DNA of 64,000 nucleotides, from assembly GCA_029233985.1 (NCBI GenBank), contig JARGOK010000002.1:310001-374000 (forward strand). Direction: 5' to 3'. Both the position numbers and the translations under genes were made by a program. The notes beneath the pieces were generated by a model that worked only from the letters and a program-made list of their open reading frames with translations, was not told the origin of the DNA and did no database searches. Of this stretch, positions 1 through 64,000 are shown in pieces. The DNA comes from Candidatus Altimarinota bacterium. GTDB taxonomy: Bacteria; Patescibacteriota; Gracilibacteria; JAUYGZ01. Position 1 is the stretch's first letter. Each line of letters begins with the position of its first letter.

Positions 1-330
1 GCGGAACCCCATATTGAATCTTGCTGGTTACGGATAATATGTCTCGTTGGTTCGAGAATGGAATCGTTTGCGTGGTTATTTAAGAAATCTCGATGCTACT
101 ATTAGAATAACAAAGCATTCAACCTATTACTCTGTCATTCAAAGCTAAGAAGAATCTTGAATTTGATTATAATGAAAATGATAAAAGAGCATCAGCATTT
201 TTGAATCCATATCTCCCTTTATAGTTCTATGTCTATACTGACCAAACAAACCTGTTGAGAAAGATTCTTCGTTCCTCTGAATAACAGGCTTTTGACCATT
301 TGTAGATTCGCATACTGCGGCCGGATGATA
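1..330. other. Left edge, no supported gene
   Basis: No gene can be supported here. The first 103 bases stay open on the plus strand from the window edge to a TAG stop. They could be the last codons of a gene cut by the edge, but the residues match nothing I recognise. The rest is AT-rich and has stops in all frames. Confidence 0.4.
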
Positions 331-369
331 ATAAAAAAGAAGCCTGAGGACATGTTCCTCAGGCTTCTT
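331..369 (-). terminator. Intrinsic terminator after the 391-1269 gene
   Basis: A perfect 14-bp stem (337-350 with 356-369) has a short loop and, read on the minus strand, is followed by a T run. It lies just past the stop codon of the membrane-protein gene, so it most likely ends that transcript. Confidence 0.9.
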
Positions 370-390
370 AAATACACATTTGAGTCGGCC

Positions 391-1269
391 CTAGTTCTTT
401 CGCAATGATTTGTACACTGCCAAAACTCCATACATTGGAACAATACCAACGATTGACTGCAACAACATTTGGATACTGTAGATTCCAACCGTAGATGGAT
501 TCACAAAGAGACTAAACATTTGAGAAACCGAATCTAGAGCAGCTTGAAAATTTTGTTGAGCCACATCAGCACTCAATCCAGATTCAAGACTTTCTAAAGC
601 AGAAAAATCTACCACGGAAGACAAACCAAGCTTAAAGACGACATCGATAATCATCAAAACAACACCAGAGAGAACTCCCCAAAACAAAAGTGCTCCAAAA
701 ACAGACCACCATCTCCCAGAGACCAAGGCTCGAGAATGCTTGATGGCTTCAAGAGGTCCATCATGATCAATGATCACCAAGAACATTCCAAATGACAATC
801 CAAGAGCCAAGTAAATCCCCGGAACAACCAATAGAACAAATCCAATACCAATCAAAAGAGTCGCCAATATTCCAAATCCAATCATACTCAAAAGCGTCAT
901 CCAGTAGTTTTTAGTCCCTCGAGACCATACCTCTCCAGCAGTTTGAGCAGCTTTATCATCTAATACAACTCGATAAAACCCAAAGGTTATAACCATTCCT
1001 ACCAAAGACGTGACCAAAGCGAAGATTCCAAATACTCCGAGGTATGGAACATAAGACATCCAATCAAAGGCTCCATCAAGCAAGGCTTCAGCATTTCCGA
1101 TCATTTCTAGAATAGGACCATATAAAAGAGCCGCACTCGCAGCAAAGAATACAACCGCAATCACAAAACGAAGAATCACATACCACATATACGTCTGCCA
1201 TCGGTTTTGAAGCAAGTGAGTAAACTCACCCCAACTTTGGGACAAAAGAGAAGAACTTTGCTTAGCCAT
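391..1269 (-). CDS. Multi-pass membrane protein, YciC/GDPD-membrane-domain-like
   Basis: A 292-residue integral membrane protein with about six hydrophobic segments, near residues 29-50, 70-98, 125-165 (two), 188-212 and 275-290. The central stretch VPGIYLALGL, then an acidic turn, then EAIKHSRALVSGRWW, is the pattern of the YciC / glycerophosphodiesterase membrane-domain group, whose biochemical role is poorly known. No catalytic GDPD domain is attached. It is a single gene with its own terminator and faces the same way as dtd upstream. The family match is from memory of the motif; function is unknown. Confidence 0.75.
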   Translation of the reverse strand: MAKQSSSLLSQSWGEFTHLLQNRWQTYMWYVILRFVIAVVFFAASAALLYGPILEMIGNAEALLDGAFDWMSYVPYLGVFGIFALVTSLVGMVITFGFYRVVLDDKAAQTAGEVWSRGTKNYWMTLLSMIGFGILATLLIGIGFVLLVVPGIYLALGLSFGMFLVIIDHDGPLEAIKHSRALVSGRWWSVFGALLFWGVLSGVVLMIIDVVFKLGLSSVVDFSALESLESGLSADVAQQNFQAALDSVSQMFSLFVNPSTVGIYSIQMLLQSIVGIVPMYGVLAVYKSLRKN

Positions 1270-1364
1270 AAAAAAAGATAAAGAAATAACACATATGATC
1301 TCATATTATCAATTTATTGCATTTGACTGAAGGAATCCCCCTTGTACAAGCAGAATCCTATGAT

Positions 1365-1826
1365 CTATTCAGATTTTTGAAGAGAATCAATCACCAAAGT
1401 AAAAGGACCATCATTCACAGATGAGACTTTCATATATGCTTGAAATTCACCTGTCTCCACTTTCAATTCACAAGCCGTCTTCAACTTCTCAACAAATTTC
1501 TCATAAGTTTGCTTCGCCTCATCAATAGCTGCGGCATCAGTAAAAGCAGGTCTCCTCCCTTGATCTACGCGTCCATAAAGCGTGAATTGAGAAACCACCA
1601 AGATTTCCAATTCAAGATCAAGAACCGACTTATCAAGAGATTTTCCTGTCTCAGGATCATCAAAAATCCGCAAATTCAGCATTTTACTGATCACATACTC
1701 CATTTGCTCCTCTCCATCACCATGTGTAATACCTAAATACACCAAAACCCCCTGATCAATCCTTCCAATGATTTCGCTATCAACCGAAACCGATGCCTGA
1801 TCGACCCTTTGTAATACAATTTTCAT
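1365..1826 (-). CDS. dtd: D-aminoacyl-tRNA deacylase
   Basis: DTD hydrolyses D-aminoacyl-tRNAs (and Gly-tRNA-Ala) in the cytoplasm so that D-residues do not enter protein. The 153-residue length is typical. The N-terminus MKIVLQRVDQASVSV, the motif SQFTLYGRVDQGRRPAF (usually SQFTLYGD.kGrRPsF) and the C-terminal NDGPFTLVIDS are the family signatures, the last two forming the substrate pocket. The internal ATG giving MKIVLQRV was chosen over one three codons upstream because the family begins there. Confidence 0.95.
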   Translation of the reverse strand: MKIVLQRVDQASVSVDSEIIGRIDQGVLVYLGITHGDGEEQMEYVISKMLNLRIFDDPETGKSLDKSVLDLELEILVVSQFTLYGRVDQGRRPAFTDAAAIDEAKQTYEKFVEKLKTACELKVETGEFQAYMKVSSVNDGPFTLVIDSLQKSE

Positions 1827-1835
1827 ATTATCCAC

Positions 1836-2168
1836 ATTAAAGACACATTGATTTTAACGCACCAATACACATATGAATAGCTCCCCTACTATTTTAATCA
1901 CGTTGAAAAGATTTTTGATAAAAGAGTGTAACAAAATTCCAAGTTCATCGTATTAAACAATGCAGAACAAAAAAATCATCCTCATTTTTCATCTCATGTT
2001 CATTTCTTACGATCACCGCGAAGCCATTGAAATACTTTAATGAAACAGCATATCGGGATCCAAACCCTGATATCGTTTCATCACGATTGTCGAAAGTCCT
2101 CAAGACCTCTCACATGACCAAATATATTTCACACGTATGATCTTTCTACTACAGATCTTATTTTCATT
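1836..2168. other. Intergenic region upstream of the SLH gene
   Basis: 333 bases between dtd and the SLH gene. The only structure I see is an imperfect hairpin at 2040-2081: ATGAAAC pairs with GTTTCAT, with further paired blocks inside. It has no T run, so it is not a terminator. A weak -10-like TATGAT lies near 2137. No coding sequence is supported. Confidence 0.4.
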
Positions 2169-3407
2169 ATGACAAAAAAACTCCTAGCATCATTCATCGT
2201 CCTCATCCTCAGTCTATCTACCATGCTGAGTGTTCAAGCAATTAGCACTATCTCAACGCTCTTTCCAGACGTACCAGAAAATCATCCACACTCCCAGAGC
2301 ATTAGAGAAACACAAGAACTTGGTATCGTTTCAGGATACCCAGATGGAACCTACAAACCTGATCAAGAAATCAATCGAGCCGAGTTCAGCAAAATCATTC
2401 TAGAAGCAGTATTTGAAACAATCCCAGACGCAAAAGAAGCTAACTGTCTCTCTGATATTTCTCCAGATCAATGGTTCCAAAAATATGTGTGCTATGCAAA
2501 AGCACAAAAAATTATTCAAGGATACGAAGACGGAACTTTCAAACCTAGCAAAAACATCAACCTTGCTGAGTCATTCAAAATACTCTTCAATACCTTTGAT
2601 CTCCCAACTGTACAATTCATTACAGCTCCAGAAAACTGGTACGAGTACTTTACACTTTCCCTCAAAGAAAGTTTCAAAGAAGACACAACACTCGACCCAT
2701 CAGCGGATATCGCAAAGTCAATCACTCGTGGTGAAATGGCATCCCTCATTCGTCACTTCCAAAAAGTAAAAGAGGAAATGACCCCAAAAATCTCAAAAGC
2801 ACCAGGAACATTCACAACCCCAGTCCTCTTAAAACGGAGCTTTTCAGACGATACTCTCAGACTTTCAAGCAATATTATGTACCCCAATGGTTGTGGTGAA
2901 CCCATTTCTAGCGTCGATATTGCAGAATCATTCCCCGAGCAACTCTCTCTCTCTATCGATGAAAAAGTACAAGATCCTAAAGAAGAAATATGCACCATGG
3001 CTCTTGCGGAACACCCAATCGAGTACAATATGAAGGTCTCAGAAAAAGCAACCATTAAAAGCCTCACAGCTTATGGCAATAACGCAGATTTTCACATTTA
3101 CAACGAAACTGCAGCTGAAGTATCAGAAAAAATCATCAGTTTTTCCAAAGGAGAGCTCATGGAAGGAAAAATCACATTAAGTGCAAAAATTCCTGCAGAT
3201 CTCAGCTGTAGCATCCTCAGACGAACTCAACATATTTATGACGGGTACACTCCAGTGGCTCATATTGAGATAGAAATCGAGCAACAAACAGAAAACTGCA
3301 ATAATACCATGGGAGAACTCGAATTTACCATTGATATAAATCCACAAGCAGAACTAAGAACAGTCCTCAATGGAGAATCAGTCAAGAATATCGTAGAAGA
3401 AGAATAA
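2169..3407 (+). CDS. Exported SLH-domain protein
   Basis: A 412-residue protein with an N-terminal signal peptide (lysines, then a long hydrophobic core ending near VQA at residue 24). S-layer homology repeats lie at about 30-80 (FPDVPENH...GYPDGTYKPDQEINRAEF) and 95-145 (GYEDGTFKPSKNINLAE), with a weaker third near 152-195 ending in ITRGEM. SLH domains bind cell-wall polymers, so this is a surface protein. The C-terminal half (about 200-412) holds a few Cys and a probable beta-rich domain that I do not recognise. Two other SLH proteins occur near 28 and 31 kb. Confidence 0.85.
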   Translation: MTKKLLASFIVLILSLSTMLSVQAISTISTLFPDVPENHPHSQSIRETQELGIVSGYPDGTYKPDQEINRAEFSKIILEAVFETIPDAKEANCLSDISPDQWFQKYVCYAKAQKIIQGYEDGTFKPSKNINLAESFKILFNTFDLPTVQFITAPENWYEYFTLSLKESFKEDTTLDPSADIAKSITRGEMASLIRHFQKVKEEMTPKISKAPGTFTTPVLLKRSFSDDTLRLSSNIMYPNGCGEPISSVDIAESFPEQLSLSIDEKVQDPKEEICTMALAEHPIEYNMKVSEKATIKSLTAYGNNADFHIYNETAAEVSEKIISFSKGELMEGKITLSAKIPADLSCSILRRTQHIYDGYTPVAHIEIEIEQQTENCNNTMGELEFTIDINPQAELRTVLNGESVKNIVEEE

Positions 3408-3467
3408 GAATCACTTTTTATTGGTATCCTCAGCAAATGGAACCGTAGCGAAATAAAGCAGAGAACA

Positions 3468-4784
3468 CTACCCTCTCACTCCCTTCAAAGTCTCTACTCT
3501 CTGCTGAACCAATTCATCAGACCCAATGTCTTTCCGATAAAAAATATTCCCTTTCACTTGCTCAATACCAGCCAGTGCCTTTACTCGTGCTTCAGATATC
3601 GTATCCGCAATCCCCACTATCCCAAGAGACCTAGAACCTGTTGTTTTCACCACACCGCCTTCCTCACTGACAGAAGAATAGAACAACTCCACTCCTTCTG
3701 GCATTTGCCCAATCTCCAAAATTTCTCCCTTAGCAGAATTCTCTGGGTACCCATCTGGCACAACGTACAAACACACGGTAGCTTGTTTTTTCCAAGACAG
3801 TGTCAGAGTACTCAATTCACCATTCAAAATAGCATGACAAACATCAATAAAATCTGTTTCTAGTAGAGGAAGCACATTCAAAGCCTCTGGGTCACCAAAA
3901 CGAGCATTGTACTCGATCAGTTTCACACCACTCTTTGTTGCCATAAACCCTCCAAACAAAATCCCTTTGAAAGGCTGGCCCGTATCTTCTTTCACTGCTT
4001 TTATAACAGCTTCTGAAATATCCTTCGCCTGTTGAACATCCTCAGGAGTTAAGAACGGTAATAAATGATCAACGTCAGAATAAGTCCCCATTCCCCCTGT
4101 ATTTGGTCCTTCATCTCCTTCATAAGCCCGTTTATGATCTTGAACAACTGGCATATACGCCAAATGCTCACCGTCCACAAAAGCCATCAATGAAAACTCC
4201 ACTCCAATAAATTTCTCTTCGATCACGACCGAAGAATGACCAGCACTCAAACATTCCTTCACAAAACCCATTGCCTGTTCATGACTATTCAAATGATCAC
4301 CAGAGACCTTCACACCTTTTCCCCCCATCAATCCATCTGCTTTCACCACATAATCTTCTCCCAATTCTTCAAGAAATGGATACACTCCATCTTCACTTTC
4401 AAATCGTCTAAACCGAGGATTACCAGGAATTAAGTTTCGTTCGAGAAGTTCACGCGTGTAGTACTTGCTCGACTCCAACTGAGCCGGAGCCTGAAAAGGA
4501 GCTACTGAAGCCACTCCAATTTCACCAAGAACATCCACCATCCCATCTCCAATAGGATTATCTGGTCCAACGACCGCAAAGTCAGGTTTTGTTTTCTTTA
4601 CATACTCACGAAGCTCATCAAAATGCGATAGATTATCCACTACATGGTAATCAGCAGCCAATTTCTTAATCCCAGGATTCACATTATTCGCAAACACTAC
4701 CAACTCCACACCATATTTTGACCGAGCAATCGCTTCAGCTATTGCATGTTCACGACCACCATTACCCACCAGAAGAACTTTCAT
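3468..4784 (-). CDS. purD: Phosphoribosylamine-glycine ligase
   Basis: GARS joins phosphoribosylamine and glycine using ATP, the second step of purine synthesis. The N-terminus MKVLLVGNGGREHAIAEAI is the family signature. The ATP-grasp part includes YVVKADGLMGGKGVKV, EGDEGPNTGGMGTYSD and the metal-binding IEYNARFGDPEALNVLP. The length of 438 residues is close to the usual 420-430. An upstream ATG would add MKQMI, but the family begins at MKVLLVG. No other purine gene adjoins it here. It is divergent from the ParB-like gene, 45 bases away. Confidence 0.97.
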   Translation of the reverse strand: MKVLLVGNGGREHAIAEAIARSKYGVELVVFANNVNPGIKKLAADYHVVDNLSHFDELREYVKKTKPDFAVVGPDNPIGDGMVDVLGEIGVASVAPFQAPAQLESSKYYTRELLERNLIPGNPRFRRFESEDGVYPFLEELGEDYVVKADGLMGGKGVKVSGDHLNSHEQAMGFVKECLSAGHSSVVIEEKFIGVEFSLMAFVDGEHLAYMPVVQDHKRAYEGDEGPNTGGMGTYSDVDHLLPFLTPEDVQQAKDISEAVIKAVKEDTGQPFKGILFGGFMATKSGVKLIEYNARFGDPEALNVLPLLETDFIDVCHAILNGELSTLTLSWKKQATVCLYVVPDGYPENSAKGEILEIGQMPEGVELFYSSVSEEGGVVKTTGSRSLGIVGIADTISEARVKALAGIEQVKGNIFYRKDIGSDELVQQRVETLKGVRG

Positions 4785-4829
4785 AATCATTTGTTTCATG
4801 AAATACTATGCCCTCAGACTACACCATCC

Positions 4830-5363
4830 ATGAAATTCATCAAATCAACATCTTGGGAAGCCATCGAAAAAACCTGGCAAAAAAATGAAGAGCCATTGCA
4901 GGACTCGAGAAACAAAACCAATAACAATGGACAGAGCTCTTGGAAGACCTGGAGACAACCCTACATAAATGCAGTAGGAGCATCTGAACTCATCTGGCAT
5001 CAATACCGAACAACTCCAAATGAAGCCATAAACTGGTCTTGTGGAGCTTTTCAAATCTGGATTAAACGTGCCATGGATATAAGGTCACGTGTCTTCAAAG
5101 AACTTGCCACTCACAAATGCTTTGAAGACCACGAGAAAATTAATCCACTTATGAATTCCTTTCCACAAACTATCGAACTCATTGCTCTCAAGAAAAACGA
5201 CAGCATATATGTTTTTGAAGGGCACCACCGCCTCATTTCACTCGCTTTACTGATAGAACAAAATCCAAAATTTTCTTGTAACATCATCGTTAATCTCGCA
5301 AAAATTCCGAATCACAACCCCTTTCCCTTAATAGATTACACGCCACCAGAATTAGGAAAATAA
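4830..5363 (+). CDS. Small ParB/Srx-fold-like protein of unknown function
   Basis: A 177-residue protein. The only recognisable motif is VFEGHHRLISLALL near the C-terminus, which resembles the GHHRL/GxHR box of ParB/sulfiredoxin-fold proteins. The remainder, with several Trp residues, is unfamiliar. A longer frame starting at 4746 would overlap purD; the ATG at 4830 removes the overlap and gives a cleaner start. Partition function is not implied, since no ParA or parS site is seen. It lies 54 bases before the LOG-family gene and may share its transcript. Confidence 0.6.
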   Translation: MKFIKSTSWEAIEKTWQKNEEPLQDSRNKTNNNGQSSWKTWRQPYINAVGASELIWHQYRTTPNEAINWSCGAFQIWIKRAMDIRSRVFKELATHKCFEDHEKINPLMNSFPQTIELIALKKNDSIYVFEGHHRLISLALLIEQNPKFSCNIIVNLAKIPNHNPFPLIDYTPPELGK

Positions 5364-5417
5364 TTGACCAAAATGGCTTCTACTAGTACAGTTCAGCCTC
5401 AAAATTAATCACTAGCT

Positions 5418-6638
5418 ATGAGTTTCCCCCACTGCGAAAAAAAAGCATCGTATGTTAAAGCCTCCCCAAAATGCTTCTCAAAAGAGGAACTTGAAAGAAG
5501 GTACAAAAATGGAGAGAGAGACAATGTGGCTGCAGTAGGCATTCAACTCAAGGCATTTGAAATTCTCAATAACCCTTTTTTAGATCTCACACAAGAAACA
5601 CGAGAATTGATGGAAAAGATTCAAAGCCTAGCTTTTTCAGGGTATCACCCAAGCACTAGCGAAATCGCTTCACTCGAACAAATTTGTCATCGCAATGAAC
5701 GCATTCTCTCATTCGTAAATGAGATCAGAAATGATATCAAACAAAGCCAAAGCCACTGGAAAGCGACAAAATATACCGGCGAACGCCTTCTCTTTCATCA
5801 AGATGTTGATGCCGTTGCAAACCTCGCTTCCCATTTGGAAGAAGAACGTATTATCGTTTTTGGGTCAGCCCGACTCAAAGCTGGTCATCCTGCTTATGAT
5901 GGAACACAATGGCTCATGAGAACGCTCGTTGGAAGCCTCACTCATGCTGATGGAACCACAGAACAAGTCATCACCGGAGGGGGTCCAGGCATCATGGAAG
6001 CCGCCAATAAAGGGGCTATGGAGGGGGCATGGAATCATTATCAAACACTCTTAGAAAAACTCCATGCTCATCCAGAAGATCCAAAAATCATCCAACACAT
6101 TCTCAATTTTCGAATGCAAATGCAAAGCCTTGCCATTGGAATAATTGTTCCTCATGAACAAAGCTACAATGAATATCTCCAAGGACATGTCATCAGTAAA
6201 ACATTTTCACCAAGAAAAATGGGGATCCTTTCCGCAGGTACTGGAAGAAGTATTAATCACACCCCAACAGAAGGTCCAAACGGAAATGAAGAAGGAAAAC
6301 GTAAACCTGCTATCTTTGTAATGACAGGAGGACTCGGAACACTAGACGAAAATTATGAAGTGGGGACGCTAACCCAATGCAACAAGCTAAAAAACCCTTT
6401 GCCAATTTTTATCGTAGGAGAAAAAATGTCTGAAATCGTCAAAAAATCAACCGAAGGGCTCTATGATCTCAAAACCATCAAACCAAAAGATTTAGAACTC
6501 TTTATTTATTGTGCTGATGAATTCGATGCCCTAGAAAAGTATCTCGACTATTACAAGACTCTTCCAAACGAAAGAATATTACAATCCATCATAGATCGAA
6601 GAAACGAAGCCGGGATACAAAGAAGTCTTTTCAACTAA
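5418..6638 (+). CDS. LOG-family / lysine-decarboxylase-like Rossmann protein
   Basis: A 406-residue protein whose central region carries the LOG (TIGR00730/YgdH) signatures: IIVFGSARL near 145, GGGPGIMEAANKGA at 187-200, and TGGLGTLDENYE near 305 in place of the usual PGGxGTxxE. Family members are nucleotide 5'-monophosphate phosphoribohydrolases, some of which make cytokinin bases or recycle purine nucleotides. The N-terminal 120 residues and the long form resemble YgdH/PpnN rather than short LOG proteins. The Pro-to-Thr change in the second motif is unusual but leaves the Gly and Glu/Asp pattern. Substrate is not known. Confidence 0.8.
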   Translation: MSFPHCEKKASYVKASPKCFSKEELERRYKNGERDNVAAVGIQLKAFEILNNPFLDLTQETRELMEKIQSLAFSGYHPSTSEIASLEQICHRNERILSFVNEIRNDIKQSQSHWKATKYTGERLLFHQDVDAVANLASHLEEERIIVFGSARLKAGHPAYDGTQWLMRTLVGSLTHADGTTEQVITGGGPGIMEAANKGAMEGAWNHYQTLLEKLHAHPEDPKIIQHILNFRMQMQSLAIGIIVPHEQSYNEYLQGHVISKTFSPRKMGILSAGTGRSINHTPTEGPNGNEEGKRKPAIFVMTGGLGTLDENYEVGTLTQCNKLKNPLPIFIVGEKMSEIVKKSTEGLYDLKTIKPKDLELFIYCADEFDALEKYLDYYKTLPNERILQSIIDRRNEAGIQRSLFN

Positions 6639-6642
6639 AAAA

Positions 6643-7284
6643 TCACCAGACTCTCGTCACCTCCAAACCAGCTCCAATCTCCAAACAGGCGCTTTCAAAG
6701 CGCTTGTTTTTTCGGACAAAGTCCAAATACACCTGAGATGCATCAGGATGAGACAAAACATTATCAGCGCAAATAAAAGCCCCTTTCTTCAGCTTTGGAA
6801 GAATCAACTCCAAATGAGGCAAATAATCAGATTTTCTCTGATCAAAAAACACAAAATCAATCTTTTCACGTCCAGAGTGCTTCACCCAGCGAGTGAATTC
6901 AGCCGGAACCAACTCAACAACTTCTTGAACATTTCGAGCTCCATGTTTGCCAACTAAAGCATTTTTTAAAGTAAATCGTTCCATATTCTTTTCCCATTCC
7001 CTCACTTTTGGTGGAAAATACTCAAAACTCGTCACTTTCCCTCCCGTATACTGAAAGCCAGCAACAAGCCAAGACGTACTCATCCCAACCCCAGCTCCCA
7101 CCTCAATTCCCCTTTTGAGGCCATAAAACTGGATCAACCACATCATATACTGCCCTATACTCATATCCACAGGCCACAAACCACGACCAAATTGGCCAGT
7201 CTTCAAGAGACCTTCTTCTTTTGCATACAACCGAGAAATAGCACTTAAATCCATAATTTTACTTGTCAGAACAGGTACATCCAT
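6643..7284 (-). CDS. Class I SAM-dependent methyltransferase, O-methyltransferase-like
   Basis: A 213-residue cytoplasmic protein. GIEVGAGVGMSTSWLVAG near residue 55 is the glycine-rich SAM-binding motif I. FVFFDQRKSDYLPHLELILPKLKKGAFICADN is the later strand and helix pattern of COMT-like O-methyltransferases, with Asp in the metal or catalytic position. The substrate cannot be told. It converges on the LOG gene with only four bases between stops. It could start at the internal ATG at residue 11; the longer start is kept for lack of evidence either way. Confidence 0.75.
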   Translation of the reverse strand: MDVPVLTSKIMDLSAISRLYAKEEGLLKTGQFGRGLWPVDMSIGQYMMWLIQFYGLKRGIEVGAGVGMSTSWLVAGFQYTGGKVTSFEYFPPKVREWEKNMERFTLKNALVGKHGARNVQEVVELVPAEFTRWVKHSGREKIDFVFFDQRKSDYLPHLELILPKLKKGAFICADNVLSHPDASQVYLDFVRKNKRFESACLEIGAGLEVTRVW

Positions 7285-7327
7285 TGTAAACTACTCTAGC
7301 TGTAAAAAGAATCGTTTAGGAACCTCG

Positions 7328-7363
7328 AGTTCCATCAGTTCTCACAGTTCCTACAGTTCCTAA
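7328..7363. repeat. Tandem 9-base repeat, about four copies
   Basis: Four consecutive 9-base units of the type agttccatc / agttctcac / agttcctac / agttcctaa lie directly upstream of rpmA. They are degenerate but in clear register. Similar low-complexity phrases occur near 52277-52325. They may lie in the rpmA leader. Confidence 0.7.
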
Positions 7364-7372
7364 TAAATAGAT

Positions 7373-7744
7373 ATGGCACATAAAAAAGCAGGTGGAAGTA
7401 CCGATAACGGTAGAGATAGCAATGCGAAACGACGTGGGGTAAAGCTCTACGGAGGTCAAAAAGCTACACCTGGAAACATTATTGTACGACAAAAAGGAAC
7501 CAAGTGGTTTCCTGGACTTGGAGTAAAAATGGGAAGAGATTTCACCATCTTTGCTACTGCTGAAGGGAATGTAACCTATACCAAGAAGCGACAAAAGAAA
7601 TTCAACGGGCAAACGCATTACAATACTATTGTAAATGTTTTCGCAGAAACAAAACCCGCAGCAAAAAAAACTGCTAAAAAAGAAGAAAAAACTCCTGCTC
7701 CTAAAGCTGTAACAAAAACATCTGAAGAAGCCGTTGCTGCTTAG
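7373..7744 (+). CDS. rpmA: 50S ribosomal protein L27 with C-terminal extension
   Basis: L27 (bL27) sits near the peptidyl-transferase centre, with its N-terminal tail reaching the tRNA ends. The start [24 protein letters not shown] and [15 protein letters not shown] are diagnostic. No cleavable leader of the Firmicutes type precedes AHKKAGG. The core ends near residue 90, then about 33 residues rich in Lys, Ala and Thr follow, longer than the usual 85-95 total. rplU (L21), the usual partner upstream, is absent; a convergently placed methyltransferase precedes it. A terminator follows closely. Confidence 0.97.
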
Positions 7745-7765
7745 TAAAGCAGACAGAAAACCCTA

Positions 7766-7800
7766 AAATCCCCCTACTAAACACAGGGGGTTTTTATTTT
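7766..7800 (+). terminator. Terminator of rpmA
   Basis: A CCCCCT/AGGGGG stem (7770-7775 with 7785-7790) has a nine-base loop and is followed by a T run. It lies about 25 bases past the rpmA stop. Confidence 0.88.
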
Positions 7801-7935
7801 GTTGAAATCAACAGGAAAAACTAGCGGAAAACTGCTAAAAAGCCTATAATCTTATATTAAAAGACAGAAAAGCATTGTAATATCTCAAAAGAGAATTATA
7901 ATGCTATCTGATAAAAATAACCCCAATTCTTCACA

Positions 7936-9030
7936 ATGAGTTCACCTAACTCATCAGAGCGTGAAAAATATTTATACAATCTAGATTTAAAAAATGCTAG
8001 TAATAACCCATATCTCGATTACGAAGCATTAAAAAAAGTGATGTTTAAAATATTTCAAGGAAAAAAAACGATCAGTTATGAAAGACAAAAAGAATTAACA
8101 AAACTTTCATACAGTCCAATAGACATGGAAACTTATGCAAAATTGCATAATTTTTCAGACACATTAATGGTGACTGAATACTTCGCATACACGAGAACAA
8201 AAATTCAAAACATAACCAATAGGACTGATAGAATATTGGTAGTTGGATGTGGACAGGGAAGACTAGCTGAAGTTTATCTAACTCTAGCTGCTATATACAA
8301 TGTAAAGGAAGTTGTTTTTCTCGATTTGATAAAAGAACATGTCGAACAAACAGAAGAAAAAATACGATTAGCAAAAGAAGCCAACCCAAGATTAAGAAAT
8401 GTTAAAACAGAACTAATAGTAGGTGATATTAATGAAACAGAGATAAACTCAGTATTTGATTCAATTTGGCTCATTTGGTTTGTAAGTTCAGAATTTTGCA
8501 ATGCAGAATCACCAGAAGCGCTGATTTCAACTCGAAATAGAATTTATCAAAAATTTAACAAACTCTTAACTCCTCAAGGAGCTTTGATTGAAGACATTCC
8601 AGATCCAAATATGGAACCTGGTTTTTATCATCTTGGAAACCTCATATCTGAAGATATATTGCGAAGAAATGGAATATTACCAGGACAACAAAAAAACTTA
8701 CTCCTCAGCAACTGGAGTCCTGAACAACCGGAGAAAGACAACGTTTCATTTCCATATCAACTAAGGTTTACCGCAAGAAATGGATGGGATGTTCAAGAAA
8801 AAGAAAGAGCTGGTTTTGCTATGAAAAAAAATGACCAACTGAAAATCCCAATCTCGTCGACATATGCTATTGACACCGCCCTAAGTATGATTCGCGAAAG
8901 CTCACCAACAAACATGGGGCAAATTTTAAGGGATCTCAAATCACTCGCAAATAACACTATTCAGTACCCAGAAATTGATGTTGTAGATCAAAAAAGAAGG
9001 AAAATAACCTGGTGGGAAAAGACAAACTAA
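7936..9030 (+). CDS. SAM-dependent methyltransferase-like protein
   Basis: A 364-residue protein. RILVVGCGQGRLAEVYL near residue 97 is a class I methyltransferase motif I, followed by VVFLDLIKEHVEQ (acidic residue at the end of strand 2) and VGDINETEINSVFDSIWLIWFVS (motif II/III region). The first 90 residues and the C-terminal third are not recognised. The coding DNA looks more AT-rich than purD or typA, so recent acquisition is possible. Its stop lies two bases from the convergent TrmB-like gene. Substrate unknown. Confidence 0.65.
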   Translation: MSSPNSSEREKYLYNLDLKNASNNPYLDYEALKKVMFKIFQGKKTISYERQKELTKLSYSPIDMETYAKLHNFSDTLMVTEYFAYTRTKIQNITNRTDRILVVGCGQGRLAEVYLTLAAIYNVKEVVFLDLIKEHVEQTEEKIRLAKEANPRLRNVKTELIVGDINETEINSVFDSIWLIWFVSSEFCNAESPEALISTRNRIYQKFNKLLTPQGALIEDIPDPNMEPGFYHLGNLISEDILRRNGILPGQQKNLLLSNWSPEQPEKDNVSFPYQLRFTARNGWDVQEKERAGFAMKKNDQLKIPISSTYAIDTALSMIRESSPTNMGQILRDLKSLANNTIQYPEIDVVDQKRRKITWWEKTN

Positions 9031-9032
9031 TT

Positions 9033-9740
9033 TTAAGTGTATTTCCAAAGTTTTTGAAAGATTTCTTTTAGTGTTGCAGCTTCACTATGATCTCTTCTCA
9101 AGGTACCAGTAAATGGCTCATGTAGAGAAAAAGTCATCACTAGGTCACCAACAACATTTATATTGGCATCAATCTTAAAATCAGGAATCATCTTAATAAA
9201 AGTATAATTATCCTGGTACTCTTTTTTATATTCAATATCCACATCCTCATTAGGAGTAATAACATGTGCTGATATTTTATTATCAATTCTACGTTTGATA
9301 TAATGATCAATAAAATCTGTATCTAATATTTCTGCATCTTGAGCGCTTTCAAAAGCAAGAATATCTTCTCCTTTTTTTATAGCCTCACCTAAAACCTCTA
9401 AATAAACCCGTTTAATCCCCTCAATACCTTCGTATTTCACAATCCCAATAGATTCAGACTCTTTCAATGAAAATAAAACTTTTTTTACATTTTCAATCAA
9501 ATCTTCATCTAATTGCGAAAGTTCAAGAGGAATAAAAGATGCAGTTGTTTCTTCGAATAAAAGAAGCTTTTTTTCTTCAAGAAGTGTCAATGATTCATCA
9601 ATATCTTTTTCATCATACTCAAGAAACGAAAGCAACTCATCCTTAGTAAGCTTTCTTAGAGCACATAGTTCAACATACACATCAGCAGTTATTTCATTAA
9701 AATCAAACATTTCCGCTATTTCTGCCAAATTAATTGTCAT
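9033..9740 (-). CDS. TrmB-like transcriptional regulator
   Basis: A 235-residue protein with an N-terminal winged-helix-like region (ADVYVELCALRKLTKDELLSFL...SLTLLEEKKLL), followed by a domain with SIGIVKYEGIEGIKRVYLEVLGEAIKKGEDILAF, the layout of TrmB and related regulators where the C-terminal part resembles a phospholipase-D-type sensor. Family members bind sugars or other ligands; none can be assigned here. The ATG at 9740 lies directly after the stop codon of the HD gene (spacing of about one base), implying translational coupling. An upstream start would overlap that gene by 70 bases. Confidence 0.6.
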   Translation of the reverse strand: MTINLAEIAEMFDFNEITADVYVELCALRKLTKDELLSFLEYDEKDIDESLTLLEEKKLLLFEETTASFIPLELSQLDEDLIENVKKVLFSLKESESIGIVKYEGIEGIKRVYLEVLGEAIKKGEDILAFESAQDAEILDTDFIDHYIKRRIDNKISAHVITPNEDVDIEYKKEYQDNYTFIKMIPDFKIDANINVVGDLVMTFSLHEPFTGTLRRDHSEAATLKEIFQKLWKYT

Positions 9741-9741
9741 A

Positions 9742-10293
9742 TTATGGTGTTTTAAGACGTAATTGAATAGCTTGAAGTTCTTTTTTGAGTTGCCCGTAAA
9801 GAGATTCAACAACTTTTTTATAAGTCTCTAAAGGAACCTTTTCGAGAATCATTTTAAAAACAGGCAACAAGGTTTCATGAGTTTCTTGTATATATTCCCT
9901 TTGCTTTGGCACAGAAAAACCTTGAATTGTCTGAAGATTGTGAAGCCTATCTGACATTTTAATAATAATAGCTTCTGGGTATTGTATCCAAGCCGATTCC
10001 ATTTCATCCATATTGCTCTTCATTTTACAATACCCTGTATTCCAAACATCTCTTTTGGAGAGCAAATACACAATATGGGCAACTCTTTCACCAAAACGAA
10101 GTGCCAAATAATTCTTGGAAAGGTCTGTATCTTCTAAAACATCATGCAAAAGCGCAGCCTCCAAAACCTCTTCGTCTGATACTCCCAGGTTTACCAAAGC
10201 TTGTTTTACGGCATACATATGGCTCGTAAAAGGATGACCAGTTTTTCGTTTTTTTCCGTAATAGAGCTTCTCAATAAAGCGTTCTGTGCGCAT
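9742..10293 (-). CDS. HD-domain (p)ppGpp hydrolase-like protein (MESH1/SpoT-HD type)
   Basis: A 183-residue stand-alone HD protein. HPFTSHMYAV, then EAALLHDVLEDTDL (the HDxxED pair), then IIKMSDRLHNLQTI match the metal-binding and hydrolase motifs of the SpoT N-terminal domain and MESH1-type small alarmone hydrolases. There is no synthetase or TGS/ACT domain. It would remove (p)ppGpp, or a related pyrophosphate-bearing nucleotide, in the cytoplasm. The ATG giving MRTERFIEKLYYGKK was chosen because upstream codons are hydrophobic non-family sequence. It is coupled to the TrmB-like regulator downstream. Confidence 0.8.
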   Translation of the reverse strand: MRTERFIEKLYYGKKRKTGHPFTSHMYAVKQALVNLGVSDEEVLEAALLHDVLEDTDLSKNYLALRFGERVAHIVYLLSKRDVWNTGYCKMKSNMDEMESAWIQYPEAIIIKMSDRLHNLQTIQGFSVPKQREYIQETHETLLPVFKMILEKVPLETYKKVVESLYGQLKKELQAIQLRLKTP

Positions 10294-10368
10294 GAAGAAA
10301 AGATGAATATTCAGTAAGAAAGTGTACTCCCGATACCTATCGAGCACAAGTTCTAGAACACTCTTTTC

Positions 10369-11724
10369 TTATCTTCGAGGACGAACAGGTGGCGGTGGCT
10401 CAAGCACTGCAGGATCAAAACCTAAACTCTCGCTCAACTTCTTTTGGATCTTCGCACGATCTTCTTTAGGAGCAATTTTAATAATCTCACGTATTCGAGG
10501 CACTTCATCGAGAGGAAGTTCTCCATCATCCAAGCGCTTTACAAACCAATCGACCAACTCAACAGCGTCTTTTGGGGGTGGGTTGTCTTTTCGCACTTGC
10601 TCTTTTCTAATCTCTCGAAGTTCTTCGCGTACTTCTACATCGTCACCTCGATCAATCCTCTCTACAAATTCTTCACGCCGAGAAGGAGGTATCAAGTCAC
10701 TCATATTCTCTAATTTCATTTTGAAATGACCACGTTTTTTTTCACGGAATTTTTCAAGCCTTTCTTCATGCTTCCATTGTTTTTTAAAATCCTTAATGTG
10801 TTTTCGAACCTCTTCCCCTCTCCCTTCTTCAATCAATTGATCGATATGTTTTTCAAGCACTTCAATTTCTTCATGAGAAATATTCTTTTCAGCGAACTTC
10901 TTCACTCGTCGAATATCCATTTCTGAACGCACTCTCTCAAAATGTTTACGGTGCCCTTCCATTTTCTTTCTTTTAAAAGGAATTTCAATGGGTCGAGGGT
11001 CAAAAGGAACCCCATCTAGAGATTGCTCACGAGCTTCTTTCAAATCATCTCTCAGATCACCAAACAACTGCCGATGTTGCTGAACAGCATCAGAAACTCT
11101 TTTAAAAGTCCTTCTCTCATCATCCTTTGAGATCTTCACATTCAAGGACTCCAGCACAGTGTCTCGATACAAATGAAAGCTATCAGCCTTTGCTGAAAGA
11201 TCTTCTAAAATATCTAAGTCTTCAATAACCGAAATCTCCTCCAACGCCAAAGCTTCATAATTTGAGGCCTCAATAATCAATTCTGACACTTCAGAATCAA
11301 CCTCTTCAGTGTCTTGAGCAAAAGCCTCTGGTATAAAGTCAAAAGCAACAGAAGTACCATCCAAGAGAAGCTCAGCCTCTTCTAAACGTCTTTGTGAAAG
11401 TCCAAAGAGCTGCTCAACACGCTCAGCTGATGTTGTGGTGTCTTCTAAATACGCTACTTCAAGATCTCTTCTCATTTCATATAAAAAATCTCCTGGGACA
11501 ACTGCACCATTATAAGCATGAAAACGAGCTCCCATCGTCCCGCAAGCAGCCACTACGGAGAGTGTCAAACCACTTGCCACGAGTTTTTTCACTGACAACA
11601 CTTGATTCACCTCAACAAACCATCTTGCCACCTTCAGCTTTATCACCCGAACACGAATCTTCACATCCAACATCACTGGAAATTTCTTGAGAGGAAGCCG
11701 AAATTTTTCTTGATCTTGTGACAT
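10369..11724 (-). CDS. DUF5667-type membrane protein, long charged C-terminal region
   Basis: A 451-residue protein. A basic cytoplasmic N-terminus (1-45) leads into one hydrophobic segment (about 46-62), then GAVVPGDFLYEMRRDLEVAYLEDTTTSAERVEQLFGLSQRRLEEAE, the DUF5667 pattern found in Patescibacteria. A long Lys/Glu/Arg-rich, mostly helical region (200-430) and a Pro-rich tail follow. It is the next gene after an ECF sigma factor, a position often held by anti-sigma factors, so a membrane anti-sigma or signal role is plausible but inferred. A palindromic element separates the two genes. Confidence 0.75.
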   Translation of the reverse strand: MSQDQEKFRLPLKKFPVMLDVKIRVRVIKLKVARWFVEVNQVLSVKKLVASGLTLSVVAACGTMGARFHAYNGAVVPGDFLYEMRRDLEVAYLEDTTTSAERVEQLFGLSQRRLEEAELLLDGTSVAFDFIPEAFAQDTEEVDSEVSELIIEASNYEALALEEISVIEDLDILEDLSAKADSFHLYRDTVLESLNVKISKDDERRTFKRVSDAVQQHRQLFGDLRDDLKEAREQSLDGVPFDPRPIEIPFKRKKMEGHRKHFERVRSEMDIRRVKKFAEKNISHEEIEVLEKHIDQLIEEGRGEEVRKHIKDFKKQWKHEERLEKFREKKRGHFKMKLENMSDLIPPSRREEFVERIDRGDDVEVREELREIRKEQVRKDNPPPKDAVELVDWFVKRLDDGELPLDEVPRIREIIKIAPKEDRAKIQKKLSESLGFDPAVLEPPPPVRPRR

Positions 11725-11750
11725 AGCGTCAATGATTAGTAATTTGTGTT

Positions 11751-11899
11751 ATTCCCCTTTTAAGGGGTTAGGGGTCAGGGGTGGTGAGCAAGGTGCTGGC
11801 TCCATGTCTCTGACTGGAGCCGGTGGGAGGTGTGGGCTACAGTCCGGAGACATGGAGCCAGCAGATCAATTCTATTCCCCTTTTAAAGGGGTTAGGGGT
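11751..11899. repeat. Composite palindromic element between sigma and DUF5667 genes
   Basis: Two copies of attccccttttaaggggt followed by taggggt-like bases bound the region (11751-11775 and 11874-11899). Between them is a 71-base stem-loop: a perfect 17-bp outer stem (11794-11810 with 11847-11863) and a 10-bp inner stem with one mismatch (11812-11821 with 11835-11844), loop 11822-11834. It is far more GC-rich than its surroundings. It could be a MITE/REP-type mobile repeat or an RNA structure in the sigma-DUF5667 transcript. Confidence 0.8.
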
Positions 11900-11903
11900 T
11901 GGC

Positions 11904-12464
11904 CTACAAAAAGAATAATATAAATAAATACACAAGCGGAGCATTCTTCCTCAATCTTTTCATTCCTCGGCTAATACTCTGCCGAACATTCCCCTCAGAC
12001 TCTCCCATAATATCTGCAATCTGACTTGTTTCCATATCCTCCAAGTACTTGAGAACAATACACTCTCTCTGCAAGGCTGGAAGCGTATCCAAGACCTCTT
12101 TCACCTGCTCTACACTCATCTCAGCACTCAGCTTATTTTCAAAATCAGTACTGTCCTCATCCTCGATCTCAATCCCCTTTTCATTCATAGTCTCAATACT
12201 CGTAGTCTTTTTATGCCGTCGAAAATAATCAATCATTGTGTTTCGAGCGATAGTATAGATCCAAGTACTAAACGCATACGTATCATCATAGCTTTCAAAC
12301 TTCTCAAAAGCCTTTATAAACGTATCGCTGGTCAGGTCATCTACCAAAGCCGAATCTCGGTCAAGACGGTAAAAAAAGAAATTATAGACCTTCTTTTTAT
12401 AATCGTGATAATAATCATCAAACGTCATCAGGAATGGCATTGCGGATACGGATTGCTCAGGCAT
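11904..12464 (-). CDS. ECF-type RNA polymerase sigma factor
   Basis: A 186-residue sigma-70-family factor. Region 2 (about 25-90) includes DLTSDTFIKAFEKF and AFSTWIYTIARNTMIDYFRRHKK, the core-binding and -10 recognition helices. Region 4 (about 125-180) has LPALQRECIVLKYLEDMETSQIADIMGESEGNVRQSISRGMKRLRK, the -35 helix-turn-helix. Regions 1 and 3 are missing, as in ECF factors. The last 11 residues are hydrophobic (PLVYLFILFFL), not usual for the family; the stop codon lies five bases from a palindromic repeat. It may regulate the following DUF5667 gene or be inhibited by its product. Confidence 0.9.
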   Translation of the reverse strand: MPEQSVSAMPFLMTFDDYYHDYKKKVYNFFFYRLDRDSALVDDLTSDTFIKAFEKFESYDDTYAFSTWIYTIARNTMIDYFRRHKKTTSIETMNEKGIEIEDEDSTDFENKLSAEMSVEQVKEVLDTLPALQRECIVLKYLEDMETSQIADIMGESEGNVRQSISRGMKRLRKNAPLVYLFILFFL

Positions 12465-12523
12465 TGTAGCGAAAATTAATAATGAAGGCGAGGATACATT
12501 TCCCCTCCTCAGTAATCACAAAA

Positions 12524-12555
12524 CCTGAAGGCGAGGGATAATCCTCGCCTTCAGG
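12524..12555 (-). terminator. Strong terminator after the exported helical protein
   Basis: A 13-bp perfect stem (12524-12536 with 12543-12555) is followed on the minus strand by TTTTGTG. It ends the 12569-13267 transcript and separates it from the sigma-factor gene, which must have its own promoter. Confidence 0.88.
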
Positions 12556-12568
12556 AAATTTCAAGGTC

Positions 12569-13267
12569 CTAATTTTGTGAAAGCAGAGCTTGCACAGCAG
12601 CCTTCATTTCTTCTCGTAGAGGGGCAACAGCATCTCGAAACGCATCTTTATCTTCAATGCTTTCTCGAAGAGCTTTTACCTTTTCTCGAAACTCAGCGTG
12701 AAGAACTTTGATATCATCCTTACTTGCTTCAACACGTTCTTTAATGACATCTTTCACTCCGGCTTCATCCAAACGTGCCTTAATCGCATCATGCTGATCT
12801 TTTCCAGCTTTTTTGATAGCCTTCATTTCATCACGCATTTGAGAGCGAACTTCACGCTTCTCTTCAGAAGTCTCAGCAGCATCCATTTGAACCTTATATT
12901 TTTCCTTCAAAGCTTCAAATTGAACTTTTTGGCTGTCTACAAAAGCTTTTTCTGCATCCGTAAGGTATTCATTATAGATAATATCCTTAACCACACCTCC
13001 TTTTTTACTATGCCCTTTCTTTCCGCGTCTCTTACCGTTTTTTTCTCCTTGACGCTCTTCCCTAAGCTCTTGAAAACTTTCTCGTTGTTCATCAGTTTGG
13101 TTTCTACCGAAAAATCGACGAGCACCTTGGTTTCTTTGCTCAACTTGTTCCTCTACAATGGAACCATTTACGGGTGCTTCTGCATCTTGAGCAAAGGTAG
13201 CAGGAGCCATGTTCATCACTGCACCCAACATAAGGGCAGAAATGATATAAGTATTCACAGTTTTCAT
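12569..13267 (-). CDS. Exported helical Spy/CpxP-like protein (unassigned)
   Basis: A 232-residue protein with a signal peptide ending at ATFAQ-DAE (about residue 26). The mature part is highly charged. Residues 60-95 are rich in Arg, Gly and Lys. From about 100 to the end are long amphipathic helices with repeated Glu/Lys (EALKEKYKVQMDAAETSEEKREVRSQMRDEMKAIKK). This resembles Spy/CpxP-type periplasmic helical proteins in composition only; no LTxxQ motif is clear. It precedes the ECF sigma gene, so an envelope-stress link is possible but inferred. Confidence 0.6.
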   Translation of the reverse strand: MKTVNTYIISALMLGAVMNMAPATFAQDAEAPVNGSIVEEQVEQRNQGARRFFGRNQTDEQRESFQELREERQGEKNGKRRGKKGHSKKGGVVKDIIYNEYLTDAEKAFVDSQKVQFEALKEKYKVQMDAAETSEEKREVRSQMRDEMKAIKKAGKDQHDAIKARLDEAGVKDVIKERVEASKDDIKVLHAEFREKVKALRESIEDKDAFRDAVAPLREEMKAAVQALLSQN

Positions 13268-13637
13268 AAGAAAAAATAAAAAAATAAAAAATTGTGAGTG
13301 TCATCAAGAATTATGGTGACACTATGTTTTACGCAGCTAAAAAAAATCTGTGACACTTTTTTTCTTTTTAAGCATCTCGAGTAAAACTGAAGTTATGGAA
13401 GGGGCTTTTCTCTGGCATCTCGATGAAAACAGCAGGGTTTTGGAGGGGGGCGAAATGGGGAATCTCTATCAAAACCTTCTAGATAAATCATCTGTTATTA
13501 AAAACAACATGCTTATAGAAGAGATTTTTTCGATCCATCACATTTCAGTCAAAATGATAAATTTAAACTTTTTATCTTGCAGCAAAAGAGCCTCTTATAG
13601 TAGACTTCATTGGCTTATATCTATAAGCAAAAACCGT
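13268..13637. other. Intergenic region with repeated GTGACAC and direct repeats
   Basis: 370 bases between the exported-protein gene and tRNA-Asn. The heptamer gtgacac occurs at 13316-13322 and 13350-13356, with its partial inverse gtgtca at 13298-13303. Two imperfect direct repeats beginning gcatctcga lie near 13371 and 13416, each followed by an AAAAC and a G-rich block. The placement suits operators for the minus-strand gene, but this is not proven. Confidence 0.4.
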
Positions 13638-13712
13638 TCCGAGGTAGCTCAGCGGTAGAGCAGTTGACTGTTAATCAATTGGTCGCCGGTTCGAATCCGG
13701 CCCTCGGAGCCA
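13638..13712 (+). tRNA. tRNA-Asn (GTT), CCA encoded
   Basis: A full cloverleaf: acceptor TCCGAGG/CCTCGGA, D-arm GCTC...GAGC, anticodon arm GTTGA-CTGTTAA-TCAAT with anticodon GTT, T-arm GCCGG-TTCGAAT-CCGGC, discriminator G at 13709 and CCA at 13710-13712. Confidence 0.98.
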
Positions 13713-13838
13713 TTCAAATTCATATCACACTCGCTAAATTCAGGATTTTTGAGCGTATCCGGCTTGAGGTTCCAAAGCAGATTCGAACTTTTGCTATACT
13801 CGGAGTAATTATTCAAACTACCCACGACATTTCTTCAT

Positions 13839-14474
13839 ATGAAAAATCAGGATCCACTTGCGGCGTACAATAAATATCATTCAGATCGGGATAATGAGCG
13901 AATCGGATTGTTCACTGCATTGAATGAGAAGTATTCGATCGAGAGCGCTCTCTATCCAGGGAGCTTTACGCACATCACTCCTTCTTTTGTTTTCCCTCAT
14001 CTTGTCTATGTTGATTCATATAAGGCAGCTGGAAAATTTTTCGATCAGACAGAAGTGCTTGAATACATAACCACAAGAAAGAAGTACGAGAAAGAACCCA
14101 CGGTGACCTTCCATCTCTCGGACTATTACAAAGACTTTGGAGAGCAGAAAGACTCATTTGATCTCTTGATATCTCAGTATGCAGGATTTATATCTCAAGC
14201 CTGTAAAAAATACCTAAAAAAAGGGGGTATTTTAGTTGCCAACAATAGCCACGGGGATGCAAGTATGGCTTTTCTTGATCCAGACTATGAGTTTGTCGCG
14301 GTGTACAATAGAAAGTCAGATGATAAATATGCGATTAGCGAAAAGAACCTCAATTCGTATTTCATCCACAAGAAACAGGTAAAGATAACAAAAGCATACC
14401 TAGAGAAGATCCAACGAGGAATTGGTTATACACAATCTCCGTCTGGATATATCTTCAAGAAAGTGAAGAGCTAA
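13839..14474 (+). CDS. Hypothetical protein with methyltransferase-like layout
   Basis: A 211-residue cytoplasmic protein. ALYPGSFTHITPSFVFPHLVYVDSYKAAGKFF, then an Asp-containing strand (SFDLLISQYAGFISQACKKYLKKGGILVANNSHGDA), follows the order of a Rossmann methyltransferase, including the KKGGxLVxN strand 5. The usual GxGxG motif is not present, so catalysis is uncertain. It begins with an ATG in a CATATG context, as do several other genes here. No operon partner is clear. Confidence 0.55.
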   Translation: MKNQDPLAAYNKYHSDRDNERIGLFTALNEKYSIESALYPGSFTHITPSFVFPHLVYVDSYKAAGKFFDQTEVLEYITTRKKYEKEPTVTFHLSDYYKDFGEQKDSFDLLISQYAGFISQACKKYLKKGGILVANNSHGDASMAFLDPDYEFVAVYNRKSDDKYAISEKNLNSYFIHKKQVKITKAYLEKIQRGIGYTQSPSGYIFKKVKS

Positions 14475-14838
14475 TGTTTAAAAGCTTTTTTATACAATAA
14501 GTTCTAAAGCCATACAAACTCTTTGAGATGATGGTTTTTTTCCAACCATTTACACCAGTCATTATGACTTTTAGGACAATATGTCTCTAGTTCATTTTTA
14601 GATTTTTTTAATCCCATCTTTTGTACGATAAACAACAATCAAATAATATGCTCATTTTTTTACGAAGGAAAAGAAAAATATACTAAATATTTCTCAAGAC
14701 ACAAAAAACAAGCCTTACTAAAGTCCAAAATAACACACCACCCTTCTTGAAAAATTCTAAAATCTCTATCCACTAAGAAAAATCGTTTATGAAGCTGTGT
14801 TACACTTCTATAAGTGTTAACGTTTTCAACCTCCTCAT
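14475..14838. other. Gene-free stretch with a small inverted repeat
   Basis: 364 AT-rich bases. The only item is an imperfect inverted repeat near 14798-14822 (CACTT/AAGTG core, extended by GTTA/TAAC with a bulge), a possible operator for the small gene at 14839. No coding sequence is supported. Confidence 0.35.
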
Positions 14839-15021
14839 ATGAACAATAGAAAGAAAAAAGAAGAGAAAATGAATGCTATTGCATATGGAGTTCTATTTGG
14901 AGTTGTTTTTGGCGTTATTTTGGGGCCTTTAATCTTTGGAAGCAATGGATCGAGCACAGGAATAGGCCTAGGTATTGCCTTAGGGATTTCCATAGGAGCT
15001 GCCTTCGACTACAAAAAATAA
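14839..15021 (+). CDS. Small glycine-rich membrane protein
   Basis: A 60-residue peptide: a charged start ([11 protein letters not shown]), then hydrophobic Gly-rich segments ([20 protein letters not shown] and [16 protein letters not shown]) separated by a short polar turn. The repeated GxxxG spacing suggests helix packing in the membrane. Function unknown. It is followed 29 bases later by the VF530-like gene. Confidence 0.55.
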
Positions 15022-15050
15022 CTCTTCTCATCAAATCATTACTTCTCCGA

Positions 15051-15299
15051 ATGATCACAAACAAAAAAACTCCAAACGACCAACCAAACGATCCTCTTCA
15101 TGGGATAAAACTAAAAGATATTGTCGAGTGTTTAGTAGAGCAATATAGTTGGGAATATCTTGCTAGTAAAATAAATATCAATTGTTTTAAAAAAGACCCT
15201 TCCATCAATTCTTCTCTGAAGTTTTTAAGAAAAACACCCTGGGCGAGGAATAAAGTTGAACAGCTGTATATTCAAACAAGAAAACGGCTGGATAAATAG
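15051..15299 (+). CDS. VF530 (DUF2132) family protein
   Basis: An 82-residue protein. [24 protein letters not shown], then [31 protein letters not shown], matches nearly the whole DUF2132/VF530 family pattern, where small helical DNA-binding activity has been suggested. Its length is typical. Physiological role unknown. Confidence 0.9.
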
Positions 15300-15400
15300 C
15301 TTTTGGCACTCTTAGATGTAGCAAAATACACAAAAGCAAACACTCCTTCACTGGAAGTCAGATCATGACAAAAATGAAGTAATAGATAAAGCTAATTTCT

Positions 15401-15976
15401 TTAAACTCTCATTTTTCTTTTCCACTGTTCTATTTCTTCAGATTTCGGAATCGTATTTTTTGCAGTGGTATCTGTTGTACTTGATACTGGAATCTTTCCA
15501 CTTTTGTGATTTCTACTCAGGTTCTTTAAAAAGAAATGTGTAAAGACTTGATCTGCTGTACAAAAAAAACAAACAATCTGATCTCCAAAACCAAGGCGTA
15601 TACTTTTCTCATTGGCATCCAAATCAGTTCTTTGTCCCAATGGAAGTCGTTCCTTGTTGATAAAAACACCATTTGAAGAGTTTTTATCTTCTATTGTCCA
15701 ATTCCCTTTAGAATAAGAAATATCTGCATGAAAACGAGACACACTAATATCAGGAATAAAAACCTCATTGTCTTCACTTCTTCCGACCCCAAAAACTTGT
15801 CGATGACATGTAGAATCTAGATTCAGAGCCATAATAAAACTATCACGCGCAGTACAAAACAAATGGAGAAGTGGTGTTGGGTAAATCTCTAAAAAAACTT
15901 TCTTTGAGTATCCTTTATTCACTTCAAAAAAATCTTTAGAACTCATAAATGCACTATCTGTGGGGGAATACTTCAT
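15401..15976 (-). CDS. FHA-domain protein
   Basis: A 191-residue protein. The forkhead-associated domain spans about 58-125: VFGVGRSEDNEVFIPDISVSRFHADISY...WTIEDKNSSNGVFINKERL, with the GR, SxxH-like (SRFH) and N-S-NG residues that bind phosphothreonine. No kinase or secretion partner adjoins. The rest of the protein has no recognised domain. A signalling or phosphoprotein-binding role is inferred from the fold alone. Its start is 12 bases past the stop of the upstream membrane gene, so both may be co-transcribed. Confidence 0.85.
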   Translation of the reverse strand: MKYSPTDSAFMSSKDFFEVNKGYSKKVFLEIYPTPLLHLFCTARDSFIMALNLDSTCHRQVFGVGRSEDNEVFIPDISVSRFHADISYSKGNWTIEDKNSSNGVFINKERLPLGQRTDLDANEKSIRLGFGDQIVCFFCTADQVFTHFFLKNLSRNHKSGKIPVSSTTDTTAKNTIPKSEEIEQWKRKMRV

Positions 15977-15988
15977 TCTGAAAAATAT

Positions 15989-16411
15989 CTATAAAATATA
16001 TACTGTACTCTTACTTCCCAATCGATATCCGAGATATGCCATGGGAAAGTATGCGAATAAGAGATCAATAGCACTGAACCATACTGGAGAAGGAAGTTGA
16101 AAAACCATCAGAACACCACCTGAAAAAAACAAGACTCCAACACCAACTGCAGACCACCATGTTTTGTTCTGACTTACTTGAGTAGCAATAAAAGCACCCA
16201 CTAATGTCCCTAGTGCATGAGCAAGCCATGGCATGACGAAATGCTGAGGATCAAAAAGTCTCATGCCAGCCTTGAGACCTTCCATAGTACTGGAATCAAT
16301 CCCATCAGGAAGTGGGATCAACATCGGACTAAGCGTGACAAGTCCCATATTCACAATGCTCCCAACAACAACACCAAGAATTATTGCGCCAAGAATTCGA
16401 AGTACTTTCAT
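15989..16411 (-). CDS. Four-segment membrane protein, unknown
   Basis: A 140-residue protein with four hydrophobic segments, near 5-28, 57-80, 88-107 and 115-133. The pattern of a signal-anchor-like start, LVGAFIATQV and PMAYLGYRLG suggests a small integral membrane protein conserved in other bacteria, but I cannot name a family. Same strand and close to the FHA gene downstream. Confidence 0.6.
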   Translation of the reverse strand: MKVLRILGAIILGVVVGSIVNMGLVTLSPMLIPLPDGIDSSTMEGLKAGMRLFDPQHFVMPWLAHALGTLVGAFIATQVSQNKTWWSAVGVGVLFFSGGVLMVFQLPSPVWFSAIDLLFAYFPMAYLGYRLGSKSTVYIL

Positions 16412-16532
16412 AGTATTTTGTTAAGATAGCTCCATCATATCAAACCCCATCAAAATTTTCTCTTGCGACAACTGGACAGGAAGAGTATCTTCATTGCAGT
16501 TAGCAATTTATTAAATTACTAAATAAATAACA

Positions 16533-17015
16533 ATGAAAATCCCCACTCAACTCAAGCACAAGCCAGTCATCATTTCCGATGAATACAATAAAATAGATGG
16601 GAGGTATGCTGGGAAATCTGACATTGTCGCCCTTTCACTCGGTCTTGCACAAATCAATACAAGAGGAGGGATGGAAAACTCCGCAAAGATCTGGCGTCAT
16701 ACTGGGAAAAAATGGTCGAGCGTCTCAGAAGAACTCCCCTTTCATCGTGTCCTCGATCTCGCCATTCTCATCTGCAAGAGCAAACTCCACTTCCAAAAAC
16801 GACATGAAAAAAATGAAAAAGACTCGCCACAATATCCCCTCTTGGAAAGAGTCGGAGTACAAGGAGGAGCCATGAACGTCGCTGTTTGTGAAGACAATGA
16901 GTTTTTAGAGAAAGACATGCAACTTTTCGATAGTTTGCTTCACAAAGACGATGAAATATTAAGTGAAAGAATAAATCATCTCTTTGGAGTACTCAAAGAA
17001 CTTCAAGAACTATAA
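16533..17015 (+). CDS. DUF6530-like protein
   Basis: A 160-residue cytoplasmic protein. KIPTQLKHKPVIISDEYNKIDGRYAGKSDIVALSLGLAQ, then AKIWRHTGKKWSSVSEELPFHRVLDLAILIC, matches my recollection of the DUF6530 family. No catalytic residues are known to me. A terminator follows its stop. Function unknown. Confidence 0.7.
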   Translation: MKIPTQLKHKPVIISDEYNKIDGRYAGKSDIVALSLGLAQINTRGGMENSAKIWRHTGKKWSSVSEELPFHRVLDLAILICKSKLHFQKRHEKNEKDSPQYPLLERVGVQGGAMNVAVCEDNEFLEKDMQLFDSLLHKDDEILSERINHLFGVLKELQEL

Positions 17016-17025
17016 AAAATCTCTC

Positions 17026-17054
17026 AAAAGCCTCATGTATTACGAGGCTTTTTT
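17026..17054. terminator. Bidirectional terminator, overlaps the msrQ-like 3' end
   Basis: A perfect 9-bp stem (17026-17034 with 17044-17052) and T run follow the DUF6530-like gene. It overlaps the last codons of the convergent MsrQ-like gene and can serve both directions. Confidence 0.8.
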
Positions 17055-17620
17055 CGTCGTGTTCTTTGAACATATTTCCCAACAAATCGAGCAACTAGGT
17101 ACAGTAAAAAAAGACCAACAGCAGGAAGAATCGATTCATTATCAGCTATAGAAGCATGGGCTTGAGAGAAAAATAAGGTTGGCACTGCCACAAACTGAAG
17201 GCGCTTCCAATTTTTTCGGAAAAATTTTACCGACATGTCATTTGAGGTGACACCTAATATCAGCATACCAATTCCCCCAAAAGCACCCCAAAACAAATAA
17301 CTCTGTGGAGAAAGATATTCAGCAATATCAGTGAGTCTTCGTGTGTAGATAAGACCAACGGCATGAAAAAAGAATAGCCAAAAAGACGCAACGCCAAACT
17401 CTCTTCTCAAAGCTCTCAAAATATGAAAAATCTTCCAATCCAATATTTGAGCAATAGGAGTCAGAAACAATATGAAAATCAAAAGTTTCAAAGCGGGCTC
17501 ACCCAACTCCTCAAAAAACTCATCACCATTTTGAAGTGAAACTGAAAGAACAAGGAGAAAAACAGGAAGAATGTAGTACACAGCAATTTGAAGGTACTTT
17601 CTAAGAAAAATTATATTCAT
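17033..17620 (-). CDS. Ferric-reductase-like / MsrQ-like membrane protein
   Basis: A 195-residue, about six-segment membrane protein. LRREFGVASFWLFFFHAVGLIYTRR and the later SQAHAS hold His residues placed as in the heme-binding helices of the ferric-reductase-like transmembrane (MsrQ/YedZ) family. MsrQ passes electrons to the periplasmic methionine sulfoxide reductase MsrP, but no msrP is nearby here. Its length matches MsrQ (about 200). The function as heme-b electron carrier is inferred. Confidence 0.7.
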   Translation of the reverse strand: MNIIFLRKYLQIAVYYILPVFLLVLSVSLQNGDEFFEELGEPALKLLIFILFLTPIAQILDWKIFHILRALRREFGVASFWLFFFHAVGLIYTRRLTDIAEYLSPQSYLFWGAFGGIGMLILGVTSNDMSVKFFRKNWKRLQFVAVPTLFFSQAHASIADNESILPAVGLFLLYLVARFVGKYVQRTRRKKPRNT

Positions 17621-17721
17621 ATCAAATAGAAAAGTATCACCATTGTATCATGCTCTATATAAAATATTTTCCGTTCAAATCAGAATGGAGTATCGTGATC
17701 CTAGTATATAGATACTAAATT

Positions 17722-18078
17722 ATGAAAAATAAAAATACCATTATTTACTGGGTTTCAACGGGACTCTTTTCAGTCATGAACCTCATTGGAGCTCTTATGT
17801 ATATTATTCAACATGACATGTTGATTGCAGCATACACATCGCTAGGATACCCCACCTATCTCATCTATCCATTAGCAGCCGCTAAAATACTGGGAGTAGC
17901 AACTATTCTCATAAGAAAAAATGGAATTCTAACTCAACTCGCATATGCAGGATTCTTTTATCTCCTCCTTCTCGGTACCGCAGCTCATATCATGGTACAA
18001 GATGGCGAATTCGCACCTGCACTCATATCTTTAGTCTTTCTCATTATTTCTTACTCCTATTCAAAAACAACCTCATAA
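17722..18078 (+). CDS. DoxX-like membrane protein
   Basis: A 118-residue protein with four hydrophobic helices. The order fits DoxX_2: YWVSTGLFSVMNLIGALMYI, then LGYPTYLIYPLAAAKILGVATIL, then LAYAGFFYLLLLGTAAHIMV. The family is found in many bacteria with uncertain roles. The gene ends 31 bases before the SRPBCC-GyrI gene and both are likely one transcript. Confidence 0.75.
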   Translation: MKNKNTIIYWVSTGLFSVMNLIGALMYIIQHDMLIAAYTSLGYPTYLIYPLAAAKILGVATILIRKNGILTQLAYAGFFYLLLLGTAAHIMVQDGEFAPALISLVFLIISYSYSKTTS

Positions 18079-18109
18079 AGAAGGAGGACTTTTCATTTAA
18101 ACAATACCC

Positions 18110-19036
18110 ATGAAATACCATGTCAAAAGTAGCATTGTCATCAATGCATCACTCAAAAAAATACAATCCTATATCTCAACCTTCGAAAAATGGAACACCT
18201 GGTCTCCCTGGACCATTGTAGAACCAAAAGTAAAACATAAAACAACTGGAAAACCTGGCACAATAGGACACAAAATGAGCTGGGATGGGAAAATAATAGG
18301 GTCTGGGACAAACACAATCAGTGAAATTGGGAAAAACAGCTTTTCCTATGATCTAGAATTCAAAAAACCATTCAAGTCTCATGCCAAAAGCAAAATAGAG
18401 TTTAAAAAAGTAAAAAAAGGGATCAAGGTCACCTGGTCTCTAGACTCGAGCATGCCTTTTTATTTGTTCTTCATGATAAAATCCATGAAAGCATGGATAG
18501 AGATGGACTATGCCAGAGGTCTCAAAATGCTCAAAGCGATGGCAGAAGACGGAAAAATAAAGGCAAAAACAACCAATATGGGAGTAAAAAAATACAAAGG
18601 GTTTTCATATATCGGAATCAGAAAAACCTCAACCATGAAGCTCATGCCAAAAGACATGCAAGCGGCTTTTGGAGAGCTTGTTGATTTCGTAGTTATGAAA
18701 AACAAAACATCTGCAAAACACTGGATCAGTGTGTACGAAAAATCCGATATAGGAAACAAGATGTTTACATACGTAGCAGCAGTATCTGATGAGAAGCTGA
18801 AAGATATCACCCTTCCAGATCATTTTGTGAGAGGAAAAATAAAGAACGGAAAGATGCTAGAAATCAAACATCAAGGATCATACGATTATCTTGGCAACGC
18901 TTGGTCAATGGGAAGCATGACAGTACGAGCAAAAAAAACAGGAGGAAAGGGATACCCCTTTGAATACTATTGGAACAGTCCCTTTGAGGTCACTGAAGAA
19001 AAACTCAAAACAAGTGTTTTCTTTCCAGTGAAATAA
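18110..19036 (+). CDS. SRPBCC / GyrI-like fusion protein
   Basis: A 308-residue two-domain protein. Residues 1-145 have the start-like pattern of polyketide-cyclase/SRPBCC proteins (SIVINASLKKIQSYISTFEKWNTWSPW, ends with the long helix PFYLFFMIKSMKAWIEMDYARGLKML). Residues about 155-305 form a GyrI-like (AraC effector-binding) domain: YKGFSYIGIRKTSTM, then FELVDFV-like and SPFEVTEEKLKTSVFFPVK. Such proteins bind small hydrophobic ligands without a DNA-binding part. Ligand unknown. Confidence 0.8.
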   Translation: MKYHVKSSIVINASLKKIQSYISTFEKWNTWSPWTIVEPKVKHKTTGKPGTIGHKMSWDGKIIGSGTNTISEIGKNSFSYDLEFKKPFKSHAKSKIEFKKVKKGIKVTWSLDSSMPFYLFFMIKSMKAWIEMDYARGLKMLKAMAEDGKIKAKTTNMGVKKYKGFSYIGIRKTSTMKLMPKDMQAAFGELVDFVVMKNKTSAKHWISVYEKSDIGNKMFTYVAAVSDEKLKDITLPDHFVRGKIKNGKMLEIKHQGSYDYLGNAWSMGSMTVRAKKTGGKGYPFEYYWNSPFEVTEEKLKTSVFFPVK

Positions 19037-19077
19037 AAAAAATCGGTAAATACAGCTACTCCTAAAATTCAAGAATC

Positions 19078-20172
19078 TTACCGCGAATCAACCTGAACCG
19101 GTTCCCCAAGAAAGGTATATCGCTTATAAAAATCTGCTTCAGAAGGATCTTTCATATCGGCAGACCCTCTCACATACTCGTCCGTATTCTCAGTTTTTTT
19201 GATCTGGGCTATGCGAACTTCGTCATTACTATCCCAAATAATAGCATCCAAAACAAAAAATGGAAAAACATCTATACCAATCAAAGACTGATCTGACGGC
19301 ACCGTATAAATCTCTTGAGTAACTCCTGTCGGAATATCCAAAAGAAAGAGTTTTTGATCATCCACATTAAAGGTGTATTGATCTGACATCGAGATAGAGA
19401 TCATCTTGTCACCATCTGGAGAAAAAGACACATAAGGATTATAGGGGAAATCATAATACTTTTTTTGTACTTCACCAGTATCGAGTTCAATGACGAGGTA
19501 AGGACCATTCCACAAACAACCGCCACAACCTGCATTGCCAGAAATCAACACATACAAATGATTATCACGAATAAATCGATGCCATTCAAACAAGATCTCG
19601 CTCGTAAATAGATTCAGTCCTTCAATATTATATTCAGGACCACCAAAATCTCCTGCAAATAACGCATGTCGGAGAGGAGTTTCAGATACAAGCTCTCCAT
19701 CAGCGTACAAACACTCATTCACAATATTATATTTTCGACGAACAAACTCATCTTGAAAGTTCTCCTTGCAGTCATCACTATGAAGTGCACCGAGTTTTTC
19801 ACCCTTATAAGTACACTGATAACCTCCAAGAATCCTATTATCACTCTCATCCCATATATTTCGAAACCCTTCTTGAGGACAAAGACTCTCATGTCCCTGA
19901 TCTCTCAAGAATTCAGCTACTAGAGGATCAGATATTCCAGGAATTGGCTCCAACTGAATCACTTTTTCTTCTCTTTGAGATTCAAACTCTTCCACAACAA
20001 TCTTCTCCACCTCTGGAACAAATGGTCTCTGTATAATCTCAGTTTCTGGAAGAGATGGAGCAGTAAAGAATCGATACAAAACAATGAAAAAAACACTCCC
20101 AATGATAAAAAGAAAAACTTTCAGAGCAGTAAAGAATGATTTTTGCATGGAAACGATTTTAATTACCTTCAT
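19078..20172 (-). CDS. Membrane-anchored extracytoplasmic protein, unknown
   Basis: A 364-residue protein with one N-terminal membrane anchor (about 13-31) and an outside part. PYVSFSPDGDKMISISMSDQYTF resembles a PD40/TolB-type beta-propeller blade, and a few paired Cys occur (GNAGCGGCLWNGPY). Function unknown. An alternative ATG eight codons in gives MQKSFFTALKVFLF and is equally likely. It is divergent from the MBL gene, with about 90 bases between. Confidence 0.6.
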   Translation of the reverse strand: MKVIKIVSMQKSFFTALKVFLFIIGSVFFIVLYRFFTAPSLPETEIIQRPFVPEVEKIVVEEFESQREEKVIQLEPIPGISDPLVAEFLRDQGHESLCPQEGFRNIWDESDNRILGGYQCTYKGEKLGALHSDDCKENFQDEFVRRKYNIVNECLYADGELVSETPLRHALFAGDFGGPEYNIEGLNLFTSEILFEWHRFIRDNHLYVLISGNAGCGGCLWNGPYLVIELDTGEVQKKYYDFPYNPYVSFSPDGDKMISISMSDQYTFNVDDQKLFLLDIPTGVTQEIYTVPSDQSLIGIDVFPFFVLDAIIWDSNDEVRIAQIKKTENTDEYVRGSADMKDPSEADFYKRYTFLGEPVQVDSR

Positions 20173-20264
20173 AATACCACGAGTAAATCTTCAAATAACA
20201 CCTCAAGATATTCTGCTCACAAACAATATGATACCTTGAGAGTACTGTCTCTTTATACGACCAT

Positions 20265-21122
20265 ATGAAAACCTCACTCAAAGTATTTTTCTGTCTCTCA
20301 TTGATTCTTTCTCTTACAGCATGTGGGTCAAAAAAACACCACAAAGAGCATCATCACAAAGACACACACAAGCACAAAAATGAAGAAGTCATTACAAGCC
20401 AAGAAAAAGAAAAAAACGAAGCATTAATAGCAGAATCTGAAGAAACAGTCATCGATGAAGATATTCGCATCACATATATATCCCATGCCTCAGCAGTAAT
20501 ACACTGGGGAGAAACCATAGTCTACAGCGATCCTGTAGGTGATCTTTCAGCATACAAAGATCAGCCAAATCCAGATATCGTCTTTATCACACATACGCAT
20601 GCAGATCATATGAGCGAAGAAACCCTCGGAGGGCTCCTGACTCCAGAAACTGTACTGATAGTTCCTCAGTCTGTCGGAGACCAGCTAGAAATAGACCTAC
20701 CAGGGAATCGAGTTGTTTTGGCCAATGGGGAATCAACAGAAATAGATGATTTCACCATAGATGCCATAGCCATGTACAATCTCCCAATCTCAGAAGACAG
20801 TTTTCATCCTCAAGGAGCTGGAAACGGATACGTCTTTGAAAAAGCAGGAAAACGGGTCTACTTCTCAGGGGATACCTCTGGTATTCCTGAAGTAAAAGCA
20901 CTGAGCGATATCGATATCGCTTTTGTATGTATGAACCTCCCCTACACAATGTCTGTAGAAGAAGCAGCAGAAACAGTTCTTGAATTCAAACCTGCTAAAG
21001 TCCTCCCCTACCATTATCGAGGAAAAGACGGTCTGAGTGATGTCTCAAAGTTCAAGCAACTGATAAACCAAAGGGGCTCAGGTATCGAAGTGATTCAATT
21101 AAATTGGTATCCAGAAAAATAA
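20265..21122 (+). CDS. MBL-fold metal-dependent hydrolase, lipoprotein
   Basis: A 285-residue protein. The lipobox LTAC puts a lipid-modified Cys at residue 20, followed by a His-rich linker (24-38). The hydrolase part has VFITHTHADHMS (HxHxDH metal motif) near 110, YFSGDTSGIPEV (metal-bridging Asp) near 205 and LPYHYRG (last His) near 245, the layout of UlaG-like metallo-beta-lactamase-fold enzymes. It would act on the outer face of the membrane. Substrate unknown. The His tail may sequester zinc or other metals. Confidence 0.85.
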   Translation: MKTSLKVFFCLSLILSLTACGSKKHHKEHHHKDTHKHKNEEVITSQEKEKNEALIAESEETVIDEDIRITYISHASAVIHWGETIVYSDPVGDLSAYKDQPNPDIVFITHTHADHMSEETLGGLLTPETVLIVPQSVGDQLEIDLPGNRVVLANGESTEIDDFTIDAIAMYNLPISEDSFHPQGAGNGYVFEKAGKRVYFSGDTSGIPEVKALSDIDIAFVCMNLPYTMSVEEAAETVLEFKPAKVLPYHYRGKDGLSDVSKFKQLINQRGSGIEVIQLNWYPEK

Positions 21123-21138
21123 TCTCTCTTCCTTTCAT

Positions 21139-21441
21139 ATGTTCACATCTCATATCAAATACCTCAAAGACAACCCCAAAGGATATTGGTTCCGCGCAAA
21201 ACTCTACGGATACGGATGGATCCCAGCAAAATGGCAGGGATGGATGGTTCTCGTGATTTTCATTGGAGCAGTCCTTCTCAATCTCTATAGAATCTTCAGC
21301 TACAGTACATCAGAAAATGAAGCCATCATGTCATTCGTCCCACAACTCTTGATCATGATTGGTATATTGATCACCATTTGTTACAAAACAGGAGAAAAAC
21401 CTCGATGGCAATGGGGTGTACCAAAAAAATACAAGAAATAA
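21139..21441 (+). CDS. Small membrane protein
   Basis: A 100-residue protein. It starts with a conserved-looking soluble part (NPKGYWFRAKLYGYGWIPAKWQGW), then two hydrophobic helices (about 35-55 and 68-87) and a short basic tail. I have seen this N-terminus in other short bacterial proteins, without a known function. Lies 16 bases after the MBL gene and 10 before ung, so probably in one operon. Confidence 0.6.
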   Translation: MFTSHIKYLKDNPKGYWFRAKLYGYGWIPAKWQGWMVLVIFIGAVLLNLYRIFSYSTSENEAIMSFVPQLLIMIGILITICYKTGEKPRWQWGVPKKYKK

Positions 21442-21450
21442 CCATCATTA

Positions 21451-22119
21451 ATGCCAAAATTTTATATTCATCCTTCCTGGAAAACAGTGCTCAAAGAAGA
21501 GTTTGCAAAACCCTACTTCAAAGAACTCACAAGTTTTGTAAAAAGTGAATACGCAAGCAATACCATTTATCCTGAACAAAAAAATATCTTCAGAGCCTTC
21601 GATCGTTGCCCATTTGACCAAGTAAAAGTCGTCATCCTCGGACAAGACCCTTACCATGGTCCAAACCAAGCAAACGGCCTCTGTTTTTCCGTAAACGAAG
21701 GGATACGAAATCCTCCATCATTAAAAAACATCTTCAAAGAACTCTCATCAGACCTCAATATACCCACTCCAACATCTGGAAACCTTGACCGATGGGCAGA
21801 ACAAGGAGTCCTGCTCTTAAACGCAACCCTCACCGTAAAAGCCAAAGAAGCTGGTTCTCATCAAAAAAAAGGCTGGGAACAGTTCACTGATACTGTGATC
21901 AAGAAAATCTCTGATGAAAAAAATCACGTCGTATTTCTTCTCTGGGGCAACTACGCAAAAAAAAAGGGAGAAAGTATTGACTCAAATAAACATCACATCC
22001 TCACCTCTCCTCACCCCTCACCCTTCTCAGCCTACACAGGATTCTTTGGAAACAAACACTTTAGCCAGACAAATGAGTTTTTGAAGAGTGTAAAAAAAAC
22101 ATCCATTAAATGGTCGTAA
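21451..22119 (+). CDS. ung: Uracil-DNA glycosylase, family 1
   Basis: UDG removes uracil from DNA, starting base-excision repair. Motif A is GQDPYHG (catalytic Asp near residue 66), the uracil-binding segment is GLCFSVNEG, and motif B is HPSPFSAYTGFFG, with the loop that enters the minor groove. LLLNATLTVKAKEAGSHQKKGWEQFT is also typical. The 222-residue length fits family 1. Confidence 0.97.
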   Translation: MPKFYIHPSWKTVLKEEFAKPYFKELTSFVKSEYASNTIYPEQKNIFRAFDRCPFDQVKVVILGQDPYHGPNQANGLCFSVNEGIRNPPSLKNIFKELSSDLNIPTPTSGNLDRWAEQGVLLLNATLTVKAKEAGSHQKKGWEQFTDTVIKKISDEKNHVVFLLWGNYAKKKGESIDSNKHHILTSPHPSPFSAYTGFFGNKHFSQTNEFLKSVKKTSIKWS

Positions 22120-22147
22120 CTCACGCAACATCTAAAAGAATCAAAGT

Positions 22148-22175
22148 TTGATATTCTGTCAAAGAAGAGTATCCT
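22148..22175 (+). promoter_or_regulatory. Candidate promoter of dps
   Basis: TTGATA (22148-22153) and TATCCT (22170-22175) are spaced by 16 bases, upstream of dps. A perfect AATGAAAA/TTTTCATT hairpin follows at 22193-22213. Confidence 0.5.
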
Positions 22176-22233
22176 GACACATACACATCATAAATGAAAA
22201 ATATCTTTTCATTATTTCTTTACCTTACATACC

Positions 22234-22680
22234 ATGGCACATACAAATATTATTGGAGACATGGGAAAACTCCTTGCAAGTACCTATACCCTCTACCTCA
22301 AAACCCAAAACTTTCACTGGAATGTGACCGGACCATTTTTTCAGACACTTCACCTCATGTTTGAAGAACAATATACAGCACTCGCACTGGCAAATGATGG
22401 TATTGCCGAGCGAATAAGAGCATTAGGAGCTCCTGCTCCAGCAACATATGCCGAATATTCCCAATTAAGTATCATCACTGAACCTCAAGGAAAACAATCT
22501 GCAGAACGAATGGTAGAGATGCTTCTACAAGACCATGAAAAAATCATCAGCTTCACAAAAAAACTTTTAATCAAGGCTACAGATCAAGGAGATGAAGGAA
22601 CAGCAGACATCCTCACAACACGAATTTCTGACCAGGAAAAAACAGCTTGGATGCTCAGAAGCTTTTTGGATAAAGGATAA
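22234..22680 (+). CDS. dps: DNA-binding ferritin-like protein Dps
   Basis: Dps forms 12-mer cages that oxidise and store iron and protect DNA. The sequence YTLYLKTQNFHWNVTGPFFQTLHLMFEEQYTALALANDGIAERIRALG carries the His, Glu and Asp ferroxidase ligands of the intersubunit site. The length of 148 residues is slightly short but full. It stands in a run of co-directional genes; the hairpin in its leader may be regulatory. Confidence 0.96.
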   Translation: MAHTNIIGDMGKLLASTYTLYLKTQNFHWNVTGPFFQTLHLMFEEQYTALALANDGIAERIRALGAPAPATYAEYSQLSIITEPQGKQSAERMVEMLLQDHEKIISFTKKLLIKATDQGDEGTADILTTRISDQEKTAWMLRSFLDKG

Positions 22681-22898
22681 CTAAAAAATTCTGCTCAAAA
22701 ACAATCAAAACAACTACATCAAGCTCTCATCAGCATTAAGAAAAAAATCTTCTCACACAAGAACCCTCTCATAGACCTTTATCGAATATGATGAGGAACA
22801 CAGAGCATATTCAAATATCAAAACAGAAGATGGTTTTGAAAAAGTAGGCTCAACAACAAGAGAAGGCTCACTTGTTTTTTCATCCAAAACTTCATTCT

Positions 22899-23411
22899 AT
22901 GAAAATCACTCTTTACATCGCTCAAAGCATAGATGGATTTGTTGCAACTAAAGATGGAGGAATCGCATGGCTCGACTCATTCAACAAGATCCCAAATGAA
23001 GACTATGGCTATCAAAAATTCATCGACAGTATTGATACTGTCATCCAAGGAAACACCACCTATAAACAGTTCCAACACAGCTATGATGGCAAATACAACT
23101 TCGTTTTTTCAAAAAATGCAGCCAAGCTTTCTGCAAAAAACATTACTTTTGTAAATAAAAGTGTCACAAAATTTTTAAAAAACCTGGATAAAAAAAACCA
23201 CAAAAATATCTGGCTCGTTGGAGGACCAAATCTCCTAACAGAGTTTCTAAACAAAGGACATCTCGATGAATGTATACTTTTCACCATGCCCATACTTTTA
23301 GGGGATGGAATTCCTTTGTTTCAAAACATAAAAAAAATTCCTAAGTTCAAGTTACTGAAAACAAAAGAATACAAAAACGGTGTGATAGAATCACATTATA
23401 GTGCCACCTAA
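22899..23411 (+). CDS. Dihydrofolate-reductase-like (RibD C-terminal domain) protein
   Basis: A 170-residue protein. MKITLYIAQSIDGFVATKDGGIAWLDSF, then VIQGNTTYKQF, IWLVGGPNLLTEFLNKGHLDECILFTMPILLGDGIPLF, matches the RibD-C/YyaP dihydrofolate-reductase-like family, NAD(P)H-binding reductases of uncertain substrate. The ATG was set at MKITLY because the nine residues upstream of it are not family-like. Confidence 0.85.
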   Translation: MKITLYIAQSIDGFVATKDGGIAWLDSFNKIPNEDYGYQKFIDSIDTVIQGNTTYKQFQHSYDGKYNFVFSKNAAKLSAKNITFVNKSVTKFLKNLDKKNHKNIWLVGGPNLLTEFLNKGHLDECILFTMPILLGDGIPLFQNIKKIPKFKLLKTKEYKNGVIESHYSAT

Positions 23412-23420
23412 TTTTTTCTC

Positions 23421-23768
23421 ATGAACAATAACCATATCAACTACATCGAACTCCCAGCTACAGATATCCCAACAACAAAAAAATTCTACACACAAGCCTT
23501 CGGCTGGTCTTTCACTGATTATGGGGAAACGTACACTGCCTTTTCAAACAGTGGCGTCGAAGGTGGATTTGAAAAAACAGACTCGATAAATACTGGCGGA
23601 ACACTCGTTATACTGCATCATGACGATCTTGCAAAAGCCAAAGACACCGTCATGACAGCTGGTGGGAAGATCACAAAGGATATTTTTTCATTTCCAGGTG
23701 GCCAACGCTTTCAGTTTACAGACCCAAACGGAAACGAACTCGCTGTATGGTGTGAAACTTCTGAATAA
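23421..23768 (+). CDS. VOC-family (glyoxalase-like) protein
   Basis: A 115-residue single-domain protein. INYIELPATDIPTTKKFYTQAFGWSF, then FEKTDSINTGGTLVILHHDDLAKAKDTV, and RFQFTDPNGNELAVW, show the beta-alpha-beta-beta-beta repeats of the vicinal oxygen chelate fold. The metal ligands are Glu and His-like but cannot be fixed from sequence. Reaction unknown. It is packed 9 bases after the RibD-like gene and 6 bases before DUF1905. Confidence 0.88.
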   Translation: MNNNHINYIELPATDIPTTKKFYTQAFGWSFTDYGETYTAFSNSGVEGGFEKTDSINTGGTLVILHHDDLAKAKDTVMTAGGKITKDIFSFPGGQRFQFTDPNGNELAVWCETSE

Positions 23769-23774
23769 ATCCTC

Positions 23775-24068
23775 ATGGACCCAACCTTTATCTTCACCGA
23801 ACAAATGCTTATTTGGAAAGCCGAAAAAGCCGCTTGGCGTTTCATTACTCTTCCATTAGATCTATCCAAAGAAATCAAAGGATTTGTAGAACCTCGCGTA
23901 GGGTTTGGGTCTGTATACGTACATGCAACTATCGGAAAAACAACATGGAAAACAAGTATTTTCCCCAGTAAAGAGGGCACCTATTCCCTCCCGATAAAAG
24001 CAGAGGTAAGAAAAAAAGAACAGCTCCAAGACGGAGACACTGTAAAAGTTGAAATCACGCTCCAATAA
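23775..24068 (+). CDS. DUF1905-family protein
   Basis: A 97-residue protein. LIWKAEKAAWRFITLPLDLSKEIKGF and VEPRVGFGSVYVHATIGKTTWKTSIFPSKEGTYSLPIKAEVRKKEQLQDGDTVKVEITL is the full DUF1905 domain. It lacks the YdeI-like C-terminal part found in some relatives. Function unknown. Confidence 0.9.
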   Translation: MDPTFIFTEQMLIWKAEKAAWRFITLPLDLSKEIKGFVEPRVGFGSVYVHATIGKTTWKTSIFPSKEGTYSLPIKAEVRKKEQLQDGDTVKVEITLQ

Positions 24069-24077
24069 ACCCAAAAT

Positions 24078-24671
24078 ATGAATATAAAAATCATCTTCGC
24101 AATCCTATCGCTCATCATTGGTCTCATTGGTTTTTTTCCATACCTCAGAAGTGTCTTCAAAAAAGAATCACAGCCTCATACCTTCACATGGCTCATTTGG
24201 ACGATAACACAAGGAACAGCAACAGCTGGGATGTGGATTGGCGGTGCAGGAATCACTGGAGCAATTTCTTTGTCTCTAGGTACAGCATGTGTATTGACAG
24301 TATTTCTTCTTTCCTTAAGAGAAGGAGACAAAAACATCACGAGAAGTGATATTATTGTTCTTACGATTGCTCTGAGCGCTATTGGTATTTGGTGGTTTCT
24401 CAAACACCCACTTTTAGCACTCATTATGGTGACAACAATCGATATCGCGGCATACATCCCAACATTCAGAAAATCATATTCATCCCCCTGGAAAGAAAAT
24501 GCCTTCAGCTGGACTTTATTTGCTTTTGCAAATATCTTTTCGATCTTTGCAATTGAGCATTACAATACCCTTACTCTCTTTTATATATCTGCAGTTTCAA
24601 TTTCTGATACTCTTTTCATCATTTTTCTTCTCATCAGAAGAAAACAAATTTCAAAAAAACAAACGCGGTAA
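24078..24671 (+). CDS. Membrane protein with internal duplication, PQ-loop-like
   Basis: A 197-residue protein of about six hydrophobic helices. Two related stretches, FFPYLRSVFKKESQPHTFTWLIW near 15-40 and YIPTFRKSYSSPWKENAFSWTLF near 125-150, suggest a duplicated three-helix unit as in PQ-loop/SWEET-like carriers. No substrate can be assigned. Same strand and spacing (9 bases) as the cluster of small genes. Confidence 0.65.
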   Translation: MNIKIIFAILSLIIGLIGFFPYLRSVFKKESQPHTFTWLIWTITQGTATAGMWIGGAGITGAISLSLGTACVLTVFLLSLREGDKNITRSDIIVLTIALSAIGIWWFLKHPLLALIMVTTIDIAAYIPTFRKSYSSPWKENAFSWTLFAFANIFSIFAIEHYNTLTLFYISAVSISDTLFIIFLLIRRKQISKKQTR

Positions 24672-24737
24672 AAAGTTGACAAAAGTCATTACTTTAAAAA
24701 ATACACACCAACTAGCATCAGAAAATAATTCACATCT

Positions 24738-25253
24738 ATGAATCACTACGTCGCCTTGCTCAGAGGAATCAATGTAGGAGGTCACAAAAAGATCCTCATG
24801 AAAGACCTCAAAACAATGCTCGAAAAGCTTGGCTGTAAAAATATCAAGACGGTCCTCGCCTCAGGGAATGCTGTCTTTGAAAGCAAAAAGAATGTAACAC
24901 AGCTCAAACAAAACATTGAAGAAGGGATTGAAAGCACCTTTGGATTCACTGTAGCGATTCAAGTCATCGATCTCGATACCATCCGTAATGCGCTTTCTCC
25001 AGATCCATTCAAAGATATATCTCCAGAAAAAGGCGTCAAACACTATGTCACCTTCCTAAAAACAGCCATTCAACTATCAGATCTACCAAAACAAGACAAT
25101 GTCGAGCTCATCGGCATAAAAAACAAGCTCCTCTTCTCTGTCATCGATACCAATAAAGCAAAAACGGTCGATTTCATGGCCTGTTTGGATAAGAATTTTG
25201 GAAAAGAGGTAACGACGAGGACAATCAATACGATAAAAAAAATAATAAATTGA
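24738..25253 (+). CDS. DUF1697-family protein
   Basis: A 171-residue cytoplasmic protein. NHYVALLRGINVGGHKKILMKDLKTMLEKLGCKNIKTVLASGNAVFES is the family signature. The C-terminal part ends in TTRTINTIKKI, as in relatives. Ends in TGA. Function unknown. Confidence 0.93.
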   Translation: MNHYVALLRGINVGGHKKILMKDLKTMLEKLGCKNIKTVLASGNAVFESKKNVTQLKQNIEEGIESTFGFTVAIQVIDLDTIRNALSPDPFKDISPEKGVKHYVTFLKTAIQLSDLPKQDNVELIGIKNKLLFSVIDTNKAKTVDFMACLDKNFGKEVTTRTINTIKKIIN

Positions 25254-25254
25254 T

Positions 25255-26085
25255 CTACAAATAAACTATTTTTGGTTCTACAGAGAGTTTTTCAACAAAG
25301 TGCTGATATTGATCTTCAGATACCTTAAGAATTTCTAACCAATTTTTAAAGTAAATTTCTAATTCATTTGAACGAGTATGTTTTCCTTTATGATATTTTT
25401 CAAAGTCTTTTCTATTTTGTACTTTATCGGCAATAAGCATATCATTCACATCCTTTAGCACAGACAGTTTAACCTCATCTAAAGATAAAATCGACCTCTG
25501 AGATAAATAATCATTAGCAATAGCTCGGTATTCCATCGCAGCTAATAAAGCTTGGGGATTCACTTCAGTCCAATCTCGTTTGAAATTATCAGACAAGTCA
25601 TTATCCGATTGAAGTAAGGGATGCAAACAATAAGCACGATGTGCTGTATCTGATGCACCTATCCATTGTAATAGAGCTCTCCCTTCATCAATATGATCCA
25701 TAAGATAAGCTCCTGATCTTTTTGCTATATAATCTCCGTAATATTCTTGAATCATACGGTATTCCTGACAATCTTCAATTTCAAATGATATATGTGGAAT
25801 TTTTTTTACCTCAAGAAATTTCACAAGTTGACACTCCTTTGAGGTCAAAACAGAAAGATTTCGTTTCTCAAATTCAGCAACATAAGCACTTTTTCCTCTC
25901 TCTTTTACTGGAATATACACAGTTTGGAATTCCTCATTACCTTTAGAAAAAAGAGCGACAAAAATCTTTTCTCTCACTTCAATCTGATGTAAAACGGCTC
26001 CAAATCGCAACATTTGAATTGATCGGCTCTTTAAATAACGAATCACATCATCTGGAGTTTCAGCGTTTTCATCAAGGCGTTTCAT
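25255..26085 (-). CDS. Unknown protein with possible HD-like segment
   Basis: A 276-residue protein that I cannot place. The middle region has the phrase GASDTAHRAYCLHPLLQSDNDL, in which His, Asp and Asn occur as in some degenerate HD-type hydrolases. Most of the rest is mixed alpha/beta and charged. The ATG at 26085 was preferred over a TTG four codons upstream. It converges on DUF1697 with one base between stops. No function is proposed. Confidence 0.55.
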   Translation of the reverse strand: MKRLDENAETPDDVIRYLKSRSIQMLRFGAVLHQIEVREKIFVALFSKGNEEFQTVYIPVKERGKSAYVAEFEKRNLSVLTSKECQLVKFLEVKKIPHISFEIEDCQEYRMIQEYYGDYIAKRSGAYLMDHIDEGRALLQWIGASDTAHRAYCLHPLLQSDNDLSDNFKRDWTEVNPQALLAAMEYRAIANDYLSQRSILSLDEVKLSVLKDVNDMLIADKVQNRKDFEKYHKGKHTRSNELEIYFKNWLEILKVSEDQYQHFVEKLSVEPKIVYL

Positions 26086-26294
26086 ATTTTTTTCCAATTA
26101 TTTTTAAGCAAAAATTTTAGCAGTTTTTATTGAAAAACACAAGACAACCTACTCTTATATAGTGCTAAGTGTGCCAAAAAAAAATAAATAAATACACTCT
26201 CCAAACAAACCTGAAGACCATCTGACAAGCTCGTTCTTTTCCAAGTATGCCATTTTTGACATAAGATATTTTTAATACTTCATAATCTTTCCAC

Positions 26295-26684
26295 ATGAAT
26301 TCCACCACTCTTTTTCTCGCTCAACTCATGGGGCCTCTTATGGTCCTCCTATCTCTCTCTTTTCTGATCAAGGAAAAATGGTATATCGACCTCTTCAAAA
26401 AACTCCATAATGACGGTCTTTTTTTATTCCTCGATTCTATACTCGAAACCATTGCTGGTCTCGCTATAGTCCTCTCTCACAACCTCTGGAATACTCCAAC
26501 TGAAATCATCATCAGCCTCATGGGATGGGCACTTATTCTAGAAGGGGTATCCATCATGCTCCTCTCAAAAACAGTCCTCAGAGACCTCATGAAAAATTTC
26601 AACAATCCAAGTTGGATAAAAATATCTGGAATCATCGCACTAGTGGCAGGTGGATATCTCAGCTGGAGTGGATACGGAATGTAA
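26295..26684 (+). CDS. Small four-segment membrane protein
   Basis: A 129-residue protein with four hydrophobic helices, near 4-25, 42-62, 70-93 and 107-125. No family is recognised. It lies 69 bases before the MerR/TipAS regulator on the same strand and may be its target or partner. Confidence 0.55.
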   Translation: MNSTTLFLAQLMGPLMVLLSLSFLIKEKWYIDLFKKLHNDGLFLFLDSILETIAGLAIVLSHNLWNTPTEIIISLMGWALILEGVSIMLLSKTVLRDLMKNFNNPSWIKISGIIALVAGGYLSWSGYGM

Positions 26685-26753
26685 AATCTCTCTTGACCCT
26701 CCCCCTACAGGATCCCTCAAAATAAGGCTACAAGAGCCTCTTATTCAAAGCAT

Positions 26754-27500
26754 ATGAATTCCTATACCGTAAAACAACTCGCAAATCTCGTCAAAGTCAC
26801 CATAAAAACCCTCCACCACTACGATGAGATGGGTCTACTAAAACCAACTCAAAGAACAGATGCCGGATATAGATTATACAACAGAGACGATCTCCTCAAA
26901 CTTCAACAAATCATGATCTACAAAGAAATGGAGTTTAGCCTTAAAGAAATCAAACAACTCTTGGAAGACCCAGATTTTGACATAAAAAAAGCCCTTCATG
27001 AACAAAAAAAGTTTCTCCTCCAGCAACAAAAAAAGACCGAACAATTAGTCCAAACAATAGACAAGACGATAAAAACACTCCAAGAAGATGAAGAACTAGT
27101 CACGGATGCCGAACTCTATGAAGGATTCACTGCTGAGAAAGCAAAACGATACAATCAAGAAGCCAAAGAAAAATACGGTGAGATGTTTGAGACTTCTCAA
27201 AATCGAGTGGGAAACATGACAAAAGGACAATGGAAAGCCATCAGAGATGAAGGCAAAACCATCAATAAAGAAATGCTAAACCTAATCGGAACAGACCCAA
27301 ATTCTGATACTGTTCAAGCCGTCATAAAACGCCATCACGCCTGGGTTGAAAATTTTTACCCCTGCAACAAAGAAACCTATGTCGGTCTTTCGGATCTGTA
27401 TATCGAAAATCCTGAATTCACCACCCACTACGAACGCTTTGCATCTGGACTAGCTGTTTTTATGAGTTCCAGTATGAAATTTTTTGCTAAAAAGCTCTAA
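26754..27500 (+). CDS. MerR-family regulator with TipAS domain
   Basis: A 248-residue protein. The MerR DNA-binding domain is TVKQLANLVKVTIKTLHHYDEMGLLKPTQRTDAGYRLYNRDDLLKLQQIMIYKEMEFSLKEIKQLLEDP (about 4-70). A coiled coil links it to a C-terminal TipAS-like domain (about 120-245) ending in FYPCNKETYVGLSDLYIENPEFTTHYE. The layout is that of TipA-like regulators, which are activated by thiopeptide antibiotics or other ligands. A ligand is unknown here. The stop overlaps the convergent lipoprotein gene by four bases. Confidence 0.88.
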   Translation: MNSYTVKQLANLVKVTIKTLHHYDEMGLLKPTQRTDAGYRLYNRDDLLKLQQIMIYKEMEFSLKEIKQLLEDPDFDIKKALHEQKKFLLQQQKKTEQLVQTIDKTIKTLQEDEELVTDAELYEGFTAEKAKRYNQEAKEKYGEMFETSQNRVGNMTKGQWKAIRDEGKTINKEMLNLIGTDPNSDTVQAVIKRHHAWVENFYPCNKETYVGLSDLYIENPEFTTHYERFASGLAVFMSSSMKFFAKKL

Positions 27501-27778
27501 ACTTCCTTATCCAAGCACTTCGGTTTTTCATATTCCTGACAAAACTTTCTTGTACAAGCAGCTTGAGAAGATCCAGATTGGCGATTACAGGTATTACAAC
27601 CATCACTAAATGACAAACAGCTATCTAAAATGAGTGTTTTCCAGCTATCCATATCATAGCTCATTTCACTAATAGGTATGTGAGCATCATCAGTGCTTTG
27701 AGGAGTTTGAGGTACCTTCATACAAGCCGTCAAAGAAAAGAGGAAGAGAAAGGCAACAAGGAAAGAAAAACGTTTCAT
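27497..27778 (-). CDS. Small Cys-rich lipoprotein
   Basis: A 93-residue protein. The signal sequence ends in the lipobox LTAC (Cys 19). The mature part has six or more Cys, including DGCNTCNRQSG and AACTRKFCQEYEKPKC, suggesting disulfides outside the membrane; a DsbB-like protein is encoded at 37.5 kb. Function unknown. Confidence 0.6.
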   Translation of the reverse strand: MKRFSFLVAFLFLFSLTACMKVPQTPQSTDDAHIPISEMSYDMDSWKTLILDSCLSFSDGCNTCNRQSGSSQAACTRKFCQEYEKPKCLDKEV

Positions 27779-27787
27779 AAGAATAGA

Positions 27788-28621
27788 TTAAGGGAGTAGC
27801 TGATGAATCATAAACATCATTTCACCTCGGGTAACACGATGGTTTGGCTGTGAGTATGGGAGAGCATTTTTTTGTTGAAGCAGATCTAGATACGGCCTAT
27901 ACCAGGCTTCTTCTGAATCAACAACAACATCTAAATCGAAAGCAACTGCAATCATCTTCGCAACTTCTGCCCCATTAGCGAAGTCTCCAGGACGAACCGT
28001 TGGCAATCCCAAACCAATAGAGCTATCTCCTGACATAAAGCCTTTTTGTTGGGCCAAAGATAAATATGGCAAATACCACGCCCCTCTCTGAACATCTCTA
28101 TAAAGAATTTCATTTTGAGGAGCTAAAGAAATTTGAGAATCATCAGAGGTTGCTTCTACAAGAATTTTTGCCAATTCCACCCGATTAATTGGTTTATCAG
28201 CATGTATTTTTCCATCTGGTGTTCCCCTCACGATTCCTTTCTCCTTCACCTCAGCAATTGCATCATAATACGGATGATCGAAGTTCAAATCTTGAAATAT
28301 TGGACGTGGAAGCGCAGTTTTCACGATATCCTTAAGAAAACTTTTGTAAACAAATCCTCTTCCATTCTCCATTTCCACAACAAAATACTCTTCATTCCGA
28401 TCAACTTCTATAATCCGCACAACCTCCCCTGCAGAGGCAACTCCAAGAGATTCTCCAACAGGTCCTTTGTGATCATCACACTCTACTCGAATATTCGTAG
28501 CCGTTTTGATAGTGGCATACCAATCAACCAAAGTCCTACTATTACAATCACCAGCAAAAGCCTGACCAGAAAAAGAACCAAAAAGGAAAACAAGAATCAA
28601 AACTCTAAAAAAGAAGGTCAT
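27788..28621 (-). CDS. Exported SH3b-SLH protein
   Basis: A 277-residue protein with a signal peptide ending near AFAGD. Residues about 35-100 resemble a bacterial SH3 domain (NIRVECDDHKGPVGESLG...VVRIIEVDRNEEYFVVEMENGRGFVYKSFL). Three SLH repeats follow: FQDLNFDHPYY...GTPDGKIHADKPINRVELAKI, then YRDVQRGAWYLPY, and a third ending in RVTRGEMMFMI. SLH repeats hold the protein at the cell wall and SH3b may bind peptidoglycan. The internal ATG at 28621 gives the cleaner signal peptide. Confidence 0.8.
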   Translation of the reverse strand: MTFFFRVLILVFLFGSFSGQAFAGDCNSRTLVDWYATIKTATNIRVECDDHKGPVGESLGVASAGEVVRIIEVDRNEEYFVVEMENGRGFVYKSFLKDIVKTALPRPIFQDLNFDHPYYDAIAEVKEKGIVRGTPDGKIHADKPINRVELAKILVEATSDDSQISLAPQNEILYRDVQRGAWYLPYLSLAQQKGFMSGDSSIGLGLPTVRPGDFANGAEVAKMIAVAFDLDVVVDSEEAWYRPYLDLLQQKNALPYSQPNHRVTRGEMMFMIHQLLP

Positions 28622-28711
28622 ACATGAAAGGAAAAGATAAACTATACACATCATACCCTTTCATATTCAGCAGGCCAAACTCACCCAAATAGCTTGCCCA
28701 ATACCTCAATT

Positions 28712-28834
28712 ATGAACAAATACTTCTCAAGAACAAACTTTAGAAAAACATATCAAGCCATCAAAAAGACGCAACGCGAAGGAAACTTCATGATGCTTAT
28801 GTGCGAAAGCGATACAATGAAGACCATTTCTTAA
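28712..28834 (+). CDS. Possible 40-residue small protein
   Basis: An open frame with ATG and TAA, MNKYFSRTNFRKTYQAI and so on. It sits 9 bases before the next gene on the same strand and fills most of its upstream gap. Basic and Met-rich. It is unsupported by any family, so it may be chance. Confidence 0.3.
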   Translation: MNKYFSRTNFRKTYQAIKKTQREGNFMMLMCESDTMKTIS

Positions 28835-28842
28835 CAATACAT

Positions 28843-29355
28843 ATGGCAAAGAAAAAAACATCTCAAAACGAATTCCTTAAAAAACTCTGGTCAGCACTCA
28901 AGTTTATCTGTGAAAAAAGTTACCGACTGACCTGCACAATCCTTATGACAATCTATCATTTCCTAAAGCTCGTCTTTCTTCTTCTCAAAACCTTCCTCTT
29001 TGGGATTTCTTCCTTTATTGCAGCTAATGCTCTCATGATCCTCTCTCTAAGCCTCTCTATTTACCTTCTCAGCTCAGCTATAGGTCTTTCGGATAGTCCA
29101 GAGTTTCAAAAAAGACGTGATGCCTTTATGTCCACACAATTTGAACTCATCGATGAACACATCCTCTATAGAGAAGTCTCTTCAGAAGCAAAAACGCAAG
29201 GTTTCAAACTAAAAGAAATCACAGATGTCAGCTGCAATGAAACAACCAATTGCGCAACGCCAAACAAATACCTCATTCAATCAAACTGTCCTTACACCAG
29301 TCTCTGTCTTCAAGACCGTTGCGCAGTAGTATGTCCGCGAGAGTTTACTCGTTAA
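28843..29355 (+). CDS. Membrane-anchored Cys-containing protein
   Basis: A 170-residue protein. A basic start (MAKKKTSQNEFLKKL) leads to a hydrophobic region (about 30-85) with two or more membrane helices. The C-terminal domain, outside or inside, carries at least seven Cys (DVSCNETTNCATPNK...NCPYTSLCLQDRCAVVC). Function unknown. The ATG at 28843 was taken rather than a GTG at 28801. Confidence 0.55.
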   Translation: MAKKKTSQNEFLKKLWSALKFICEKSYRLTCTILMTIYHFLKLVFLLLKTFLFGISSFIAANALMILSLSLSIYLLSSAIGLSDSPEFQKRRDAFMSTQFELIDEHILYREVSSEAKTQGFKLKEITDVSCNETTNCATPNKYLIQSNCPYTSLCLQDRCAVVCPREFTR

Positions 29356-29359
29356 TCCA

Positions 29360-30307
29360 TTACAACAATCCAGACTTCTTCAGCCCTTTTATAGCAAGCT
29401 TCAAAAATGCCCACAACAAGAACCCATAAACCAAAAGAACAGGAAGATTAAGAAGAAATTTCACCAAGACATCTACTGAAAAAGTAATATTTTCAAGAGC
29501 ACCTCTTGCTGCTTTCTTCACATTCAGCCAAGGCGTCCAGTACACCCCAAGGACTTCCACATCTCCTTCATCGATCAGGTTCACATTGATACTCGAAAGC
29601 GCTACTCGCTCAGTAATATTCTTGAGGTTTCGTTCTGCCCACTCAATATCATTTCGAACACGATTCAAATACTGGGTCGCTTGTAGGGTATCTTCTACAG
29701 TCACCGCTCTCGCCAAAATATCCTTATACTGAGCCTCTTCTGCTCTCATATTATTGAGTCGAGCTTTTGAATCCACCACTTGGCCCGTCACATCATCGAC
29801 ACGAGCTGTTTCAGACTCTACTTTGAGTGCGCCTGCTTTGAGAGCTTTCATAGCATCATCAAAGCCAGCATTTGGAACACGAAGACGCATCCATCCTGAC
29901 CGACGATCGTCTTCCAGTCGATTAATATTCGCTTCTTCTACAATCCCCTTCCACTCAGATACCTGAATTTTAATTTTTTCCACACTGTACTCCACATCTT
30001 CTACGATCAAAGACAGGTTTCCGCTGCGAATTAATTCACGTTCAGAGACTCCAGGTGCGACCCCATCAGGGCTTCCAGGCATCGGAGGAGCAATCATCCC
30101 ACGAGCAGACTCATCACTATCATAGGCCATCATTGCCATCTCACTAACAGCACCACCAGATGCAAAATTCTTCGATTGCCTCATCATATATCCATCTCCA
30201 CTCTCAAGAAACTCTGCGCCTGTCCCACCAAACAAAAGCCCAAGCACTACGACCACCAAAAAGCCCAAACTGATATTTTTCCAAGGCCACAAAGAAAGTT
30301 TTTTCAT
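29360..30307 (-). CDS. DUF4349 membrane protein
   Basis: A 315-residue protein with an N-terminal anchor (about 10-28) and a C-terminal hydrophobic helix (about 280-305). The central DUF4349 region has RELIRSGNLSLIVEDVEYSVEKI, then RLEDDRRSGWMRLRVPNAGFDDAM, DDVTGQVVDSKARLNNM and ERNLKNITERVALSSINVNL. The family is surface-exposed and predicted coiled-coil, of unknown function. It is the gene downstream of the SLH-M4 protease, on the same strand, 83 bases away. Confidence 0.88.
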   Translation of the reverse strand: MKKLSLWPWKNISLGFLVVVVLGLLFGGTGAEFLESGDGYMMRQSKNFASGGAVSEMAMMAYDSDESARGMIAPPMPGSPDGVAPGVSERELIRSGNLSLIVEDVEYSVEKIKIQVSEWKGIVEEANINRLEDDRRSGWMRLRVPNAGFDDAMKALKAGALKVESETARVDDVTGQVVDSKARLNNMRAEEAQYKDILARAVTVEDTLQATQYLNRVRNDIEWAERNLKNITERVALSSINVNLIDEGDVEVLGVYWTPWLNVKKAARGALENITFSVDVLVKFLLNLPVLLVYGFLLWAFLKLAIKGLKKSGLL

Positions 30308-30390
30308 AACAAAAAATTAAGAAGCACCTTGAGTATAAATCCCATCATCAGATGAGAAGCATTCTTGAGATTGACACAATCAATCAAACC

Positions 30391-33213
30391 CTATGGAGTT
30401 TCACTCATCACCTCTACCTCTTCATCAAAGAAAACAAAACTCCCATCAGCAATGCGTATATTGAGTGATGATGGGTCTGATCCCGCTTGAATAAAACAAG
30501 TGGCAGAATACAACAATTCAGTATTTTCCAAGACCGTTTCAATTTCATTACACCGACTGCTCACGACATCAATATTCTCCAAACCAACCCCTTCGACATA
30601 AAGAAACACTTCATCATTTCCATACAAAGTAGCACTAACAGAATACACTTCACGCAATCCTCCTTCATACTTGTGGAGCGTATCGTCATTACTCTCATCA
30701 ATGAAATCCAAGTGCAATACTGGCACCTTTTCTAGTTGACACCCAAATCGATATTCCATTCCACTCCGATACGTCAAAACAATATTTGAACAGTCTTCAG
30801 AATAAAACTTCATAGTCCGAGGAAACCCCTGTCCCTTCACCACAATATTTGTCATGCGGTCTTCAGAAGCCGCATTTGAAGTCGTCACACTCTCTACTTG
30901 AAATTCAAACCCAGATGGGAATGGACCTTCCTCAACTTGAGATACAGGCACTATTGGATCTTCAGGTTGAAGCGCTCTCAATTGGACCAACGACATCAAT
31001 TCCCTATCACATGTCACACCGACATGCTCAAAAGAATCTTGGACATCTTTCATACTATACCTCAGTCTTCGTGCAGCTCTTTGAACTCCACAAGCCCCTT
31101 CATCAAAAGTACTATTACTTGTCCAATACTTATCATTGGCCCTAGTCATCACCTTAAACGCCATTTTAGGATCCCACCCTTCTTTTGAAGCCAAAAAATA
31201 AAAAGCTTTGTTATAAACACCACTACTATAATGAACATCTAAATCGTCGGTATAATCACTCGCCTTTTCAATAGACAATCCATCCAAAGAAGGAAAATCC
31301 ATTTGCCTAAAAAAACCATCTGCTTTATTCGAGTCATCCCCTATAAACCAATCAATTTCTCCCTTTAAATAGTACTCAGCAGCCTTAGCTGCCATATCAG
31401 AATACGCTTCATTCATACCACCAGACATATTGTCATAAATAAGGCCAGACTGAAAATACGTAAATCCATGAGCAATTTCATGTGCAACAATTCCAATATC
31501 AGTAGCTAAAGGATGAACATGATCATTTCCATCACCAAATTTAAAAAATTTTTGTTTAGAATTCCAAGATGCATTTGACCATGAAAAATCAGGATCTGCT
31601 CTATAATGAACCTTAAACACCAACTTTCTCCTTCCTAACGGTTTTTTTTTAAACCATTTACGATACATCTCACTGACAACAGTCCCATAGTATAAAGCAT
31701 CATTCATTGGTGAATAAGCCCCATTCACTTCTCTTGCTGTATTTTCCGAACAATCAAACTCAAAAGGTTTTTTTATCGTTTCACCTTCTTTTCTTTCCAA
31801 ACTATCAACAACCCGTATCCATCGATTTTCCAAAACACACTCACCACCTCTTTTAATAATATTCAAATCAGGGGCATCTGTTCCATATTCGTGCTTTCCT
31901 ATACTTTCATTCCCTCCAGGTCCTTGAGCAGAAAAAGTTTGAACATCATCCCATTCTCTCAGTATTTCACCAGTATTGGCGTCCACAATAAAACGGAGTA
32001 CAAATTCTCTATCTGGTTCTGGTATGACACCCCTACTCTTTGCAAGAACAGTGTATCCAACATCATATGCCAATTGAGCAGTCTTCTCTTCAAAATCAGG
32101 GTAAATATACAATTTCACATTTTCAGAACTATACTTCGGAAAAGTATCCGTGTAATTGTACCTCAAGGCATGTTTACTTTTTACGATTTGCATAACATGC
32201 GATTCACTTAATTTTGGCTCAACATTCTCAATATTCAAAAACTCAAATATTTTTCCATCAGCCTCCAGATTTTCAACATTCCCTTCCCACTCCACAAACA
32301 CTTCACCACCCCAGACAGGAACCCCTTTATAATGAAGCAAACTCTTTGTATACGTGATTTCAAGTCCATCCAAATCCTCTATCTCTTGCTCATAAATACT
32401 TAAAGAAAACCCCTTTCTCACTAAATCCCGCTCTTGCAAAATCCCCTGAAGAACGTTCTGAGCTTGCTCATATTTCTTCTGTTCATAGGTGCTCACCGGA
32501 TCAATATCAAACTCTTCTATCAGTTCAGAAATTCGAGTATTCTCTTCACTTTCACTGGTACATTCATCCGTTTCACAGCTCAAGTCCTTATGAAACTCTG
32601 CAATACGATAAATAATAAATGCAGCAGCTCCCCTCGACATCCCCTCGCTTGGCTTAAATTTCACGGACTTATCTAAAAAATCAAAACGGTGCCCAAAAGA
32701 AAGATATGGCATATACCAGGCACTCACTTCCAAGTCTGAATACTGACTCAAAAGATCTGCATCAGAATTCATTATTCCATAATACGGCAATGCTCCCATA
32801 GCAATCTTTACAAACTCTGCACGATTCACTGCTTGATTTGGGCGATACATACCATCTGCATAACCCTCAATCAATTTATCCCTCCTTGCCTGAGTCACAT
32901 ACTTTGCAAACCATTCATCACGAGATACATCTGGAAATCCAGAGTCCGTACTTTCTCCGAGCATACCCCCACGGACTTCAAAGATAATCTTCAAGGCCTC
33001 TGCTCTATTAATGGTCCGTTCAGGCTTGAAAGTTCCATCAGCGTAGCCTTGTATGATTCCCATATCAGACAAATATTCTACTGCTTCTGCGAGTGCAGGA
33101 GAACGAACATCAGAAAACTGTACAGCTTGAGTTTGATTCATAAAAGAAACGACAGTCAGAAAAAAACCCATAACAGAAAAAATGCGAAGAATAGAGGCAG
33201 AAAAAAACTTCAT
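30391..33213 (-). CDS. SLH-anchored thermolysin-like (M4) metalloprotease
   Basis: A 940-residue secreted protease. A signal peptide (1-30) precedes three SLH repeats near 33-85 (GYADGTFKPERTINRAEALK), 92-145 (GYADGMYRPNQAVNRAEFVK) and 158-212. A FTP/PepSY-like propeptide covers about 255-425. The M4 catalytic domain begins near 430. It has SPMNDALYYG, then HYRADPDFSWSNASWN, FGDGNDHVHP, the zinc motif HEIAH near 578-582, and the third ligand Glu in GGMNEAYSD near 602. A C-terminal region of about 170 residues is unknown. It would degrade or process proteins at the cell wall. The ATG was taken two codons inside a TTG start. Confidence 0.93.
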   Translation of the reverse strand: MKFFSASILRIFSVMGFFLTVVSFMNQTQAVQFSDVRSPALAEAVEYLSDMGIIQGYADGTFKPERTINRAEALKIIFEVRGGMLGESTDSGFPDVSRDEWFAKYVTQARRDKLIEGYADGMYRPNQAVNRAEFVKIAMGALPYYGIMNSDADLLSQYSDLEVSAWYMPYLSFGHRFDFLDKSVKFKPSEGMSRGAAAFIIYRIAEFHKDLSCETDECTSESEENTRISELIEEFDIDPVSTYEQKKYEQAQNVLQGILQERDLVRKGFSLSIYEQEIEDLDGLEITYTKSLLHYKGVPVWGGEVFVEWEGNVENLEADGKIFEFLNIENVEPKLSESHVMQIVKSKHALRYNYTDTFPKYSSENVKLYIYPDFEEKTAQLAYDVGYTVLAKSRGVIPEPDREFVLRFIVDANTGEILREWDDVQTFSAQGPGGNESIGKHEYGTDAPDLNIIKRGGECVLENRWIRVVDSLERKEGETIKKPFEFDCSENTAREVNGAYSPMNDALYYGTVVSEMYRKWFKKKPLGRRKLVFKVHYRADPDFSWSNASWNSKQKFFKFGDGNDHVHPLATDIGIVAHEIAHGFTYFQSGLIYDNMSGGMNEAYSDMAAKAAEYYLKGEIDWFIGDDSNKADGFFRQMDFPSLDGLSIEKASDYTDDLDVHYSSGVYNKAFYFLASKEGWDPKMAFKVMTRANDKYWTSNSTFDEGACGVQRAARRLRYSMKDVQDSFEHVGVTCDRELMSLVQLRALQPEDPIVPVSQVEEGPFPSGFEFQVESVTTSNAASEDRMTNIVVKGQGFPRTMKFYSEDCSNIVLTYRSGMEYRFGCQLEKVPVLHLDFIDESNDDTLHKYEGGLREVYSVSATLYGNDEVFLYVEGVGLENIDVVSSRCNEIETVLENTELLYSATCFIQAGSDPSSLNIRIADGSFVFFDEEVEVMSETP

Positions 33214-33333
33214 AAGCAATGATAATGAATAAATAGAGACTGAAAAATCTTTATCCTAGATGTCAAAATAATAGCAATTCTAATAGAAAACAGCCAACAA
33301 GAATTGTTCTTAAAAGTTTTTTTAACTTCTCTA

Positions 33334-33362
33334 TTGCCCAAACAGAACATGTAGTGTATTAT
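33334..33362 (+). promoter_or_regulatory. Candidate promoter of the cold-shock gene
   Basis: TTGCCC (33334-33339), 17 bases, then TATTAT (33357-33362). It would give a leader of about 85 bases before the ATG, a length suited to cold-shock mRNA leaders. Confidence 0.55.
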
Positions 33363-33454
33363 TGGTGAACAGTAATACTTGTTTGGACATAAAGCTCTCG
33401 AGCCACATAAAAAACTACGTATTGCCACTATTTTCATTTTTTTTTCAATACGTT

Positions 33455-33652
33455 ATGACAGGTACTATTAAGAACTTGACAGACAAAGGATTTGGTTTCA
33501 TTGCTGTCGAAGGTGAAGAGAAGGACATGTTCTTTCACTCTTCAGAACTCGTAGGTATTACTTACAACGAACTCAATGTTGGTGACACAGTCACTTTCGA
33601 AGCAGGAGAATCTCCAAAAGGTCCATGCGCTACAAATGTAGAACTTGCATAA
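33455..33652 (+). CDS. cspA: Cold-shock domain protein
   Basis: A 65-residue CspA-type protein that binds single-stranded RNA and DNA and loosens mRNA structure. MTGTIKNLTDKGFGFIAVEGEEKDMFFHSSEL carries RNP1 (KGFGFI) and RNP2 (DMFFH), and GDTVTFEAGESPKGPCATNV is the last strand. An upstream extension gives non-family residues, so the internal ATG at 33455 was chosen. A strong terminator follows, so it is monocistronic. Symbol given by type, not strict orthology. Confidence 0.95.
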   Translation: MTGTIKNLTDKGFGFIAVEGEEKDMFFHSSELVGITYNELNVGDTVTFEAGESPKGPCATNVELA

Positions 33653-33661
33653 TGATCATTT

Positions 33662-33693
33662 AAAAAACCACCCAAATGATGGGTGGTTTTTTT
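33662..33693 (+). terminator. Terminator of the cold-shock gene
   Basis: A perfect 12-bp stem (33662-33673 with 33681-33692), seven-base loop, and T run directly after the stop codon. Confidence 0.93.
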
Positions 33694-33724
33694 GTTATCC
33701 TAAAAACACAAATAATCACCTGAT

Positions 33725-34111
33725 ATGACGCTCAAACAATACAAAAGCTACTGCCTAAAGAAAAAAGGGGTCCAAGAAACCTATCCATTTGGAAATCAAA
33801 CAGTGGTCATGAAGGTTATGGGAAAAATGTTTACCATCAGCAATGTCACAGCATTTAAAATGAGCGGGGAAATGAAGCCTGCTTTTCATCACATAAGCCT
33901 CAAGTGCGATCCAGAACTGGCTGACGACCTCAAAAGAAACTTCAAAAGTATCATCCCAGGATGGCATCTCAATAAAACCCATTGGATATCGCTCATCATG
34001 GACAATTCTCTAAAAAATAAACTCATCAAAAGCCTCATCGACCAGGCCTACGACATCGTGGTGAACAAGCTTCCTGTAAAAAAGAAGGAAGAGTTAAAAC
34101 ACCATGCATAA
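33725..34111 (+). CDS. MmcQ/YjbR-family protein
   Basis: A 128-residue protein. ETYPFGNQTVVMKVMGKMFTI, ISLKCDPELADDLKRNF, and IIPGWHLNKTHWISLIMD are the MmcQ/YjbR (CyaY-like fold) signature. Relatives may bind DNA; function is not settled. Lies just after the cold-shock gene but behind its terminator. Confidence 0.9.
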   Translation: MTLKQYKSYCLKKKGVQETYPFGNQTVVMKVMGKMFTISNVTAFKMSGEMKPAFHHISLKCDPELADDLKRNFKSIIPGWHLNKTHWISLIMDNSLKNKLIKSLIDQAYDIVVNKLPVKKKEELKHHA

Positions 34112-34177
34112 TTATTCAGCTTTCAAAGGGGCTAGGAGTTATCTGTCCTTCTACAATCTAAGCTAACAACTAAGCAT

Positions 34178-35431
34178 CTATCTCCGCCTCCCACCACTTC
34201 TCCCACCTCTTCCACTTTTCCCTCTATACCCTCCCCCTCCACCACGTGGACCTCTTCCTCCTCCGCCTCTTGGAGAAAAACTTCTCGGGGGTGGTGGCGG
34301 TGGTTCAGGCAAATCTTTTGGTAACGGCAAAATAGGAATACTCAAATTGATCAAGTTTTCAATCGCATTCACATCTTTTCCTTGCTCTGGACAGGCAAAT
34401 GAGATCGCCTTCCCAGTATGTCCAGCTCTCCCAGTACGGCCAATACGATGGACATAATCTTCAGAATTATCTGGAAGATCATAATTAATCACGACTTCGA
34501 TTTCATCCACATCAATCCCACGAGCAGCAATATCTGTCGCAATCAAAACACGGTATTTACCAGATCTAAACCCTTCTAACGCCATTTTTCTTTGTGCAAG
34601 TGTCCGGTTTGAATGAATTTCAGCTGCTTTATGTCCCATTTTATTCACCACACGAGTAATCTTTTTCGCTCCGTATTTAGTTCGACTAAAAACCAACACG
34701 GTGCCCTTATATTCCAAGAGCAGTTGCTGCAGAAGAGCCAGTTTTTGATTTCGTGGAACCACAAACAACTCCTGTTCGATCTGTTCAGCAGTCGTACCAG
34801 CACGTGCGATTTCGACTCGAAGAGGTTTCTTCATATATGTTTGAGCAATCTTAGAAATCTTGGCCGGCATCGTAGCTGAAAAAAGCATCGTTTGCCTCTC
34901 TTTTGGCAATGCAGCTAATACTTTTCTTATTTGTGGCTCAAATCCCATATCCAACATTCGATCTGCTTCATCCATGATCAATATTCCAACATCAGACAAG
35001 TCTACAGTCTTTTTTTGCATATGATCAAGCAGTCTCCCAGGAGTCGCAACTATCACATGAGGCTTCTTTTTTAATTCGCTTATCTGACGATTGATACTAT
35101 CTCCACCGATAACAACAGTAGACTTCAATCCAAAGCTTTGTCCAAGCATCTTCACCGTCTCATTCACCTGTAGTGCCAATTCACGGGTAGGACAAAGAAT
35201 CAAACCACCTTTCTTCATCGCTGCCATTCGCTGGATCAAAGGAATAGTAAAAGCCAATGTCTTTCCTGTCCCTGTCTGTGCAATCCCAACAACATCCTCA
35301 CCAGTGATAGCAATTGGAATAGACTTATGTTGAATAGGCGTCGGAACCGTGAATTTAAGAGAATCGAGTTTTTTGAGAAGATCAGGGGCAATCCCCAGGC
35401 CATAAAAGCTATCGTCGGAAGAATTCTGCAT
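34178..35431 (-). CDS. DEAD-box RNA helicase, RhlE-like
   Basis: A 417-residue ATP-dependent RNA helicase. Q-motif LKFTVPTPIQ, motif I AQTGTGKT (51-58), PTRELA, TPGR, DEAD (154-157), SAT (185-187) and HRIGRTGR (328-335) are all present. The C-terminal tail from about 375 is Pro-, Gly- and Arg-rich (RGG-type), likely to hold RNA. It would unwind RNA in ribosome assembly or decay. It is divergent from a second DEAD-box gene, about 190 bases away. Confidence 0.95.
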   Translation of the reverse strand: MQNSSDDSFYGLGIAPDLLKKLDSLKFTVPTPIQHKSIPIAITGEDVVGIAQTGTGKTLAFTIPLIQRMAAMKKGGLILCPTRELALQVNETVKMLGQSFGLKSTVVIGGDSINRQISELKKKPHVIVATPGRLLDHMQKKTVDLSDVGILIMDEADRMLDMGFEPQIRKVLAALPKERQTMLFSATMPAKISKIAQTYMKKPLRVEIARAGTTAEQIEQELFVVPRNQKLALLQQLLLEYKGTVLVFSRTKYGAKKITRVVNKMGHKAAEIHSNRTLAQRKMALEGFRSGKYRVLIATDIAARGIDVDEIEVVINYDLPDNSEDYVHRIGRTGRAGHTGKAISFACPEQGKDVNAIENLINLSIPILPLPKDLPEPPPPPPRSFSPRGGGGRGPRGGGGGYRGKSGRGGRSGGRRR

Positions 35432-35521
35432 AAATAATAAAAATCAATATTACCCTTATTATAGCTTATTTCCTTTACAGAAGCCACTTCTTCCCCTATA
35501 CTCCACTCCTTTGTAAAGAAA

Positions 35522-35612
35522 AACTTAAAATGTAAAATTTTACGTTTTCTCCTCTTTTTTTTACGTTTTACTCGCGCACTTGCTGCGCAGTAGAAGTTTT
35601 ACATTTTATGTT
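35522..35612. repeat. Inverted repeat and hairpin in the shared helicase upstream region
   Basis: Arms 35522-35537 and 35597-35612 are complementary over 16 bases with one mismatch. Inside is a small GCGCA/TGCGC hairpin (35574-35578 with 35584-35588). It ends 12 bases before the plus-strand helicase ATG and lies in the gap shared with the minus-strand helicase. Confidence 0.65.
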
Positions 35613-35624
35613 ACTCTCCCCCTC

Positions 35625-37415
35625 ATGATTACCTTCCAGAATATTGGACTCAGTGAAAACATTTTAAAAGCTCTAGATGAAATGGGGTTTAAAGAACCAA
35701 CACCAATCCAAGCAAAAGCTATTCCCTTCATATTAGAAAACGAAAAAGACCTCATCGCACTTGCACAGACAGGAACTGGTAAAACAGCTGCATTTACTCT
35801 CCCGCTCCTCGACAAAATCGAAGCTGATTCAAAAACTCCACAAGTTCTCATTCTTTCACCAACAAGAGAACTCTGTATGCAAACCGCAAAAAACGTTGAG
35901 TCTTTCATCAAATATTCAAAAGATCTAAAGGTTCTCGCTGTTTATGGAGGAACACGGATCGACCAACAGATTAGAAACCTCAGAAATGGAGCACAAATCA
36001 TCGTAGGAACACCAGGAAGAGCACTCGATATGATCAACAGAGGAGCACTCAATGTGAACACAATCCAATATGTCGTCCTAGACGAAGCAGACGAAATGCT
36101 GAATATGGGATTTAAAGAAGAACTCGATGGAATCCTCGCAGGGACACCAGAAGACAAACAGACCTTGCTCTTTTCGGCTACCATGCCAAAAAGTGTCCTC
36201 TCAATCTCTAAACAATACATGAAAAGTCCTGAGGAAATCAGTGCCGGGAAAGAAAACACTGGTGCAGACAAAGTCGATCATCTCTATTATATGGTCCACG
36301 CCCGCGACCGGTACCACGCTCTTCGAAGAATCGCAGATGTAAACCCAGATATTTACGGAATCGTCTTTTGTCGTACACGGCGAGAAACACAAGAAGTCTC
36401 AGATAAACTCATTCAAAACCATTACAGTGCTGAAGCCATCCATGGTGACCTCTCTCAACAACAACGATCTAACGTCATGGAACGGTTTCGTAAAAAAAAG
36501 ATCCAAATCTTAGTAGCTACAGATGTGGCCGCTCGTGGTATTGATGTAGATGATCTCACTCATGTAATCAATTACCAGCTTCCAGATAGCATCGAAGCAT
36601 ACATACATCGAAGTGGACGAACAGGAAGAGCTCAGAAAAGCGGAACTTCTATTTCGATCATCCACATGAAAGAAGTGGGAAAAATACGGGCTACCGAACG
36701 ACGAGTAGGAAAAAAATTCATCCAAGCTCAAGTACCAAAAGGATCTGATATTTGTAAAAGCCAGCTTTTTAGCCTCATTACAAAAATAAAAACAACTGAA
36801 GTAAAAGAAGAACAGATAGGACCATACCTTGCTGAAATCACTGAACAACTCGAAGACCTCAGCCGCGAAGAACTCATCAAACAATTTGTCTCAGCAGAAT
36901 TCAATCGATTCTTAATGGCTTACAAAGACGCTCCTGATCTGAATACAAGCTCTAAAAGCCAAGATCGTGAACCACGAAAGCGAAATGAAAACTTCACCTT
37001 TACTACTGTTTCTCTCAATCTCGGGAAGAAAGACGCCTTTGGTATAAAGCGGCTCTTCAGCTTGATCAATCAATTCCCTCAAATGAGAGGAATAGAAATC
37101 GGAAACATCCAAATACAAGACTTCTATTCCCTCTTAGAAATAGACGTCAACCGTCTCCAAGACTTCCTCGATACCTTCAAGGGAGAGAACTACCGAGGAA
37201 AACCTCTTGAAGGAAAGGTCAGCAACGAAAAGGCTACTGGCTACGATCAAAGAGGATCAGGTGACTCCCGTCGTGGAAGAGGTGGAAGCCGAGGAGGGAG
37301 AGGTGGTGATCGAAGAAGCGGTGGGTACCAACGTGGAGGTGGCGGAGGAGGATACAAGAAAAACTACGGTGGAAAGTCGCGGCCAGACCGAAACGAACGA
37401 AGAAAAAGACGTTAA
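35625..37415 (+). CDS. DEAD-box RNA helicase with DbpA-like RNA-binding domain (CsdA-like)
   Basis: A 596-residue ATP-dependent RNA helicase. The N-terminal core has TPIQ, AQTGTGKT (47-54), PTREL, TPGR, DEAD (153-156), SAT (184-186) and HRSGRTGR. A linker leads to a DbpA/CsdA-type RNA-binding domain near 465-540, FTTVSLNLGKKDAFGIKRLFSLI, and a Gly/Arg-rich tail (545-596). CsdA relatives act in ribosome assembly and cold adaptation. The start at 35625 was chosen over a TTG upstream because the family begins near MITFQNIGLS. The 16-bp inverted repeat lies upstream. Confidence 0.96.
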   Translation: MITFQNIGLSENILKALDEMGFKEPTPIQAKAIPFILENEKDLIALAQTGTGKTAAFTLPLLDKIEADSKTPQVLILSPTRELCMQTAKNVESFIKYSKDLKVLAVYGGTRIDQQIRNLRNGAQIIVGTPGRALDMINRGALNVNTIQYVVLDEADEMLNMGFKEELDGILAGTPEDKQTLLFSATMPKSVLSISKQYMKSPEEISAGKENTGADKVDHLYYMVHARDRYHALRRIADVNPDIYGIVFCRTRRETQEVSDKLIQNHYSAEAIHGDLSQQQRSNVMERFRKKKIQILVATDVAARGIDVDDLTHVINYQLPDSIEAYIHRSGRTGRAQKSGTSISIIHMKEVGKIRATERRVGKKFIQAQVPKGSDICKSQLFSLITKIKTTEVKEEQIGPYLAEITEQLEDLSREELIKQFVSAEFNRFLMAYKDAPDLNTSSKSQDREPRKRNENFTFTTVSLNLGKKDAFGIKRLFSLINQFPQMRGIEIGNIQIQDFYSLLEIDVNRLQDFLDTFKGENYRGKPLEGKVSNEKATGYDQRGSGDSRRGRGGSRGGRGGDRRSGGYQRGGGGGGYKKNYGGKSRPDRNERRKRR

Positions 37416-37448
37416 AAAATTTCTTCATGTACACAATGAAATACTCTA

Positions 37449-37477
37449 AAGGCGAGGATTATAATCCTTGCCTTTTT
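37449..37477 (+). terminator. Terminator of the CsdA-like helicase gene
   Basis: AAGGCGAGGATT (37449-37460) pairs with AATCCTTGCCTT (37463-37474), with one G-U, then a T run. Confidence 0.8.
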
Positions 37478-37530
37478 CTATCATGATACAATCAAAACAA
37501 CACCTCACCATACAATTCATCCTCAACATC

Positions 37531-38004
37531 ATGAGCCTCTCAAAATCCGACAAAATCCGCCTTTTGATCTTCATCCAAGCCCTCATTGCAATGCTGGGAT
37601 CTCTCTACTATTCCAATTTTGGAGACCCAATAGAAAACCTCCAGGTCGGTGCCTTTTGGATATATGGATTTGGATTCGACCCCTGTCTTCTCTGTATTTG
37701 GGCAAGAATTCTCATGTACCCCATCGTTCCCATCAGCTTGATAGGGTTTCTAAAAAAAGCCAAAGACGTTCACCATTATATTCTTCCCCTCGCCATTCCA
37801 GGCCTGATCCTAGAGATCTACCACTATACCCTCCAAAAAAGCAGCTTTGAAAGCCCCTTCGAATGCACTGGAGCAAATCCATGTGCTGCACTCAGCGTAG
37901 ATTATTTCGGCTTCATCACCATTCCATTCCTCTGTGGAACGGCGTTCATAATTATTCTGATTCTTTGTTACTTCCTAAAAAAACAATCTAAATATTCTAC
38001 ATGA
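37531..38004 (+). CDS. DsbB/BdbC-like disulfide-bond formation protein
   Basis: A 157-residue membrane protein with four helices. The periplasmic-facing pairs are CLLC near residue 46 and the second pair CTGANPCAALSVDYFGFITIPFLC, as in DsbB/BdbC, which pass electrons from the DsbA-like thiol oxidase to quinone. No dsbA is in this window. It would serve the many Cys-containing surface and lipoproteins encoded here. The ATG at 37531 gives the natural MSLSKSDKIRLL start. The stop overlaps the next gene by ATGA. Confidence 0.85.
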   Translation: MSLSKSDKIRLLIFIQALIAMLGSLYYSNFGDPIENLQVGAFWIYGFGFDPCLLCIWARILMYPIVPISLIGFLKKAKDVHHYILPLAIPGLILEIYHYTLQKSSFESPFECTGANPCAALSVDYFGFITIPFLCGTAFIIILILCYFLKKQSKYST

Positions 38005-38387
38005 ATATTCTTTACGGGACTCTCGGCTACATCCTCATCACATTCCCATACGCCATCATTTGGCATATGAAACTTTTTCATCCTCTCTATCTCAAATGGG
38101 GGTACTTTGGTGAGCACCCAAGTTTCCTTCTCGGATTCACTTCAATGATATTCCAAGGAGCCATCCTCTCTTATGGATACCAATTTCTCAGGATAGATCA
38201 TCAATCCATCCTAAATGGAATAAGCTACTCACTCAGTCTGGGACTCTTCTTTTGGAGCTGTCATGTCCTCGCGGCCATGGCAAAAAACGCTAATCTCAGA
38301 AATTGGCAATATTTTCTTCTCGAAACACTCTATCTCACTGGACAATTCACATTTTTTGGAATCCTTATCAGTAGAATCCATTCCTAA
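38001..38387 (+). CDS. Four-helix membrane protein coupled to the DsbB-like gene
   Basis: A 128-residue protein of about four hydrophobic helices, including WHMKLFHPLYLKWGYFGEHPSF between the first two. Its ATG overlaps the stop of the DsbB-like gene (ATGA), so it is translationally coupled and likely works with it or in the same membrane process. No family recognised. Confidence 0.6.
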   Translation: MNILYGTLGYILITFPYAIIWHMKLFHPLYLKWGYFGEHPSFLLGFTSMIFQGAILSYGYQFLRIDHQSILNGISYSLSLGLFFWSCHVLAAMAKNANLRNWQYFLLETLYLTGQFTFFGILISRIHS

Positions 38388-39520
38388 GGAATAGACAATA
38401 TCGGAACAATCTCGAGCTCCAAGCTCACATTTCTCTCCAAGGCTTGACTCAAGACATTCCGAAGACTTGAATGATCACCATTTTGAAACGAACTCCCTTC
38501 TAAAACCTTTATACTTCCAGAAAAATTTGCAAAATCTTTATCAAAAGACTGAAGATGAAGCTCATCCAATACCGCACCCTGATACTGCACATCGAGCACC
38601 TTTTGAAAAATCTCTGAAGCACGACTTTGAAGGTTGATCTCATCTGATATTTTTGTCAGAGAAGAAACCAATGGAAAAGAAATAAAAATCAATAAAGTAA
38701 CCAATAGAGCCACTACCTGCAAACTTCTAGATTTATTTTCTTCATGCCGAGGAAAAAATCCATAGGTCAAAAAAATCATGATCCCTATCGCCAAAATTGC
38801 AAATAAGTTTGTCGCAAACAAAAAAGCTCCACCAAGAGCCGCAGAATAATTTTGTAATGCCAGTTCGATCCCAACTACCGCCAATGGAGGCATCAAAGAA
38901 GCCGCCATAGCTACTCCAGCTATACTCTGTGAGAGTTTTTTAAAATACAAAGAAAGCATCGCAATACTCCCAGAAGCGATCGCAATAAAAAGATCAAGCA
39001 AGTTTGGAGAGATTCGAGAGACTATTTCTGCGGTTTCAATCTTTAATGGAATCATCAATGAAACAAAAAAAGCTGTTCCAATTGCCACAACGATACTCGC
39101 AAACAACATCACAGCCGCCTTCCAAAAATAATTCGCCTGCCCAGTCGTAATCCCAAAAGCAAACCCTTTAATAGGATTCAACAATGGAGCGATCAGCATT
39201 CCACCAATAATCACCGCTACAGAGTTTTGAAGCAAACCCAATGTAGCAATAACAATCGAAACAATGAGTAAGACCCAATACAAAACAGTATTTTCGATCT
39301 CCAATAAAATATTTTCGGTAATAAATGCCTTCTCTTCTATAGAAAGCCTCAAAAAAGCAACCTTTTCCCACACTGTATCCTCACTCATCACAATCTGCTC
39401 TGCCTGAGGGGCTTGTCCACTCACACGCTCGACCTTTAAAAGAGGAGAATCATGGATCTCCTTTTTTTCAACCACGACCTCTCCTTTTTCTCCTTCAGGT
39501 TTGTTAGCCTCTTCTACCAT
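38384..39520 (-). CDS. DUF389 membrane protein
   Basis: A 378-residue membrane protein. The first 90 residues are soluble. VAVIIGGMLIAPLLNPIKGFAFGIT, and the helices that follow, is the DUF389 (TIGR00341-like) pattern. A C-terminal soluble portion (about 285-378) follows. Family members are integral membrane proteins of unknown role. The stop overlaps the convergent membrane-protein gene by four bases. Confidence 0.85.
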   Translation of the reverse strand: MVEEANKPEGEKGEVVVEKKEIHDSPLLKVERVSGQAPQAEQIVMSEDTVWEKVAFLRLSIEEKAFITENILLEIENTVLYWVLLIVSIVIATLGLLQNSVAVIIGGMLIAPLLNPIKGFAFGITTGQANYFWKAAVMLFASIVVAIGTAFFVSLMIPLKIETAEIVSRISPNLLDLFIAIASGSIAMLSLYFKKLSQSIAGVAMAASLMPPLAVVGIELALQNYSAALGGAFLFATNLFAILAIGIMIFLTYGFFPRHEENKSRSLQVVALLVTLLIFISFPLVSSLTKISDEINLQSRASEIFQKVLDVQYQGAVLDELHLQSFDKDFANFSGSIKVLEGSSFQNGDHSSLRNVLSQALERNVSLELEIVPILSIP

Positions 39521-39617
39521 GAGAATAATAAGGAATACAAATGCTCAGGGCAATCCCCTTATTATAGCAAAAATAAAGCTTCTTTTCAATCATGAAGGGG
39601 GTCATGAAAGCACTCCC

Positions 39618-39670
39618 CGTAGTGAACAGGCATGCCCGTTCCCTACGTGGAAAGACGCGATAAATCGACG
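39618..39670. repeat. REP-like palindrome plus GACGCGATAAATCG box
   Basis: 39618-39647 is a 15-bp palindrome with two mismatches, centred on CATG, containing CCCGTTCCCTACG. It is followed at 39651-39670 by a 20-base string AAAGACGCGATAAATCGACG, which occurs identically at 53679-53698. The combination looks like a REP-type intergenic repeat. Confidence 0.75.
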
Positions 39671-39792
39671 TCACTACGAGATAATTTGTGTGAAAATCTG
39701 TGTCATCATAATAATCAATAGAAATCTGTGGTTCTGAAAAAAAAGATCTATACCTGCTCACTCAGCTCATGCAGAGTTCCAATTCCCGCCTC
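39671..39792. other. Rest of the 39.5-39.8 kb gap with AATCTGTG repeats
   Basis: 122 bases holding two AATCTGTG-type phrases, near 39693 and 39722, which recur around 61.2-61.3 kb. Open frames here are shadows on repeat sequence and are not supported. Confidence 0.4.
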
Positions 39793-40566
39793 TTACTGCC
39801 CTCTCACAAATACCATTTCACCATTCTCAGATAACTCCTCTTGGTACACATATCCCGTTTGATCAAATGCCTTGAGTTGTTCAGGCTTCTGCAATCGATT
39901 CTTTATGATAAAATTTGTCATCATCCCTCGCGCTTCTTTAGCATATAGGGCAATGATAGATAGCTCCTTCCCAGACTTCTTTTCCTTAAAAACCGGAGTC
40001 ACGACTTCGGCATGTATTTGAGACAACTGCAGCGCTTTTGAATACTCCATCGAAGCCAGATTTACAATGACCTGATCACCCTGCTGAGACAAATCCTTTT
40101 CCAATATTTCTCTCAGCTCTGATCCCCAAAAAGCATACAAATTTTTTCCTTTGTCATTCTTGAGAGCAGTTTTCATCTCCAATCGGTAGGTCTGGATTCG
40201 ATCCAGAGGTCTCACCAAACCATACAATCCCGAAATAATCCGCACATGATCTTGAGCAAATTCAAAATCTTTCTGATCATATTGATGGACCTCAATATAA
40301 GTGTACACATCACCAATAAAAGCCATCAAAGCCTGCTGAGTTTCTGCCTGACGAAAATCCTTTTGATACGATGAATATCGATCTGTATTTAGCTCTGAAA
40401 GATTTTGACTCAATTTCATCAGCTTCGATATTTCATCAGGAGAATATTGTTTCAGAAGTTCTATTAATTCTAAACTCTGATCTTTAAAACGAAGCTGAGT
40501 AGATTTTACAGCTGAGTAATCTGTTTCAAAGTCTTGCGTTTTTGAAGGAGAAAGAAGAGCAATCAT
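39793..40566 (-). CDS. yaaA: Peroxide-stress protein YaaA (UPF0246)
   Basis: YaaA lowers intracellular unincorporated iron and protects from peroxide in E. coli; it also has DNA-binding-like features. A 257-residue protein starting MIALLSPSKTQDF, with SISGLYGLVRPLDRIQTYRLEM and NLASMEYSKAL, and GMMTNFIIKNR, full length. Its start overlaps the stop of the DUF1801 gene by four bases, so the two are coupled. Confidence 0.95.
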   Translation of the reverse strand: MIALLSPSKTQDFETDYSAVKSTQLRFKDQSLELIELLKQYSPDEISKLMKLSQNLSELNTDRYSSYQKDFRQAETQQALMAFIGDVYTYIEVHQYDQKDFEFAQDHVRIISGLYGLVRPLDRIQTYRLEMKTALKNDKGKNLYAFWGSELREILEKDLSQQGDQVIVNLASMEYSKALQLSQIHAEVVTPVFKEKKSGKELSIIALYAKEARGMMTNFIIKNRLQKPEQLKAFDQTGYVYQEELSENGEMVFVRGQ

Positions 40567-40982
40567 TTTTTATTCATTAATTTCACAGATTCTAAAAGAA
40601 CTTTCTTCAGTATTATTAAATCCAAATCCTCTACTTTTTTGAATCGAATACAGCTCTTTCCCACATTCACTTTTCCCAATTGATTAGCATACTTTTCAGC
40701 CAAATATTTATCATTCTTGTCAGTCGCACAAGCATACACCGAAATATAGCTTTTCTGGCTCGCCAGAGCAATTATCATCCAATCCCCTTCCTTACCACTC
40801 GCGTATTTATAGTGATAGGTCCCAAATCCAATCATCCCTGAGATAATATACGGCTTGAGTTCTGGAATAGTTTTCTTGATGAACTGAAAGATTTCTTTCA
40901 CCTCTTTTCGTCGTGCATCATCCTCAATCATCTTGAGATATTCGGTAGGAGTCTTAGCCTTCGTTGGCTTAAACATATTCAT
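40563..40982 (-). CDS. DUF1801-family protein
   Basis: A 139-residue protein. TPTEYLKMIEDDARRKEVKEIFQFIKKTIPELKPYIISGMIGFGTYHYKYASGKEGDWMIIALASQKSYISVY is the DUF1801 (YdhG-like) fold. KSCIRFKKVEDLDL is the typical C-terminal motif. Role unknown; relatives adjoin oxidative-stress genes, and here it is coupled to yaaA. Confidence 0.92.
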   Translation of the reverse strand: MNMFKPTKAKTPTEYLKMIEDDARRKEVKEIFQFIKKTIPELKPYIISGMIGFGTYHYKYASGKEGDWMIIALASQKSYISVYACATDKNDKYLAEKYANQLGKVNVGKSCIRFKKVEDLDLIILKKVLLESVKLMNKK

Positions 40983-40998
40983 AAAAAAGTGAGAAATA

Positions 40999-41721
40999 CT
41001 ACTTCTTCACTATACCCTCGAGTCCTGGCTCGATGAAAGCAAACCAGTCCTGATAACCAATATCACTCGGATGAAAAAGATCAGCAGCATAGTACTTCAA
41101 AGGCTCCTTTGCATAAGGATCTTCAGATCCTTCTCTCATCAGGTCTGAATAATGAATCCCTCGTGATTCAGCCGCAGGCTTAAAAATAGCTCTTACCTGA
41201 CGTGTCCGCCTCTCAAACTGCGATCGGGTCCCAAAAGGTAACAAAAGAGCTGTACCGACGTTCCCAGTGCTGGTGAGCACCACACGATCAGCCATCTTCA
41301 AAGACAAATCTAAAACAGTAGTAATACTTTTTTCTAATTCCTTCAGATCAGTATGGTAGACAGTGTCGTTCCCTCCGATATGCAGCAAAATAATATCAAA
41401 GTGCTGATCTTGAATCTGTTCCAATCGTGCAATTAATTCAACAGTTCTCGCTCCATTTACTCCCAAATTCCGAATCGAAGCCTGAGGAAATTTTTTTCCT
41501 ACCAAACCAGCCAATGATGCCTCAGAAGATTGAGCTCCAGTCCCAACAGCAGTACTATCACCAATAACCAAAATCTGAAGTTCAGCATCAGGCAAAAGAC
41601 GTTCAAATGGAACAGCGCTCTCTGCAAGCCCCACACCAATAGTGATCAACTTGCGCGTTTGAAGTATTTCAAATCCAACGAAAACAAGAAAAATCAGTAA
41701 GAAAACAGCGAAGAATTTCAT
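40999..41721 (-). CDS. SGNH/GDSL-type hydrolase, membrane-anchored
   Basis: A 240-residue protein. A hydrophobic start (MKFFAVFLLIFLVFV) anchors or exports it. Block I is LVIGDSTAVGTGAQ (catalytic Ser in GDS), block II is NLGVNGA, block III is IGGNDT, and block V is DLFHPSDIGY with the Asp and His. Relatives are esterases or lipases; the substrate may be surface polysaccharide or lipid. The ATG at 41721 begins at the anchor; a start eight codons upstream is possible. Confidence 0.88.
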   Translation of the reverse strand: MKFFAVFLLIFLVFVGFEILQTRKLITIGVGLAESAVPFERLLPDAELQILVIGDSTAVGTGAQSSEASLAGLVGKKFPQASIRNLGVNGARTVELIARLEQIQDQHFDIILLHIGGNDTVYHTDLKELEKSITTVLDLSLKMADRVVLTSTGNVGTALLLPFGTRSQFERRTRQVRAIFKPAAESRGIHYSDLMREGSEDPYAKEPLKYYAADLFHPSDIGYQDWFAFIEPGLEGIVKK

Positions 41722-41872
41722 AATGGCAAAAAAAGAAGTAATCATAGTATACAGAGAATACTTCTAAAACCTTATGATGTTTCAAATCCATGATAGTACT
41801 TCTAAAAATCATCAGCCAAAAATATCTTCATTATTCAAGGCCACTCGTATAGTATTAAAATATATTTATAAA

Positions 41873-43441
41873 ATGTATCAACCAATGAAGACATTCTTTA
41901 AAAAGATGAAGAGTAAAAACATCGTTATTTTAGCTTTTACAATCCCAATTGTTCTCTTAGCAAGTGTTATTACAATAGTCTTCTTTATATTTTTTAGTTT
42001 TCTTCACTATCAAGATTTCAAATATGGACCAGATGGACTTCCTTCAGAGTACACTGATCTCATCACCCCAGATGTTCAAAAAATTTCCGAGAATAGAAAT
42101 GCATTTTTTGATCTTGAGAAAATAACAAATGATATTTCGATAAGTTACGAGGAAAGTGCCTTTATCGAAGACAGTCTTTATTACCTCATTCCAAAACAGC
42201 ACAAACTAAAAAATTCAAGCAAAACAATCACATCATCAAAAGACCTCAGTACATTTGGGGAGTATTCAGGAAGTATAAATGACTATAATTGGTATCAAGA
42301 AAACACAAATAAACTACTAGAGGCCAACAAAAGTTCACTACAGTACTTTTACGATGCATCAAAAAAAACCTCATATCAGTCCCCCTATATTTCAGAAAAC
42401 AATGAAAATTATAATCATATATGTGTTTACAATTGGCTTTTAAATATCCAAAGAATCGTTCTTTTAGATGCCATGAATGATTTTCAAAAAGAAAAAAAGA
42501 AACAAGCAATTGATAAAATAATTCAGAGCATAAAAGTTGGAAAACTCTTAGCCACCGGAAAAAGCGTGAACAATACTCATACCCTCATTGGAATAGTTAT
42601 GATGGGAAAAAGTTATTCACTTCTCAATAAAATGATAGCTGCAAGTGATTTTGAAACGAATGAATACATTCAAATAAAGCAAAAAATTGCTCAAATGGAA
42701 CTTTCAAAAAGAGAACAAACAAGTGTCATTAAAGAAATAGTACAAAAAGACTACCAAAACATAAACAAAGATATTTGGGGTAGCAATACCTCGTCAGTGA
42801 CATTAAATACTCCATCTACTGATTCAGCTCATTGCACAGCTGTCCTAAACACTAATGATAAAAATACGCTGAACCTCAAAAAAATGGGCGTGATGAAGAT
42901 ACTATCGATGTTCAATTTCCCATTTAAAAAAAATGATAGCTGGAATGCATATATTACAGATATAGAAAAAAATAAAGAGTTCATCGGAACTCAAGAGTTT
43001 ATTACTCAGTTAGAGTTACGTTTAGAAAATCCAAGCGAAACAACACCTAAAAAAAGCATCGTAACAGCATTCGTATCAGAAAATACCATTGGGAAAGCTA
43101 TTATTCATGAATTCAGAAAAACAGTAATCCACTACCAAAAATCAATGCTTACATACAACATACTAAATAACAGTATTCAGTTTCAAACGATACTTCAAGC
43201 GCACAAAAAAATACATGGATCATACCCAAAAAAGACAACAGACATTGACCCCACACTCAGATTACATATTCCTATAGACCCATCTACTGGAAAGTACTTT
43301 ATATATACGAATAATTATATCAAGCAGAGTGCTTTTTTAAATCCAGATATTCATTATATATATTATTTCAATGATGATAAAGAATTCGTACTTTATATCG
43401 ATATGAACGATATCATTCAGGAGAGTGAATACAATAACTAG
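41873..43441 (+). CDS. Large membrane-anchored protein, unknown
   Basis: A protein of about 522 residues. The start at 41873 is a guess: a longer frame begins at 41774 and another ATG lies at 41885. A hydrophobic segment follows (VILAFTIPIVLLASVITIVFFIFFS), so it is anchored in the membrane. The rest is soluble, rich in Asn, Lys and Ser, with no motif I can name. The DNA is AT-rich. Long-range similarity to other surface proteins is not visible. Confidence 0.5.
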   Translation: MYQPMKTFFKKMKSKNIVILAFTIPIVLLASVITIVFFIFFSFLHYQDFKYGPDGLPSEYTDLITPDVQKISENRNAFFDLEKITNDISISYEESAFIEDSLYYLIPKQHKLKNSSKTITSSKDLSTFGEYSGSINDYNWYQENTNKLLEANKSSLQYFYDASKKTSYQSPYISENNENYNHICVYNWLLNIQRIVLLDAMNDFQKEKKKQAIDKIIQSIKVGKLLATGKSVNNTHTLIGIVMMGKSYSLLNKMIAASDFETNEYIQIKQKIAQMELSKREQTSVIKEIVQKDYQNINKDIWGSNTSSVTLNTPSTDSAHCTAVLNTNDKNTLNLKKMGVMKILSMFNFPFKKNDSWNAYITDIEKNKEFIGTQEFITQLELRLENPSETTPKKSIVTAFVSENTIGKAIIHEFRKTVIHYQKSMLTYNILNNSIQFQTILQAHKKIHGSYPKKTTDIDPTLRLHIPIDPSTGKYFIYTNNYIKQSAFLNPDIHYIYYFNDDKEFVLYIDMNDIIQESEYNN

Positions 43442-43504
43442 TTCATACAAAAACACAAAAAAAAGTGTTCCAAAATTCGATCATTCCGACAGTTCGACTC
43501 ATTC

Positions 43505-45307
43505 TTACTTATTCCGTTTCCGATCCACTTCTTTGAGATGTCGTTTTCTCAGTCGAATAGTTTTTGGAGTGATTTCTACAAATTCATCTGGACCAATATA
43601 CTCAATGGCTTTTTCAAGTGTCATGATCTGAATAGGGATCAAGTTAAGGGCATCATCTGCACCAGAAGACCTCACATTCGTCAGCTTTTTATTCTTCAAA
43701 GGATTCACGATCAAGTCAGTCCCTTGATTATGTTCACCGATCACCATTCCTTCGTACACTTCTGTAGCAGCGATAACAAAAAGAGGACCACGTTCTTGGA
43801 GCTTCCAAAGAGAATAAGCCATTGTTTGACCCGTTTCACCAGAAATCATTGATCCAACAGTTCTCTTAGAGATCTCTCCAACATATGGAACAAAACGATC
43901 AAAAGCATGATACAAAGTCCCTTCACCACGCGTCAGTACCAAAAACTGAGACCGGAATCCAAGCAGTCCTCGTGTCGGCACATCAAATTCAATAGTGGTA
44001 TTTCCACTATCAGAATTCATATTTGTCATAATTCCCTTTCGTTTTCCAAGAGCTTGAATAACAGCACCTGCCATCTCGTCTGGAACATTTACAACGGCTG
44101 CTTCGAGTGGCTCGTGCTTTTTCCCATCTATTTCTTGCATAATCACCTCAGGTTGAGAGATCTGTAATTCAAAACCTTCACGTCTCATTGTTTCGATCAA
44201 TACCGCGATATGCATCTCTCCTCTTCCAAACACTTTAATCGAATCAGTTCCACCTTCCAGTTCGATCTTCAATCCCACATTCGTTTCTAATTCTTTCTCA
44301 AGCCGAGCTCGAATATGTCGGCTCGTTACAAATTCTCCTTCACGACCAGCGAACGGTGAATCATTCACGATAAAATCAATCGCCAAAGCTGGTGGGTCTA
44401 CCTTGATCGCCGGAAGTGGTTCAACCGAATCATCAGTAGTAATCGTTTCTCCTACATAAATATCCGCAATACCAGCAATAGCTACAATATCTCCCGCCAC
44501 AACTTGATCCACCTCCACTCGTTCCATCCCTTCATAAGCAAACAATTTCGTGACCTTTCCTGTGCGCTTTTCACCTTCAGGAGTCATAATTGTCACATTG
44601 TCATTCATCTTGAGAACTCCTTCATACACCCGTCCAATAGCAATACGACCTACATAGTCATCATAAGCAAGAGAAGAAGGCTGCATTCGGAAAGAAGCTT
44701 CTTGATCTCCATCTGCAGGCTTTACATGTTCCAACAAGAAATCAATCAACGGCGTGATATCTTTTTGCTCATCATTTAATTCTCTGACTGCAACACCGTC
44801 CTTAGCAACAGCGTACAGGTATGGAAAATCCAGCTGTTCATCATTCGCACCAAGAGTCGCAAACAAATCAAAAGTCAGATCTACTACTTCAGCAGGACGA
44901 GCCATTGGCTTATCAATCTTATTAATCACAACCAAAACCTTGTGTCCCAATTCCAGGGATTTACGAAGAACAAACTTCGTTTGAGGCATAGGTCCTTCAT
45001 ACGCATCTACTACAAGCACCACAGCATCTACAGTACGGAGCACACGCTCGACTTCAGATCCAAAATCAGCATGCCCAGGCGTATCCACAATATTAATTTT
45101 CTTTCCTTTATGCATAATCGACGCATTTTTCGCATAAATCGTAATTCCACGCTCTTTTTCTTGATCATTACTATCCATAGCTCGTTCTTCCAGTCCTTTT
45201 CGTTCATCAAACCCATCAGTTGCTTTCAAAAGCGCATCAACGAGAGTTGTTTTTCCATGATCTACATGGGCAACAATAGCAATATTGTAAATTTCAGTTT
45301 GAGACAT
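43505..45307 (-). CDS. typA: Translational GTPase TypA/BipA
   Basis: TypA is a ribosome-bound GTPase needed for stress and low-temperature growth and for 50S assembly. G1 [16 protein letters not shown] (12-27), G3 [37 protein letters not shown]4 [10 protein letters not shown], and the C-terminal TypA-specific region with [17 protein letters not shown] and GDKGHxxx-like [25 protein letters not shown] are visible. The length of 600 residues is usual. Confidence 0.98.
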
Positions 45308-45446
45308 GGGAAAAAATTTATTCGAATAGATAGAGATAGATGGAAAGAGGAAGGTTCACATCGGACCAGGCGCTTGATTTTAGCTCAGAAAAGCCCATTT
45401 ATCAATGATATTCTCTTTAGAAATGAGAAATGATAAGAGGAGGAGT

Positions 45447-46376
45447 CTAACCTTCATCTTCTACTCCAACCAAGTCGGAAGATGGCATCATCATTTTTTC
45501 AGAATGCTGAGGAAATGACGTTTTCAAACTCGTATGGGAGGACTGCTGCAAAGCTGAAGGATTCATATTTACATGGATATCTTGCTGCGGGAATGGGAAA
45601 GAAATACCTTCAGCATCAAAACGAAGCTTCACCATTTCATTCATCTCAAAACGAAGAGGATGATAGTTTTCATTTGCACACCACATACGACATTCGATAT
45701 CTACTGAACTCGCACCAAGATTACTCACAACAATCAAAGGCTCTTCATCTTGAATGACCTTATCGTGAGTAGTAATGATATCTCGTAAGACCTCTTTTGT
45801 TTTTTGAATATCATCACCGTATCCAATACCAAAAACCATATCCAAACGTCGGGTTTCTTGTGCAGAGTAGTTTTCTACTGTTCCATTAGAGATCGCACCA
45901 TTAGGGATCACAACCATTTTATTATCAACCGTACGCAAGATCGTATTGACGATTTGGATACTGTCAACTCGCCCTCGATGACCTTGAGTTTCGATCAAAT
46001 CCCCTACCTTAAACGGCTTGAAAAGAAGAATAAGGATCCCTCCAGCAAAATTTGAAAGACTTCCTTGAAGCGAAAGACCAATAGCCAATCCAGCAGCCCC
46101 AAGAAGAGCGATAAATGAAGTCATTTCTATTCCGACCATATTCGCTACTGTGATCAAAACAAGACCTTTCAAAAGAATCCCCACCAAACTTTCTAAAAAA
46201 CTCGACAAACTCTCATCCACTTTTTCGTGTGACAATGCTTTATTCAAAATATTTACCGCCATGCGAACCAAACGAAATCCCACAAAAAGAACAACAAGTG
46301 CCAAAAAAACCTTCGGCGCATAAGAAAGAAACAACTCAATAGCGATATCAAGATACTTCATGAAATTCAGGTCCAT
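45447..46376 (-). CDS. mscS: Small-conductance mechanosensitive channel, MscS family
   Basis: A 309-residue channel. Three hydrophobic helices in the first 90 residues end in the pore helix AALLGAAGLAIGLSLQGSLSNFAGGILIL (Gly/Ala-rich). The beta domain has FKVGDLIETQGHRGRVDSIQIVNTILRTVDNKMVVIPNGAISN, then a cytoplasmic C-terminal domain. It releases ions under membrane tension. The ATG at 46376 was taken because upstream sequence is not family-like. Divergent from the ABC exporter gene. Confidence 0.93.
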   Translation of the reverse strand: MDLNFMKYLDIAIELFLSYAPKVFLALVVLFVGFRLVRMAVNILNKALSHEKVDESLSSFLESLVGILLKGLVLITVANMVGIEMTSFIALLGAAGLAIGLSLQGSLSNFAGGILILLFKPFKVGDLIETQGHRGRVDSIQIVNTILRTVDNKMVVIPNGAISNGTVENYSAQETRRLDMVFGIGYGDDIQKTKEVLRDIITTHDKVIQDEEPLIVVSNLGASSVDIECRMWCANENYHPLRFEMNEMVKLRFDAEGISFPFPQQDIHVNMNPSALQQSSHTSLKTSFPQHSEKMMMPSSDLVGVEDEG

Positions 46377-46498
46377 AAGAAAAAAATAAAGAACAAGATA
46401 CTGAGAGTAGCAATAAATAGAGCAAATTTGAAGCAATAATAAGAAGTAATATGTATCTCACCGTAACAAAACCGCGAAACATACGTTGTAATAGTTGT

Positions 46499-48256
46499 AT
46501 GAAAAACCCTTACCTCCATCTTCTCGCAACAGCATGGCATTACGCCAAAAATCGGCGAAAAATTTTTGTGCTGAGTTACCTCATGTTCATTGTTGGCAAT
46601 CTCATCTATATGGTAGAGCCTCTCATTATGGCTCAACTCTTTAACGTACTCCAAGAAGGAGGTAAAGACACCTTTCAAGATGCTGTTATGTGGCTTTCAC
46701 TGTTTCTTCTGACTCCAATAGGGTTTTGGGCAATGCATGGCCCAGGAAGAGTTTGGGAACGACAAACCGCTTTTTATATCAAGAAAAACTTCAGCGATGA
46801 AATGTTTAAAAAAGTAACAGCACTCCCTCTTCGTTGGCACAAAGACAATCACTCAGGAAAAACCTACGACAAAATCTACAAAGCCACACGAGCACTGCAT
46901 GAATTTTCAGATACCGGATTCGACAAGCTAGCTATTATTGTAAGAATCACAGCAGCTTTCATCGCTATTCTCTATTTCATGCCTTTTTATGGATCTCTCA
47001 CTTTTGCCTTCGGATCAATCATTATTCTTGTTATGAATCGCTTCGACAAGAAGCTCATCAAATACCGTCTTGAAATGAATGAATACGACAACCGCATTGC
47101 AGCTGGACTCTTCGACTATATTTCAAACATTACCACCGTCATCACTCTTAGATTAGAAAAACTCGCAAAATCTGAAATCCTCAATCGCATCCAAAACATG
47201 TATCCCATACTCAATACAAACGCCAGAGTAAACGAAATGAAATGGTTCTCCGTTGGGATATGTGTTTCGATCATGACATTTGTTCTCATGACTCTCTATA
47301 TTTCAGAACAAACTGCACTGGGGTCAGGTATTATGCTGGGATCTATCATTGCACTGTTTCAATATATCGAGCGCTTGACACATGCTTTCTTCGAAGTTGC
47401 CTGGCAATGGGAAAATACCGTAATGGGATCAACTGATCTCAGAGGTGTAGAATCAATAAATACAGATTACGAAAAGCTCTCTAAGAAACTCCACCCCATA
47501 AAAACTCCAAAAAACTGGAAAACAATCAATATTTCACAGCTCAATTTTAGCTATGAAGACAAAAAACATCACAAACACCATTTGAAAGAAGCCAATATTG
47601 TACTGGAAAGAGGGAAAAAAATTGCCCTCGTAGGTGAAAGTGGATCAGGAAAATCCACACTCATGACCTTACTCAGGGGGCTCGACGCTCCTCAGTCTGT
47701 ACGAGCATTTGTTGATGAAAAAGAAATGCCAGATATTGGATTTCTTTCACAAATCACCACTCTCATACCTCAAGAACCAGAGATTTTCGAAAACACCATC
47801 GAACACAACGTGACCGCAGGTGTCCGGCATAAAAAACAAGACGTCACAAAATCCATAAAACTCGCCCAGTTCAAAGCAGTTGCCAAACGCCTTCCAAAAG
47901 GAATTGCTACCAATATCAAAGAACGAGGGGTAAATCTTTCAGGAGGAGAAAAACAACGCCTTGCACTCGCGAGAGGGATTTTCGCAGCAAAAAACAGCTC
48001 TATCATTCTTCTCGACGAACCAACATCGTCGGTCGACCCCACCAACGAACGAAGAATCCATCGAAACCTTTTCACTCACTTCAAAGACCGCTGCATTGTC
48101 AGCTCTATCCACCGTCTACACCTTCTTCCTCTTTTTGACACCATTTATGTACTAAGAAAAGGAAAAGTCATCGAATCAGGAAGTTTTAAAAAACTTTCAA
48201 AAGAACCAGGAGGACATTTTGCCAAACTCTGGAAAGAGTATCGAAAAGAAAATTAA
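46499..48256 (+). CDS. ABC-type exporter, fused permease and ATPase
   Basis: A 585-residue half-transporter. Residues 1-300 have about six membrane helices (ABC exporter fold). The ATPase domain follows: Walker A GESGSGKST near 384-392, signature LSGGEKQRLALARG, Walker B IILLDEPTSSVD, and the H-loop VSSIHRL. It would work as a dimer exporting a lipid, peptide or drug; the substrate is not predicted. ATG at 46451 is also possible; the one used begins with the exporter-like MKNPYLHLL. Confidence 0.85.
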   Translation: MKNPYLHLLATAWHYAKNRRKIFVLSYLMFIVGNLIYMVEPLIMAQLFNVLQEGGKDTFQDAVMWLSLFLLTPIGFWAMHGPGRVWERQTAFYIKKNFSDEMFKKVTALPLRWHKDNHSGKTYDKIYKATRALHEFSDTGFDKLAIIVRITAAFIAILYFMPFYGSLTFAFGSIIILVMNRFDKKLIKYRLEMNEYDNRIAAGLFDYISNITTVITLRLEKLAKSEILNRIQNMYPILNTNARVNEMKWFSVGICVSIMTFVLMTLYISEQTALGSGIMLGSIIALFQYIERLTHAFFEVAWQWENTVMGSTDLRGVESINTDYEKLSKKLHPIKTPKNWKTINISQLNFSYEDKKHHKHHLKEANIVLERGKKIALVGESGSGKSTLMTLLRGLDAPQSVRAFVDEKEMPDIGFLSQITTLIPQEPEIFENTIEHNVTAGVRHKKQDVTKSIKLAQFKAVAKRLPKGIATNIKERGVNLSGGEKQRLALARGIFAAKNSSIILLDEPTSSVDPTNERRIHRNLFTHFKDRCIVSSIHRLHLLPLFDTIYVLRKGKVIESGSFKKLSKEPGGHFAKLWKEYRKEN

Positions 48257-48287
48257 AAAACTTCAAAAACAATGTCGACATAATAAG

Positions 48288-48316
48288 TTGACAATTAAAG
48301 ATGCAACACTTACAAT
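48288..48316 (+). promoter_or_regulatory. Strong sigma-70-type promoter of the 48.5 kb gene
   Basis: TTGACA (48288-48293), exactly 17 bases, then TACAAT (48311-48316). It fits the bacterial consensus closely and would start a transcript near 48323. Confidence 0.75.
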
Positions 48317-48360
48317 GCGTTCTCTCATTACAGAGATCGTTCTTTGACAGCACAAAGTAT

Positions 48361-48488
48361 GTTTTGACCAGTACTCAGGGACCCTTCTGCACCTTTTGGT
48401 ATAGAGCGCTAACCGCTTTGATAAGGGATTAAGTATAACCTTATCACCTCAAGTATCAGTAGGGGGTTCACTCTCTGCTGGTCAAAAC
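48361..48488 (+). ncRNA. Candidate structured 5' leader RNA
   Basis: A multi-branched fold is seen: P1 11 bp GTTTTGACCAG/CTGGTCAAAAC (48361-48371 with 48478-48488), P2 about 7 bp (48379-48385 with 48463-48469, G-U allowed), and two hairpins, AGCG/CGCT (48405-48408 with 48414-48417) and GATAAGG/CCTTATC (48420-48426 with 48439-48445). It lies about 40 bases after a strong promoter and ends about 19 bases before the start codon of an unknown protein. It matches no riboswitch I know. Confidence 0.6.
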
Positions 48489-48507
48489 AACAACAGAAAA
48501 AAGAATC

Positions 48508-49305
48508 ATGAATCAAGACTCGTCCACCCTAGAGGTGGAAAAAAAAGCCGCTTTGGCCTTCGTCGCACAATATGAGATTATGCCAGAAGTCGAAAGACTC
48601 ACAGATTTTATCATTTCCGAACCTGAGCATTATCCTCAGCTAAAAGACCTGAGTGTGCTCATCAAAGAAGAGTCTAAAAAGAGTACTCTAGGAGAAATCC
48701 TTAATTCCATCATCAGAGATGGAGATTCTGAAAATGGATGTATTTGCGGCCGACCAGGTTGCAAAAACTTCCCAAATCACCAAGAATCTAATGTGAAATT
48801 CGAAGGCATAGATGGTCATGAAATGACCAATACTCTCAATCTCCTCATGGGAAAGAATGAAAAACCAAAGCAATTCGGGTTCATTCTTCCCGGAGAAGAT
48901 GCAAATAAAATCCCAAGCCACTGTCAAGATGAAGCTTTTAGTATCCTTGCTTCTCGAGTTACTTCAGCGGTGCTGAAGCACATCCCATTTGCAATGAGCC
49001 GTCAGGATCGTCTTCTTTCAGTTGGTAGGGAAAAACTGACTCATGAAGAAATAGAGACAAAGCAGCAAATGAGAGAACTCAAGCTAGTAATGGAAAAACT
49101 CGAGCTCGCTCAGAAAAACAATGCCTCAAATAAAAAAATCGAGCTAGCCAAAAAAGCCGGAACGCTCCTAAGGGCACAAAAAACCCTTAGTGAACACTTC
49201 CCAGACATAAAGCTGAATTATGCTGAAAAGTTTGTCGATCCTGCACATCAACCTTCTGAAGATCAAAAAATGTCCATAGACGCCGTAAAGGAAGGCGTTT
49301 ACTAA
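48508..49305 (+). CDS. Unknown protein with CxC-C-H motif
   Basis: A 265-residue soluble protein. CIC (78, 80), Cys 85 and His 91 in GCICGRPGCKNFPNH suggest a small metal-binding site. Residues about 175-245 form a charged helix or coiled coil (KQQMRELKLVMEKLELAQKNN). I recognise no family. It stands alone between a strong promoter with a structured leader and a terminator, so it is regulated separately from its neighbours. Confidence 0.6.
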   Translation: MNQDSSTLEVEKKAALAFVAQYEIMPEVERLTDFIISEPEHYPQLKDLSVLIKEESKKSTLGEILNSIIRDGDSENGCICGRPGCKNFPNHQESNVKFEGIDGHEMTNTLNLLMGKNEKPKQFGFILPGEDANKIPSHCQDEAFSILASRVTSAVLKHIPFAMSRQDRLLSVGREKLTHEEIETKQQMRELKLVMEKLELAQKNNASNKKIELAKKAGTLLRAQKTLSEHFPDIKLNYAEKFVDPAHQPSEDQKMSIDAVKEGVY

Positions 49306-49314
49306 TTTTTTCAC

Positions 49315-49327
49315 TGACCAGCAGAGA
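49315..49327 (+). promoter_or_regulatory. 3'-UTR segment complementary to the leader RNA
   Basis: TGACCAGCAGAGA here is the exact reverse complement of 48472-48484 in the leader. It may compete with the leader's own stem. It ends four bases before the terminator. Confidence 0.5.
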
Positions 49328-49330
49328 CTA

Positions 49331-49363
49331 AGATCGTTCCCCTCGGGGTTCGGTCTTTTTCTA
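49331..49363 (+). terminator. Terminator of the 48.5 kb gene
   Basis: AGATCG-TT-CCCC pairs with GGGG-TT-CGGTCT, a two-part stem with a G-U, then TTTTTC. Confidence 0.75.
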
Positions 49364-49456
49364 GTAATTATCTTTTCTATAAAGAATATCCTGTGAAGAG
49401 AAAGTAATGCTATGCTCTTACAGCTAGGAATCAAATAAACTAAACCCTCACAAGCT

Positions 49457-50788
49457 ATGATCGACCTCAATCCCGAATTTCAACAAGCCATCAAACGAAT
49501 CGAATCAGGTGAATCAAACCTCTTCATCACTGGAAAAGCCGGAACAGGAAAATCTACTCTTCTGGAATATTTTCGAAACAATACCGACAAAAAAGTGGCG
49601 ATCTTAGCACCGACAGGAGTCGCTGCTCTGAATGTGAACGGACAAACCATTCATTCATTTTTTCATTTCACTCCGTACATCACTCCAAAAGATGCCAAAG
49701 ATCAGAGAGTATCGACTGAACTAAAAAATATTATCAATAGTGTCGACATCATCATTATCGATGAAGTCTCAATGGTTCGTGCAGACCTCATGGATTGTGT
49801 GGATCAAGCTTTGAGAAACTGTGTTGGAGACCCATATGTTCCCTTTGGAGGTATTCAAATGGTCTTCATTGGCGACATTTACCAATTGCCTCCAGTTGTA
49901 TCAGGAGATGAAGAACGAGAAATGTTCAAGAGCGTCTATCCGAGCCCTTATTTCTTTGATGCTCATGTCTTTCAAGACGGCACCATAAACCATATCGAAC
50001 TCACCACGATCTATCGTCAACAAGACCAAGACTTTATCAACCTCCTCAGCAGTATTCGAAACAACACGGTAGGACATCAACATCTTCAGTATCTCAATCA
50101 ACGCCACAACCCAACCTATCAAACTCAAGAAAGTGAAATCACTCTCACCACCACAAACGCCGCTGCTCGTGAGATCAATCAAGAAGAACTCCAACGTCTC
50201 GAGGGAGAAATGACCGTCTTCGAAGGGAAAGCAACAGGTGGCTTTGAAAACAAACAACTGCCAACTGAGGAAATCTTGAAGATCAAAAAGAAAGCACAGG
50301 TCATGATGCTCAATAACGATCCAGCAGGACGCTGGGTGAATGGAAGTATGGGAGTAGTAGAAGCTATTGGCTGGGACGACGAACGAGAACAAGATGTGCT
50401 GAAGGTACGTCTCTCTACGGGCAAAATTGTGGATGTGCTTCCTCACACCTGGGACCTCAATCGCTATCTTTACGATGCTGACAGTCAAAGCCTCGATACT
50501 GAAGCCATAGGATCATTCACTCAGTATCCTCTCCGACTGGCATGGGCTGTTACCATCCACAAAAGCCAAGGAAAGACTTTTGATAGAGTTGTAGTCGATA
50601 TCGGACGAGGAACATTCGCTCATGGTCAAATGTATGTAGCCTTGAGTCGTTGTACCAGCATGGACGGTCTCATTTTGAGAAAAGCAATTGAAAAACGTCA
50701 CATCAAAATGGACTGGAGAGTCAGCAATTTTATGAAAGACCAAGAAAACATGTGGCAAGCTGGCCAAGGAATGATGAAAAACATGTAA
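49457..50788 (+). CDS. Pif1/RecD-like superfamily 1 DNA helicase
   Basis: A 443-residue helicase. Walker A FITGKAGTGKST (about 22-33), APTGVAALNVNGQTIHSFF (motif Ia), IIIDEVSMV (motif II), and the C-terminal LAWAVTIHKSQGKTFDRVVVDIG and YVALSRCTSMDGLIL match Pif1-like helicases. These unwind DNA 5' to 3' in replication and repair. Length is near the short bacterial form. It lies 30-40 bases before the GNAT gene on the other strand. Confidence 0.9.
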   Translation: MIDLNPEFQQAIKRIESGESNLFITGKAGTGKSTLLEYFRNNTDKKVAILAPTGVAALNVNGQTIHSFFHFTPYITPKDAKDQRVSTELKNIINSVDIIIIDEVSMVRADLMDCVDQALRNCVGDPYVPFGGIQMVFIGDIYQLPPVVSGDEEREMFKSVYPSPYFFDAHVFQDGTINHIELTTIYRQQDQDFINLLSSIRNNTVGHQHLQYLNQRHNPTYQTQESEITLTTTNAAAREINQEELQRLEGEMTVFEGKATGGFENKQLPTEEILKIKKKAQVMMLNNDPAGRWVNGSMGVVEAIGWDDEREQDVLKVRLSTGKIVDVLPHTWDLNRYLYDADSQSLDTEAIGSFTQYPLRLAWAVTIHKSQGKTFDRVVVDIGRGTFAHGQMYVALSRCTSMDGLILRKAIEKRHIKMDWRVSNFMKDQENMWQAGQGMMKNM

Positions 50789-50825
50789 GCTCTCCAAAAA
50801 GACGACCTCCTCACTAAAAAGTCTC

Positions 50826-51284
50826 TTATTTAGAGTTCACAAGATCCTTCTTCATATCAATGAATAGTACCGTAAAAGTCCCCATAGCCACCTGTCCTTT
50901 TTCAATGGTTTGAAAGCCTTCTTTTAGATAAAAAGATTCAGCAAAAAAAGACGACTCTACTTTCAAAAATTCCAGCTTTTTTTGAGCATACTGCTCTAAT
51001 TCCCGATAAAGAGTCGTTCCAATATTTTCATGATGATAATGAGGATCGACATAAAGTCCTTCTATCGTCTCAGCATTTAGAGATGCATACCCCAATATGA
51101 TCCCTTCACGATCATATACCCATACTCGGTCATACTTCTGGAACTGTTCATCCAACCATCCTCCTGTTCTTTTCTCACACAGCAACTCTTTCAAATCAGG
51201 CTCATACTCCTCCATCACATCCAAACACGCCCTCATTATTTCAGAACAACGCTCAGCATCTTTTTTTTCGTACGATCGAATCAT
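50826..51284 (-). CDS. GNAT-family N-acetyltransferase
   Basis: A 152-residue protein. IRSYEKKDAERCSEIMRACLDVM, then ILGYASLNAETIEGLYVDPHYHHENIGTTLYRELEQYAQKK is the GNAT core, with the acetyl-CoA loop (HENIGT rather than the usual R/QxxGxG/A). KVESSFFAESFYLKEGFQTI follows. The ATG at 51284 was chosen after the first three residues. Acceptor unknown. Confidence 0.85.
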   Translation of the reverse strand: MIRSYEKKDAERCSEIMRACLDVMEEYEPDLKELLCEKRTGGWLDEQFQKYDRVWVYDREGIILGYASLNAETIEGLYVDPHYHHENIGTTLYRELEQYAQKKLEFLKVESSFFAESFYLKEGFQTIEKGQVAMGTFTVLFIDMKKDLVNSK

Positions 51285-51392
51285 AAATAACATTATTCAA
51301 AACAACACCCCTTATTCCAAGCTACTCTATCTGGGAAGGCCTCCCCTGACAAGTGACCACGGAAAAAGAAACTACTTCAAAGTGTAAAAATC

Positions 51393-51423
51393 AAAAAAGA
51401 CCCTCAAAATAAGGGTCTTTTTG
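51393..51423 (-). terminator. Terminator of the DUF378 gene
   Basis: AAAAGACCCT/AGGGTCTTTT stem with a short loop, T run on the minus strand, about 20 bases past the DUF378 stop. Confidence 0.85.
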
Positions 51424-51440
51424 ATTCAAAAAATGCATAC

Positions 51441-51683
51441 TTATTTAGTACTACATTTTTTACTACAACTAACAATTGACACAACAGCTGAAAGTCCTAC
51501 GAGAACATATACAATAGCTTGTACAGTTGGCCAAGATCCAAGAAGCATCGCTACAAGATCCCAGCTCCATCCTTTTCCAGCGAGCATTCCTGCTCCAACG
51601 AGACCCCAATTAAGACCTCCAACAATAAGGAGAACCTTTGCAATGCACCCTACAGAACCACATGAACCATCTTTCATAACCAA
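51441..51683 (-). CDS. DUF378 small membrane protein
   Basis: An 80-residue protein. CIAKVLLIVGGLNWGLVGAGML, then LLGSWPTVQAIVYVLVGLSAVVSIV, are the two helices of the DUF378 (YuzA-like) family. Extra Cys at both ends (GSCGSVGC and SCSKKCSTK) are less common. ATG two codons in is equally good. Function unknown. Confidence 0.9.
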   Translation of the reverse strand: MVMKDGSCGSVGCIAKVLLIVGGLNWGLVGAGMLAGKGWSWDLVAMLLGSWPTVQAIVYVLVGLSAVVSIVSCSKKCSTK

Positions 51684-51810
51684 GAAAATAAAGAATAAAT
51701 AGTTACTCTTATTATACGCTTATGAGCCCAAAATGATATGTACTAGACCAGATAAAAGATAAGACTCAAGGGGGAGAATATCTGCTATAATACCCCTATA
51801 ATCATTCGTC

Positions 51811-51975
51811 ATGTTCACTCTCGGCGCATTCGCCATCATAATAAATTCAAAAGATGAGGTCCTCCTAGCTCAGAGAAATGACACCACTTCAAAAAGAACG
51901 ATATTCCAAAGAACCTTTCACCAAATCATCGTGAAAGAATCACAGATTATTTTTCCAAAGAAAGAACACAAATAA
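51811..51975 (+). pseudogene. NUDIX hydrolase remnant
   Basis: A 54-residue open frame starting MFTLGAFAIIINSKDEVLLAQRND, the N-terminal beta strands of a NUDIX hydrolase. The family then continues to the Nudix box (GX5EX7REUXEEXGU), which is missing; the rest is unrelated. The protein cannot work as a NUDIX enzyme. Too short for usual gene finders. Confidence 0.7.
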
Positions 51976-52011
51976 TGAAGATACAAACAAATAAGCAACT
52001 TAAAACAACAC

Positions 52012-52209
52012 ATGAACATCTCTAAAATCTCAACATTACTGGTCATTTCTCTCCTCCTCATTGGATGTACAGGAAAACCCACAACTATACCTCCTCCAGG
52101 ATACACCGTAATCCCCGAATGTATCGAAGACTGCAAACAAGCCACCTCATTAATAAAATCCATCGATAGCTGTATCGAAAAATGCTACGAAATCCATTAT
52201 CCACCGTAA
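52012..52209 (+). CDS. Small Cys-rich lipoprotein
   Basis: A 65-residue protein with lipobox LIGC (Cys 19) and a short mature part with four further Cys (PECIEDCK and SCIEKCYEI), in a CxxxC pattern. It is likely lipid-anchored and disulfide-bearing. Function unknown. Confidence 0.65.
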   Translation: MNISKISTLLVISLLLIGCTGKPTTIPPPGYTVIPECIEDCKQATSLIKSIDSCIEKCYEIHYPP

Positions 52210-52422
52210 AATCACCGATATAAACTTACAAATAAAAGCACGAACCTAGCCAACACAGAAATATACAAATATAAACTACGAACTGCCTACTCTTAACTCC
52301 CAACTCCTATCTCTCAACTCCAAACGGCAATATCAATTGCAGAAAAAGCCGGTCAAAAACTGCTCAAACATTTCGGTGAATCACCTCCAATCACTCGAGG
52401 AACACCAAAAGAAGTCAAATCT

Positions 52423-53088
52423 ATGTTCGACGATATCGCCGATGAGATTATCAAACAAGAACTAGAAACCCATTTCCCTACGCAGTCTTATCTGACAGAA
52501 GAAACAGGAATGGTCGACAAAGGGTCCGAAGAACTCTGGATTATAGATCCTCTAGATGGCACAGGAAACTATGTGAATTCAAACCCTTTCTTTGCAGTCT
52601 CTATCGCCCTCTGGAAAAACAACGAACCAGTACTTTGCATCATTGAAGCACCAGAATTAGGAGAGCGGTACATAGCCGAACGAGGAAAAGGAGCACAAAT
52701 GATCAAGATCAATTCAAAAAAAATAATCACCACAACAATATCAACAACCACTACTCTTGCTCAAGCCTACCTCGTCTACTGTGAAGGTGGCGTGGTCAAT
52801 CGCAACGAAGTACTCCCACTCCTCATCAATAATTTTCCTCAAGTCAAAGACATGCGAAAACTAGGATCAGCAGCTCTCGAGCTCGCGTGGGTCGGTACAG
52901 GAAGAGCTGATGCATATCTGACTCAAGATATCTCACTCTGGGATATAGCAGCCGGAGTCCTCTTCGTCACCGAATCAGGTGGAAAAATAACCGACCTCAA
53001 AAACCAACCCCTCAGCTGGCAAGACATCGCCAAAAACAAAGAAGTAAGCCTTATCGCCTCCAACGGACACCTCAAACTAAGCACCTAA
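52423..53088 (+). CDS. Inositol-monophosphatase-family protein, start codon problem
   Basis: The IMPase fold is clear: EETGMVDKGSEELWIIDPLDGTGNYVNSNPFFAVSIALW (metal-binding D-x-LDGT) and LWDIAAGVLFVTESGGKITD (second metal site, WD-x-AAG). Reading in frame upstream gives AISIAEKAGQKLLKHFGE and so on from 52327, the family's N-terminus, but there is no ATG/GTG/TTG between the TAA at 52294 and the ATG at 52423. The first ATG would remove about 32 family residues. It may start at a rare ATA/ATT/ATC, or be a damaged gene. Activity would be phosphate removal from inositol- or sugar-phosphates, or 3'-phospho-nucleotides. Confidence 0.75.
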   Translation: MFDDIADEIIKQELETHFPTQSYLTEETGMVDKGSEELWIIDPLDGTGNYVNSNPFFAVSIALWKNNEPVLCIIEAPELGERYIAERGKGAQMIKINSKKIITTTISTTTTLAQAYLVYCEGGVVNRNEVLPLLINNFPQVKDMRKLGSAALELAWVGTGRADAYLTQDISLWDIAAGVLFVTESGGKITDLKNQPLSWQDIAKNKEVSLIASNGHLKLST

Positions 53089-53130
53089 AAAATCACAATC
53101 TTCTTAGCGCTTACAAATTTCCCACCATTC

Positions 53131-53598
53131 CTACTTTTTTCCATACACATCCAAACACTCCATCAACACCTCAAGCTCAGAAGCACGCCTCAAACAGATC
53201 CGCTTTCGACGGAGACGAACACACTCTACTCGAAGATCCTCGTCTCGAAGGTCAATCTCTCCTTTCAAGCATGAAGTCAGTTCTTCAGTAGCTGTGGTTA
53301 AGTGTTCTTTTTGATAATCAGAAAAAACAAACACTTTTGGTTTTTCTTCAATAACTTCTTCAGCTTCCTCAGGTTCTTCAATCATTTCTTCTCCAACATC
53401 TGCTGCTCCTTTCAATGTTCCTCCTTCAGAGGAAACTAATACAAACTCTTCATCAGGCAATGATACTTTTCGAAGACGATCTGCAAAATTCATTTGAATC
53501 GCGACAACAAGCACTACAAGACTCAAGAGCCCCAACATTAATGAAAGACTATACTGTACCCTTGCCTTTGAAAGCGTATTCTTTAACCTGTTTTTCAT
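53131..53598 (-). CDS. Membrane-anchored acidic protein
   Basis: A 155-residue protein with an N-terminal membrane anchor (about 18-36), then an acidic region (EEPEEAEEVIEEKPKV), and a C-terminal segment with six Cys and many Arg (CLKGEIDLRDEDLRVECVRLRRKRICLRRASELEVLMECL). Function unknown. Confidence 0.55.
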   Translation of the reverse strand: MKNRLKNTLSKARVQYSLSLMLGLLSLVVLVVAIQMNFADRLRKVSLPDEEFVLVSSEGGTLKGAADVGEEMIEEPEEAEEVIEEKPKVFVFSDYQKEHLTTATEELTSCLKGEIDLRDEDLRVECVRLRRKRICLRRASELEVLMECLDVYGKK

Positions 53599-53678
53599 AA
53601 AAAAAAAATCTAAATTTCATATCATAATACCATAAAAAAGGCCCAATAGGAACCAAATCATCAATAAAAGCTCACACC

Positions 53679-53698
53679 AAAGACGCGATAAATCGACG
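53679..53698. repeat. Second copy of the 20-base GACGCGATAAATCG repeat
   Basis: Identical over 20 bases to 39651-39670, in the gap between the acidic-protein gene and nadB. Confidence 0.8.
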
Positions 53699-53732
53699 AG
53701 TCTACAAGAAGCGTAAGGACTCCTTCTTTTTC

Positions 53733-55343
53733 CTATTCCATCTCATTCCTTCTCCCCTTCACAACAACATGCCCTCCCAAACTATCTTTCAAATTCGTAT
53801 AACTCGCAGCCGAATGAGCAATAAGATACGCCGACTCAATCATATGTCTCAATTCCAATAACGGCTCACTCAACTCATGCACTGAATACAATACTTGAAT
53901 ATCTTTCCACAATGATCTCAATTCGTCACGAGCAAAGAAAAGCTTCTCTTGAGTCCGTAAAACCCCCACGTTTTCCCACATAAGAGCCCGAATCTGATCT
54001 TTCTTTTGTTCCACGACTGATTCATCACAAAAAGCATCACCAAAACTCTCCCAAGGCAACACGACATCAAAAGACTGTTGAAGGTACCCATCAGGATCTT
54101 GCTCCAAGTCCTCAATCACCCCTGCAATAGTCTTCCCTGCTTCTGTTCCCCAAGTAAGACACTCCAAAAGAGAGGTAGAAGCTAATCGATTTGCTCCATG
54201 GACACCAGTGCAGGACACTTCCCCTACAGCAAACAAGCCTGGAAGCTCTGTATGCCCATGTTTCCCAACCTTAATCCCTCCACAAAAGAAATGCTGTGCA
54301 GGGACGACTGGAATTGAATCCTTACCCATATCAATCCCCTGCTTCATACACTGGTCATATATCGACGGAAATCTTTCTGAAAGAGGGACACTTCCGTGAT
54401 AATAATCAGCCAGATTCAAAAGCACATAGTCATCACCAGTCTTTTCCATGTCTTCTAGTACAGCTCGACTCACCACAGCACGTGATTCCAAGTCTTTATG
54501 AGAAAAACTATCCATAATATATCTACCATCATTATTTTTCAGTCGAGCACCTTCACCACGAAGCGCTTCAGAAATCAAAAATCTGCGCCCTGTTTTTGGA
54601 GACCATAAAGCCGTAGGGTGAAACTGAACAAAATGCGCATTAATAATTCTGACATTCGCTCGAGTCGCAACAGCAAGCCCAGACCCATAAGCATGCTCTG
54701 CATTGGTATGATGCTCGTAAAGCTGTCCAATTCCGCCTGTTGCTAAGACCGTATAATACGAGGTCATCGTCTTTACTTCACCAGAATCCAAATCAAGAAG
54801 ATAGGATCCAATACACCAATTTTGCTCATACTTCATTTCATACCCTGAACAATGATGAGCAGTCGTCAACAAATCAACAAGCATATGCCGGTACAAAAAA
54901 GTCACCTTGGGATGATTCAATAAAACTCTCTTAAAAGACTCCATAATCACTTTCCCAGTCTGATCTTTTGAATGAATAATTCTAGCAGAGCTATGAGCAG
55001 CTTCTCGTGTGAATGAAAGCTTACCGTCAACACGATCAAAAGGAACCTTCAAATCATCCAATAATACTTCTCGTACCATATCAATCCCATCTTCACTAAT
55101 TTGATCTACCGCCTGCCGAGAATTTATCCCTGCACCAGCTGCCAAAATATCTGCTATCAAGTCTTCGACGTCTTCTCCTTCTGGACGATATACTATACCC
55201 CCTTGAGCATACGCAGAGTTGGTCCCAAGATCCATTTCCGAAGCTTTAGTCACCACAGTACATTCTACTCCCATCTGAGCCAAACGATAAGCCGTAGACA
55301 ATCCTGCAAGTCCAGAACCGATAATAAGAACAGGTGTTTTCAT
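53733..55343 (-). CDS. nadB: L-aspartate oxidase
   Basis: NadB oxidises L-aspartate to iminoaspartate, the first step of bacterial NAD synthesis. The FAD-binding Rossmann motif is VLIIGSGLAGLSTAYRLA (5-22). NSAYAQGGIVYRPEGEDVEDLIADILAAGAGI, then TREAAHSSARIIHSKDQTG, HPTALW and ASTSLLECLTWGTEAG are typical. The length of 536 residues is usual. nadC lies 2.5 kb away on the same strand, and nadA is not in the window. It is not immediately co-transcribed with nadC. Confidence 0.97.
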   Translation of the reverse strand: MKTPVLIIGSGLAGLSTAYRLAQMGVECTVVTKASEMDLGTNSAYAQGGIVYRPEGEDVEDLIADILAAGAGINSRQAVDQISEDGIDMVREVLLDDLKVPFDRVDGKLSFTREAAHSSARIIHSKDQTGKVIMESFKRVLLNHPKVTFLYRHMLVDLLTTAHHCSGYEMKYEQNWCIGSYLLDLDSGEVKTMTSYYTVLATGGIGQLYEHHTNAEHAYGSGLAVATRANVRIINAHFVQFHPTALWSPKTGRRFLISEALRGEGARLKNNDGRYIMDSFSHKDLESRAVVSRAVLEDMEKTGDDYVLLNLADYYHGSVPLSERFPSIYDQCMKQGIDMGKDSIPVVPAQHFFCGGIKVGKHGHTELPGLFAVGEVSCTGVHGANRLASTSLLECLTWGTEAGKTIAGVIEDLEQDPDGYLQQSFDVVLPWESFGDAFCDESVVEQKKDQIRALMWENVGVLRTQEKLFFARDELRSLWKDIQVLYSVHELSEPLLELRHMIESAYLIAHSAASYTNLKDSLGGHVVVKGRRNEME

Positions 55344-55391
55344 TCACATTCTTAATGACCCCAATAATAACCGCTACAAGCCTTAAATCAT

Positions 55392-55424
55392 AAAAAAAAC
55401 CTCCCGATATATCGGAAGGTTTTT
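55392..55424 (-). terminator. Terminator between the 55.5 kb membrane gene and nadB
   Basis: AAAAACCTCCCGAT pairs with ATCGGAAGGTTTTT with one G-U; T run on the minus strand. It separates the membrane gene from nadB, which needs its own promoter. Confidence 0.85.
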
Positions 55425-55463
55425 CATTTTTTCTCGTCACCTAAATCCCAACACCTATCTACA

Positions 55464-55910
55464 TTACTTTTTACATGTTCCACCAAGAGTTCCATAAGCC
55501 ATCATTTGAGCCATATACATCACCAAAAGTACATCCCAAATAGCTCCCACCATTTCTCCAGTCCACACATGACCAGCAGTAAAAAGTAAAAGATAAACAA
55601 AGAACACAGAAATAGAGATGTATTTTTTATAACACGTGAGGAAAGAAGCACCAATCAAGACAGAAACAATAGGCCACGAGTATGCCACCGCCATCGAAAC
55701 GTACTCAACAATCATTCCCAAACTTCCTTCAAAAGACATATTTCCACCGACTCCCATCATAAAAGAAACGGTACCAGTATAGTCCATGAGCATTTTAAGA
55801 CCATTCAAGAGCATAAGTGCTCCAAGAAATTTACAGAGCATCCAAGAAGCTCCAGACAACATATTACATTCTGAAGAAGAAGATGATGATGATGATTTTG
55901 ACTGAGCCAT
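55464..55910 (-). CDS. Small membrane protein
   Basis: A 148-residue protein beginning MAQSKSSSSSSSSECNM, with a poly-Ser tract, then four hydrophobic helices and a C-terminal LGGTCKK. The upstream start adds a hydrophobic leader that looks unlike the rest, so the ATG at 55910 is preferred. Function unknown. Confidence 0.6.
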   Translation of the reverse strand: MAQSKSSSSSSSSECNMLSGASWMLCKFLGALMLLNGLKMLMDYTGTVSFMMGVGGNMSFEGSLGMIVEYVSMAVAYSWPIVSVLIGASFLTCYKKYISISVFFVYLLLFTAGHVWTGEMVGAIWDVLLVMYMAQMMAYGTLGGTCKK

Positions 55911-55955
55911 AAGAAGAAATAGAAGAAATAAGATATTGTATCCAATATATGCCAC

Positions 55956-56262
55956 TCATCACTAAAATCCAGCCATTACCCTTGCAAAAGCTCAAAAGAG
56001 GACTATCTTGTCATATAGAAACTAAAGGATAATAGATCATCAACCTTGGCATTTCGACCGAAGTATTCAAAGCGTCAGCGGAGAATACGTAACGGAGAAA
56101 TCTCATGCACTAATGCAATGGTAAAATAAAAAAACCATCACTGACTCACATATGATTCAGGTCTGTTATAAGTTCATGATGGTAGAGAAGATCTCTCAGC
56201 TTCATTTCGATATGGCTCCATTTCGGTCGAAATGCCAAGGTTGAAAGTAGGAGTTAAGTACT
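55956..56262. other. Gene-free region containing an inverted-repeat element
   Basis: 307 bases; it holds the MITE-like element described at 56041-56243. No coding sequence is supported. Confidence 0.6.
56041..56243. mobile_element. MITE-like element with 22-bp perfect terminal inverted repeats
   Basis: 56041-56062 is the exact reverse complement of 56222-56243 (arm CAACCTTGGCATTTCGACCGAA). They bound about 160 bases without a gene. GAGATTTCTCC-like phrases occur on both inner sides. It could be a non-autonomous mobile element or a REP-type repeat; no transposase is present. Confidence 0.7.
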
Positions 56263-57762
56263 CTACTCATCGGAAAGATCCGAAGTCGACTCCGGCAACA
56301 ACCAACCAAACATCTCCTGACCAGTGTGTTGATTCAAGAAACTCTGCACATCTTCAAAGAGGTCACGCTGATCATCTGTCATATCTATTTCAATTTCACC
56401 AATTTGGTCCTCTTGAAATGATTCATTCTCCTGGATCATCATCTGATAAACAAAAATCGTATCTTCCATTTCCATATCAGCATCATCATTTGAAGAGCGA
56501 GGATTTTCTATCATGAGAAATGATGTCGAAACTTTTTCTGATGCATCATTATAATCAGTTCGTGAAACCAATTGATCAGCAGAATATTTCAATCCACTCA
56601 AATATCGCTCATACAAACTGACTCCATATCTAAAAGTCTGGCACTTTTCGAAAGAGTAGCCTTTATAAATCACGTTTTCATCTGCTTGATAATCAATGGC
56701 TGCGAGATAATCACACAGTCCTTGATCATCTTTAGACTGAGAGGTATATCGAAGAGAAGGTCGAGGCAATTTCAAGTTTTCATCTCCCTCAGGCACCAAA
56801 AGGGGCTCAAATTCTGTGTGTACAGAAAACCATGGATACCGAAGAGAAGTAAACCACCCCTGGTCATTTCTCTCGAAACCACCAAAATACTCCTGAACAG
56901 TGTCTTCTAAAGTCGTTTTTTTATACGAGACAGCAAGCTTTTTCCTCGCTACAACATCACCATCAGCATTGACTGCATCAATCACATAATGATTTTCCCC
57001 TTCAATCAAATTCCCAAAGAGCTCTTTACCAAAATATTGAAAAGTACGTTTCTCTGGATCAAATTTTTGAAGACGAGTAAAAGTAGATTTCCCAGTCTCA
57101 TTATGCCATGAGTACACATGCATTTGGTCAACTGCAAGTGTAACTACTCCTTCCAATTCTAATTCTTCATCTTGTAGCATCTCAGGCAAATCAATGATTT
57201 CAATAAATTCAGGCTGAATTTCAGCAAGAGAATCAAGATCAAAGATAACCTGAAAAGGAACCGAATACATTTCAGTAGCATTTTCTGGATCATCCTCAAA
57301 AAGACGACCGATCATTTCATACTCGTTCAATCCTGGCAAAAAATTCTCAAATTGAGCCAAAATATTGTAGCTTGCCTTGTTGTCACCAGGGGCAAATTGT
57401 TTCAATGTATAGCTTCCTTCTTGTTGAGTCTTGGGATGAGTCCATACGACCTCGATAGTGCTTACTTTCTTTTTTATTTCAGCCTCAAGAGTAAAACCCA
57501 CATCTGCTAACCGAGCAGGAACAGTCATAGAAACCCATTCCTCATCGATGATTTGGTCTTTCTCTTCAACCTCATCAACAACTACAGGTGGTTCTACTTC
57601 GAGTACATTCCCCTTTTCATCAACAGACTTCACTGTCTCTTCGTAAATATTCTCACTATCAATCAAAACTTCTTCCTCTCCCCACCCCCACCAAGCACAA
57701 GCCGATAAAGATCCTGAAAGAAAAACAATCAACAAGACTCGAGAAAACATTTGAAAATTCAT
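56263..57762 (-). CDS. Large lipoprotein, unknown
   Basis: A 499-residue lipoprotein. The signal sequence ends with the lipobox LSAC and a Trp-rich start (AWWGWG). After an acidic linker come beta-rich regions, including VSMTVPARLADVGFTLEAEIKKKVSTIEVVWTHP, which may be Ig-like domains. No enzyme motif is visible. The ATG at 57762 gives the cleanest signal peptide. The stop lies 20 bases from the repeat element. Confidence 0.65.
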   Translation of the reverse strand: MNFQMFSRVLLIVFLSGSLSACAWWGWGEEEVLIDSENIYEETVKSVDEKGNVLEVEPPVVVDEVEEKDQIIDEEWVSMTVPARLADVGFTLEAEIKKKVSTIEVVWTHPKTQQEGSYTLKQFAPGDNKASYNILAQFENFLPGLNEYEMIGRLFEDDPENATEMYSVPFQVIFDLDSLAEIQPEFIEIIDLPEMLQDEELELEGVVTLAVDQMHVYSWHNETGKSTFTRLQKFDPEKRTFQYFGKELFGNLIEGENHYVIDAVNADGDVVARKKLAVSYKKTTLEDTVQEYFGGFERNDQGWFTSLRYPWFSVHTEFEPLLVPEGDENLKLPRPSLRYTSQSKDDQGLCDYLAAIDYQADENVIYKGYSFEKCQTFRYGVSLYERYLSGLKYSADQLVSRTDYNDASEKVSTSFLMIENPRSSNDDADMEMEDTIFVYQMMIQENESFQEDQIGEIEIDMTDDQRDLFEDVQSFLNQHTGQEMFGWLLPESTSDLSDE

Positions 57763-57883
57763 AAACATAAAAAATATCTCCTTTACATTAGACAAATCAA
57801 AGATTTATCGCAACACAACACATATAAAAACACTAGCTCATTAGCTCGAATAGTGAATAGTATTTCCTCAATACAAGCAATCT

Positions 57884-58720
57884 CTACTGAGAAATTTGGA
57901 GAGAATAGTCAAAACCAGCAGAACTATGAGTGAGAGCTCCAACAGAAACAAAATGAATTCCTGTTTCAGCAACTTCTCGAACATTTTCTAGAGTTATTCC
58001 TCCAGAAGCTTCGAGTACAACCTTTCCAGCTGATATTTCTACAGCTTTTCGAAGGTCTTCAATTGAAAAGTTATCCAATAAGAGTCTTGTAAATGACTTG
58101 GATTCGGTTATAGCCTCAGACAATTCAGCCAAATTGCGTACTTCTACAATCAAATGAGATTCCGCATCCTTAGCACGAAATTGCTGTATAGCCTTTAAAA
58201 CCCCTCCACAATAATCCACATGAGTGTCTTTCAAAAGTGCCACATCATGGAGCCCCATCCGATGATTAATTCCACCTCCTACTGTCACAGCATATTTATC
58301 AAGAAACCTCCATCCAGGAACTGTTTTCCGCGTATCGAGGACCATCACATTTGTTCCTTCAAGTTCATCCACAAATTTTTTTGTATGAGTAGCAATTCCA
58401 GAAAGCCTACTAAGAAAATTAAGAAAAACTCGTTCAATTCTCAGAAGAGAGCTGACTTTACCTGTCACAGCTCCAATCATCATTCGTTCCTTCACGTCCA
58501 TTCCTTTATCCAAAAAAGGTTCAAACACAAGCCCTTCATCTATCGGCTTTACAATGTCTTTGAAAAAATCAATTCCACACACAACACCATCCTGCTTGGC
58601 AGTTATAATTGCCTCACGTTCATCATCTGCAGCACATACCGCATCAGAAGTAATATCCTTATCCCCGTCCTCTGCATATGCAAGCTCAATAAGCTGCTGT
58701 AGTTCAGTATGTATATCCAC
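57884..58720 (-). CDS. nadC: Quinolinate phosphoribosyltransferase (decarboxylating)
   Basis: NadC joins quinolinate and PRPP to nicotinate mononucleotide with CO2 release, in NAD synthesis. AEDGDKDITSDAV, LNFLSRLSGIATHT, LDTRKTVPGWRFLDKYAVTVGGGINHRMGLHD, LLLDNFS and LEASGGITLENV are family motifs that bind substrate and phosphates. The 278-residue length is usual. With nadB it covers two of three steps from aspartate to NaMN. Confidence 0.97.
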   Translation of the reverse strand: MDIHTELQQLIELAYAEDGDKDITSDAVCAADDEREAIITAKQDGVVCGIDFFKDIVKPIDEGLVFEPFLDKGMDVKERMMIGAVTGKVSSLLRIERVFLNFLSRLSGIATHTKKFVDELEGTNVMVLDTRKTVPGWRFLDKYAVTVGGGINHRMGLHDVALLKDTHVDYCGGVLKAIQQFRAKDAESHLIVEVRNLAELSEAITESKSFTRLLLDNFSIEDLRKAVEISAGKVVLEASGGITLENVREVAETGIHFVSVGALTHSSAGFDYSLQISQ

Positions 58721-58814
58721 AAGTTTTGAGTTAAAAAAGCCAAGTCATCCTATCAAAGCTTTGGATTTTGGACAAGGAGAAGAACCAATATCGATCCGAA
58801 TCAACATTCCTCCT

Positions 58815-59144
58815 CTAACGCAACTCAACCTCCAAAGCTCCTTCGCCTCCTCGATCTCTCCTTGCCGTCTGAACTGAGTGAACTGTCGCAAGCCGTGGTA
58901 AATACCGACGAAGAGTAGGACCAATAACCGGACCATTCATCGAATGAATACCCTTACCTGTAATAATCAGAGCTTTTCGAGCGCCTTTATCCTTACATTT
59001 CTGTAAAAAATCTTCAGCAATATTCTGAATATCATCCTGAGTAAGAATCCCCATATCATGATAATCCAACACATCTTGTGGCCCACTCAAATGAGCATAC
59101 TTATTGCCTTGCTGTCGAAGATCTTTATTTCTTTTTTTCCCCAT
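58815..59144 (-). CDS. Smr-domain protein
   Basis: A 109-residue single Smr domain. LDYHDMGILTQDDI stands for LDLHG.t, and ALIITGKGIHSMNGPVIGPTLRRYL is the Smr core (HGKG-like, here TGKG). Smr domains cut or bind nucleic acids, as in MutS2. The His-to-Thr change in the core may weaken activity. The internal ATG at 59144 avoids an unneeded extension. The gene follows gpmI by about 20 bases. Confidence 0.8.
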   Translation of the reverse strand: MGKKRNKDLRQQGNKYAHLSGPQDVLDYHDMGILTQDDIQNIAEDFLQKCKDKGARKALIITGKGIHSMNGPVIGPTLRRYLPRLATVHSVQTARRDRGGEGALEVELR

Positions 59145-59163
59145 GGTTATTTGTAAAGACACC

Positions 59164-60672
59164 TCATACTAATGATTTACCTGTCATTTCAACAGGCACT
59201 TGAAGATCCATGAGATGCAAAAGAGTAGGAGCTACATCTGACAAACCTCCATTCTTCACATCTACACGTTCTCCACTTGGCAAAACAATGTACAAAGGAA
59301 CAGGATTCATTGAATGAGATGGTTTCTGAGAACCATCTGGGTACTTCATATCCTCAGCATTCCCGTGATCACCTGTAATCATCACCGTCACTCCACTTTC
59401 TCGAGCTTGTTCCAAGAGTTTCCCCAAGCATTCATCTACCACTTCAACAGACTTCACCGTCGCATCAAAATCTCCAGAATGCCCTACCAAATCACAATTC
59501 GCATAATTTGAAATCATAACTGGATATTTGTCATTCTTCATCGCCTCTATCAAAGCATTCGTAATTTCCGCAGCCGACATCTCGGGTCTTTCTGCAAAAC
59601 TCATCACCTTATGAGAATCAATCATTTGACGATCTTCAGAAAGATATGGGTCATTTCTTTGACAGTTAAAAAAGAACGTCACATGAGCATATTTTTCTTT
59701 CTCAGCACATCGGAACTGTGGAATTTTTTTCTCAGAAAGCCATTCTCCTAGAGTATTCTTCACCTCTGGAATGGTAAATGCCACTGGAGCAATGTCTGAA
59801 TAAGGCCCCATACAAACAAAATATACATTTTGAAGGACACGTTCAAAACCATCAAAGTCAGGGTCCACAAAAGCAGCGGTCAATTGACGAGTACGATCTG
59901 TACGATAATTAAAGAAAATCACTGCATCGCCATCTTGAATCTTCCCATCACGATCAAAAACCATAGCAGGCGCATAATAATCCGTCACACCAGCTGCAGA
60001 ATCATAATATGCATTCACACCATCAAAAGGAGACTCATAGTAGTCACCTTCTCCTTTCGTCAAGAGATCATAAGCCACTTTAGTCCGGTCATTATTATGA
60101 TCCCGGTCCATGGCATAATACCGACCTATCAATGTAGCAATACTCCCCGTCTTTGTCTGTTCTAAGACACGACTAATTTGAGAAAGAAAACCAGTCATAC
60201 TCTGTTCTTGAACATCTCGACCATCTGATATCGCATGTATATAGACCTTTTTTATACCTACCTGAGCGGCTCCTTTTATCAGGGCCAAGAGATGGTCAAT
60301 ATGTGAATGGACTCCTTTATCAGAGATCATCCCTATGAGGTGGAGCGGAACATCATGCTCTAATGAATGATCAAATGCAGATTTCAAAGCATTATTTTCT
60401 AACAGTTCTCCTGATTCAATAGATCGATCAATCGCCAACTGAAACTGAGGAACAATCCGACCAGCACCCATAGCAAAATGACCAACTTCAGACCCCCCCA
60501 TACTTCCTGCAGTCAAACCAACAGCTTCACCTGATGCATCTAATAAACCTGCCGGATGCTCATCGTTTAGTCGATCAAGAATAGGGGTATCAGCCTTTTG
60601 AATAGCATTTCCAAGCCCATCTGGACCAACACCAAACCCATCGAGCACCACCAGCATGACCTTCTTCTTCAT
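59164..60672 (-). CDS. gpmI: 2,3-bisphosphoglycerate-independent phosphoglycerate mutase
   Basis: GpmI interconverts 3- and 2-phosphoglycerate using Mn, with a phosphoserine intermediate. LVVLDGFGVGPDGLGNAI holds the first metal ligand Asp. The catalytic Ser is 61, in GSMGGSEVGHFAMGAGR. DGRDVQEQSMTGFL, RYYAMDRDHNNDRTK, and the later ITGDHGNAEDM with the second metal set follow. The length of 502 residues is typical. It serves glycolysis. Confidence 0.97.
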   Translation of the reverse strand: MKKKVMLVVLDGFGVGPDGLGNAIQKADTPILDRLNDEHPAGLLDASGEAVGLTAGSMGGSEVGHFAMGAGRIVPQFQLAIDRSIESGELLENNALKSAFDHSLEHDVPLHLIGMISDKGVHSHIDHLLALIKGAAQVGIKKVYIHAISDGRDVQEQSMTGFLSQISRVLEQTKTGSIATLIGRYYAMDRDHNNDRTKVAYDLLTKGEGDYYESPFDGVNAYYDSAAGVTDYYAPAMVFDRDGKIQDGDAVIFFNYRTDRTRQLTAAFVDPDFDGFERVLQNVYFVCMGPYSDIAPVAFTIPEVKNTLGEWLSEKKIPQFRCAEKEKYAHVTFFFNCQRNDPYLSEDRQMIDSHKVMSFAERPEMSAAEITNALIEAMKNDKYPVMISNYANCDLVGHSGDFDATVKSVEVVDECLGKLLEQARESGVTVMITGDHGNAEDMKYPDGSQKPSHSMNPVPLYIVLPSGERVDVKNGGLSDVAPTLLHLMDLQVPVEMTGKSLV

Positions 60673-60791
60673 AAGAAAAGTAATTATATTTCATGCCAAG
60701 ATTAGCACAATGATACGAAAGCAGCGATTAGGAATTCGGATTATTTCTGCTATCATATTTACAGAAAAGGAAAAATCCTTAACCCAATCTC

Positions 60792-61172
60792 ATGAATATC
60801 CAATACCACTTCAAGCACGTTACCGATGTCGCCAAAGCAGATATCAAGGAGTACGCCGACAAACGCTTTGAAAACCTCGAAAAATTCATCAGCAGCTACC
60901 AAGAAGACAATAAACTCCTCCACGTTGATGTTGAATTCCACGACAAAAAATCAGAATTCGAAATCAAAAGCAACCTCACACTAGGTGGTCACCATCTTCA
61001 TCATGTTGAAATGTGCCACAATTATATGGAAGGCGTCGACAAATCAGAAGCCAACCTCATCCGACAAGCCAAAAAGCACGTCGATCATCTCCGAGACAAC
61101 GTCAGAGGAGACCAAAAGCATGTGGAAGAAGTAGTAGATGCAGGACGAGATATGAATTATGACAATATCTAG
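60792..61172 (+). CDS. hpf: Ribosome hibernation-promoting factor / RaiA
   Basis: A 126-residue protein with NIQYHFKHVTDVAKADIKEYADKRFENLEKFI and HVDVEFHDKKSEFEIKSNLTLGGHHLHHVEM, the beta-alpha-beta-beta-beta-alpha fold of HPF/RaiA. It binds the 30S subunit and slows translation under stress. It lacks the long C-terminal dimerisation domain of long HPF. A terminator lies about 40 bases after the stop. Confidence 0.9.
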   Translation: MNIQYHFKHVTDVAKADIKEYADKRFENLEKFISSYQEDNKLLHVDVEFHDKKSEFEIKSNLTLGGHHLHHVEMCHNYMEGVDKSEANLIRQAKKHVDHLRDNVRGDQKHVEEVVDAGRDMNYDNI

Positions 61173-61182
61173 AGAGGTTTTT

Positions 61183-61316
61183 GGAACACAGATCACACAG
61201 AAACATATCATTTCACAGATTATGAATAATAGTCTGTGAAATCTTTTTTTAATCAATGAGAATCTGTGTTCCTGCCCAAAAAATCTGTCTCATCTCATTA
61301 ATCCGTATAATCTGTG
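61183..61316. repeat. Nested inverted repeat and ATCTGTGTT phrases after hpf
   Basis: GGAACACAGAT (61183-61193) pairs with ATCTGTGTTCC (61262-61272) around the hpf terminator. AATCTGTG-type phrases recur at 61261, 61281 (as AATCTGTCT) and near 61309. Similar phrases lie in the 39.7 kb gap. Confidence 0.6.
61210..61250 (+). terminator. Terminator of hpf
   Basis: A perfect 10-bp stem (61210-61219 with 61233-61242) followed by TTTTTTT. It lies inside the outer repeat. Confidence 0.85.
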
Positions 61317-61335
61317 TTTCTTTCCTAAATAACCA

Positions 61336-63561
61336 TCACCCCACCTTCCTCACCGGAGCAACATTCAACGCCAATTTCTTGATCCCATAGCGAGGATTAT
61401 CAAAAACTATATCAGCAATATCCCCCTTCAAAGTTCGAATCGTTCCTTTTCCAAAAGAGCGGTGTTCAATAATGTCTCCTTCAACAAAAACTTGTGGCTC
61501 AGATGAAGCAAAAACATCTCCATTCAGCTGATTCATAAAAGCCGGAGCTTCATCAGAAAACACCACTTTTTCCTGGTATTCCTGAGCCTCTTGTCCACTC
61601 TTGCGAAGCTGAGCAACCGTCTCTTCTTCTGCTTTTTGAGCAAACAAATGTCCATCAGCATGCTCTGGCGGGATTTCTTTGAGAAAAGAAGATGGTGGAT
61701 TGTACTGTGATTCTCCAAAAAGCAAACGACGACGTGCCCACAACAGATGCAAGTACAGCTTTGCACGTGTCATCGCCACATACATAAGACGTCGTTCTTC
61801 TTCCATTTGTTCAGGGTCAAAGGTCGCACGAGAATGAGGGAATATTCCATCCTCTAGCCCAATGATATACACGTGCTCAAATTCAAGCCCCTTTGCATTG
61901 TGCACTGTCATCAATGTCAAATAATCCTCAGCACCCTGGAGTTCGTCAGTAGCACTCACCAAAGCCACTTCTTCGAGAAAAGTCGAGAGACCTACCCCGA
62001 TCTCCAATCCATCATACTTTTGAGCCACAGTAATCAACTCCTGAATATTTTCCATACGAGTCTGCCCCACCTCTTTTTCTTCGACCAACATTCGATCATA
62101 TCCCGATCGATGAAGGATCTCACGAATAAGTGCAGAAACAGAAAACTCTCGGCTAAACTGATTCAAATCATCAATCATTCGGGCAAAACTTTGCAGAACA
62201 GCAATTTTTGAAACCGGTAATTCACCATCCAGCTGATTTTTATCTCCTTTCATGACCTGATAGAGCGATTCGATATGGCGAGTAGCAACACGTTGAGCTG
62301 CCTCTAATGTTTTCGCACCAATCTTTCGCGAAGGCGTATTAATAATCCGAATAAGTGCTCCATCATCACGCAAATTATGAATCAAGCGCATATACGCAAT
62401 AATATCCTTAATTTCTTTCCGAGCATAAAACTTCACCCCTCCGATCACTTTATAAGGAATACCATGACGCAAGCAAGATTCTTCTATAACACGTGACTGG
62501 GCATTTGTTCGATACAAGACCACATGATCCTTCATACTCCCAAAATGCCTTCGAACACGCTTCACAACATACTCAGCCTCACCACGCTCGTCATCCACAT
62601 CTACCATTCGTATGAGCTGACCATCCGTTTCATCCGTCCATAATTTTTTTTCAATACGAGATTTGTTATTTTGAATAACCGCCTCAGCTCCTGCCAAAAT
62701 ATGAGGCGTAGAACGATAGTTTTGTTCTAGTTTTACTACCACAGCCTCTGGATATTCTTTTTCAAACTGAAGGATATTGGTAATATCAGCCCCTCGCCAA
62801 GAATAAATATTCTGATCTGGATCTCCTACCACACACAGATTCCGAAACTCTTTGGCTAGCATTTGCACCAATTTGTACTGAGCAACATTCGTATCCTGGT
62901 ACTCATCCACATGAATGTATTTCCAACGATACTGAAATTTTTGAAGGATCTGAGGAAAGGTTTCAAATAACTCCACTACTTTCATAATCAAATCATCAAA
63001 ATCCAAAGCTGCAAGCTTCATCAGCTGATTTTGATAAGCCTCATAAACCATCCCTACCTTTTGCTCAAACACGCTATTCGACATTCGCTGAACCTCCTCA
63101 TAAGTCTGAAGAACATTCTTTGCCTTGCTAATAGCTCCTCGTATTGCTTTTGGATTAAAATTTTTCTCAGAAATCTGCATTTCCTTCATTATCCTCTTCA
63201 CCAAGGCCAAACTATCGTCTTGGTCATAAATCACAAAACTCGACTCATACCCTAAATGCTGTATCTCTCGACGAAGTACCTGCACACAAATCGAATGAAA
63301 AGTTCCCATTGTCGGCTGCGATTTAAAACCTTCTCCTAATAAGGATTTTATCCGCTCTTTCATCTCACCAGCCGCTTTATTGGTAAAAGTCACAGCCAAT
63401 ATCTGAGCTGGATCAACACCCTTTTCTGAAATCAAATAGGCAATTCGATGCGTTAAAGCCATCGTTTTACCAGTTCCAGCACCCGCTAGGATCAATAAAG
63501 GACCGTCTGTAGTTTGTACAGCTTGCAATTGGGGCTCATTAAGATGTTCGAGAAGACTCAT
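61336..63561 (-). CDS. pcrA: UvrD/PcrA-type superfamily 1 DNA helicase
   Basis: A 741-residue 3'-5' DNA helicase for repair and replication-fork clearance. Walker A LAGAGTGKT near 26-34, TFTNKAAGEMKERI (motif Ia), WRGADITNI, LEQNYRST (motif IV), VHNAKGLEFEHVYIIGLEDGIFPH (motif V) and EEERRLMYVAMTRAK (motif VI) are all present. The C-terminal tail contains an RxxxFGxGxxx-like repeat (HRSFGKGTIRTL) seen in PcrA that binds RNA polymerase. Length is typical. Confidence 0.95.
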   Translation of the reverse strand: MSLLEHLNEPQLQAVQTTDGPLLILAGAGTGKTMALTHRIAYLISEKGVDPAQILAVTFTNKAAGEMKERIKSLLGEGFKSQPTMGTFHSICVQVLRREIQHLGYESSFVIYDQDDSLALVKRIMKEMQISEKNFNPKAIRGAISKAKNVLQTYEEVQRMSNSVFEQKVGMVYEAYQNQLMKLAALDFDDLIMKVVELFETFPQILQKFQYRWKYIHVDEYQDTNVAQYKLVQMLAKEFRNLCVVGDPDQNIYSWRGADITNILQFEKEYPEAVVVKLEQNYRSTPHILAGAEAVIQNNKSRIEKKLWTDETDGQLIRMVDVDDERGEAEYVVKRVRRHFGSMKDHVVLYRTNAQSRVIEESCLRHGIPYKVIGGVKFYARKEIKDIIAYMRLIHNLRDDGALIRIINTPSRKIGAKTLEAAQRVATRHIESLYQVMKGDKNQLDGELPVSKIAVLQSFARMIDDLNQFSREFSVSALIREILHRSGYDRMLVEEKEVGQTRMENIQELITVAQKYDGLEIGVGLSTFLEEVALVSATDELQGAEDYLTLMTVHNAKGLEFEHVYIIGLEDGIFPHSRATFDPEQMEEERRLMYVAMTRAKLYLHLLWARRRLLFGESQYNPPSSFLKEIPPEHADGHLFAQKAEEETVAQLRKSGQEAQEYQEKVVFSDEAPAFMNQLNGDVFASSEPQVFVEGDIIEHRSFGKGTIRTLKGDIADIVFDNPRYGIKKLALNVAPVRKVG

Positions 63562-63612
63562 AAAAGGAATGAAAGGAACTTCATCTTATCGGGACATGAA
63601 AACCAACACAAC

Positions 63613-63641
63613 AAAAAGGCCCCACAAATGTGGGGCCTTTA
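63613..63641 (-). terminator. Terminator of the partial gene at the right edge
   Basis: AAAGGCCCCA (63615-63624) pairs with TGGGGCCTTT (63631-63640), flanked by A/T runs; it works on either strand, here for the minus gene ending at 63664. Confidence 0.88.
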
Positions 63642-63663
63642 TTGAGATTACAATCAAGAAACC

Positions 63664-64000
63664 TTATCGATTAAAGATTCGATTGATCACTCCACTTCCA
63701 GAATCTTCTCTCATCTCCTTAATATTCTCTTTAATCGTACTCTTGATTTCTCTTTTTTTCGCCTCGCATGCGTCTGAGTTCCTATTACTTACACAAGCGT
63801 CTCTAAGCTCTGTCGCCCTCTGCTTCATCGCATCATTTCGTTCTTGTTGTCGCTGCTTCATGTTCTCCAGACGGGTCGAACATGTTGTAGGATCCTCAGA
63901 ATTTGCACATCGATCTTCAAGCTTCTCCATGACATTCGCCTTACGCTCCTGACGATTTTCACGCTCTTCTTTCAGTTTTTCCTGACAAGTCTCCTTATCA
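63664..64000 (-). CDS. Partial Cys-rich helical protein, cut by the window edge
   Basis: The C-terminal 111 codons of a gene that continues beyond the right edge. An internal ATG at 63930 could begin an 88-residue form, but the frame is open upstream to the edge (DKETCQEKLKEERENRQERK before it). It is rich in Glu, Arg and Lys with helices and has at least six Cys. Function unknown. The true start lies outside the window. Confidence 0.55.
   Translation of the reverse strand, partial: DKETCQEKLKEERENRQERKANVMEKLEDRCANSEDPTTCSTRLENMKQRQQERNDAMKQRATELRDACVSNRNSDACEAKKREIKSTIKENIKEMREDSGSGVINRIFNR

Follow-up and report, generated by a model that had tools for sequence, protein, structure and literature searches.

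A candidate mRNA family whose folded 5′ leader can pair with its own 3′ tail, found in two copies in one Patescibacteria-like genome

A single-gene unit with a folded leader and a complementary tail

A short unit with one gene, here called unit A, lies on the plus strand of the window, the whole 64-kb stretch of DNA that was analysed. The original prediction had placed here a near-consensus promoter, a multi-branched leader fold, an exact 13-base complement between leader and 3′ UTR and a terminator beyond it, and each was recovered. The promoter, TTGACA-17-TACAAT (48288-48316; TTGACA at 48288-48293 and TACAAT at 48311-48316), was the sole plus-strand site scoring at least 11/12 in a promoter scan of the window. 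On the opposite strand, a scan for antisense RNA found one promoter-like site (48459-48432, 9/12), no more than shuffled sequence gives.

The 141-nt leader folds with a minimum free energy of -52.4 kcal/mol (z -6.5; 0 of 200 shuffles as good) and ranks among the most stable stretches of that length in the window. Its basal helix P1 is present in the fold and longer than the 11 bp ascribed to it at the outset: it comprises 14 bp that enclose those 11 (left arm UGUUUUGACCAGUA, 48360-48373; right arm, 48476-48489). Above P1 follow a 3x3 internal loop (left side YUC/CUC, 48374-48376; right side, 48473-48475), helix P2, whose left arm (48377-48385) pairs with 48463-48472 around a bulged A at 48470, and three apical hairpins (48386-48462). 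The Rfam comparison suggested with the original prediction gave no match for the leader in Rfam 15 at gathering score.

The open reading frame (48508-49305, plus strand) encodes a 265-residue protein with a C-x-C-x4-C-x5-H site, as had been noted. It is taken as coding because, by our estimate, a frame this long is very unlikely by chance at its composition; its codon usage is towards the lower end of that seen in the window and is uninformative on coding. Near its start, a small hairpin (48523-48539; UCCACC-CUAGA-GGUGGA) encodes STLEV. The tail, TGACCAGCAGAGA (49315-49327), is the exact complement of leader bases 48472-48484, and an intrinsic terminator follows at 49330-49361. Its hairpin (49330-49357) and U tract fold with -17.2 kcal/mol (z -3.8), and an internal U.U mismatch caused a simple terminator scanner to miss it.

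The complementarity of leader and tail in unit A is real and above chance. Its 13-mer has no other exact occurrence in the 1.66-Mb genome, and the longest leader/tail complement in 2000 shuffles was 11 nt. Across 51 genes of the window, the next best complement after the 13 nt of unit A was 10 nt. An ORF scan covering about half of the genome (768 ORFs) returned true intergenic complements of at least 13 nt only at unit A, at a second unit described below and in one cassette array. Two further hits, at loci L123 and L107, were dropped since both begin inside other coding sequence.

A second copy in the same genome

A search of 60 genomes with R1, a covariance model of the unit A leader alone, gave exactly one further match, at C3:248740-248873 (E 5.6e-4). 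This match covers the entire model and lies in the same genome as unit A. Around it, unit B (C3:248687-249665) repeats the layout of promoter, P1/P2 leader, ORF and tail. The promoter, TTGACA-16-TACAAT (TTGACATTTAATGATG...TACAAT), shares 14 of its first 16 bases with that of unit A. The ORF (C3:248877-249653) encodes a different protein, of 258 aa. The tail, AAACCAGCAGAGA, overlaps the stop codon and matches leader bases TCTCTGCTGGTTT by exact complementarity over 13 nt. From the P1/P2 helix to the start codon there are 19 nt in A and 8 nt in B.

Unit B has no evident U-tract terminator. By eye, the gene upstream resembles asparaginyl-tRNA synthetase and the convergent gene downstream resembles smpB. 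After the tail of unit B, near the end of the smpB-like gene, lies a long hairpin that has no U tract (L053, 2430-2490). The genes neighbouring unit A are unconserved in the nearest relatives.

The two leaders differ in ways that preserve pairing. Over the 23 P1/P2 pairs of A and B, 97.8% of cells are paired, a share that falls to 37-49% once the partners are slid; the count comes from two sequences of one genome with two bulged bases removed from the B copy for column alignment. In six P1/P2 pairs, both bases differ between the two units and pairing is kept. At the inner end of the tail duplex, B likewise has U-A where A has C-G and U-A where A has A-U, and the duplex remains 13 bp with the same boundaries. 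The original prediction had named homologues without covarying pairs or without the 3′ complement as the sign of a chance fold; unit B, the sole homologous leader found, has both.

Conservation is concentrated on the strand common to both helices. This strand, TCACTCTCTGCTGGT (48468-48482 in A), can pair with either the P1/P2 left arms or the tail and is identical at 15 of 15 positions in A and B, while the left arm and the tail differ. Constraint should be greatest on a strand that has two partners, and an invariant strand with drifting partners is the behaviour expected of a switch strand. The 3x3 internal loop and the bulged A are also conserved; the apical hairpins differ in sequence and shape. 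The early-ORF hairpin of unit B (CCAACU-CUUGA-AGUUGG, encoding PTLEV) shares with that of unit A a 6-bp stem, a CUNGA loop, a position 32-35 nt past P1 and the same codon phase (TLEV), at differing distances from the start codon. A stem of 6 bp with a 5-nt loop occurs in 0.7% of random 30-nt stretches. Units A and B are best read as two members of one single-gene mRNA family.

Further copies were sought with a covariance model built from both sequences (R2), which returned A and B as its only hits in the genome that contains them; 37 relatives, among them two members of the same family, gave none. Look-alikes of the right arm occur at 23 places, comprising A, B, the tail of A itself and others that have no leader or tail. 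Exact-pattern scans gave 0 matches in the viral collection and 3 in the genome collection, none of them a convincing R2 match. One candidate (L074) was dropped on inspection, and another (L051) was dropped for its position within a gene that by eye resembles topoisomerase I.

The encoded proteins are not part of what the two units share. Protein A has no significant homologue in 60 relatives, its own genome, the viral, phage and plasmid collections or the genome collection, and no significant match in Pfam, NCBIfam, PHROGs, PADLOC or PDB; the original description of it as unrecognised holds. Against 353 genomes of the class, nothing was significant (best E 0.006, short fragments). For protein B, nothing convincing was found in the class, in the viral, phage and plasmid collections, or in Pfam, PHROGs, PADLOC and PDB. 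The two proteins do not align with each other, and the Cys/His site falls outside the conserved part because protein B is unrelated and has no such site. As to toxin peptides, A and B encode 265 and 258 aa and match no toxin or defence family. Single-sequence AlphaFold models were uninterpretable (pLDDT 42 for A and 37 for B). In at least one genome of the class (G012), genes read through TGA, a trait that tentatively points to Gracilibacteria-like Patescibacteria.

Strand exchange and competing explanations

It is proposed, with a probability of about one half, that A and B represent an mRNA family in which one leader strand pairs alternately within a local helix and with the 3′ tail of the same message, an exchange that controls translation or decay. 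The nascent 5′ leader would fold first into the long closed P1/P2 helix. Once the 3′ end is made, the 13-nt tail would pair with the right strand of P1/P2, displace the left strand and join the ends of the mRNA. Because the promoter lies upstream of P1 and a terminator follows the tail, both pairing partners are expected on one transcript, and because the two states are mutually exclusive, the RNA would behave, on paper, as a two-state switch. Its input may be an intact 3′ end, or a binder of the apical domain or the tail, and its output translation or decay of the mRNA. Our guess would be that the tail unwinds P1, allowing complete mRNAs to be translated; control of opposite sign, known from hok, aapA and icaR, is just as likely. 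The original prediction of an undescribed regulated unit with a competing leader and tail is supported by unit B, through its compensatory changes and its own exact complement; that the exchange occurs in the cell and controls expression we infer.

Folding energies place the two states within reach of each other. The isolated 13-bp duplex was calculated at -23.6 (A) and -20.9 (B) kcal/mol, and P1 alone at -19.6 (A) and -13.0 (B), which makes the duplex the stronger helix in both units. With the ORF swapped for a neutral spacer of A bases, the tail-paired state lay 3.8 kcal/mol (A) or 0.1-0.4 kcal/mol (B) above the best fold, and both full-length folding and two-strand cofolding of A kept P1 over the tail duplex. 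These modelled values are consistent with a switch and fall short of proof.

Since few genes here have a Shine-Dalgarno site, hiding one was set aside as the principal mechanism: a Shine-Dalgarno-like sequence precedes 3 of 45 genes of the window. Unit B has a GAGG inside P1, adjoining the paired stretch, and unit A has no Shine-Dalgarno-like site in its paired stretch. Among the same 45 genes, TANAAT boxes are enriched 5-45 nt before the starts, where 9 genes have one, compared with 2 for a control interval. Together, the scarcity of Shine-Dalgarno sites and the enrichment of TANAAT boxes suggest many leaderless mRNAs, among which leaders of 156-185 nt would be exceptional.

Four other explanations were weighed. 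In the first, the element acts as DNA: the leader serves in recombination or transposition as a folded-strand site resembling attC, and the tail marks the corresponding end of a mobile cassette that carries the ORF. Integron attC sites form imperfect hairpins with conserved arms, an unpaired spacer, a bulged base and a variable terminal part. The A/B leader shares this ground plan, with arms conserved and terminal structure variable, and different cargo genes sit within one frame. The genome also encodes a recombinase of integron-like type and contains a cassette array with inverted ends on each cassette, and this reading arose because that array alone, besides A and B, has intergenic complements of at least 13 nt in the half or so of the genome that was scanned. 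Against it, the A/B arms share no sequence with the array repeats (ATACAACAGC..GCAAACGTTGTAT) and by eye do not have the GTTRRRY/RYYYAAC core of attC sites. A second site after the tail is absent, and no target duplication was seen. The homology of A and B takes in the promoter and the early-ORF hairpin, and the element is embedded in a promoter-led transcript. Furthermore, the 22-26 nt inverted ends of the array lie upstream of likely -10 boxes and are on that account placed outside the mRNAs, whereas the pairing ends of A and B lie inside the mRNA. A DNA-level function is considered unlikely, and it is the best placed of the four.

Next in order comes a ligand- or protein-sensing leader of a two-gene regulon, with the tail as a second copy of the binding site and no strand exchange, which we regard as improbable. 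A conserved internal loop and bulged A, a common promoter ahead of two dispersed genes and a CUNGA-loop hairpin at both ORF starts would suit such a sensor. The apical domain, where a ligand pocket usually lies, is nevertheless unconserved and the leader has no Rfam match, and a second binding site does not account for a tail that is an exact, fixed-length and covarying complement of the leader. Somewhat more doubtful still is closure of the mRNA ends for stability or processing, in which the mRNA is protected by P1 and the tail duplex, or RNase III acts on these helices, and no switching takes place. The long helices, the strong promoter and a terminator directly after the tail agree with it, but it leaves unexplained why one strand is common to two mutually exclusive helices. 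Finally, equally stable folds elsewhere in the window and genome recall a strong hairpin with an accidental complement beside an orphan ORF, an explanation that is very improbable because fold, tail, promoter and layout all recur in unit B, with compensatory changes.

Strand exchange in a shared leader remains the preferred reading. A more far-reaching form of it, which we hold as tentative, is that A and B define a new class of cis-acting RNA, known to date from one Patescibacteria-like genome. Such a class would consist of a reusable shell (promoter, strand-exchange leader, early-ORF hairpin and tail) that permits translation only with its own 3′ end and carries differing, fast-evolving cargo proteins.

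Comparison with known systems and with the cassette array

Few cases are known in which a bacterial mRNA is controlled by pairing of its own ends. In the icaR mRNA of Staphylococcus aureus, a 7-nt motif in the 3′ UTR pairs with the 5′ UTR over the Shine-Dalgarno site and affects translation and decay (PMC3868564). Units A and B likewise have complementary 5′ and 3′ segments, here exact over 13 nt with compensatory change, on what is presumably a single transcript. They differ in that the tail would pair with one side of a large leader helix, its right strand, lying 12-24 nt ahead of the start codon, in that no Shine-Dalgarno site is covered, and in that the arrangement is common to two non-homologous genes.

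The type I toxin mRNAs hok and aapA offer a second parallel, as their metastable 5′ hairpins retain a strand up to the synthesis of the 3′ end (PMC6733600). In these mRNAs, and on paper in A and B, a 5′ strand is first held in a local hairpin and later pairs with the 3′ end of the full-length mRNA. The toxin mRNAs encode short toxic peptides and have an antisense RNA, whereas A and B encode soluble-looking proteins of 258-265 aa and no antisense RNA was identified for them.

Judged from the two copies found so far, A and B would represent a shared and apparently undescribed RNA switch. If so, two paralogous shells with unrelated proteins, a frozen switch strand and covarying partners of that strand would amount to a natural, testable way of sensing whether a transcript is complete, and this in bacteria whose gene regulation has hardly been studied. 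The comparison also illustrates that an apparent one-off feature can be validated within a single genome.

The cassette array is of interest in itself. It lies in the same genome (L094, C5:114001-134000, positions 597-10450) and is an integron-like system of about seven cassettes in both orientations. Its tyrosine recombinase (597-1418), about 240 kb from unit A, gives strong matches to NF040815 and TIGR02249 that fall below the cut-offs. The cassettes encode a reverse transcriptase, HAD, HD and FAD enzymes and unknowns, and are separated by imperfect palindromes of about 94 nt ending in GCAAACGTTGTATGACAT. Every cassette has inverted ends of its own, 22-30 nt long (3008-3033/4564-4589, 8176-8197/9454-9475 and others), two pairs of them perfect, located beyond the repeat arms and upstream of the gene's likely -10 box. 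Such ends beyond the repeat arms are unusual for integron cassettes. The reverse transcriptase (3104-4525; 473 aa, YADD) weakly resembles those of group II introns and defence-associated systems.

Elsewhere in the window, a very stable palindrome (11731-11930) separates a sigma-factor-like gene from the gene that follows. It combines two repeat families (CCCCTTTTAAGGGGTTAGGGG and an inverted GCTGGCTCCATGTCTC) with many recurrences in the parts of the genome that were read, and is REP- or MITE-like in character.
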